Below the pieces are notes generated by a model. That model saw only the letters and a program-made list of their open reading frames with translations, had not been told where the DNA came from and did no database searches. A program made the translations under genes and the position numbers. This document shows positions 1 through 34,920 of a stretch of 34,920 bases of DNA, piece after piece; positions within the stretch are counted from its first letter, which is position 1, and each line of letters opens with the position of its first letter. This DNA is from a virus, in IMG/VR virus record IMGVR_UViG_3300027708_000191, positions 1-34,920 of that record; one strand, 5' to 3'.

Positions 1-1336
1 AAACAAATGTATTATTTGGTATGCCAGTTCCTGATACAAATTGACCTTTGACAATTCCCGTTGCTGAACTTACAACAAAAGTGTATGCACTCGGTGCTCC
101 CCCGCTAGAAAATGTTGGGCTTGCTATGGCCGATGTTGTTGCTGTATTTTGGCTGATGACAACAGTATTTGCAGTGACTCCACTTCCAGTTAACACCATT
201 CCAGAATTGATTGGGCTTGTTGTAACTGCGGTAACTGTTAACGTTGCCAACTGGGCTGTCACAGTTGTACTTGTTTGTGTAAAATAATTATTAATTGTCC
301 AAGTACTGCTCGATGCTGTACCTGTGCCAGTTAAATTGGCAACAATATAAGTTCCGGTTGGGATAGATCCGCCGCTTAAACTTTGTCCCACTACTAATCC
401 TGCACCAGTTGGAGTGCTAGTAACTGTTAGCGTTGACCCGCTGACACTACCGGTAAAAGTCACTGCTGTAGCAACTGCTACGGATCCAGTAAAACTGGCA
501 GTACCGGTTGTTTGATTAAATGTTGTTACTGCATTTGAAACAGTATTGGTAATATTGTTAGCATTGACTTTGATATTACCAATAATGATTCCGCCAACAC
601 CAGTTGTAGCAAATTGTATATCTGCATTGTTTACTGAGTCGGTGATTGTGTTACTGCTGAAAATTAAGTTGTTGGTTTGAAAGTTGGCAACATTGATTGT
701 GTCAAAATAACTGGTTGTAGAATATACATTGTTCCAGTATAAGTTAGATGCACTGCTACCCAAGTTGTATGTGGCAGTTGTGGCTGGAATTAAATCACTG
801 CTAATACCTGCGGTAATGGCCACAGTATCGGTGGTTTGATCACCAATTGTAATGTTGCCTTTAATAGTAACGGTACCATCAACTGTTAAATTGCCCTGTG
901 TATATAAGTTACCAGTAACAGTTAAATTATTGTTAACAATTACTGCACCAGTGCCAGTTGTAGTCAAGCTAATATTTTGATTAGTAGCAATTGTACTTAG
1001 AGTGTTGGCTGTTAATTGTAACTGTCCAACTTGTAAGATACCTTGATAAACTACTGGATTTGATCCGCCAGCAGTTAAGTTAATTTGATTGCTTGAACTA
1101 GTGATACTGTTGGATGTGAAACTAATCAACCCAAGTGTGCTGGTATTAGTTACGTTTAAGGTAGAGCTACGGACTGTTCCGTTAACTTGTAAATCGTGTG
1201 AAGGAGTACCGGTATTAATACCAACGCGGCGATTTGTTACATCTAAGTACAATAGATTCGTCTCAAATGCCAAGTCTACACCATTACGAAGTAGATTCGA
1301 CTTTAAGAGCGGACCACTAATTCGACCAAGGGCCAT
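1..1336 (-). CDS. Fiber-like structural protein, 3' end beyond the window
   Basis: Reading leftward from the ATG at 1336-1334, the frame stays open to base 1, giving at least 445 codons with the C-terminus missing. A strong ribosome site (AAAGGAGAGG) precedes the start. The N-terminus (MALGRISGPLLKSN, then FETNLLYLDVTNRRVGINTG) closely matches that of the neighbour at 1458-2582, as does a mid segment (GDQTTDTVAITAG, SDLIPATTATYNLGSS), so the two are paralogues. The rest is Thr/Ser/Gly/Asn-rich beta-type sequence, including a module of the form TLTVTSTPTGAGLVVGQSLS followed by GTYIV. These traits suit a phage fiber or whisker protein; the exact part is not identifiable. A late-type promoter lies about 100 bp upstream. 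Confidence 0.75.
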   Translation of the reverse strand, partial: MALGRISGPLLKSNLLRNGVDLAFETNLLYLDVTNRRVGINTGTPSHDLQVNGTVRSSTLNVTNTSTLGLISFTSNSITSSSNQINLTAGGSNPVVYQGILQVGQLQLTANTLSTIATNQNISLTTTGTGAVIVNNNLTVTGNLYTQGNLTVDGTVTIKGNITIGDQTTDTVAITAGISSDLIPATTATYNLGSSASNLYWNNVYSTTSYFDTINVANFQTNNLIFSSNTITDSVNNADIQFATTGVGGIIIGNIKVNANNITNTVSNAVTTFNQTTGTASFTGSVAVATAVTFTGSVSGSTLTVTSTPTGAGLVVGQSLSGGSIPTGTYIVANLTGTGTASSSTWTINNYFTQTSTTVTAQLATLTVTAVTTSPINSGMVLTGSGVTANTVVISQNTATTSAIASPTFSSGGAPSAYTFVVSSATGIVKGQFVSGTGIPNNTFV

Positions 1337-1437
1337 CTGCCTCTCCTTTACCACCGACTTTCACGGATATAGCCACCTTGCATAGCGGGCCTCGCTGTTG
1401 AGTATCGTAAAAACTTGGTCAGTTCTTACAGTAATAG

Positions 1438-1445
1438 TATTTAGC
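1438..1445 (-). promoter_or_regulatory. Late-type promoter box GCTAAATA
   Basis: Minus-strand GCTAAATA matches the TAAATA core of T4-type late promoters recognised by gp55-containing polymerase. It sits just before the 121-bp gap (1337-1457) that leads into the leftward gene starting at 1336, and the same octamer occurs before the gene at 6682. No host -35 box is evident. Motif match only. Confidence 0.5.
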
Positions 1446-1457
1446 GGTTTGGGATTT

Positions 1458-2582
1458 TTAACCTAGTATAAGGTCGTAAATTACGGCATTGTCGCTCATG
1501 TATTGAGCATCCGCAAGCGCAATATTTCCGTTGGAATTCTGCCAAGCAGTTCCGTTATAGATTTCTAAGAAACCTAGATCCGTGTTATAACGAGTAGTGC
1601 CTGTGATAGTAGTATTACGCTGGGCTGTGGTGCCTAAAGGAAAAACAGCTCCGTTTGTACCAGCAAAATTTACATAGCCGTCATTGGTGGAAAGCAAATA
1701 ATACGGAGCATTATAAATTCTGTTAGTATTATTGTTTAGATTACTACCAGTAAACGGCACAAGACCATTGAATACAATATTACCATTGCCTTGTGCAATG
1801 ACTGTGATATCATTAGCAATATTAGTACTGTAAATGCTATTATTAGCGATCGTGATTCCGTCTAACACTGCTCCGGTTGTGTTTATACTAGTACCGTTTA
1901 GCGTTTTAGCATAAATGTTATTCCACTTTTTACTAGACGACCCTAAATTATAAGTGTTAGTAGTCTTAGGAATTAAATCTGAATTTTCGTCTGCGGTAAA
2001 CGCAATTGTATCAGTTGTTGCATCACCTAAATTGATTACACTACCTGCAATATAGTTGCCGTCAACTGTTACATTACCAGTAACATAGGTTAAACTGCCA
2101 ACTCCAGTAACTTGCATGTTGCCGTTAACTTGAACAATTCCAATGTTATCCGGAGTTATATAAATGTTTTCGTTTATAGTTTTGGTAGCAATTAATCTGT
2201 CAGTAATGTTAACATTTGCACTGCCGACGCCGTTGGCTATAATGGTTGGATTGCTTGATTGATTAGGAGTTACATTTAAAGAAGTACTGGCTAATTGAAT
2301 AGTATTACTGCTAATAGTCCAAGTAGAATTAGTAGTAGTTACGCCGTCAACTATTAAATTAACAGTTTCTATTGTTTGGTCGCCGGCTAGTGTTCCTAGG
2401 TATAATGCTTCAGGACTAGTACCGTAATTGTTGATACCAATGCGATTATTAACAACATCTAAGTATAATAAATCAGTATCAAACTGAACATCATCTCCGT
2501 TGAATTGCAAATTAGGAGACAGTAATTGTCCGCCAATTCGGCCTAAACTTTGTGCATATTCTGGCGAAATATCAAGGGCCAT
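1458..2582 (-). CDS. Fiber-like structural protein, paralogue of the leftmost gene
   Basis: This 374-residue protein starts MALDISPEYAQSLGRIGGQL and shares its first 60 residues (LLYLDVVNNRIGIN) and a mid segment (GDATTDTIAFTAD, SDLIPKTTNTYNLGSS, WNNIY) with the partial gene to its left. The C-terminal part has GTTAQRNTTITGTTRYNTD and then LEIYNGTAWQ. This is a small domain I know from many phage tail-fiber and virion proteins, and it also occurs at the N-terminus of the next gene upstream. Composition is Asn/Thr/Ile-rich with few charges, typical of extended beta-structure. The start has a G-rich ribosome site 10 bp after the previous gene, so it belongs to a polycistronic late message. Fiber or neck-whisker role is inferred. 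Confidence 0.75.
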   Translation of the reverse strand: MALDISPEYAQSLGRIGGQLLSPNLQFNGDDVQFDTDLLYLDVVNNRIGINNYGTSPEALYLGTLAGDQTIETVNLIVDGVTTTNSTWTISSNTIQLASTSLNVTPNQSSNPTIIANGVGSANVNITDRLIATKTINENIYITPDNIGIVQVNGNMQVTGVGSLTYVTGNVTVDGNYIAGSVINLGDATTDTIAFTADENSDLIPKTTNTYNLGSSSKKWNNIYAKTLNGTSINTTGAVLDGITIANNSIYSTNIANDITVIAQGNGNIVFNGLVPFTGSNLNNNTNRIYNAPYYLLSTNDGYVNFAGTNGAVFPLGTTAQRNTTITGTTRYNTDLGFLEIYNGTAWQNSNGNIALADAQYMSDNAVIYDLILG

Positions 2583-2592
2583 ACGTTACCCC

Positions 2593-3747
2593 TTAATTAT
2601 CAAAACCTGAGATAACTGTGATTGGTTTTGTTGCGGCCGCCGGTCCTGTGAAACGAACATAGTAACCCGTAGGCAATGTCATTGTAATATCTCTACCTAC
2701 AGCAAGATTGCCGGTAGTAGCATTATTAATGGTAATTGTGTTGGTAAAACTGTTAACTGCTGTAACTGTTGTGCTGGCCGCAAACACTGTTCCGTTTGCA
2801 CTGCTGGTAAAAATTACAGTTCCAGTTGGTGTTGAATCTGGCGGTGCGCTAAGAACAACAACAACTCCACTAGCACTAACAACAGTTTGGCCGCTGTTAA
2901 ATCCAATACCGTTTACATACATTCCTGCAACAATACTAGTGGTACTAGCAACAATTAAATTGGTGCCGCCACCCCATGATGCAAATGTAATTGTACCACT
3001 TGGTGTACTATTTGCCACTGCATTTAAAACAAAACTTGTAGTAGCAGAACCGCTAACAATATATTGTCCTGAACGGAATCCTGTTGTATTAACAATAGCT
3101 TGACCGTCAACAAATGTTCCAGATTTAGTACTAACTACCATAGTTGTACTAGCAACGCCGCCACTAATATAAGTAGCAGTAACGCTGGTTGCGCTAACTG
3201 TTGTCGATACGGTTGTAGTAGGTGCTGTAGTTGCTATTGCTGAACCAACAATAATATCTGCAACACTGTTTAAAATAATACTAGTGGCTCCGCTATTTGC
3301 CAAAGTATTAACTGTTGTATTAACAGTTGGATTTTGTGCAATTAAATAGTTGGTATTAAAAATTTGAAAAACGTTTTCAACATAAATCATCAAATTGGCG
3401 CCAGTCCAAGTGCTACCGCTTTGTACTACCGCTGGTGGTGCAGGACTTAATGGGCCGTATAATGTGCTGATACCGTCGCCGGCTCCTAAACTCTGTAGTA
3501 AAATACTGTTTGATTCTTTATATCGAAGACTACGCCAACTAGAACTTTGATATACTTCAACTTCGTTAGTACTTGTATTAAGGCGCATCATGCCGGCCGT
3601 AGGACTTGCCGCACGTTGAGCTGTAGTACCGCTTGGCAATTTTAAACTACCAGGAGTATTAAATTGCACTTCGTCAGCTTTGGTAATAACCAGCCGCTGA
3701 TCGTGCGGTGCTTTAGGGTTAAGATTTATGTTTCTTAAAAATCGCAT
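2593..3747 (-). CDS. Repeat-module fiber or decoration protein
   Basis: A 384-residue protein with an N-terminal segment LPSGTTAQRAASPTAGMMRL followed by NEVEVYQSSSWRSL, the small fiber domain also seen in the neighbour at 1458-2582. Residues of about 130-370 hold at least three copies of a roughly 45-residue beta module with the pattern GxxV-xGxGFxSGQxxVS-x(8)-L-x(6)-TPxGTxxF; two copies read GFRSGQYIVSG and GFNSGQTVVSA. The C-terminus (TGYYVRFTGPAAATKPITVI) resembles tail-fiber ends. The ATG at 3747 overlaps the stop of the upstream gene by one base, suggesting coupled translation. Probable virion surface protein; the exact structure it joins is unknown. Confidence 0.7.
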   Translation of the reverse strand: MRFLRNINLNPKAPHDQRLVITKADEVQFNTPGSLKLPSGTTAQRAASPTAGMMRLNTSTNEVEVYQSSSWRSLRYKESNSILLQSLGAGDGISTLYGPLSPAPPAVVQSGSTWTGANLMIYVENVFQIFNTNYLIAQNPTVNTTVNTLANSGATSIILNSVADIIVGSAIATTAPTTTVSTTVSATSVTATYISGGVASTTMVVSTKSGTFVDGQAIVNTTGFRSGQYIVSGSATTSFVLNAVANSTPSGTITFASWGGGTNLIVASTTSIVAGMYVNGIGFNSGQTVVSASGVVVVLSAPPDSTPTGTVIFTSSANGTVFAASTTVTAVNSFTNTITINNATTGNLAVGRDITMTLPTGYYVRFTGPAAATKPITVISGFDN

Positions 3748-4349
3748 TATACGCTCAATGTGCTTACAGTAGCAACAAGACTACTAATATTCATAATTGT
3801 TGTTCCGGACCCGTATGTTCCAGGATCGGCTGTGTAACTTAGTTGAATTGTGGTAGTTGTACTTGCTGTGCAAGCATATACGCCATTATACAATGCATTA
3901 CCGTTGCCAGTAATTGCAAAATAAAATCCAACTCCGCCGCTAGTTCCTAAACTTGCTGTTGTTGGAATATTAAATGTAACAAGATATGGGCCCGTTCCAC
4001 TTTTTGCACTGTAGCTAGTTACTGTTAGACTAACAGCGTTCGGCGTAACACCTGTTGGTGCGCTACTAGTAGCTACCAGCGTATCGCCGTTACTCATGAT
4101 AATTTTTTCATTGTCAAATGTAAATGTTTCGCCTGCAGGTAATGGTAATGCGCTAACAATCATGTTGGCAAAATTGGGAGTGCCGCCGCCTGGAACTATG
4201 AACAAATTTAAATTACTTTGGCCAACAGTTGGGGTTGCCGCACTATATGTGTTTACATTTGAAACAATCAAAGTGGTAATGGCAGTATTACCACTACTAG
4301 TATATAATACTGTATTTGCCGCGTTAATTGCTGTACAAGTTAATGCCAT
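3747..4349 (-). CDS. Small structural or decoration protein
   Basis: This 200-residue protein is hydrophobic and Thr/Ser/Gly-rich. Residues about 10-95 (NTVLYTSSGNTAITTLIVSN, LNLFIVPGGG, LPAGETFTFDNEKIIMSNGD) follow a pattern I recognise from memory in small structural proteins of many aquatic phages: an Ig-like or jelly-roll type domain with an aGeT-DNEKiims-NGDtl core. The second half is another beta-rich segment (GVGFYFAITGNGNALYNGVY). AAGGA precedes the start. It is co-transcribed with the flanking fiber genes, abutting the one at 2593-3747. A head or fiber decoration role is inferred from neighbours and composition. Confidence 0.65.
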   Translation of the reverse strand: MALTCTAINAANTVLYTSSGNTAITTLIVSNVNTYSAATPTVGQSNLNLFIVPGGGTPNFANMIVSALPLPAGETFTFDNEKIIMSNGDTLVATSSAPTGVTPNAVSLTVTSYSAKSGTGPYLVTFNIPTTASLGTSGGVGFYFAITGNGNALYNGVYACTASTTTTIQLSYTADPGTYGSGTTIMNISSLVATVSTLSV

Positions 4350-4358
4350 ATTCTGTCC

Positions 4359-5624
4359 TTAAAATATCATACTTAAAAGTAATGCTCGATTCTTTGCTAC
4401 TAACTCGTCGGCATAGTTTGTACTATTTACAAAAAATATTCCTGACTTTCCCGGGCCTGGAGTAACATTTGAGTATACTTTAGTTCCACCCGATGTATAT
4501 GTCGGTAATGATTGATTATTAAGAGTTAGTGTGGCCGCCACTGCTACGTTTCCGTTATTTGCTCCTAATATTAAATCGTTTGACACGTCATAATTTTTAA
4601 TAGTGTTTGTTTTGATTTTTATGTTATTGATATAAAAACCATTATTATTTAATTGGGCTTGTATAGTGCCGTCAACTTGGAATATTAATTGACTAGTTTC
4701 AGCTATAGGTGTTGGGTCTGCCGGGCTAAATGGCTCAGTGTAAGTGGCCGTTGTTGGATTTCCGCTGGCCGCTTGATTTAAAGTCCAGGTTAATCCGCTT
4801 CCAGAAACAATATAAGTTCCAGCAGTAACACTGCCACCACTTAAAAGCATACCAACCTGGACTGGGGAGCCAGTAGAAGCTGTAAATGTCAATACGCCAG
4901 GAGTAGCTCCAGAGATATTGGCGCTAGTTAGTGTTGCAGTACGTGTAGCACTGACACTAGAATCAAACGCACGGATAAGAGTATCAGCAGTGTAAAGTTG
5001 ATTAACATCTGCAACACCTGGTTGGAATATTCCTGCCGCTACATAATTAGTAACAAATTTTCTGTTAGGAATATGATCATCTGATGTTACTCGAGCATAA
5101 TAAGGAACACTTCCTACTGTAGCTGTGCCGCGAGCAATGTTTAATACGTTTAAACTATTATTCAAGTCAAAGTTAATATCAAAACCTGCTTGTGTACCAA
5201 CTGCGGCCAGTTGAATACTTGTCAACGCACCGTCTGCGGTACGTGCTACAAATGAACCCGGCGCACTAGTTCCTAAGTTAGGATCATAGTGCGTTACAGA
5301 TTCATCAAAAATAAATTGAGCGGCTGACAATATGCCGCGATTAATCTGAATACCCGAACGATAATTATTGGCCGCACTGATACCTGAATTAGCATCGCCC
5401 GGATTATAATTTAATTCAAAAATAACATCTTTTACATAACTGTCTACAGATTCAAGATAAGTTGTTGTACCTATAACATCCAAGTTTCCTTTGATAGTTA
5501 CAGTTCCATAACTTACAGGAGTTGCTGATTGACCCACAGTGTCCAATGTGATATTGGCAGACGTGGTCGCAGATCCTACAACAACTTTGTAGTCTCCGTT
5601 ACTTATTTTTACTATTCTTGACAT
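4359..5624 (-). CDS. Fiber-like structural protein
   Basis: A 421-residue protein. The N-terminal part (GTVTIKGNLDVIGTTTYLES followed by DSYVKDVIFELN) is a motif I know from structural and fiber proteins of T4-like marine phages, and NLxVxG-TVTIKGN also occurs in the leftmost partial gene. A beta module near residues 230-300 (VGMLLSGGSVTAGTYIVSGS, LTWTLNQAA) belongs to the same repeat class as in the neighbouring genes. The C-terminus (KSGIFFVNSTNYADELVAKN) is less repetitive. The start follows AGGA and lies about 40 bp downstream of the gene at 5666-6682, separated by a GC-rich hairpin. Probable short fiber or whisker; no receptor-binding tip can be assigned. Confidence 0.7.
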   Translation of the reverse strand: MSRIVKISNGDYKVVVGSATTSANITLDTVGQSATPVSYGTVTIKGNLDVIGTTTYLESVDSYVKDVIFELNYNPGDANSGISAANNYRSGIQINRGILSAAQFIFDESVTHYDPNLGTSAPGSFVARTADGALTSIQLAAVGTQAGFDINFDLNNSLNVLNIARGTATVGSVPYYARVTSDDHIPNRKFVTNYVAAGIFQPGVADVNQLYTADTLIRAFDSSVSATRTATLTSANISGATPGVLTFTASTGSPVQVGMLLSGGSVTAGTYIVSGSGLTWTLNQAASGNPTTATYTEPFSPADPTPIAETSQLIFQVDGTIQAQLNNNGFYINNIKIKTNTIKNYDVSNDLILGANNGNVAVAATLTLNNQSLPTYTSGGTKVYSNVTPGPGKSGIFFVNSTNYADELVAKNRALLLSMIF

Positions 5625-5638
5625 TAGTTATCCTAAAC

Positions 5639-5656
5639 GGGGAGCTTGCGCTCCCC
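5639..5656 (-). terminator. GC-rich intergenic hairpin, possible weak terminator
   Basis: A perfect 7-bp stem GGGGAGC/GCTCCCC with loop TTGC (5639-5645 pairs with 5650-5656) lies between the gene ending at 5666 and the gene starting at 5624. On the minus transcript only a short GTTT follows, so it may be a partial terminator or an RNA processing/stability element rather than a full stop. Confidence 0.4.
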
Positions 5657-5665
5657 TGTTAGTTA

Positions 5666-6682
5666 TTAAGCGTTTTCTATTTGACAAGTTGTTGCTGTTG
5701 CTGTTCCAAATGTCCATGGAACTGCCGCACCATCAGTATATATTGAACCTGTACCGCGTGTCAACGTGGCATTATTTTTTGTTAGTTTAGTAACAAAATA
5801 TGTACCAGCCGATGCATCAGTAGCTTTAATACTACATTCGCCGGCCGCTGTTGCAACTGAAGATTTTAATGTTAGGATACCAGTACGTGTACCGTCTGTA
5901 ACTTTATAACGACGTGTTGAAACTTGTTTAATAATATCAACTGTAACAGCTGAACCACCAGTTAAGAAACCAGTCATAACTATTGCATTTTCTTGATTAG
6001 TTGCTGTACCAACATTGCCGGTATCAGCGGCCGCTACTGCTGTTACTGTCAATGTACCTTGTGTACCTGTTGACAATGTTACTGTTGGAACTGATGTATA
6101 ACCAGAACCTTGTTCAGTAATTGTAATTCCAGTGATTGTACCTGCGGCCGCAACTGAACCACCTAAGGTAATTACAAGATCGTTAGTTGATGTAACACCA
6201 CCTAATAATGTACCGTCAATAGTAACAGTGTTACCTGAAGTATAACCAGTACCTTTTACGGTTGCTGTGATTGTTGTGTTGGCCGCATAGCTTGTTCCGC
6301 TAGCTACTGTAACTGTAAAAGTAGCACCTGAACCAGAACCGTTTGTAGCCTTTTGTGTCACAGTATATGTTGTACCTGCAACACCAGCAAATGTACCAGA
6401 ACCAGCAAATGTTGTCACGTTAGTACCAGAAGTACCAGCCGCAATAGTTAACAATGCACCTGCTGGGCCTACTACTAAGCTACCTACTGCTGTTACACCA
6501 CCTGGCTCTGATGGAGCACCGATGCTGATCTGTGTAGCACCTGCGGTATAACCAGATGAGTTGTTAGCGGCACCTAATGTAATACTACCGATACGGAAAC
6601 CGCCAATACCGTCATCAGTTGTTACACTTGATGAACCAATGTTGCGATTACCAAAATATTTTTTATGTAAAGGACGTCCCAT
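5666..6682 (-). CDS. Ig-like/beta-repeat virion protein next to the capsid gene
   Basis: A 338-residue protein beginning MGRPLHKKYFGNRNIG, a leader I recall from structural proteins of other aquatic T4-like phages. The body is almost uncharged and Gly/Thr/Ala/Val-rich, with repeated GxGYTSxxTVT units (SGYTAGATQI, GTGYTSGNTVTI, GSGYTSVPTVTL) marking tandem beta domains. The C-terminal part (RRYKVTDGTRTGILTLKSS) is more charged. It follows gp23 but is separated from it by a terminator, and has its own late-type promoter at 6771-6778, so it may be expressed at an independent level. Position and fold suggest head decoration or a fiber; neither is proved. Confidence 0.7.
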   Translation of the reverse strand: MGRPLHKKYFGNRNIGSSSVTTDDGIGGFRIGSITLGAANNSSGYTAGATQISIGAPSEPGGVTAVGSLVVGPAGALLTIAAGTSGTNVTTFAGSGTFAGVAGTTYTVTQKATNGSGSGATFTVTVASGTSYAANTTITATVKGTGYTSGNTVTIDGTLLGGVTSTNDLVITLGGSVAAAGTITGITITEQGSGYTSVPTVTLSTGTQGTLTVTAVAAADTGNVGTATNQENAIVMTGFLTGGSAVTVDIIKQVSTRRYKVTDGTRTGILTLKSSVATAAGECSIKATDASAGTYFVTKLTKNNATLTRGTGSIYTDGAAVPWTFGTATATTCQIENA

Positions 6683-6744
6683 TTTATTTTCTCCTTAAGA
6701 AATAACGGCGTTCTAGGCCGTACGCAGTTGGATATCTGCATAAA

Positions 6745-6761
6745 ATCCACACCATGTGGAT
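6745..6761. other. Short inverted repeat in the leader of the MGRP gene
   Basis: ATCCACA (6745-6751) pairs with TGTGGAT (6755-6761) around a 3-nt loop. It lies between the late-type promoter at 6771-6778 and the start codon at 6682, so it would be in the 5' leader of the mRNA. It could affect mRNA stability or bind a protein; no function is evident. Confidence 0.35.
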
Positions 6762-6770
6762 CGTACTATG

Positions 6771-6778
6771 TATTTAGC
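6771..6778 (-). promoter_or_regulatory. Late-type promoter box GCTAAATA
   Basis: Minus-strand GCTAAATA, identical to the box at 1438-1445, lies about 90 bp upstream of the ATG at 6682 and immediately downstream of the gp23 terminator. This is the expected place for a second late promoter restarting transcription into the fiber cluster. Motif match only. Confidence 0.5.
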
Positions 6779-6788
6779 TGGAAACGAA

Positions 6789-6812
6789 AAAGGACTTCCG
6801 AAGAAGTCCTTT
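6789..6812 (-). terminator. Rho-independent terminator after the capsid gene
   Basis: Read on the minus strand, AAAGGACTTC, loop TTCG, GAAGTCCTTT forms a perfect 10-bp stem capped by a stable UUCG tetraloop, followed by TTCGTTT. It starts 28 bp after the gp23 stop codon. The tetraloop, stem and T-run are textbook for an intrinsic terminator. Confidence 0.85.
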
Positions 6813-6840
6813 GTCTTATAACAATAATGCTACATTCAGA

Positions 6841-8007
6841 TTAACTGAATTTAACGTTACCTGAAGTGATAGCAACACGACCCAAATAGTCAGCCGCATT
6901 ACCTAAGCTGGATGCTGTGTTAGACAACTCAACATAACCATAACGTGTCATGAATGATACGACTGGTTCAAATGTTGATGGATCTAGTACAACGCCTGAA
7001 CTCATCAATGGAATGTATGGGCAATAGAACGCTGGAGCATCAGATTCTGAAGCACCTTTGTAGCCAATCAATACATCTTGTGAGTCACCAGCATAGCTGT
7101 TTACATACACTTTCATTGCATTGTTCAATGTACCAACATACTTGGTGTTTGTTGGTGCTTCGAATGTACCTTCTGTTGTACGAGCAAATGCGCTTGTAGT
7201 AGCAGATTGTAGAATTGTCAATGCAAATGGGCTAACAACAGCATAGTTACCAGCACCACGACGTGTACGCTGAGCGATCAAGTTAGCAACACGGTTGATC
7301 TGAACTGCCAATGCGGCATGCTCGTCACCAACGAATGTAGCTGTACCAGATACAGCGGCTTGGTCATAAGTCTGAGTAGCTGTACCTGCTAATGAAAGCA
7401 AGCTAGCCAATACTTCTTGGTCAATTTCAGCAGTAATTTCTTGTGCTAAAGCGGCCATAATTTCTGCTTCTACGTCAATACCTTGTTGAGCTTGTGCATC
7501 TTGCGCGGCTTCGAAAGTCCAGCGAGCTGATAACTTACGAGTCTTTGCTTCAACAGTTTGCTTCAAGATTTGAATTGACATGCGCTTACCAGCTTGACCT
7601 TCTAAAGTTGCTGTTGAAGCACCTTTAGCTGTAGCAGAGTCATTGCCTGAATAAGCTTCAGCAATCTTGAATGGGCTTAATGCCTCTTCGCCAGCCGCTG
7701 TTGCGGTTGAAGAATCTGCATAACGCACACGCAATGTGTGGATCTGTCCAACTGGACCAGTCATTGGTTGTACGCCAACTAGTTCATTAGCAATGACTGT
7801 AGGCATAACGCGGCGAATCACTGGAAGGATTACGCGATTTAGTGTGGCAACGTTACCGGCAGAGGTAGCACCAGCTGTTGGGGATTCCATCAAATACTTG
7901 CGAGTATTTTCTAGTGTAACCGACATTACTGATTTTTTAGTGCCGTTTAGGCCTTCTAAAAGTGCTTCCTTAGTTTCTGCCCAACGTCCGTTTAGTAGTT
8001 CTGACAT
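6841..8007 (-). CDS. 23: Major capsid protein gp23
   Basis: T4-type major capsid protein that forms the head shell. The N-terminal prosegment (MSELLNGRWAETKEALLEGL) and the following NRVILPVIRRVMPTVIANEL and GQIHTLRVRYAD segments are diagnostic of the gp23 family. A plausible gp21 cleavage site is L39-M-E41|S42, matching the (L/I)xE rule of T4 prohead processing. At 388 residues (about 347 after cleavage) it is shorter than T4 gp23 (521), suggesting a reduced insertion region in the HK97-type fold. AAGGAG lies just before the ATG, 11 bp after the scaffold gene. The usual 21-22-23 order is kept. No gp24 vertex gene is in the window. Confidence 0.95.
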   Translation of the reverse strand: MSELLNGRWAETKEALLEGLNGTKKSVMSVTLENTRKYLMESPTAGATSAGNVATLNRVILPVIRRVMPTVIANELVGVQPMTGPVGQIHTLRVRYADSSTATAAGEEALSPFKIAEAYSGNDSATAKGASTATLEGQAGKRMSIQILKQTVEAKTRKLSARWTFEAAQDAQAQQGIDVEAEIMAALAQEITAEIDQEVLASLLSLAGTATQTYDQAAVSGTATFVGDEHAALAVQINRVANLIAQRTRRGAGNYAVVSPFALTILQSATTSAFARTTEGTFEAPTNTKYVGTLNNAMKVYVNSYAGDSQDVLIGYKGASESDAPAFYCPYIPLMSSGVVLDPSTFEPVVSFMTRYGYVELSNTASSLGNAADYLGRVAITSGNVKFS

Positions 8008-8018
8008 TTAAATTCTCC

Positions 8019-9119
8019 TTAAATTTTTAGTCCAGCAAGACGGCGGATATCAATAATGTTATTGTTCTCGCTCTCACTGCTACGATTGGTGTTGGAAACT
8101 TTGTTTCCTGTGATTTCTTTTGCCTCAGTTAGTGCCTGTTTTTGTTTTTGTGGAGCTTTACCTGCTATAACAGCTGGTAGGTACTTGTCAAAACTATCGA
8201 CTAGCTTTGCTGTTCTCACGCTCTCCATTAATTCACTCATAATTACTTTTTGTTCACCGTTAAGTGGCGCTAGCAATTCTGTCATGATTTTTTGACGCTC
8301 AATGCTCTCTTGAAGCTTGTGCGACTCTGCTTTTTTGCTTTCTATTACTTTTTGTGCCATGATTACATGAGCTTGCGCTTCAGATAATTCAGCTGTTTTC
8401 AAGTCTATGACTTTGAGCAATTTTGCAGTTTCTGATTTTTCATTTAGGTAACTGGTTTGATATTCTGAAGCAAAAGCCTCAAACATCTTACGACCAAAGT
8501 CTGAACGACGAGCTGATTCGATGTCTTCTTTCAAACTGGTAAGTTCAGTCGCTAGACCTTCTGTTACCAATGTGTCGACCATCTGTGCCGCTCTTTGTAC
8601 AAACTGTTCCTTAACTTTTGCAAGTTGTTCACGTCCTTCACGGACTAAACGTACCTTGGTCTCAGCAAGGTCCTGCTTGTCTTTGTAAAATTCTGTAATT
8701 TCACGAGCCAATGCTTCCACTACGAAAGTTTCTAACATTCCAAATTTACTTGCCATTACTTTCTGATCTTCGTGTAGCTCTAATACTTCACTAGCCAACT
8801 GACGTGTAACGAATTCCTTCATTGTGTCAGCGTCTTGTTTCATCTTAGTAGCGTACTTGACTTTCATTTCTGCAAGTTGATTACGATCTTCTGTAAATTC
8901 AACAATTTCTTGTGCTAATTGTTCGCTGATCATTGTGTCCACAGCTTCAATCATCACTTGTTTGTCATGTTCGTATTTTTTGGAAAATTCTTCGCGTAGT
9001 TCTTGAGTCAGTACTTGACGAGATTCGGATAAACGAGTCTCGAAAGCCTTTTCAAGTTCAGCTTGGATCTCTTCAGAAATCACGTTGTTTTCAAATAAAC
9101 TTTTAAGTGCTTCCAACAT
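8019..9119 (-). CDS. 22: Prohead scaffold core protein gp22
   Basis: The protein lies between the gp21 protease and gp23, as in T4. It has 366 residues, is almost entirely charged and helical (Glu/Lys/Gln/Leu-rich), and has long heptad-like stretches over about residues 10-310, as expected for the coiled-coil core on which the capsid assembles before being degraded by gp21. The C-terminus (NNNIIDIRRLAGLKI) resembles gp22 C-termini in T4-like phages. It is longer than T4 gp22 (269). Repeated units of the type EFxxDxxxLAExKxxxxxxxxE (about residues 75-190) suggest internal duplication of the coil. A good AAGGAG site precedes the start. Confidence 0.85.
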   Translation of the reverse strand: MLEALKSLFENNVISEEIQAELEKAFETRLSESRQVLTQELREEFSKKYEHDKQVMIEAVDTMISEQLAQEIVEFTEDRNQLAEMKVKYATKMKQDADTMKEFVTRQLASEVLELHEDQKVMASKFGMLETFVVEALAREITEFYKDKQDLAETKVRLVREGREQLAKVKEQFVQRAAQMVDTLVTEGLATELTSLKEDIESARRSDFGRKMFEAFASEYQTSYLNEKSETAKLLKVIDLKTAELSEAQAHVIMAQKVIESKKAESHKLQESIERQKIMTELLAPLNGEQKVIMSELMESVRTAKLVDSFDKYLPAVIAGKAPQKQKQALTEAKEITGNKVSNTNRSSESENNNIIDIRRLAGLKI

Positions 9120-9131
9120 GTGATTCTCCTT

Positions 9132-9761
9132 TTATTGGAGTTTGCTTATTATTGACAATAAGCTCTCTTTGAGATATTTCTGTGCCTTAGGATCACCTTT
9201 CACCTCTTGCGCTATGCGCAAGGCATTGAATCCGCCGCGATTATTCATCAAGGCTTCATAAATTGGTGTAGGGTATGCCCCTGGAGCACTAGGTTGAGCC
9301 ACCATATCTACTGTGATGATCTCAAAATCCGATACTTCACCCGATCCGTCACTCTTGACGTTACCGGATCCCCTGCTGGAGACACCTAATTTCACGCCGC
9401 TTTCCAGCATTGTGCGAATTAGTTGCCCCATAGGAGTTGGTAAAATTTTAAGTTTACCATAACCATTTGGGCCGTCCATCCACATGTTTGTTATCATGTG
9501 ACTCACACGGTCCAAATTTATTTTTAGATCATCTGGATGATCCACTTCCCCGAGAACTGAATAGCCGTTTTGAATCTGATCGTTAAGGGTTTTGACAGCC
9601 TTGCCAATCTCTTGAACAGGATATACACGCTGGTTAGCGTTTTTTATACCGCCCTGGATGCAAATCCCGGACATGTATAAACTTTTCCCATCTTTGTCAT
9701 CAGACTCAACGACCATTTTTGCTTCGTTGAAACTGAGATTCTCTCGGAGGTATAGTGACAT
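9132..9761 (-). CDS. 21: Prohead protease gp21
   Basis: A 209-residue serine protease of the T4 gp21 family that processes the prohead core and capsid precursors. Visible family motifs are GEVDHP with the catalytic His75, GVSSRGSG with the catalytic Ser at 128 or 129, and DMVAQPSAPGA (about 152-162). The internal IQGGIKNANQRVYP segment is also typical. It starts 23 bp downstream of the gp68-like gene stop and is followed after 12 bp by gp22, so the three are co-transcribed. Length equals that of T4 gp21 (about 212). Confidence 0.93.
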   Translation of the reverse strand: MSLYLRENLSFNEAKMVVESDDKDGKSLYMSGICIQGGIKNANQRVYPVQEIGKAVKTLNDQIQNGYSVLGEVDHPDDLKINLDRVSHMITNMWMDGPNGYGKLKILPTPMGQLIRTMLESGVKLGVSSRGSGNVKSDGSGEVSDFEIITVDMVAQPSAPGAYPTPIYEALMNNRGGFNALRIAQEVKGDPKAQKYLKESLLSIISKLQ

Positions 9762-9784
9762 ACTTTAGTATAGTCTCTTTTTAA

Positions 9785-10756
9785 TTACTTACGTGCATTA
9801 AGTGGGCTACGAGTATTAGTTGAACCAGTTACTGATCCAGCTTGAGCACCTACGTGCTTACCGTCGCCCTTCTGAGCTTGCTTCTCTGCACCGTGACCTG
9901 GTTGTGAAGTTTTAAATGCAGTCTTGCCAGCTTTGCCGCCTGGAACATTCACATTGCCTTTGGCATCTGGATTAGGAACTACGTTTGGCTTAATTACGCC
10001 ATTGCCTTGAACTGTTGACTTAGCGCCGATATCAGCACTGACTTCACGATGGCCTTGAGCAATGTTAGAAGCTGTGCCGCCCATGTCGTTCTTGCTGGCT
10101 ACGATTGACTTGGTGTTTACACCGTTGTCGCCGCCAATGTTAGCACCAAAGCCACCATTAACTTTTTCAATGTACTCACGGATCAAACGCTCGTCATCTT
10201 CAGCAAACTTATGTGTTACTGTTAGATTGTTGCCGCTTTCCATGTCCATAGGCTCGTCATAGCTTTCGTCTTCTACGCCTGGCTCTGCACCAAATTCGTC
10301 ACCTGCTGGCTCTTCGGAACCAAATTCGTCACCGCCCATGTCATCACCGCCCATGTGCTCTTCGCCTTGTTCGCCGGCCATTAGCTGTTCGAACTCTGCT
10401 TTTAGATCTTCTAAAGCATCTTCTAAATCTTGTACGCGATCTTCTACATCGCCTTCACCTTCTTCTGAATCGCTATCATCGCTATCTGCATCAACGTCAC
10501 TTACCATGTCGTCTGTGCTGTCTTTGTCGCTGAAATCATCGCCTTCTGCTGAATCATCTGCAGAGTCATCTGCTGAATCATCTAATTTTTTGTCTTCATC
10601 TTCGTCTTTGTCTTTACCGAAATCTTCGGCTAGCAATTCTTCGTAGATTTCACGAGATTTTGCTACTACGATGTTGTGGAATATATCTTTGGCTGTTTGT
10701 TGATCTTCGTTGATCAAAGCCTCGAGCATGTGCTCGAATTGTGTACGGTCAGTCAT
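9785..10756 (-). CDS. Acidic prohead core protein, gp68-like N-terminus
   Basis: A 323-residue protein between portal and protease genes, where T4 keeps the minor core proteins gp67 and gp68. Residues 1-45 (FEHMLEALINEDQQTAKDIF then SREIYEELLAE) resemble the gp68-type helix of T4-like phages. Residues about 48-175 are extremely acidic and repetitive (DDSADDSADDSAEGDD; MGGDDMGGDEFGSEEPAGDE). A short helical segment (about 183-198, EDDERLIREYIEKVNGG) follows. The last 120 residues switch to Gly/Asn/Lys-rich basic sequence ending TNTRSPLNARK. AGGAGA precedes the ATG, with a late box 38 bp upstream. Role in head-core assembly is inferred from position and charge. Confidence 0.7.
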   Translation of the reverse strand: MTDRTQFEHMLEALINEDQQTAKDIFHNIVVAKSREIYEELLAEDFGKDKDEDEDKKLDDSADDSADDSAEGDDFSDKDSTDDMVSDVDADSDDSDSEEGEGDVEDRVQDLEDALEDLKAEFEQLMAGEQGEEHMGGDDMGGDEFGSEEPAGDEFGAEPGVEDESYDEPMDMESGNNLTVTHKFAEDDERLIREYIEKVNGGFGANIGGDNGVNTKSIVASKNDMGGTASNIAQGHREVSADIGAKSTVQGNGVIKPNVVPNPDAKGNVNVPGGKAGKTAFKTSQPGHGAEKQAQKGDGKHVGAQAGSVTGSTNTRSPLNARK

Positions 10757-10793
10757 GTTTGTCTCCTGTGAATATAATTACAAGGCTGTAAGA

Positions 10794-10801
10794 TATTTAC
10801 A
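10794..10801 (-). promoter_or_regulatory. Late-type promoter box TGTAAATA
   Basis: Minus-strand TGTAAATA lies 38 bp upstream of the gp68-like start. It sits just downstream of an 8-bp hairpin in the 107-bp gap. It would drive the core-protease-scaffold-capsid unit independently of the portal promoter. Confidence 0.5.
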
Positions 10802-10803
10802 CG

Positions 10804-10826
10804 TATCAGCAAAATACATGCTGATA
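10804..10826. other. 8-bp inverted repeat upstream of a late promoter
   Basis: TATCAGCA (10804-10811) pairs with TGCTGATA (10819-10826), loop of 7 nt. It lies just upstream of the late box on the minus strand and downstream of the small gene ending at 10864. Without a T-run it is not a clear terminator; it may be a weak stop or a protein site. Confidence 0.4.
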
Positions 10827-10863
10827 TAGTGCAAAATCAGGCCATTTTATACTAAACTGCGTA

Positions 10864-11100
10864 TCATGCCGGTTGAGGCGGCGGTTTAGCGTACATTTTG
10901 TTAATAAAAGCTAATTCGTGTTCTTGTTCTAATATATGTGCTTCGCTACCTTTACGAAGTTCATTAATTTGTGATAGAGTTAATCTTGTTTTGCGTGTGT
11001 CGGATTTGCGCATGACTGTTTGGTCACGCTGGGGATCGTATCGCAAGTCATTGACATTGCGACCAGAGTCGGACATATTAAAAAGTTCTCTAAGAATCAT
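10864..11100 (-). CDS. Small basic protein between portal and core genes
   Basis: A 78-residue protein starting MILRELFNMSDSGRN, with a Lys/Arg-rich middle (RKSDTRKTRLTLSQINELRK) and a proline-rich C-terminus (KPPPQPA). It lies where T4 has gp67, a prohead core protein of 80 residues, and matches it in length, but it is basic rather than acidic, so homology cannot be claimed. A predicted helix at about residues 40-70 could bind the portal or core. It follows the portal gene after 7 bp without a strong ribosome site, suggesting coupling; an alternative start is Met9. Probably a head morphogenesis accessory protein. Confidence 0.6.
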   Translation of the reverse strand: MILRELFNMSDSGRNVNDLRYDPQRDQTVMRKSDTRKTRLTLSQINELRKGSEAHILEQEHELAFINKMYAKPPPQPA

Positions 11101-11107
11101 CTTGTAT

Positions 11108-12823
11108 TTATGCTGGAGGAGGAGTTACACCAGCTGGTGGTTCCATACCAGGAGGTGGAGCTAGAGGATTTTCCATACCAGGAGGAGCACTTAGGTCGCT
11201 TGCTCCTTCTACATCGCCTGCAATTCCGCCTGCACTTAGTCCTGCACTGCGTAATTCGCCAGCCGCATCTGTATTTGTAGGACTGCCTTCACCTTGTTCT
11301 TCAGCCCACATGCGTTCGTTTTCTGCAATTTCGTCGTCGTTTAAACCTAGGAAACGTTTTAGTGCAAAACGATGACTCACATATGGTATGGCTTGAATAG
11401 TATTAAATGTATTGATACGTTCTGTATCTAATGCCGCTTGACGACTGCTTGCAAAGTTTAATGGCTCATTAAACATCAAATCAAACAATGTAGCATCAAT
11501 ATTAACACCACGTGTGTGCAAATAACGTTTAAATTCAACATCAAATGAAGTTGATATTAATGCTTGTAAGCGTTCGCAATACTTGTTAAAGCGTAGTTCT
11601 TGAATGTATGCTGTACCAACACGACCATCGTTGTAACTGCTGTTACTGTCGTCTGCACCAGTTGGCAAATAGCTACTTGGTATACGTAACCCACGGAATA
11701 ACTTGTTGGTAAAGTATTTTAAGTCGTCGATCTCGCCTAAGTTGGTACCACCAGGTAATGTTGTAACATCCGATCCACGTCCGTCTGCTGATTTAGGAAA
11801 GAAATAATCTTCATTAATTGACAATGGATTGTATGCTGAATCGATAACGTTTTGACCGCCGCCATTTTGGCTAGGAATTCTACGTTGATGGATCTGGTCT
11901 TTGACTCTTTCCACAAACGCCATGGCCAGGTGACTGGGCATGTTACCCACATCTATGTGAAAGATGCGTCTTTCTGGAGCACGTTGTATACGATAGATAA
12001 GAATCGCATCTTCTAACAGTTCTTTTTGCTTGTAAACTTTAAAGATGTTTTCTAATAAACTATTACCAAAGGGATAGTTGTTATCTAAGCCTTCGCTTAG
12101 TGACAAATGAATAACATGTTCTGCATCAACTGCTACTTCATTTTCTTGTTTGTCCCAGCGACTGCCTGTTGTAGGATATGCTCCAGTCATTCCGCGAGCG
12201 GCCATGCCACCTGTAGCTGTATTTGTGTTAGTACCACCACGGTTTACATCTTTTACGTTAGGTGTGATTGCTGTTGCTACTAGATTTTGAAAGTTAGGAT
12301 TAATATCACGTACAATATACTGCTCCGGCTTCTTGCCTTCGCTTTCGTTGGCAATAATTTTAACTACTTTACTTGGATCAACATAAAACCACTTTTGTGT
12401 TTCAGGATCACGAATAAAGAAACTATCACCAAACTTGAATGTGTTACGTAAGATGCGGAAAATACGTACATCAAACTGTTGTAGTTTAACCCACTGATTT
12501 AAATATTCACCAAGAATCTTTGTTTCTGCATTAGTAGCCTTGCCGCGCCACATAATTTTAAAGGCCGCACTATGTCCGTCTTTGTTTTTTTGTGTACAAA
12601 ATTCTGCTAAAATGTCTAAAGCCGCATTAACTTCAGGATCTGCATCCATTGTTTCATACTGATTATAACGATCTATACGATTTGGACTGCCACTGTATAC
12701 ATCTGGCAAATAGCTTGAATAGTTTGTTTTGGCTGGGCCCATTCCTGGGCCTCTGTCGTTGCTGATTATACTACGATTTTGCGAACCGACAGGTACTGGT
12801 GTAAAAAATTTCTTCCAACTCAT
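11108..12823 (-). CDS. 20: Portal vertex protein gp20
   Basis: A 571-residue T4-type portal protein, the dodecameric channel at the DNA-packaging vertex that starts prohead assembly. Recognisable family segments are DADPEVNAALDILAEFC, the RNTFKFGDSFF strand, APERRIFHIDVGNMP, DYFFPKSADGRGSDVTTLPG, and LFRGLRIPSSYL near residue 380. The C-terminal tail is Gly/Pro-rich (APPPGMEPPAGVTPPP), longer than in T4 gp20 (524). It starts 14 bp after the tape-measure stop, so it shares that transcript. Marine T4-like phages are commonly surveyed with this gene. Confidence 0.95.
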   Translation of the reverse strand: MSWKKFFTPVPVGSQNRSIISNDRGPGMGPAKTNYSSYLPDVYSGSPNRIDRYNQYETMDADPEVNAALDILAEFCTQKNKDGHSAAFKIMWRGKATNAETKILGEYLNQWVKLQQFDVRIFRILRNTFKFGDSFFIRDPETQKWFYVDPSKVVKIIANESEGKKPEQYIVRDINPNFQNLVATAITPNVKDVNRGGTNTNTATGGMAARGMTGAYPTTGSRWDKQENEVAVDAEHVIHLSLSEGLDNNYPFGNSLLENIFKVYKQKELLEDAILIYRIQRAPERRIFHIDVGNMPSHLAMAFVERVKDQIHQRRIPSQNGGGQNVIDSAYNPLSINEDYFFPKSADGRGSDVTTLPGGTNLGEIDDLKYFTNKLFRGLRIPSSYLPTGADDSNSSYNDGRVGTAYIQELRFNKYCERLQALISTSFDVEFKRYLHTRGVNIDATLFDLMFNEPLNFASSRQAALDTERINTFNTIQAIPYVSHRFALKRFLGLNDDEIAENERMWAEEQGEGSPTNTDAAGELRSAGLSAGGIAGDVEGASDLSAPPGMENPLAPPPGMEPPAGVTPPPA

Positions 12824-12837
12824 ATTATATGTGGTCC

Positions 12838-14883
12838 TTAAGCGACAACGCCGCCAATTTCTCTAGTATTCTTAGCTGTTTCGTTAGCATGACCCACTGC
12901 GTCTTTCATACTTCTATCAACAGATGCCATAATACTACTTATCTGATCTAATTTTTCAATCATTAAATTAGAATCAGGCATAGCACTAGCCATTTGCGCA
13001 ACTGCCTGTTCCACCTGCTGACTTCCACTGCTGACCATGGCTGGAATATTTTTCAATATTGCACTAAGATTGGGATTGCCCAGTGCTGAAGATATGTTGT
13101 TTTGAATCATGCCATCCACTTTGGGCATGAACATTTCAGCGCCACCTTCGCCTACAATATATGGCATTCCGGAATCAACACTGCCGCCACCTGCTTTGCC
13201 AGGAAATAACTTTTTAAATGCATTAGTCATTGCAGTTTCAAGATTTGCAGGGAGATCTTTAAAAGTTGTATTAGTTGTTGTAAACAATGCATGTACATCT
13301 TTAAGCATTCCAGGTATAGCACTTTGTATATTACCGTTGGCATCTATAACCGGCTGTTGCGATTGCGTAATCATTTTTTCTGTATCCGGATGTAATTTTA
13401 CTGTGCCATCTTTTTCCTTAATAAACTGAGGTATAGAGTTGTTAAGTGATGTAATAACTTTGTTTGTTTCTGCTCCCACTGTGCGCAACACGCCTTGGGC
13501 ATCTGCAACAAGTTGAGTTCCTATATTTCTAGGATCTTTCATGTTGTATTCACCTTTATTATCCTTAGTGGCTTTTAGAGTTTCTTCCACACCATTTATC
13601 ATGACTTTCATGTCTTCTGTTATCATGCCTCTGCTCTGTGCCTGTGCTATTTTTGCCATTTCATCTTTGGCTTGAGCCTCAGACATTCCTCCACCTTCTT
13701 TGCTCATCAATTTGTTAAGTTGATTGGTATAGTTGGTATATGCATCCCCAGTTTTTTCTGCAAATGCTTCTAGCGCCATTGCACTACCGTTTGTTTGCAT
13801 GGCAACAAATTCTGCATTTTTATTTCTATCTTGTGCAAGTATTCCAAACAACTCTTTAGTCATTGCGGCCGCTCTATCTTGATCTTCTTTTCTACTGCTA
13901 GTGGTAAGTTTACCAATTTCAACCATTTGTTGTGCGGCTCGTGGGCCATAAGTTAATACCAGCTCGGACATTTTTTCGCTGGTTACAACTCCTTTACCAG
14001 CAATGCTTTCATTTAGAAGTTTTGCAACTTCAGGAGGTAAAGCCGCGCCTGCATTTTGCACAGCCCGTACACTTGCTCTCATGGCGGGATCATTGTTTAA
14101 CACAGCAAGCCTAGCACGAACCCTTGCATCGTTTTCCATTGTTTCAATATTTTTTTGCAATTCTCTGCGACTGATACCTGTCAGCTTGGCCATGGTGTCC
14201 ATTTCTTGTGCTAAATTCACGGCGCTTTTCACCACTGCTTTCATATCCTCTTCGCTTTTGCTATTCAGATTCTGTCTGCCCATACGTATTTGCAAAGCCA
14301 ATATTTCATTAGCTTCTTTAGGCATTATACCCATGATGTTAAGCATGGATTGTAATTCAGGACTGTTAAGTGTTTTAGAATAGTTGGCAAATGCATCCAT
14401 GCCAGCTGTGAGTCCGCCTCCAAATTGAAACATGGCAGGTTTGAGTTTTTCCAATGAGTCGCCAAACTCACCAAATGACAAGCCAGTTTTCATAACAGCT
14501 TCACGGAACCCAATAGCATTGCCTGCAAAGTTCAATCCTTCTGTACTAAATTTTCTCCAATTGTCTATAGATTCTACCACAACACCGGCCAATGTACCAA
14601 ATACTGTACCTACTAATCTACCAGGCTCACCAAAGCTGTCAAAGATGCCTTTGACTGTTTGAGCCGCGTCGCCTAGCGACAGGGTATTACTGGATGCTTG
14701 TTTTGCAGTGTTCATAGCCCCACTGAAAATTGCCTTCATGGGGTCAAATGCATCTTTGGCTATATCCAAAAGGCTGGCATTGCCGCCATTTCTAGGTGCG
14801 TTATAATTGTTCGAGCCTGCGCCCGCAGTTTTAAACCCTTCAGTAATAGCGGTAGTGATTTGCCGTAATTCAGCGTCAGTCAT
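12838..14883 (-). CDS. 29: Tail tape measure protein, gp29-like
   Basis: A 681-residue protein that would set tail length and occupy the tail tube. Evidence is a long helical, low-Cys sequence with hydrophobic stretches (about residues 85-105, LVGTVFGTLAGVVVESI). A C-terminal motif at about 570-595 (GGGSVDSGMPYIVGEGGAEM followed by FMPKVDG) is a hallmark of tape measure proteins in many phages. It is slightly longer than T4 gp29 (590). The gene is divergent from gp26 and the gp51-like frame, whose lambda-type analogues are tape-measure chaperones. It has its own late box at 14928-14935 and AGGAAA before the ATG. Function is confident; orthology to T4 gp29 is by position and type. Confidence 0.8.
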   Translation of the reverse strand: MTDAELRQITTAITEGFKTAGAGSNNYNAPRNGGNASLLDIAKDAFDPMKAIFSGAMNTAKQASSNTLSLGDAAQTVKGIFDSFGEPGRLVGTVFGTLAGVVVESIDNWRKFSTEGLNFAGNAIGFREAVMKTGLSFGEFGDSLEKLKPAMFQFGGGLTAGMDAFANYSKTLNSPELQSMLNIMGIMPKEANEILALQIRMGRQNLNSKSEEDMKAVVKSAVNLAQEMDTMAKLTGISRRELQKNIETMENDARVRARLAVLNNDPAMRASVRAVQNAGAALPPEVAKLLNESIAGKGVVTSEKMSELVLTYGPRAAQQMVEIGKLTTSSRKEDQDRAAAMTKELFGILAQDRNKNAEFVAMQTNGSAMALEAFAEKTGDAYTNYTNQLNKLMSKEGGGMSEAQAKDEMAKIAQAQSRGMITEDMKVMINGVEETLKATKDNKGEYNMKDPRNIGTQLVADAQGVLRTVGAETNKVITSLNNSIPQFIKEKDGTVKLHPDTEKMITQSQQPVIDANGNIQSAIPGMLKDVHALFTTTNTTFKDLPANLETAMTNAFKKLFPGKAGGGSVDSGMPYIVGEGGAEMFMPKVDGMIQNNISSALGNPNLSAILKNIPAMVSSGSQQVEQAVAQMASAMPDSNLMIEKLDQISSIMASVDRSMKDAVGHANETAKNTREIGGVVA

Positions 14884-14910
14884 GTTATTTTTTCCTAGAA
14901 ATATGCGTAC

Positions 14911-14917
14911 ATAAATA
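14911..14917 (+). promoter_or_regulatory. Late-type promoter box (C)ATAAATA for gp26
   Basis: CATAAATA at 14910-14917 lies 30 bp upstream of the gp26 ATG, preceded by TGCGTA. GGAG at 14937-14940 is the ribosome site. This box and the minus-strand box at 14928-14935 face divergent genes within 63 bp. Confidence 0.55.
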
Positions 14918-14927
14918 CCTTACAGTA

Positions 14928-14935
14928 TATTTATC
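14928..14935 (-). promoter_or_regulatory. Late-type promoter box GATAAATA for the tape measure-portal unit
   Basis: Minus-strand GATAAATA lies 45 bp upstream of the tape-measure start. It is followed by the AGGAAA ribosome site at 14891-14896. It overlaps the transcribed leader of gp26, so the two late units would share this small control region. Confidence 0.5.
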
Positions 14936-14946
14936 TGGAGATAATA

Positions 14947-15774
14947 ATGGCCACAAACCCATTGAAGAAATATTTTAGACAACCAAAGGTCTATATAGGA
15001 TTACCTAGTAAAGGCATTTACAATCAACCCGGAGCGTTGAACGGCGATCCAACAAACATTCCTGTTTTTGGAATGACTGGCATGGACGAAATTTTAATCA
15101 AAACTCCAGATGCTTTATTAAACGGGGAAGCCACTGTAAAAGTCATTGAAAGCTGTTGTCCAATCATACAGGATGCGTGGGATCTGTGCTTGCTGGATCT
15201 TGACATGATCCTCACCGCTATTAGAATTGCAACTCAAGGCAACACTATGCAGGTATCACATGCTTGTACAAATTGCGGCGCAATTAATGACTACGATGTT
15301 GAACTGGGTACCGTTATTGAACACTACAGTAAATGTGAATACGACAGTAAGATTGTTTTAAAAGATTTATCAGTTAAGATACAACCGTTGACTTATAAAC
15401 AATGGACTGAGTTTCAAGTAAAAAACTTTCAGCTACAAAGACAATTAAAACAAATTATGGAAATAACAGATCCAGCACAACAAACTGCACTGGTTTCTGA
15501 AATGTATACTAAAATAACGTCTATACAAAAAGAAGCTATATTTTTACAAATTGCCAGCGTTGATACCGGCAATCAAATAGTTGAAGAGCGAGAGTTTATC
15601 AGTGAATGGCTTGCTAACTGTGACAAAACTATTTTTGATGCTGTAAAAGCTATAGTTGAAAAAAATAGGATAGCATGGGAAATTCCTAAAATTTCTGCCA
15701 AGTGCGACAGTTGCGGAACTGAAAACAATGTGTCGATAACCCTGGATCAAGCAAGTTTTTTCGCGACAGCCTAG
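14947..15774 (+). CDS. 26: Baseplate/tail assembly protein gp26, shift donor
   Basis: A 275-residue protein of the T4 gp26-type baseplate family. The N-terminus (NPLKKYFRQPKVYIGLPSKG) and the GMTGMDEILIKTPDALLNGE segment are characteristic. Two zinc-ribbon CxxC pairs are visible: C107/C110 (ACTNCGA) and C253/C256 (KCDSCGT). The reading frame ends SFFATA-stop, but the T TTT TTC run encoding FF is a slippery site, and ribosomes shifting to -1 would continue into the gp51-like frame, making a 349-residue fusion. In T4, gp26 and gp51 are hub assembly factors. The gene is divergent from the tape measure, with a late box and GGAG upstream. The short form is certain as a gene; the extended form is inferred. 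Confidence 0.9.
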   Translation: MATNPLKKYFRQPKVYIGLPSKGIYNQPGALNGDPTNIPVFGMTGMDEILIKTPDALLNGEATVKVIESCCPIIQDAWDLCLLDLDMILTAIRIATQGNTMQVSHACTNCGAINDYDVELGTVIEHYSKCEYDSKIVLKDLSVKIQPLTYKQWTEFQVKNFQLQRQLKQIMEITDPAQQTALVSEMYTKITSIQKEAIFLQIASVDTGNQIVEEREFISEWLANCDKTIFDAVKAIVEKNRIAWEIPKISAKCDSCGTENNVSITLDQASFFATA

Positions 15775-15817
15775 TTAGGTTAGATAACACAGATATTGAA
15801 GAATATCTAACTAGGCT
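15756..15817 (+). promoter_or_regulatory. Programmed -1 frameshift signal
   Basis: Three elements are visible in order. T TTT TTC at 15756-15762 is in the gp26 frame as X XXY YYZ. A 5-nt spacer follows (15763-15767). Then AGCCTAGTTAG (15768-15778) pairs perfectly over 11 bp with CTAACTAGGCT (15807-15817) across a 28-nt loop. The gp26 stop (15772-15774) lies inside the stem, and the -1 frame is open from 15762 to 15995. This is the canonical heptamer-spacer-stem layout known from phage tail chaperone genes and retroviruses. Use and efficiency are not shown. Confidence 0.75.
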
Positions 15818-15995
15818 AGAAGAAGCCATTAAAAATTACAAAACACAACTGTATCAAATATGTTGGTACATGCGTGGCGGTGTAACTATAGATAATTTAT
15901 TGTTTGATTTAAGTTTAGAAGACATCAAAATGATGAATTCTATAATACAAAATAATATCGAAATTACAAAGAAAAGCGGACTGGCTTTAATTTAA
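15762..15995 (+). CDS. gp51-like C-terminal extension in the -1 frame of gp26
   Basis: Seventy-seven residues in the -1 frame run from the shift site to TAA at 15993-15995. The sequence begins RDSLVRLDNTDIEEYLTRLE and contains ICWYMRGGVTIDNLLFDLSL and NNIEITKKSGLALI. From memory, the W(F/Y)MRGG...S...N.E.TKKSG pattern recurs at the end of gp26/gp51-type proteins in T4-like phages. Between the shift site and the ATG at 15870 there is no ATG, GTG or TTG, and no ribosome site precedes that ATG, so normal initiation would lose half the conserved block. It is therefore best read as the tail of a gp26 fusion, as in lambda G/GT. It overlaps the converging gene by 9 bp. Alternatively it is a decayed gene. 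Confidence 0.75.
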   Translation, partial: RDSLVRLDNTDIEEYLTRLEEAIKNYKTQLYQICWYMRGGVTIDNLLFDLSLEDIKMMNSIIQNNIEITKKSGLALI

Positions 15996-16769
15996 AGATC
16001 CAGTAGGCGCTATCATAGGTTTGAAATCTTTTTGTATATCCGCTTTGGCTTTTTCCATGTCAGCATAGCTGGCTAATTTTGGACCAGCTTGTGCGGCTCC
16101 GTTAGCCGCAACAGCCGCGCCGGTAGCGGGATTGATTTGGCTAATGGGTATATGCAATTTGTCTTCGATATGCCCAGCCAACCAGTCCCAGGAACCTGCA
16201 ACACCCTTGCCGCCGAATCTAATCAGCTTCATCAACGACTGTCCTAATAATCCTTGGACAAACTCTGTACTTAAAGATGCTTGTAATGCAAGTATAGCGG
16301 CATGCCCTATAATTTTTCCTTTACTGCCAAGGCCTTTTTCGATCACATCTACTAATTTATTCAGCATAGGAGTACCATTGCGAACCCAAATGATAATTGG
16401 CTTCATTAAAATCTGCGTGGCGATTATTCCATAATACTGATCACGAGCATTGTCAATATATTCATTTTTTTGTTCTTGTGTGTAGTTGGCAAATGCAGGA
16501 TTGCTGGCTCTGAATGTTTCCAAATCTTGTTTGGCTATTTGCTCTAATGCATACAGATTCACATTGAGTATGCCAACCAGTGCTGTGATTCCAATGATCT
16601 TAAAGATTTTCAAGGATGCCGGGTCATATTTTGTCAAAGATTCTTGAGCCAATGCTTCTGCTTGCTTGGCATTGGCCTTGATCCAAGATTGTGCCAAGGT
16701 CTCAATCTGTTGCTGTGTAAGCACAATAGGAGCGGGAGCAGTTTCTACGATTATGTCTAAAATCTTCAT
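15987..16769 (-). CDS. Membrane-associated protein of unknown function
   Basis: A 260-residue protein I do not recognise. It opens MKILDIIVETAPAPIVLTQQ and has hydrophobic stretches near residues 55-76 (FKIIGITALVGILNVNLYAL), 112-127 (IIATQILMKPIIIWV) and 150-168 (IIGHAAILALQASLSTEFV), interrupted by charged helices. The C-terminal 40 residues are Ala/Gly/Lys-rich and probably flexible. It could be an internal virion or membrane-interacting protein; similar phage proteins often lack known roles. It converges on the gp26-51 cassette with a 9-bp overlap. A perfect TATAAATA box ends 7 bp before the ATG and no ribosome site is visible, so translation may be leaderless or the box unused. Confidence 0.7.
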   Translation of the reverse strand: MKILDIIVETAPAPIVLTQQQIETLAQSWIKANAKQAEALAQESLTKYDPASLKIFKIIGITALVGILNVNLYALEQIAKQDLETFRASNPAFANYTQEQKNEYIDNARDQYYGIIATQILMKPIIIWVRNGTPMLNKLVDVIEKGLGSKGKIIGHAAILALQASLSTEFVQGLLGQSLMKLIRFGGKGVAGSWDWLAGHIEDKLHIPISQINPATGAAVAANGAAQAGPKLASYADMEKAKADIQKDFKPMIAPTGSLN

Positions 16770-16776
16770 GATATGT

Positions 16777-16784
16777 TATTTATA
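16777..16784 (-). promoter_or_regulatory. Consensus T4-type late promoter TATAAATA
   Basis: Minus-strand TATAAATA is the exact T4 late promoter octamer. It ends 7 bp upstream of the ATG at 16769. Transcription would start at or just next to the start codon. Confidence 0.5.
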
Positions 16785-16792
16785 GTATTGAT

Positions 16793-16811
16793 AGATGTAC
16801 TGCGTACATCT
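16793..16811. other. 8-bp inverted repeat AGATGTAC-TGC-GTACATCT
   Basis: AGATGTAC (16793-16800) and GTACATCT (16804-16811) are perfectly complementary around TGC. It lies just upstream of the TATAAATA box at 16777-16784 on the minus strand. A GTAC-containing element also accompanies other late boxes here, so it may be a regulator site. Confidence 0.45.
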
Positions 16812-17058
16812 GCTCTTCGCTTTCGCTCGAGCTTTTCTGTTTCTTTATTGTGTAGTAGTCAAGTGCGAAGCACTGTAAATATTATCTAGATTGTGTAGTC
16901 ACACTTAGCCCTGACGGGCTAAAAATGAACATTATCTGAGTTGAGCAGTTCACTTAGCGTTTGCACTACAAGCATTTCTGCTCACTTAGGCGGTTGTCCG
17001 GTACCTAATCGTGCTGTCTTATTACAACGGCGGGTCTTTATGTATACGCTAACATACA

Positions 17059-17232
17059 TTAAGCCTTGGGTTCTTCACCCTCTTTTAGCCTTTTAAAATA
17101 TGTTTTCTTTAAAATCAAATGGGTTGTATGTCGGCATATCCCATCAACGTCTGTTACGATAGTGATTTTAAACCCTTCCGCCAAGGTAAGGAATTCCATT
17201 GACTGCGATCCGTGATCCAGCTTTAAGGGCAC
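17059..17232 (-). CDS. Possible small gene, 57 codons (46 from internal ATG)
   Basis: The minus frame from GTG at 17232 (or ATG at 17199) to TAA at 17059 is open. From the ATG it reads MEFLTLAEGFKITIVTDVDG, then HLILKKTYFKRLKEGEEPKA. The strand-like first half and Lys/Glu-rich end look protein-like, with balanced charges. AGG lies about 10 bp before the GTG; the ATG lacks a clear ribosome site. It is downstream of the GIY-YIG gene on the same strand. I do not recognise the family, and it may be a chance frame. Confidence 0.4.
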   Translation of the reverse strand: MPLKLDHGSQSMEFLTLAEGFKITIVTDVDGICRHTTHLILKKTYFKRLKEGEEPKA

Positions 17233-17278
17233 AATTTAGTCGCCTGTGCGGGCTTATTTGGCAGTTAAAAGGCCTGAA

Positions 17279-17707
17279 TTATTGAGCTTTGAGTATATGT
17301 GAACCATGTACACGGACAGATATCTGGCCGTTATAATAGTCTTTTGATTCTAGAACTTTGCGGGAAAATTGTTCTCTGGCCTCGAAGTAAGAGCATTGCG
17401 CCTTGGATGTGCAGTAGTATAGGATTTCTCGAGTGAAGTTTTCTTTGCCTAATTTCAATACGTCCACGTTTAATTCTAGATTCGAGCCATAATAATCTCG
17501 CCAATCCGAATCAATTTTTGACCGTATTTTCTTTTTTTTCTTAGTTCCGTTCTTGAGCTTGACCACCTTGTAAGATGTTTTAGCGAACTTGGCTAATTTT
17601 TTGCCTATATACATGCGTCCAGAGATTGTATTGGTTATGAGATATACAAAACCTACGCACTCTTCGGGCAAGGTTTCTATTATAGTATTTTCATAAATCC
17701 AAGACAT
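17279..17707 (-). CDS. GIY-YIG family nuclease-like protein
   Basis: A 142-residue protein with a GIY-YIG-type core: GFVYLITN (VYL at 21-23) and RMYIGKK (YIG at 33-35) at normal spacing, then a conserved-looking SDWRDYYGS, a possible catalytic Glu in YFEAREQF, and YYNG near the end. Residues about 40-65 are a Lys-rich insertion (VVKLKNGTKKKKKIRSK), probably for DNA contact. The GIY tripeptide is VYL, a tolerated variation. Related T4-like phages carry such nucleases as mobile or recombination-related enzymes. It is the last clear gene of the gp55-gp47-gp46 operon, starting 4 bp after the gene at 17711-17953, so a DNA-processing role is likely. Confidence 0.7.
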   Translation of the reverse strand: MSWIYENTIIETLPEECVGFVYLITNTISGRMYIGKKLAKFAKTSYKVVKLKNGTKKKKKIRSKIDSDWRDYYGSNLELNVDVLKLGKENFTREILYYCTSKAQCSYFEAREQFSRKVLESKDYYNGQISVRVHGSHILKAQ

Positions 17708-17710
17708 ACA

Positions 17711-17953
17711 CTAATTAGTGTCTGCGTCTCCCAACCCTTGCTTCTTCTGAGCCTTGACAGCGTCCACACCGTGACGCCAGTCTTGTATTAATTTTCGCCG
17801 TTCACGTGAGATGATACGAATCTGTGCCAGCCAGTATCGTGTTTGTTCTCCAGCACGGCGTGTGCCTCGATTGATCCAACGTTGATTTGCTTTGAAGTAC
17901 TCGTTAAACGCCCGCATGAGCTGTGTGTGAGTTTCTTCATCTTGTGGAATCAT
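17711..17953 (-). CDS. Small basic helical protein
   Basis: An 80-residue protein, MIPQDEETHTQLMRAFNEYF onwards, rich in Arg/Lys/Gln/Trp (RWINRGTRRAGEQTRYWLAQ; RERRKLIQDWRHGVD) and predicted to be almost all helical. It starts in a 4-bp ATGA overlap with the membrane protein gene upstream. Similar short proteins occur near recombination genes in T4-like phages, as far as I recall, but I cannot name a function. Its charge and location suggest binding of DNA or of a replication/recombination protein. UvsY was considered, but the length and sequence do not support it. Confidence 0.6.
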   Translation of the reverse strand: MIPQDEETHTQLMRAFNEYFKANQRWINRGTRRAGEQTRYWLAQIRIISRERRKLIQDWRHGVDAVKAQKKQGLGDADTN

Positions 17954-18183
17954 TTCTTAACGTGTTCCTTAGCCAGTTCTGGAGCAATACGATCCAGTTC
18001 TTCTTGATGCGCATAGCGAGCAGGAGGATTTAAGTTCCAACTGTCTGATGTGAAAATACGTACCGGTTTCCAGTACTTAGCAATAATATTGTTGATAACA
18101 ACAATTCCTGCTACTACGATTATAAAACCCAGCATTGTTAAAATACTACCGCCTAAAAAAACGGCCGCCTGATCCATATCCAT
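17950..18183 (-). CDS. Small single-pass membrane protein
   Basis: A 77-residue protein with one clear transmembrane helix at about residues 8-34 (FLGGSILTMLGFIIVVAGIV), followed by a charged tail (KYWKPVRIFTSDSWNL, EELDRIAPELAKEHVKK). The short acidic N-terminus and basic residues after the helix suggest the tail is cytoplasmic. It overlaps the gp46 stop by one base and the next gene by four, so it is translationally coupled in the recombination operon. Function is unknown; membrane anchoring of a phage factor or host takeover are possibilities. Confidence 0.65.
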   Translation of the reverse strand: MDMDQAAVFLGGSILTMLGFIIVVAGIVVINNIIAKYWKPVRIFTSDSWNLNPPARYAHQEELDRIAPELAKEHVKK

Positions 18184-19961
18184 TATTCTGTTACCTCCAA
18201 ATCATTTGCGTACGACGTAAAGCCATTTTCTTTAATGACTTTGAGTACATTGTTTACCCGCCCAATCAATTCATCCTTGTGACTGATTAAGAAGATGTTC
18301 TTTTTGCGTTCACGGCTCATCTTTTTAAGCACGGCTAACGCACCCTCGACACCGCTAGCATCTAGTCCGTTGTCTATAAGTTCGTCAACAAACAACAAGT
18401 TGATCTGCTGATACAAACTTTCCCACACGTCACGAAAACTCCATGACAAACCAAGTATAAGACGGTTACGCTCTCCTCGACTTAGGTTATCAAAATCTAA
18501 GTCTTGCCCTAGCTGTGTTATCTCAACTGTTAGGTCATTTTGGAATACCACAGTATGTGGCAAGCCCATCTTATCAAGATAATAAGTCAGACGATTGTTA
18601 AGATAAGCTAGGTTTTGATCTATAATCTTTTTGCGTATAAAGCTGTCTTTGCTGGTTAGTAGTTTAAGTAAAAACTCCTGATGGTCTTTAAGCGTGTTAA
18701 GCTCATTGACCTTATCCCACGAAATTTCCTGCATGGCAGTATGACGTAATTCGTCAATTTGCTCCTGGTAAGGATCCGTTTCGCCTGCCTTAACAGTCAA
18801 TTGTGTTTCGAGAGTTTTTAAATTATTCTGATGTTTAAGAGCGGCTTCAACCGTATCATAGTAAGTTTCCGGACGAGTATTTACTTCGCCGATAGCATCT
18901 ATTTCTGTTTGTATTTTATTACGATCTTTAGTAACTTTATCAAAGTACTTTTGTGCATCAGCCAAGTGTTGTTGAGCTGTGGCAGACATTTCTTCATGTT
19001 TGTGATCATGTAGTTCTTGTTCGCAAGCGTGACACTTTTTGTCCTTCAACTTAGCAAGCTCGTCAGCGTACTTTTTTACGCTTCGCTCCGCTTGCGCTGT
19101 CGCGCTGTCTAGCGTTGCCCTCTCCTTAGCCAGGCTTTTCAGCTTTGCTGTCTTTTCTTCGAAAAGTTTTAGCTCGCTGTGCTTGGCCAGTTCAGCTTCA
19201 ATGTCCACACTTTCAAGTTCAATGATAGCCCTTGCAGTTCTTTCAATATCCGCTTCGTGCTGAGTATTCCACGCATGTTGTCGGGTGATCAAACTGTCAA
19301 CACTAAGTTGAATTTTCTCGTTGGATTTTTTAGCGGCTTCGATATCTGCGCTTTCTTGTAGCACTTGATCTTTAGTTGTTCTGATTAGTTCTTTAAGTGT
19401 TTCTGCTTTTTCACTCAAGATAGTTATGCCCAATAACTGTTCAATAATAGCACGTTGGTCATTGGCCCGCATACTTAAAAACGGTTCTGTATAGGTGTTT
19501 AGTGCTACAATATGCTTGAACATGTCGTGGCTCATACCTAACAACTCATCTAAGTCTTTTTGTGTTTCGCGCATGTCGCCCTGTGCGTCATCTGTTTCTT
19601 CTGCTTGTTGTTCTTGGTCATCCACGAAGAAACGCATGAGTGTCGGCTTGCGCCCACGTTCGATACGATAGTCTATACCGTCTTTTTCAAACATTAGTGT
19701 AACTAACATATTTTTGTTGTTAATCTTGTTGATAAGATTATCTTTTTTAATGTTGGTCAAAGCATTGCCAAACAGTGCGAAACTCAGTGCATTCACAATG
19801 GTTGTTTTGCCAGTACCATTACGGCTACCGCTGTCATCACCGCCTTGATCCAAGTTTTCACCTAGTACAAGTGTTAGGTTAGCTTTGTCAAACGCAACTC
19901 CTTGAGTTTGGTTTCCCACACTCATGAAGTTTTTAACAGTTAATTCTTTAATCTTTATCAT
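18183..19961 (-). CDS. 46: Recombination exonuclease subunit gp46 (Rad50-like ATPase)
   Basis: A 592-residue SMC/Rad50-type ATPase. Visible motifs are Walker A GSRNGTGKTT (45-54), a zinc hook CHAC (C310/C313) at the tip of a coiled coil spanning about 180-430, the ABC signature LSRGERNRL (493-501), Walker B NLLFVDE (521-527) and the D-loop NGLDASG (531-537). With gp47 it forms the nuclease complex that resects DNA ends for recombination-dependent replication and degrades host DNA in T4. It overlaps the gp47 stop by 4 bp (ATGA), indicating coupled synthesis. Length is close to T4 gp46 (560). All catalytic motifs are intact. Confidence 0.95.
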   Translation of the reverse strand: MIKIKELTVKNFMSVGNQTQGVAFDKANLTLVLGENLDQGGDDSGSRNGTGKTTIVNALSFALFGNALTNIKKDNLINKINNKNMLVTLMFEKDGIDYRIERGRKPTLMRFFVDDQEQQAEETDDAQGDMRETQKDLDELLGMSHDMFKHIVALNTYTEPFLSMRANDQRAIIEQLLGITILSEKAETLKELIRTTKDQVLQESADIEAAKKSNEKIQLSVDSLITRQHAWNTQHEADIERTARAIIELESVDIEAELAKHSELKLFEEKTAKLKSLAKERATLDSATAQAERSVKKYADELAKLKDKKCHACEQELHDHKHEEMSATAQQHLADAQKYFDKVTKDRNKIQTEIDAIGEVNTRPETYYDTVEAALKHQNNLKTLETQLTVKAGETDPYQEQIDELRHTAMQEISWDKVNELNTLKDHQEFLLKLLTSKDSFIRKKIIDQNLAYLNNRLTYYLDKMGLPHTVVFQNDLTVEITQLGQDLDFDNLSRGERNRLILGLSWSFRDVWESLYQQINLLFVDELIDNGLDASGVEGALAVLKKMSRERKKNIFLISHKDELIGRVNNVLKVIKENGFTSYANDLEVTE

Positions 19962-20986
19962 AGGCTATTATAGATTTCCAGCAAGGTATTCTTATTATAC
20001 GTGTCTGAGTCAATGTTTACAATCTGATTGGAAACAATCTGATCTACACTTTCAAACGACTGGATATCAATGTTGGTATTCATCTCAACTTCTTTGCGTT
20101 CTGTAATCAAAGTCAGTTCACGAATAGCATAATCCGTAATAAACTTTTCTTTAATGAAACTGGCTTCTTCGTATGAAATATCAATATCCAGTGCAACACG
20201 TAGATGTTGTTTGGGTTTGATAATAGTATCAGCTTCGTCAATCAAACGACTCAGTGTGACAGTACGGAATGTGGGTTGGTCGGGCCAACTGTGATATTGA
20301 GGTTCACCATCCCACTCCAATATCATCATGCCTCTATCATCGTCCCATGTGTCTGCATAGTTGTGCGGGAAAGCATTGCCAATATAAATCATGTTCTTTT
20401 GTTGCTGACGTTTGTGAAAGTGCCCGCTGAATCCCAGTTCGTATCCTTTGAAACTGTCCAATGCAATCTCGCCGTGATCCGGCATTTGTACCATTGCGTT
20501 CATAAAGAAGCTGGGTAATTCAAAGTGTCCAAAGATGTACTTGCCACCTTTCTTGCCTATGCTTCGCCATTCATCCCCTACAAGCCAAGGACACAAAGTA
20601 ACATCACCAATAGTAACGGGCTCGTGTACCACAGTAATACCCGGAATGTACTTGCCAAACTCTACAGAATGGATGTCCCGCTTGTCTTTATAATATAAAT
20701 CATGATTACCAGGGAAAAAGTAAAATGCATCGAACGCCTTTCCCAGCTTTTCCAAGGCCCGCAAGCTATAGTCCATAGTAGTGATATTAAGACTATTGCG
20801 ATTGTGATGCCAATCGCCCATAAAAATTCCAGTATCACAGCCTTCCTCCTTTGCCTTAGCAATATACCAATCTACGAAATCTTCGCAGTCTTGATTATGC
20901 ACACTACTGTTAGATTTTAGCCCAAAGTGTATGTCTGTAAAACAAGCAACTTTTTTAAACAGTTGGGGTTTCTGTGGGTGTGTCAT
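19958..20986 (-). CDS. 47: Recombination exonuclease subunit gp47 (Mre11-like)
   Basis: A calcineurin-like metallophosphoesterase, nuclease partner of gp46. Metal-binding motifs are DIH (D18, H20), GDWHHNR (D58), GNHD (94-96 for N-H-D), GHFELP and GHFHKR. The frame is open further upstream to an ATG at 21025, but GAGGAC sits just before the ATG at 20986 and the family begins near this point, so I choose 20986 (342 residues, like T4 gp47 at 339). It overlaps the end of gp55 by 32 bp and the start of gp46 by 4 bp. Confidence 0.93.
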   Translation of the reverse strand: MTHPQKPQLFKKVACFTDIHFGLKSNSSVHNQDCEDFVDWYIAKAKEEGCDTGIFMGDWHHNRNSLNITTMDYSLRALEKLGKAFDAFYFFPGNHDLYYKDKRDIHSVEFGKYIPGITVVHEPVTIGDVTLCPWLVGDEWRSIGKKGGKYIFGHFELPSFFMNAMVQMPDHGEIALDSFKGYELGFSGHFHKRQQQKNMIYIGNAFPHNYADTWDDDRGMMILEWDGEPQYHSWPDQPTFRTVTLSRLIDEADTIIKPKQHLRVALDIDISYEEASFIKEKFITDYAIRELTLITERKEVEMNTNIDIQSFESVDQIVSNQIVNIDSDTYNKNTLLEIYNSL

Positions 20987-21812
20987 TAGTAGTGTCCTCG
21001 TTATGTCGTTTAAGTGCGGCCGCATGTTCTCCAGCGCCGGTACGTGAGTAAGACGGATTCATACCGTTCATTTCTAAAATATCATCACGGATGTTTTGAT
21101 TACGTTTTTCAATATTAATAACACGGACAAAGCTGTTGGTTACGGCCGCAGTAAAATAAGCAAACGGATTGTCTGATTTGCTTTCATCAAATTGCAAGCC
21201 TACTTGTGTTAGTTGTAGTATGGCCTGGCCTCGCATTTCATCGTTGTAAGTATATCCACGAACGTTGCCGCGAGTGGCATATCGCTCACACAGTTTGATC
21301 ATCATGCGAGCCAGTGTGGGTGTAATTTGTCCGGCATCCTTGTCAAAGTGACCCTTGGCCAACGTGCCCTTCCAGTGGCTTTTGCCCACACAAACCAGTT
21401 CGTCTTCGGTGTTGAACTTCCAGTGTTGGAATGGCGGAAAGTTAACTTTGTCTCTATGATCAGCAAGACTTTTAGGATTCTTTTTACGAACAGTATTCAG
21501 CGGAATATGATCATATGTCATAACCCTGAATATTAATTCGTGTTTAGTAATTTTTTTATAGTCAACTTCACAATCTGCTTGTTTAACTTTTTCGCCAGCA
21601 CGTTTGCGTGTTTGATAATCTAAATCTCCTAGGCGTTTGGCTTTATTACGTTTGGCTTCGGCGATCGTGCGTATGTTTATTTTGTCTATATTTGGTATAA
21701 TTAAGTCATATTGATGATATAATGGATCGGTAAAACTACAATAACTGCTTTTGGATCTATGTATTTCCAAAAGCATATCTTTGTTGTTTAAGTAATTGAT
21801 TTTCGCTGTCAT
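20955..21812 (-). CDS. 55: Late-transcription sigma factor gp55 (extended form)
   Basis: A 285-residue protein whose residues about 165-245 match the gp55 core: LARMMIKLCERYATRG, YTYNDEMRGQAILQL, and NPFAYFTAAVTNSFVRVINI followed by EKRNQNI. This is the sigma region 2-like module that recognises TAAATA promoters. T4 gp55 is 185 residues; here about 100 extra N-terminal residues (MLLEIHRSKSSYCSF; EAKRNKAKRLGDLDY; NFPPFQHWKF) precede it. I recall the longer form in other aquatic T4-like phages. A Thr/Glu/Asp-rich tail ends it. It is the first gene of an operon with gp47 and gp46, with a GAGGAC ribosome site and a near-consensus sigma-70 promoter. Confidence 0.87.
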   Translation of the reverse strand: MTAKINYLNNKDMLLEIHRSKSSYCSFTDPLYHQYDLIIPNIDKINIRTIAEAKRNKAKRLGDLDYQTRKRAGEKVKQADCEVDYKKITKHELIFRVMTYDHIPLNTVRKKNPKSLADHRDKVNFPPFQHWKFNTEDELVCVGKSHWKGTLAKGHFDKDAGQITPTLARMMIKLCERYATRGNVRGYTYNDEMRGQAILQLTQVGLQFDESKSDNPFAYFTAAVTNSFVRVINIEKRNQNIRDDILEMNGMNPSYSRTGAGEHAAALKRHNEDTTNDTPTETPTV

Positions 21813-21832
21813 AAAGAGTCCTCGTAAAGTAA

Positions 21833-21861
21833 ATTATAAACTACGTACATATTAAAGTCAA
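21833..21861 (-). promoter_or_regulatory. Sigma-70 type early promoter of the gp55-47-46 operon
   Basis: On the minus strand TTGACT (21861-21856) and TATAAT (21838-21833) are separated by exactly 17 bp, a near-perfect host housekeeping promoter. The expected start lies about 15 bp upstream of the gp55 ATG. The 17-bp spacer contains the TACGTA palindrome shared with other promoters here. Confidence 0.8.
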
Positions 21862-21868
21862 ATAAATA
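21861..21868 (+). promoter_or_regulatory. Late-type promoter box AATAAATA for the baseplate operon
   Basis: AATAAATA lies 23 bp upstream of the gp48 ATG, with AGGAG at 21876-21880 as ribosome site. Base 21861 is also the first base of the -35 box of the opposing early promoter. Confidence 0.6.
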
Positions 21869-21891
21869 GAGTATCAGGAGAATCAAATATT

Positions 21892-22866
21892 ATGGGTCTA
21901 TTCAATTCAGTACAAGGTTTAAACCAAGCTGTAGGCAGTGCGGCAACGGCCTTTGGAGCCATCGAAATTGCTACTAGTATACCAAGCCAGCTTGCCGGAG
22001 CATTTGATAACCTTGACAGTATACGCTCTATTGGGTTACCAACAGCAGGTGAAGCTGTAGGAGATATTTTCAGTGCAGTGGCAAGTTTTGGCGGAGGCGA
22101 TGCGCCAAGTAATGACTGGCGAGTAAGATTAAGTTTGCCCAAATGGCCATCCTTTAGAACAAGCCCGGTTCTTAAACCTCTTAAAGATGCTGGCGGCTGT
22201 ATATTTCCCTATACTCCTGCAATAACAATTAATCAAGCAACCACTTATAAAGCAGTAGCACCTGTACACAACAACTATGCGTTCAATGCTTACCAAAATA
22301 GTGATCCTGGTACTATTAATATTGTTGCCCCAATGTTTTGTGAAGATGCAACAGATGCACTGTACTGGGTTGCAATGTTACACTATTTAAGATCAGCTTC
22401 CAAAATGTTCAGCGGAAATGATCCAAAAGCTGGAAATCCTCCACCTATTGTAAATTTAAATGCCTATGGAAATTTTGTGTTTAAAAATGTGCCAGTGGTC
22501 ATTACTGGGTTCAATGTTGCTTTAGAAAAAGATTGCGACTATATTGGATGCAATGTTGTTGGCAGTGCTATGGGAGCGATTTCAGGACTAGCAGATACAC
22601 TTGGCGGATTATCAGACAATTTTGGTCTTGCCGCAGTAAATGATCTTAAAATATCCGACACACTTGGTGCAATAGGACAGTTGTCAGGATTGTTGGGCAC
22701 ATTTGGAGTTGGCGGATCTGCTAGTGGCGGAGTTACGCATGTGCCTACAAAGAGTACATTTACAGTTAATTTAAAACCGACATACAGCAGACAAAATGTT
22801 CGTAAGTTCAGTTTGGATCAATTTGTAACCGGCGGATACATGTCCGGCGGAACAGGATACGTATAA
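21892..22866 (+). CDS. 48: Baseplate tail-tube cap protein, gp48-like
   Basis: A 324-residue protein. Residues about 65-220 (DWRVRLSLPKWPSF; IFPYTPAITINQATTYKAVA; YAFNAYQNSDPGTINIVAPM; TDALYWVAMLHYLRSASKMF; FVFKNVPVVITGF) form the core seen in gp48/gp54-type tail-tube initiators of T4-like phages, a fold related to the tube protein gp19. In T4, gp48 and gp54 complete the baseplate and nucleate the tube. Only one such gene is in the window, so gp48 versus gp54 rests on family similarity. The N-terminal 60 residues and the Gly-rich part at 225-290 (LADTLGGLSDN; GVGGSASGG) are less conserved. It is the first gene of the baseplate operon. Confidence 0.8.
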   Translation: MGLFNSVQGLNQAVGSAATAFGAIEIATSIPSQLAGAFDNLDSIRSIGLPTAGEAVGDIFSAVASFGGGDAPSNDWRVRLSLPKWPSFRTSPVLKPLKDAGGCIFPYTPAITINQATTYKAVAPVHNNYAFNAYQNSDPGTINIVAPMFCEDATDALYWVAMLHYLRSASKMFSGNDPKAGNPPPIVNLNAYGNFVFKNVPVVITGFNVALEKDCDYIGCNVVGSAMGAISGLADTLGGLSDNFGLAAVNDLKISDTLGAIGQLSGLLGTFGVGGSASGGVTHVPTKSTFTVNLKPTYSRQNVRKFSLDQFVTGGYMSGGTGYV

Positions 22867-22867
22867 T

Positions 22868-23170
22868 ATGTCCGCTCAATACAGTGATCGTAGTCCGTGG
22901 TCAACCACACCAATAACTAGAAATCATCTTGACATTTTAAAAATTAGAACAGTCAGTGCAGAGTCTGATGATTTTTTATATACTATACAGCCCCAATATA
23001 ATCTCAGACCAGATTTATTAGCTTACGATTTATATGGTGACTCTGCGCTATGGTGGGTGTTTATACAACGCAACTTAGATATTTTACAAGATCCTATTTT
23101 TGATTTTACTGCTGGCACACAGATTTATATTCCAAAAAATAGTAGCCTCACAGAAATTTTAGGAATTTAA
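22868..23170 (+). CDS. 53: Baseplate wedge protein gp53
   Basis: A 100-residue protein whose body carries a LysM-like fold: YTIQPQYNLRPDLLAYDLYG followed by DSALWWVFIQRN and ends with TAGTQIYIP. The YGD(S)xLWWVF motif is typical of gp53-type wedge proteins in T4-like phages, where gp53 staples wedges together at the baseplate. It is about half the length of T4 gp53 (196), keeping mainly the core domain. It starts one base after the gp48 stop (TAATATG) and is followed by the hub gene after one base, so all three are coupled. Confidence 0.8.
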   Translation: MSAQYSDRSPWSTTPITRNHLDILKIRTVSAESDDFLYTIQPQYNLRPDLLAYDLYGDSALWWVFIQRNLDILQDPIFDFTAGTQIYIPKNSSLTEILGI

Positions 23171-23171
23171 T

Positions 23172-25313
23172 ATGGCAACTTCTATGAATGATCGTGAAGT
23201 TACGTCAACAGCAAGCTCGCCTGTACAAGTAACTAAACCTGCAACACCTGTTGCATCTGGTGCAGTTTCTGCACTAGCGGCTGGTGCCAGTATTGCTTCT
23301 AAATTATTTGGAGGTGCTTCTGGTTTTAAATTGCCTCTAGCAAACCCATTACACAAATATGCAAGTTATACACAGATTTTTACATTAGCATGTATGGGTT
23401 CACAAGACATGGCCAATCCTAGTCAAACATTTTTGGCCGGAGGCACACTGCCTATAATTTTAAAAACACAAGGTAGTCCGACTAACCGAATTAAAACACC
23501 GTATGGTGCATTTGATTTTTTCATGGATGATGTACAAATTAAAAGCATTTACGGATTTTCACAAGGCACGGGCAATTCAAATGCTACACTATTTGATTTT
23601 ACAGTATCAGAACCATATAGTATGGGTATGTTTACGATTGCTTTGAATGTTGCCGCACAGAACAAAAAATACAGCAGTTTTCTTGATGCAAATTTTTTAT
23701 TAAAAATTGAATTTAAAGGTGAAGATCAATTGGGTAATATGGTATCAATACCAAAAACTACAAAATTCTTGCCTATAAAATTTAGGAAAGTAGATATGAG
23801 TGTTACTGAATCAGGCGCTACTTATAAATGCCAAGCTCATGCATCATCGGACGGCGCCCATAATCAATCAAATGCAAAATTATTAACTAATATTACTATT
23901 AAAGGAAGCAGTGTAATAGAAATGCTACAGCGCGGCCCTGATAGTTTACAATCGGTGGTTAACAGAAGATTGCGAGAAACTGCATTTCAAGCAGAAGTTA
24001 AAGTAGCAGACGAAATAGTAATAATATTTCCAGATTCAAATACAAATCTTGTATCCTCTACACCTGGCGAAGATGAAAATGAAAGCGCCGGCAGACCCAC
24101 TCCTAGAATTGCAAAGAAAACTAAAGTAGATGTTAATGAAGATACAAAACTATTTGGTTCTTTAAATTTAAGCCGTGGTAAAAACGACACATTAATACAA
24201 TCACAAGTTAATGCGATCGGAGCTTCTCAATTAACTTACGATGAAAAGATAAAGCCAGCAAGATCTACTACACCAAATACCGGCGCTGTGACAACCGAAG
24301 CAGGAACGCAAGATCCAACTAAACTTACAACTAATTCTAAAATTGCTGAATTTAGTTTACCTCAGGATAGCACTATACAAAATGCAATCAATCAAGTGTT
24401 GTATGCAAGTGAATATGCTGTTAATTCTATTAAGACCCCGGGTGATAATAACGGTATGAAAAAATGGTGGAGAATTGAAACTGGCGTGTATGATATCGAT
24501 ACTGCTGTTAATAATCCTAAAACAGGTTCCAAACCAAAATTATTTGTTTATAAAGTTGTTCCATACATGTACCACGAAACAGCAATGCCTGTGCCAGGAT
24601 CTTCTAGTCCTAGTTTTTCAAATTTATTAGATCAATGTGTTAAAGTTTACAACTATATTTTTACTGGAAAAAATCAAGATATTTTAAAATTTAATCTTGA
24701 TTTTGATAGTAAATTTTTAGTTGCAATAACAAATGGACTTGCTGAGAGCGAAAACAAAAATGCTGGAGTTACTCCACAAGAAGGAGATGCTCCAAAGAAA
24801 ACCGGCGATGGCGGAATTAATTATCGTTCAGTTTATACAGCTACACATACCACCAATGAAGGTATGGGCGCAGGAGGCGCATCGAGCCCAGAAGAACATT
24901 CGGTTAGATTATTGGCAGATGCATTGGTACACGGTTATGATATACAAAATCTTGAAATGGATATCGTCGGAGATCCGTATTATCTAACAGGTAACGGATT
25001 AGGAAATTATAGTTCGCCAGCTGACCCGCAGTATATGAATATCAATCAAGACGGCAGTATTAATTACCAAAACGGCGAAGTAGATATAGCTATAAATTTT
25101 AAAACACCACTAGACATAAATTCAAGTACAGGTCTTTTCAATATGGCAGGTAAAAGAATTGGCGAATTTAGTGGGCTATACAAATTAAGAACAATAACTC
25201 ACAAATTTAAAGGTGGAGAATTTACACAAACTATAATTGCCGCCCGCCGCCCACTTACTGCTACCGATGCTAAACGAATCACATTTAAACTTCAACAACT
25301 AAAGGCAAAATAA
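23172..25313 (+). CDS. Baseplate hub protein, gp27-like
   Basis: A 713-residue protein between gp53 and gp5. The C-terminal part (LEMDIVGDPYYLTGNGLGN, then FSGLYKLRTITHKFKGGEFT and QTIIAARR) is the pattern of hub proteins of the gp27/gpD type that hold the spike, and the middle (MPVPGSSSPSFSNLLDQCVK, NYIFTGKNQDILKFNLDFD) is one I recall in hub-like proteins of marine T4-like phages. The N-terminal 130 residues (SGFKLPLANPLHKYASYTQI) are probably a separate beta domain. About residues 285-380 are polar and rich in Asn/Thr/Asp, likely a linker. It is longer than T4 gp27 (391). Its stop overlaps the gp5 ATG (TAATG). Role as hub is inferred. Confidence 0.6.
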   Translation: MATSMNDREVTSTASSPVQVTKPATPVASGAVSALAAGASIASKLFGGASGFKLPLANPLHKYASYTQIFTLACMGSQDMANPSQTFLAGGTLPIILKTQGSPTNRIKTPYGAFDFFMDDVQIKSIYGFSQGTGNSNATLFDFTVSEPYSMGMFTIALNVAAQNKKYSSFLDANFLLKIEFKGEDQLGNMVSIPKTTKFLPIKFRKVDMSVTESGATYKCQAHASSDGAHNQSNAKLLTNITIKGSSVIEMLQRGPDSLQSVVNRRLRETAFQAEVKVADEIVIIFPDSNTNLVSSTPGEDENESAGRPTPRIAKKTKVDVNEDTKLFGSLNLSRGKNDTLIQSQVNAIGASQLTYDEKIKPARSTTPNTGAVTTEAGTQDPTKLTTNSKIAEFSLPQDSTIQNAINQVLYASEYAVNSIKTPGDNNGMKKWWRIETGVYDIDTAVNNPKTGSKPKLFVYKVVPYMYHETAMPVPGSSSPSFSNLLDQCVKVYNYIFTGKNQDILKFNLDFDSKFLVAITNGLAESENKNAGVTPQEGDAPKKTGDGGINYRSVYTATHTTNEGMGAGGASSPEEHSVRLLADALVHGYDIQNLEMDIVGDPYYLTGNGLGNYSSPADPQYMNINQDGSINYQNGEVDIAINFKTPLDINSSTGLFNMAGKRIGEFSGLYKLRTITHKFKGGEFTQTIIAARRPLTATDAKRITFKLQQLKAK

Positions 25314-26779
25314 TGACAATGAATCCTAATCTAAGTGATCAACGGCAAGTCGTTAAAACTTCTCCGTTAATTAAAAATAATCCAGGCCCTTTTTTAGCAA
25401 GGGTTGTAATAAATCATGATTCAAACTATGACGGAACAATTCGTGTACAAATACTCCACGAAGGGTCAACTGGAAATCAAGTCGCTGGCGAATTAGTTAC
25501 TTGTTATTATATGAGTCATTACTGGAGCGGAACACCAAAAACATTTAACGGTACTGCAAATACATTTCAGGACACACAAAAATCTTGGGGGTTATGGATA
25601 CCAACACCTGAAATAGGGTCCGTTGTTATTGTAATTTATATAGAAGGTAATAGTGGAAAAGCATATTGGTTAGGGGGTGTCATACATTCTAACTATGATC
25701 AAAATAAAAATTTTGCAGTTCCTGACAAGGCCGCAACAACGTATAATATTGAAGATAATGGTAAACGATTACCAGTTTCAGAATGGAACGAAAGTGTAAC
25801 AGAGCCTGGCCCGCCTGATACAGAAAAACTAAAACCAGTTGATCCTATATCAAAGATATTTGAAATGCAAGGGTTATTAGAAGATGATATCAGAGGAATT
25901 ACATCAACTAGTTCTAGAAGAGAAAGTCCAAGTAGCGTGTTTGGATTTAATACTCCAGGCCCTCTCGATTATACAAGTCCTAAAAAAGATATAGGTACAG
26001 TAGACGATACTAGTTTAGCATTTGTACATAGATTAGGCGGCAGTTCGTTTGTAATGGATGACGGTGATAAAAAGTATTTTAGAAAAACGCCTGCCAGCGA
26101 CGGCCCACCGGAATATGTAAAAGGTATTGACGGCGGCGGCGATAACAGGATACCTCATAATGATCTTGTAAGAATCCGTACTCGTACAGGTCATCAAATA
26201 CTTTTACACAATAGCGAAGATTTAATTTATATTGGAAATGCCAGCGGAACAACTTGGATAGAATTAACTAGTAACGGTAAAATTGATATTTTTGCTGAAG
26301 ATAGCATTAGCATACACACTAGTAACGATTTGAATATTCGAGCCGACAGGGATATAAATTTAGAAGCTGGCAGAAATGTTAATATTAAAGCTGTAAAAAC
26401 TCACATAGAAAGTACACTTAATACTGAAATTTATTCTAAAGCTGACACTGTTATTACATCTGAACAACTATCACATATTAATTCAGGAACAGAGCACAGA
26501 GAAACTGCCGGAAAGATTTATATGAATAGTAAAGCAAACGAAGCAGATAAAGCAATAGAATTACCAATATATACTATTCCTACAGAGACCGACGGCATTG
26601 AACTAGATTCTATATTGTTGCGTATTCCAACACACGAGCCCTGGCCGTTTCACGAAAATTTAAAACCAGAAGATTTTCTTCCTGATATGACTGACATCAC
26701 AACAGGAACTGCACCTCAAATACCGCCATCATGGATGACGTATACTGCTCCTGATGATACATTTAAACAAGGAAAATAA
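25313..26779 (+). CDS. 5: Baseplate spike protein gp5 without lysozyme domain
   Basis: A 488-residue protein with an N-terminal OB-fold-type domain (about 27-125: GPFLARVVINHDSNYDGTIR, SWGLWIPTPEIGSVVIVIYI) as in gp5 and VgrG-like spikes. The C-terminal part (about 290-395) has octad beta-helix repeats (NGKIDIFAEDSISIHTSN, DLNIRADRDINLEAGRNVNI) like the T4 gp5 needle. Between them (about 150-285) there is a polar linker; no lysozyme fold with an E-x(8)-D/T catalytic set is visible. In T4 gp5 is 575 residues with a central lysozyme. The spike function is well supported, while cell-wall cleavage must come from another gene. It overlaps the hub gene by one base. Confidence 0.82.
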   Translation: MTMNPNLSDQRQVVKTSPLIKNNPGPFLARVVINHDSNYDGTIRVQILHEGSTGNQVAGELVTCYYMSHYWSGTPKTFNGTANTFQDTQKSWGLWIPTPEIGSVVIVIYIEGNSGKAYWLGGVIHSNYDQNKNFAVPDKAATTYNIEDNGKRLPVSEWNESVTEPGPPDTEKLKPVDPISKIFEMQGLLEDDIRGITSTSSRRESPSSVFGFNTPGPLDYTSPKKDIGTVDDTSLAFVHRLGGSSFVMDDGDKKYFRKTPASDGPPEYVKGIDGGGDNRIPHNDLVRIRTRTGHQILLHNSEDLIYIGNASGTTWIELTSNGKIDIFAEDSISIHTSNDLNIRADRDINLEAGRNVNIKAVKTHIESTLNTEIYSKADTVITSEQLSHINSGTEHRETAGKIYMNSKANEADKAIELPIYTIPTETDGIELDSILLRIPTHEPWPFHENLKPEDFLPDMTDITTGTAPQIPPSWMTYTAPDDTFKQGK

Positions 26780-26781
26780 AC

Positions 26782-27219
26782 ATGTCCTCAACTCTATACG
26801 ATAAAATTACATTAGCCGCAGTTCCAAAAAAAATAGACCCTGTACCACAAGCATATAAAGGATTTAGTACAATAAATCCAAATTCTCAAAGTTATTCGTT
26901 ATATGATTTAGAATTAATTAAACAAGATTTATTAAATCAATTTCATGTCCGTCGCGGCGAAAGACTAATGAATCCAACATTTGGAACAATTATTTGGGAT
27001 CTGTTGTTTGAACCAATGACAGAGCAACTTAAAGAACAGATAGTATCTAATGTAAATGAAATTATAAATTATGATCCTAGGCTGGTAGCTCAAAATGTTG
27101 TAGTCACTACCTATCAAAGTGGTATTCAGATAGAGTGTACGCTGAAATACCTGCCCTACAACATTCAACAAAGTATGCAAATTAGGTTTGACCAAGCAAA
27201 TGGCTTACTGGCAACTTAA
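26782..27219 (+). CDS. 25: Baseplate wedge protein gp25
   Basis: A 145-residue gp25-type protein, lysozyme-like fold without cell-wall activity, that joins wedges to the sheath initiation site. Diagnostic segments are YDLELIKQDLLNQFHVRRGE followed by RLMNPTFGTIIWDLLFEP and MTEQLKEQIVSNVNEIINYD. Length matches T4 gp25 (132). It begins two bases after the gp5 stop. The order gp5-gp25-gp6 fits T4-like baseplate clusters of aquatic phages. Its homologue TssE plays the same role in type VI secretion. Confidence 0.93.
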   Translation: MSSTLYDKITLAAVPKKIDPVPQAYKGFSTINPNSQSYSLYDLELIKQDLLNQFHVRRGERLMNPTFGTIIWDLLFEPMTEQLKEQIVSNVNEIINYDPRLVAQNVVVTTYQSGIQIECTLKYLPYNIQQSMQIRFDQANGLLAT

Positions 27220-27221
27220 TA

Positions 27222-27248
27222 TACGTACATATTAAAAATCAATAAATA
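27222..27248 (+). promoter_or_regulatory. Late-type promoter region of gp6 with TACGTACATATTAAA element
   Basis: AATAAATA (27241-27248) lies 18 bp before the gp6 ATG with AGGA at 27257-27260. The 15-mer TACGTACATATTAAA (27222-27236) is identical to that at 21842-21856, and the spacing to AATAAATA is the same in both, 4 bp. Two baseplate promoters thus share one composite element. Confidence 0.6.
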
Positions 27249-27266
27249 TTGATAATAGGATAAAAG

Positions 27267-30200
27267 ATGAGCGCAACAGATAGACAAAATAGACTGCTAG
27301 TATCTAAAGATTGGACTAAGATTTACCAATCTTTCCGTAATGCCGACTTCCAAAGTTACGACTTTGAGAACATCCGTAGAAGCATGATCGACTATCTACG
27401 CCAGAACTTTCCAGAAGATTTTAACGACTATATCGAGTCTAGCGAATACCTTGCCCTAATCGATCTTATTGCCTACTTGGGCCAAAGCATAGCTTTCCGC
27501 GTCGACTTAAACGCTCGCGAAAACTTCTTAGAGCTTGCAGAACGCCGTGATAGCGTGTTACGTCTAGCACGTATGCTTAGTTATAATGCTAAACGCAATC
27601 AAGCGGCTAAAGGCTTATTAAAGTTTACAGCATTGCAAACTACACAAAATGTTTTGGACTCAAACGGTCGAAATTTATCTAATCAAGTCATCAGCTGGAA
27701 TGATAGTTCTAATAATAATTGGTACGATCAATTTATTTCTATTATGAATGCGGCATTTCCGTCATCACAGCAGTTTGGAAATCCAGCAGATAAAGCTACA
27801 ATATACAGTGTACCAACAGAACAATATCGATTTAACAGTACAAATACTTCTGTTCCAGTATTTGGATTTAGTAAAACTGTTAATGGATCAAAAATGGATT
27901 TTGAAGTTACTAGTACTACCTTTACGGGACAGGACTACATCTACGAAGAAACTCCTAAAATTGCCAATACAATGGCATGCATTTATAAAAATGACGGACA
28001 AGGATCTGCAAGTGTTAATACTGGATTTTTCTTTAATTTTACACAGGGTAATTTAAATCAAGGATCATTCACAATTAGTCAACCAAGTACTAGTGAATCG
28101 GTCGATATAGATTCTACTAGTATTAACGATACCGATGTATGGTTATACAAAGTTGATCAACGAGGAATCGAATCTGAGTTATGGACCCAAGTTCCTAACT
28201 TAACTGGCAATAATATTATCTATAATAGCCTTAATAAATCGATCAAAAATATTTATAAAGCAATAACACGAGCAGGCGATCGTATTAGCATTACATTTAG
28301 TGATGGCACATTTGGAAATATTCCATTAGGTACCTTTAGCCTTTACTATAGAATTAGCAACGGTCTATCATATACTGTTAACCCTCAGGATATCCGCGGG
28401 GTAACTCTTACAATACCATATGTGTCTAGCGTTGGTCAGGCAGAACAATTAACAATTACATTGGGTTTACAAACAAGCGTTAACAATAGCTCTCCAACTG
28501 AGTCTAGTGATCTTGTTAAATCAAATGCTCCTGCAACTTATTATACACAAAATCGGATGATTACCGCAGAGGACTATAACATTAGTCCGTTGTCGACAAA
28601 TCAAGAAATTGCAAAGATTAAATCTGTTAACAGGAGCTCAAGCGGTATTAGTAGATATCTTGATTTAATTGACCCAACCGGCAAATATAGTAAAACTAAT
28701 TTATTTGCAGACGATGGTGTTTTATACCAAGAAATTTATACAGCAGACAATGCATTTACCTATGCTAGTAGAACCGATGTTCAAGGAATTATTGTTAATA
28801 ACATATTTGAAATTTTAGAAGATCCTAATTTAAGAAATTTCTACTATTCTAAATTTACAAATATTAGTACAGCATTATTGGATATTTCTTGGTATAATGT
28901 TACTACAGATACTGCATTTTCTAGTGGATACCTTGGATCGACAATAGATAAACGACCGTATTTGTTATCTAGTTATACTAATACTGCATTGAAATATGCG
29001 GCTACTGGGTCTTTAATAAAATTTATAGCTCCACAAACTGCCAACGGCGACGAGCAAGTATTTGATAAAAATAATAATAACGCATTAATTTTAAAAACAA
29101 TTCCTGCTAGATCTAATACAAGCGATTATTTGTGGGCCGAAATTGTGTCAGTTGCAGGAGACGGCACAGCAGGTGGCCTTGGCACATTATTATCAGGCGA
29201 AGGCCCAGTCGCTTTAAATGATTCAGTACCTACAGGAGCCATAGCTACAAGAGTTGTTCCTGTTTGGAAAACTATTATCGAACCCGATGTCATTACAACA
29301 ATGATAGATTTAATAATGGGTAATAATCCATTTGGCCTCCGCTTTGATATTAATACACAAACTTGGAAGATAATATTTCAATCAAATCTAGATTCAACCA
29401 GTCAGTTTAGTTTAAGTAAACAGGGTGATATAACTAATTTACAATTAGATGCTAGCTGGTTGCTATTGTTTATTACAGACACTATCACATATACAGTAAC
29501 AACAAGAAAACTACGCTATATTTTTGAAAGCGCGGCCCAAATACGATTCTATTTTGATAATGTTGATAGAATATATGATAATGTTTCTGGTAAGTTGTTA
29601 ACGGATTCTATTAATATATTGGGCATAAACACTAAACCAAATCTAGCAGAATCGTTTACATTTGACCAGATGTTTAAAATTACTAATCAGTTTATAGGAT
29701 TAGATGGATATATTGATACTAAAAAAATTATTATAACATTTAATGATAAGAATAATACCGGAGTAGTACAAGACCCTGAGACGTTTGACAATGTTGTTAT
29801 TCCAACAACAACTGCTAGTTTAGCATCTCAGTATATAATTTTAGAAAAATACTTAGTTGAAACCGGTCAAGAAGATTATCGATATGTTACTAATATTGAT
29901 AGTAAGGTAATAATACTTACTACACAACCTAAATCTTTTTCTCAGTATAATAATGGACAGTATTTTTACTTCATAGATGTTGATACTGTGGCAAAGTATA
30001 ATGCAACTACATCAGATTTAATTCCTAGTTTAGATTATAGAGTGTTTTTAGGACGAGATAATCTTAAATTCCAGTACACACATAATGCTAGCGACACACA
30101 TAGAATTGACCCAGGTGTTAGTAATATTATGGATGTATTTGTATTAACTAATAATTACGATATATTGTTTAGACAATGGTTGGGCGATGTTACAACAACT

Positions 30201-30749
30201 AAACCGTTGCCTCCGAGTAGCGATGAATTAAACAGTACACTTGCTCCTAAATTAAATTTAATTAAATCAATTAGTGACGAAATTATATATCACCCAGTCA
30301 AGTACAAAGTGTTATTTGGATCTAAAGCTGAGAAAAATTTACAAGCACAATTTAAAGTCATTGTTAATAGATCAGTAGTAACATCTGATAACGATATAAA
30401 AACACAAATTTTAATAGCAATGAACAACTTTTTTGCGTTAGGTAACTGGGATTTTGGCGATACATTTTACTTTACGGAAATGGCCAGCTACATTACTTCG
30501 CAAGTGAGCCCGGCAATTGTTAATTTTGTAATCGTCCCTGCCGGCAATTCGTTATCTTTTGGCGGATTGTTTGAAATTACAGCTGGCCCGGATGAAATTT
30601 TTATTAGCGGCGCAACTATTGATAATATTGATATAGTACCTTCTATAACATCTACAATTATCAATAGTATAGGAAATATTACAGTGAAATCAAATGCAAT
30701 TGCAGTGCAATCATTAACAAGCTCAGCTTACGGATCATCTAATGTCTGA
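27267..30749 (+). CDS. 6: Baseplate wedge protein gp6
   Basis: An 1160-residue gp6-type wedge protein. The first 120 residues (SKDWTKIYQSFRNADFQSYD, FENIRRSMIDYLRQNFPEDF, SEYLALIDLIAYLGQSIAFR, LNARENFLELAERRDSVLRL) are a very good match to T4 gp6, which forms the ring of the baseplate and is the T4 counterpart of phage protein J. It is much longer than T4 gp6 (660). The extra length lies in the middle and C-terminal beta-rich parts (about 470-900). Residues near 1050-1110 (YHPVKYKVLFGSKAEKNL, DWDFGDTFYF-like GNWDFGDTFYFTEMAS) are also typical of the family. It overlaps the next gene by 8 bp. Confidence 0.9.
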   Translation: MSATDRQNRLLVSKDWTKIYQSFRNADFQSYDFENIRRSMIDYLRQNFPEDFNDYIESSEYLALIDLIAYLGQSIAFRVDLNARENFLELAERRDSVLRLARMLSYNAKRNQAAKGLLKFTALQTTQNVLDSNGRNLSNQVISWNDSSNNNWYDQFISIMNAAFPSSQQFGNPADKATIYSVPTEQYRFNSTNTSVPVFGFSKTVNGSKMDFEVTSTTFTGQDYIYEETPKIANTMACIYKNDGQGSASVNTGFFFNFTQGNLNQGSFTISQPSTSESVDIDSTSINDTDVWLYKVDQRGIESELWTQVPNLTGNNIIYNSLNKSIKNIYKAITRAGDRISITFSDGTFGNIPLGTFSLYYRISNGLSYTVNPQDIRGVTLTIPYVSSVGQAEQLTITLGLQTSVNNSSPTESSDLVKSNAPATYYTQNRMITAEDYNISPLSTNQEIAKIKSVNRSSSGISRYLDLIDPTGKYSKTNLFADDGVLYQEIYTADNAFTYASRTDVQGIIVNNIFEILEDPNLRNFYYSKFTNISTALLDISWYNVTTDTAFSSGYLGSTIDKRPYLLSSYTNTALKYAATGSLIKFIAPQTANGDEQVFDKNNNNALILKTIPARSNTSDYLWAEIVSVAGDGTAGGLGTLLSGEGPVALNDSVPTGAIATRVVPVWKTIIEPDVITTMIDLIMGNNPFGLRFDINTQTWKIIFQSNLDSTSQFSLSKQGDITNLQLDASWLLLFITDTITYTVTTRKLRYIFESAAQIRFYFDNVDRIYDNVSGKLLTDSINILGINTKPNLAESFTFDQMFKITNQFIGLDGYIDTKKIIITFNDKNNTGVVQDPETFDNVVIPTTTASLASQYIILEKYLVETGQEDYRYVTNIDSKVIILTTQPKSFSQYNNGQYFYFIDVDTVAKYNATTSDLIPSLDYRVFLGRDNLKFQYTHNASDTHRIDPGVSNIMDVFVLTNNYDILFRQWLGDVTTTKPLPPSSDELNSTLAPKLNLIKSISDEIIYHPVKYKVLFGSKAEKNLQAQFKVIVNRSVVTSDNDIKTQILIAMNNFFALGNWDFGDTFYFTEMASYITSQVSPAIVNFVIVPAGNSLSFGGLFEITAGPDEIFISGATIDNIDIVPSITSTIINSIGNITVKSNAIAVQSLTSSAYGSSNV

Positions 30750-33700
30750 TAAAATTAACCCAACTGGTAACAACGACTATTCGATGGTAGAGTTACTACC
30801 AAAATATTATCGTTCTGAAGATAACAGAAAATTTATACAAGCAACACTAGATCAGTTGTCGCAAAAAGGTACGGCTAAAAAAATTACAGGTTTTGTTGGC
30901 AGGCAAAATGCAAAATCTGCCGACGGCAATGACATTTATGTAACGGCTCCTAATAGTGTACGACAAAATTATCAATTAGAACCCAGTATAGTTGTTAATG
31001 ATTCTGTAGGAAATGTGGAATTTTTTAAAGATTATCAAGACTATATTAATCAATTAAAAATCTTTGGGGCTAATACAAGCAATCACGAACGTATTAATCA
31101 ACAAGAATTTTATTCTTGGGATCCGCATATTGACTGGGATAAATTTGTTAATTTTCAACAATATTACTGGTTACCCTATGGCCCGGACTTAATAACAATT
31201 TTTGGCCAACAATTAAATGTTACTAGTACATATACAGTAACAATTTCTGAATCCGTAACTTTACAAAAAGAATATGTCTTCACCCCAAACGGACTAGACA
31301 GAAATCCTGCTATAACACTATACCGAGGCCAAACATACTATTTTGAAATTGATAGTCCGGGCGAGCCATTTAGTATTAAAACTTCAAGAACGCCAGGAGT
31401 CTCCGATAGATACACGGATGAAAAATATGTAGATAAATTTGGAGTTGAATCAGGAACTATTAAGTTTACAGTTCCGCTTCAAGGCCCTAACACGCTGTAT
31501 TATGTAAGCGAAAGAAATCCAGACCTTGGTGGACTAATTAACTTTTTAGATATCACTGAAAATTCATTTATTAACATTGAAAAAGAAATACTAGGAAAGA
31601 AAACGTACACACTTGCAAATGGAACGCCATTAAGTAACGGTATGAAAGTTGCGTTCGGAGGTAATGTAACTCCTGAAAAATATGCAAAGGGCGAATATTA
31701 CGTTGAAGGCGTTGGAGGAACAATAACTCTAATCTCCACAGATGTATTTGAAATTATCAGTTCTTATACAGAAGACGTGTCAGTCACATTCGACTCTACG
31801 TTGTTTGATCAATATCCATTTGCATCGGCAAATTCGTTTGCCGGCAAACAAGATTACATTACAGTTAATAGAGCAAGCAAAGACCTAAACCCATGGACTA
31901 GATATAATCGCTGGTTCCATAAGGATGTAATCGAACTTAGTGCTACGTTTAATAAAAAATTGCCAAATTTTGATCAAGCAACACGAGCAGTCCGACCTGT
32001 CATTGAATTCGAAGCCGGCCTAAAATTATTTAATTTTGGAACAGTAGCTATAACAGATGTTGATTTAGTTGACAATTATACTACAGATGTGTTCAGCACA
32101 ATAGAAGGCATCGCAGGTTATAATGTTGATAATATAGCATTAACGGAAGGTATGCGTGTAGTTTTTATTGCAGATACTGACGATAAAGTGCGTAATAACA
32201 TTTATAAAGTTACATTTGTTAATATTCAAAATTCTGGAATTGGTGTTCCGCAAATTAGATTAATTTTAGACGAAACACCAGTTAACAATACAGGAATATT
32301 AGTAAGACAAGGTAAAACATATCAAGGTCAAAGTTTTTGGTTTAATGGCTCAACATGGAAGTTTAGCCAACAAAAGACTATTGTTAATCAAGCACCGCTG
32401 TTTGATTTATTTGACCATACCGGAATAAGTTTTGCAGAATATGCAGGATCTACTTTCAACGGTAGTAAAATATTTTCTTATAAAATCGGAACTACAACGG
32501 CCGATAGTGTGTTAGGGTTTAGTTTAAGTTATCAAAATATTAATAATATTGGTGATATACTTTTTAATTTTAACTTATTAACTGATAATTTCAATTATAA
32601 ACAAACTGATATACTACTTACAAAATCAGTTAATACTGGATTTTTATCTAAATTAACCTATATAAATTCTACATCATATGTTAATGGGTGGCAAACTAGT
32701 AAAGTGACCCGCTACCAACCAGCGGTAAGAATATATAAAAATTCTGAATTAACAAATAATTTTCCTTTAGATATCTATGATAATATTACAGATTTAATAG
32801 ATTTAGAAGTTAGAATTTATATTAATGGGCACCGCTTAGATCCTGCACTATGGTCAATAGTTGATAGCGTCATATATAAAAAAATAAAATTACAAAAAGA
32901 TATTACATCATCTGATGTATTAACAATCAAAGCATTCTCGGCACAGCCAATCAACAATAATGGGTTCTATGAAATTCCTATTAATTTACAAAATAATCCA
33001 TTAAACACAGACATGGGATTTTTTACTCTTGGTGAAGTTGCAGATCATTTAAATTCTATTGTTGAAAATATTCAAAGTCAATTTGTTGGAACTGTTAACG
33101 GAACTAATAATTTAAGAAACTTAGGAAATGTTACTGCTTATGGAACAAAGTTTGTACAACATAGCGGGCCCGCAAGCCTAGCAGTATATCATATTACTAG
33201 TGAAAAAAATAATATTGTTAGAGCATTAGAAAAATCAAGAGATGATTACGGTAAATTTAAACGTAGTTTTCTACTTGCGGCACAACAATTAGGTATCGAC
33301 ACCGATGTTGTTACTCAGGTTAATTTAATTTTAAAAAAATTATCTGCAAATAAGACTCAGCAATCGTCATATTATTTCAGTGACATGGTTCCTTATAGCG
33401 GTAATAAAATATCTAAATATACAGTAATTGATAAACGAATTAAAACTTACCCACTAACTACAATTTTTAATAATAAAGTATTAAGTAATAAAGCAGTTAG
33501 TGTGTATCTTAACGGTTTCCAACCGCCTACTGGATCTCAATTATTACAAGACGTACATTATTCTTTCACATTGGATGGTTATGTTTTAATTAATGATACT
33601 GTTTCTTTAGTAAACGGCGATGTGCTTACTATAATCGAATATGACAGCACTGACGGATGCTTTATACCACCAACTCCGACTAAATTAGGATTATGGCCAA

Positions 33701-34920
33701 AGTTTGAACCAAAGATTTATACAGATTATAGTTTGTTCACTCCAAAAACGTTTATACAAGGCCACGACGGAAGCCAAGTATTAGCTTATAATGATTATAG
33801 AGATGATATAATTTTAGAATTAGAAAAAAGAATTTATAACAATCTACAAGTTGATTACGACCCTAGTATTTTTAATATCCATGATATCATTCCTGGTTAT
33901 TTTAGAGATTCTAAATATAGTTTAGAAGAATTTAATCAAACCTTAGCTCCTAGTTTTTATAAATGGGTTAGCATCACCGGCCGAGATTTTTCTAAGCAGT
34001 TAGGATTTGACAATAACAACACATTTACTTACAATTATAAAGGACATACTGCTCCCGATGGAAGAGCACTTCCTGGTTATTGGAGAGGAATTTATCGTTG
34101 GATTTATGATACAGAAAGACCTAATATGTGCCCTTGGGAAATGTTGGGTTTTAGCGAAGAGCCAAAGTGGTGGCAAGAACAATATGGGCCAGCACCATAT
34201 ACAAGTAATAATACTATTATGTGGGAAGATTTATCCATTGGTGCAGTTAAAGTACCGGGCCTTCCCGTAGAATATAGAACAAATTTTGCAAGACCTAATT
34301 TATTAAAACACCTTCCAGTAGATGAAGCAGGCAAATTAGTAAGCCCGGTAGTATCTCAACTAGCAAACGGTGTGTTCACTACAGATAGACGTAGCCAACA
34401 TATATTTGGAGATGTTGCTCCGGTAGAAGCCGCATGGAGAAGAAGCAGTTATTTTCCATTTAGTGTATTAATAGCTTCTATGATTTTACGTCCTGCTCAT
34501 ACACTTGCAACTTGTTTAGATAAATCTCGCACAGTAAGAAATTTATGCGGGCAACTAGTTTATAAAGATACTTATCTTAGAATCACACCTCAAGATATTG
34601 TCTTACCAAGCATTTATTCTAGTTCATCACGAGTATATACTTCTGGAATTATTAATTACCTAGTTGAATCATTAATTAACAACAACTTTAATTATTATTC
34701 TGAATATCAATATAATTTAGATAATTTAACTATAAAATTATCTTATAGATTCAGCGGGTTTACAAGCAAGGAAAATATAAATTTAATTTTAGATAGCAAA
34801 AATCCTGCCTCGACTGGAAATATTTTTGTACCTCAAGAAAATTATAAAATTGTTTACAATACTTCAAACCCTATTAAAAAATTATCTTATAGCGGTGTAA
34901 TTATTGCTAAAGTAGATACA
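30742..34920 (+). CDS. Very large structural protein in the gene-7 position, C-terminus beyond the window
   Basis: Open from ATG at 30742 to the window end: at least 1393 residues. It begins MSDKINPTGNNDYSMVELLP and has FYSWDPHIDWDKFVNFQQYY followed by WLPYGPD, a motif I recall in large structural proteins of aquatic T4-like phages. Residues about 180-265 look like a cupredoxin fold (ITLYRGQTYYFEIDSPGEPF; TLYYVSERNPDLGG), but copper ligands are absent. Later parts are Asn/Ile/Tyr-rich beta sequence with W-rich stretches at 1095-1150 (YWRGIYRWIYDTERPNMCPW; EEPKWWQEQYGPAPY). In T4, gp7 (1032) is in this place and links wedges. Equivalence to gp7 is by position only. Starts inside the gp6 end, so it is coupled. 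Confidence 0.75.
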   Translation, partial: MSDKINPTGNNDYSMVELLPKYYRSEDNRKFIQATLDQLSQKGTAKKITGFVGRQNAKSADGNDIYVTAPNSVRQNYQLEPSIVVNDSVGNVEFFKDYQDYINQLKIFGANTSNHERINQQEFYSWDPHIDWDKFVNFQQYYWLPYGPDLITIFGQQLNVTSTYTVTISESVTLQKEYVFTPNGLDRNPAITLYRGQTYYFEIDSPGEPFSIKTSRTPGVSDRYTDEKYVDKFGVESGTIKFTVPLQGPNTLYYVSERNPDLGGLINFLDITENSFINIEKEILGKKTYTLANGTPLSNGMKVAFGGNVTPEKYAKGEYYVEGVGGTITLISTDVFEIISSYTEDVSVTFDSTLFDQYPFASANSFAGKQDYITVNRASKDLNPWTRYNRWFHKDVIELSATFNKKLPNFDQATRAVRPVIEFEAGLKLFNFGTVAITDVDLVDNYTTDVFSTIEGIAGYNVDNIALTEGMRVVFIADTDDKVRNNIYKVTFVNIQNSGIGVPQIRLILDETPVNNTGILVRQGKTYQGQSFWFNGSTWKFSQQKTIVNQAPLFDLFDHTGISFAEYAGSTFNGSKIFSYKIGTTTADSVLGFSLSYQNINNIGDILFNFNLLTDNFNYKQTDILLTKSVNTGFLSKLTYINSTSYVNGWQTSKVTRYQPAVRIYKNSELTNNFPLDIYDNITDLIDLEVRIYINGHRLDPALWSIVDSVIYKKIKLQKDITSSDVLTIKAFSAQPINNNGFYEIPINLQNNPLNTDMGFFTLGEVADHLNSIVENIQSQFVGTVNGTNNLRNLGNVTAYGTKFVQHSGPASLAVYHITSEKNNIVRALEKSRDDYGKFKRSFLLAAQQLGIDTDVVTQVNLILKKLSANKTQQSSYYFSDMVPYSGNKISKYTVIDKRIKTYPLTTIFNNKVLSNKAVSVYLNGFQPPTGSQLLQDVHYSFTLDGYVLINDTVSLVNGDVLTIIEYDSTDGCFIPPTPTKLGLWPKFEPKIYTDYSLFTPKTFIQGHDGSQVLAYNDYRDDIILELEKRIYNNLQVDYDPSIFNIHDIIPGYFRDSKYSLEEFNQTLAPSFYKWVSITGRDFSKQLGFDNNNTFTYNYKGHTAPDGRALPGYWRGIYRWIYDTERPNMCPWEMLGFSEEPKWWQEQYGPAPYTSNNTIMWEDLSIGAVKVPGLPVEYRTNFARPNLLKHLPVDEAGKLVSPVVSQLANGVFTTDRRSQHIFGDVAPVEAAWRRSSYFPFSVLIASMILRPAHTLATCLDKSRTVRNLCGQLVYKDTYLRITPQDIVLPSIYSSSSRVYTSGIINYLVESLINNNFNYYSEYQYNLDNLTIKLSYRFSGFTSKENINLILDSKNPASTGNIFVPQENYKIVYNTSNPIKKLSYSGVIIAKVDT

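Follow-up and report, generated by a model that had tools for sequence, protein, structure and literature searches.

A predicted −1 ribosomal frameshift linking gp26 to a gp51-type tail in T4-like phages

The window analysed here is a stretch of 34,920 nucleotides from a virus (IMG/VR record IMGVR_UViG_3300027708_000191, positions 1 to 34,920). It contains a gene for gp26 (14947–15774, plus strand; 275 aa, stop codon TAG at 15772–15774), which scores above the curated threshold for Pfam T4_baseplate (PF12322; E = 1.9e-11, 44.5 bits, cut-off 24.5) and also matches PHROG 150, baseplate hub (E = 5e-14). The end of this gene is overlapped by an open −1 frame (15762–15995, plus strand; 77 aa plus the stop codon TAA at 15993–15995). 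The locus thus raises the question of whether this frame is a small gene in its own right or is joined to gp26 by a programmed frameshift, as an earlier note made from the letters of the window had proposed. Comparison of sequences supports the second reading with a probability of roughly nine in ten: the window phage would make two versions of a tail-assembly helper from gp26 through −1 programmed ribosomal frameshifting at TTTTTTC.

The frameshift site of the window

The heptamer T_TTT_TTC lies at 15756–15762 (plus strand), its TTT and TTC being codons of gp26. It is separated by a spacer of 5 nt (15763–15767) from a perfect 11 bp stem, the 5′ arm of which (15768–15778) holds the 0-frame stop codon TAG and pairs with a 3′ arm at 15807–15817; in the MFE fold the pairing reaches 15780 on the 5′ side and back to 15805 on the 3′ side. 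Over 77 codons the −1 frame meets no stop, and it contains no ATG, GTG or TTG before 15870; its first start codon is the ATG at 15870–15872, which encodes the methionine of WYM in the WYMRGG block. All of these positions were confirmed from the sequence as the earlier note had given them.

In the proposed mechanism most ribosomes would read TTT TTC, meet the stop four codons on and release gp26, the short form (TAC-N, 275 aa). In a minority the two tRNA-Phe on T_TTT_TTC would slip back by one base as the ribosome meets the stem 5 nt downstream, and translation would go on in the −1 frame (TAC-C, the counterpart of the C-terminal part of gp51). The product would be a gp26–tail fusion (TAC-NC) with a predicted length of 272 + 77 = 349 aa, equivalent to T4 gp51. 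From the data described below we infer the slippage itself, its efficiency and the chaperone role of the products.

The heptamer by itself is no proof, because TTTTTTC is common in the window record (13 occurrences on the two strands together), and it is conservation that decides. Only 0.07% of base-shuffling trials gave a frame that stayed open for as long as the −1 frame of the window. The last nine bases of the tail (15987–15995) overlap the end of a convergent ORF of 260 aa (15987–16769, minus strand). Elsewhere in the window (19958–21812) an SbcD-like nuclease ORF and a late sigma factor ORF, both on the minus strand, overlap by 71 bases (20955–21025).

Conservation of the heptamer, stem and −1 frame

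The comparison comprised 80 gp26 sequences from a scan of IMG/VR, ranging from 100 to 33% identity. The earlier note had proposed a check of conservation in an alignment of relatives; heptamer, phase, position of the stem and −1 frame were all found to be conserved. An in-phase T_TTT_TTC was present in 79 of 79 testable relatives, comprising all 77 intact ORFs plus L015 and L086, in which the 0 frame is broken upstream of the heptamer; the sequence of L056 stops short of the site and was left out. In L015 (3426–4250) an in-frame nonsense codon occurs at position 238 of a gp26 that is otherwise 73% identical, reflecting either sequencing error or decay. The distance from heptamer to stop in the 77 intact frames was 3, 9 or 12 nt. 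No P value is given for the conservation of the heptamer because the sequences are related. Among 50 less redundant sequences the codon preceding the Phe pair was AAT, AGT, CAT, GGT, GAT, CGT or ACT, thus specifying seven amino acids and always ending in T, and the second Phe codon was invariably TTC, whereas Phe elsewhere in those genes was encoded by TTT 528 times and by TTC 86 times. Judged from these sequences, the pattern of T-ended preceding codon and TTC runs against codon bias, and amino-acid constraint is not the explanation.

In most relatives the stem starts 5–6 nt 3′ of the heptamer. The MFE fold of the window extends it from 11 to 13 pairs via G–U and U–A and has an energy of −17.5 kcal/mol (z = −3.1 over 100 nt; z = −3.9 over 75 nt); the mean z over 51 sequences was −2.65. 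Within the window clade the stem pairs hold in 94.7% of cells, compared with 12–55% when the partners are slid (one alignment row, L011, has an extra 5′ base added by hand outside the stem). Compensatory swaps occur in this clade at two adjacent pairs (A–U to G–C and C–G to U–A), six further pairs show G–U or one-sided changes, and changes in the last base of the stop codon (TAA/TAG) are matched by changes in its stem partner. Third codon positions are nearly invariant in both arms and variable elsewhere. In a marine clade that is further removed, a different stem (AGGATC.../...GATCCT) lies equally far from the heptamer, with weaker support. In E. coli, U_UUU_UUC belongs to the heptamers at which shifting needs no stimulator (PMC4066793).

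The −1 frame, which overlaps gp26 and lacks a start of its own, is conserved, with ATGA overlaps in a minority of relatives, and ends 71–74 codons beyond the gp26 stop in every intact relative. Codon positions 1, 2 and 3 show diversities of 0.30, 0.18 and 0.46, respectively, among sequences of the window clade; the frame is therefore protein coding. The block WYMRGG...TKKSG, which had looked conserved from the window alone, belongs to a protein conserved in the IMG/VR relatives, and the residues R1, K24, W35, M37, R38, G39 and N65 are invariant among 38 diverse tails. An AlphaFold2 model of the 77 aa tail has three helices (mean pLDDT 86.8). Scans of Pfam and PHROG gave no significant family for the tail, tblastn against phages matched only Atu_ph07 and Sinorhizobium phage Phosso, both weakly, and a Foldseek search with the model returned only weak matches, to short uncharacterized phage proteins.

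These data bear on three other readings of the locus. The tail could be a separate small gene, translated by termination–reinitiation at or near the gp26 stop, as the databases annotate it in related phages: separate ORFs are annotated in 121Q, GAP32, P-SSM7, phiM12 and others, the gp26 stop forms an ATGA in nine relatives and a TAATG is present in several named phages. In the window, however, the first start codon comes 98 nt after the stop, within the most conserved block, and a start with an SD-like site close to the beginning of the tail was found in only six of 84 sequences; moreover, reinitiation leaves the invariant heptamer, the choice of TTC and the stem unexplained, which makes this reading improbable. 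The ATGA in the nine relatives (L040, L049–L051, L057, L058 and L076–L078) could add reinitiation to frameshifting there.

Slippage of RNA polymerase on the T run, rather than of the ribosome, could also join the two frames, since poly-T runs can slip and the run in HTVC008M consists of eight T. Most sites, however, have only six T, always end in C and always keep the X_XXY_YYZ phase, and a stem placed 5–6 nt downstream is what usually stimulates ribosomal slippage; this reading is accordingly rated even lower than reinitiation. That the shift is merely a sequencing or assembly indel, or marks a decayed gene, might be suspected of a metagenomic contig such as this one, but the layout is repeated in ∼80 separate contigs and in the genomes of cultured phages; sequencing error and gene decay were rejected on these comparative data, and their likelihood is negligible. 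Ribosomal frameshifting at the heptamer remains the preferred reading.

Named phages and the two-gene arrangement of T4

T_TTT_TTC followed by a −1 tail was found in six cultured jumbo phages (Atu_ph07, Phosso, CBB, GAP32, 121Q and PA5oct) and also in S-SM2, P-SSM7, Aeromonas phage Asswx_1, Stenotrophomonas phage BUCT608 and Vibrio phage D480, while the tail follows T_TTT_TTT in HTVC008M and phiM12 and T_TTT_TTG in RHph_N34. Besides the jumbo phages, the frameshift layout occurs in cyanophages, pelagiphages, rhizobiophages and an Aeromonas phage. Asswx_1 (L117; Straboviridae, Ceceduovirus), itself of the T4 family, keeps the T_TTT_TTC layout, whereas in the rest of the Straboviridae examined 26 and 51 are separate genes. 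Records that annotate the tail list it as a gene apart, either a ‘baseplate hub assembly catalyst’ (gp51) or a hypothetical protein, and often give it an internal start codon. The short gp51 or hypothetical genes 3′ of gp26 in L115, L116, L121, L123, L094, L095 and L102 have the appearance of frameshift tails annotated wrongly; they come from cyanophages, the pelagiphage HTVC008M, rhizobiophages, a Vibrio phage and jumbo phages. A related −1 tail is present in Ackermannviridae (Salmonella phage Vi01, L120; Klebsiella phage Zahir, L124; Vibrio phage YC, L122) and in Vibrio phage K413 (L119), where no canonical X_XXY_YYZ heptamer but only TTTC-type runs were found, with TAATG in some of the four; the joining mechanism in these phages may differ.

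T4, 44RR, an Acinetobacter phage and an RB49-like phage carry genes 26 and 51 in divergent orientation, and in EC-F2 the two are in tandem, with 51 first. In these phages gp26 and gp51 are paralogues (99.3%, E = 6e-21), and the C-terminus of T4 gp51 aligns with the −1 tails of a Kyanoviridae-type set, which includes other phages as well, from the frameshift point onward (97.0%, E = 1.2e-10). T4 gp51 is read as a frameshift product fused into a gene of its own because it is a gp26 paralogue whose C-terminus aligns with the −1 tails. The tail of the window type scores only marginally against that of T4 gp51 (21.3, where 100 column shuffles reached at most 18.8), in the same register, and a direct comparison of the fusion profile with T4 gp51 is weak (19.7%), so that intermediates are needed. 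The description of the tail as gp51-like in the earlier note therefore holds for the C-terminal part of gp51 and not for the whole protein, which in T4 has 249 aa and consists of a gp26-like domain plus the tail. The window locus is without a separate full-length gp51; its −1 frame supplies only the C-tail, and gp26 would provide the N-domain through the shift.

Normally started gp51 genes without a slippery run, which had been named in advance as counting against a frameshift, do exist, but they are confined to one branch, that of Straboviridae such as T4, 44RR and RB49-like phages. An unrooted tree built from 41 N-domains places the two-gene type on one side of a branch with support 98/97, a position that fits a single switch from frameshifting to two genes. 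It appears likely from these comparisons that frameshifting is the ancestral and commonest route to gp26 and gp51 in T4-like phages, that duplication and fusion of the frameshifted gene gave rise to the T4 pair on a single occasion within Straboviridae, and that the short ‘gp51’ genes of cyanophages, pelagiphages, rhizobiophages and jumbo phages are frameshift tails and not genes. The frameshift reading of the locus corrects how the tail gene is annotated across several phage families; it would account for gp51 as the longer member of a chaperone pair and make the role of gp51 testable, and the T4 branch would offer a natural case in which frameshifting was probably replaced by gene duplication.

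Chaperone role and comparison with known systems

The gene on the other side of gp26 (12838–14883, minus strand; 681 aa) probably encodes the tape measure protein, as had been suggested for this divergent neighbour; the assignment draws on a C-terminal motif, PYIVGEGGAEMFMP, and on weak tblastn matches, which coincide with annotated tape measure proteins in five out of six records (one phage being represented by two copies among the six). A scan of the relatives for tape-measure motifs gave only near-identical contigs, so that a divergent tape measure gene is unsupported across the family. In HTVC008M the tail tube gene is followed by gp26, the gp51 tail, one small gene and a putative tape measure gene, an order like that of lambda. 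A model of gp26 (pLDDT 85) gave no match at E below 1 in a Foldseek search of the PDB, which leaves a TAC fold of the lambda type unsupported. gp26 and gp51 have been described as hub assembly chaperones, gp51 being required for assembly and not present in the particle (PMC3004832). By analogy with lambda, gp26 and the fusion would form a chaperone pair of the G/GT type; the two forms would act jointly on the tape measure protein, probably the product of the divergent 681 aa gene, chaperoning it and delivering tail-tube protein to it.

Conserved frameshifting in tail-assembly chaperone genes, with lambda gpG/gpGT as the example, was reportedly described by Xu, Hendrix and Duda in 2004. The lambda case has been reviewed (PMC5009743). 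For T4-like phages the TAC genes have been identified by Vladimirov, Gautam & Davidson (2022; Virology 566:9–15), as cited in PMC10885494 and PMC12846349; going by its title, that paper proposes a mechanism other than frameshifting. Of the two citing papers, PMC10885494 attributes to it, for ‘some T4-like phages’, a short gene alongside a long, fused one, while PMC12846349 attributes to it knowledge of poly-T slippery sites in T4-like TAC-N genes. As far as these citations convey, gp26 and gp51 are thus already published as tail-assembly chaperones of T4-like phages and poly-T slippery sites have reportedly been noted; the earlier note's suggestion that the two form a frameshift pair is supported comparatively, but their standing as T4-like chaperones was already in the literature.

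A close parallel is the TAC frameshift of Vandenendeviridae and Andersonviridae (PMC12846349), which likewise have a conserved poly-T −1 site, a −1 frame open in all genomes and a tail annotated as hypothetical, but belong to other virus families and use GTTTTT instead of T_TTT_TTC. T4 itself shares with the window a homologous gp26, and the −1 tails of intermediate phages match the C-terminal tail of its gp51, but its short and long forms are encoded by two divergent genes without a slippery site. With lambda G/GT the window shares the position of gp26 next to a probable tape measure gene, although this gene is divergent in the window and immediately downstream in lambda; the window further differs in its protein family (PF12322, a zinc-ribbon gp26), in its heptamer and in the strong downstream stem.
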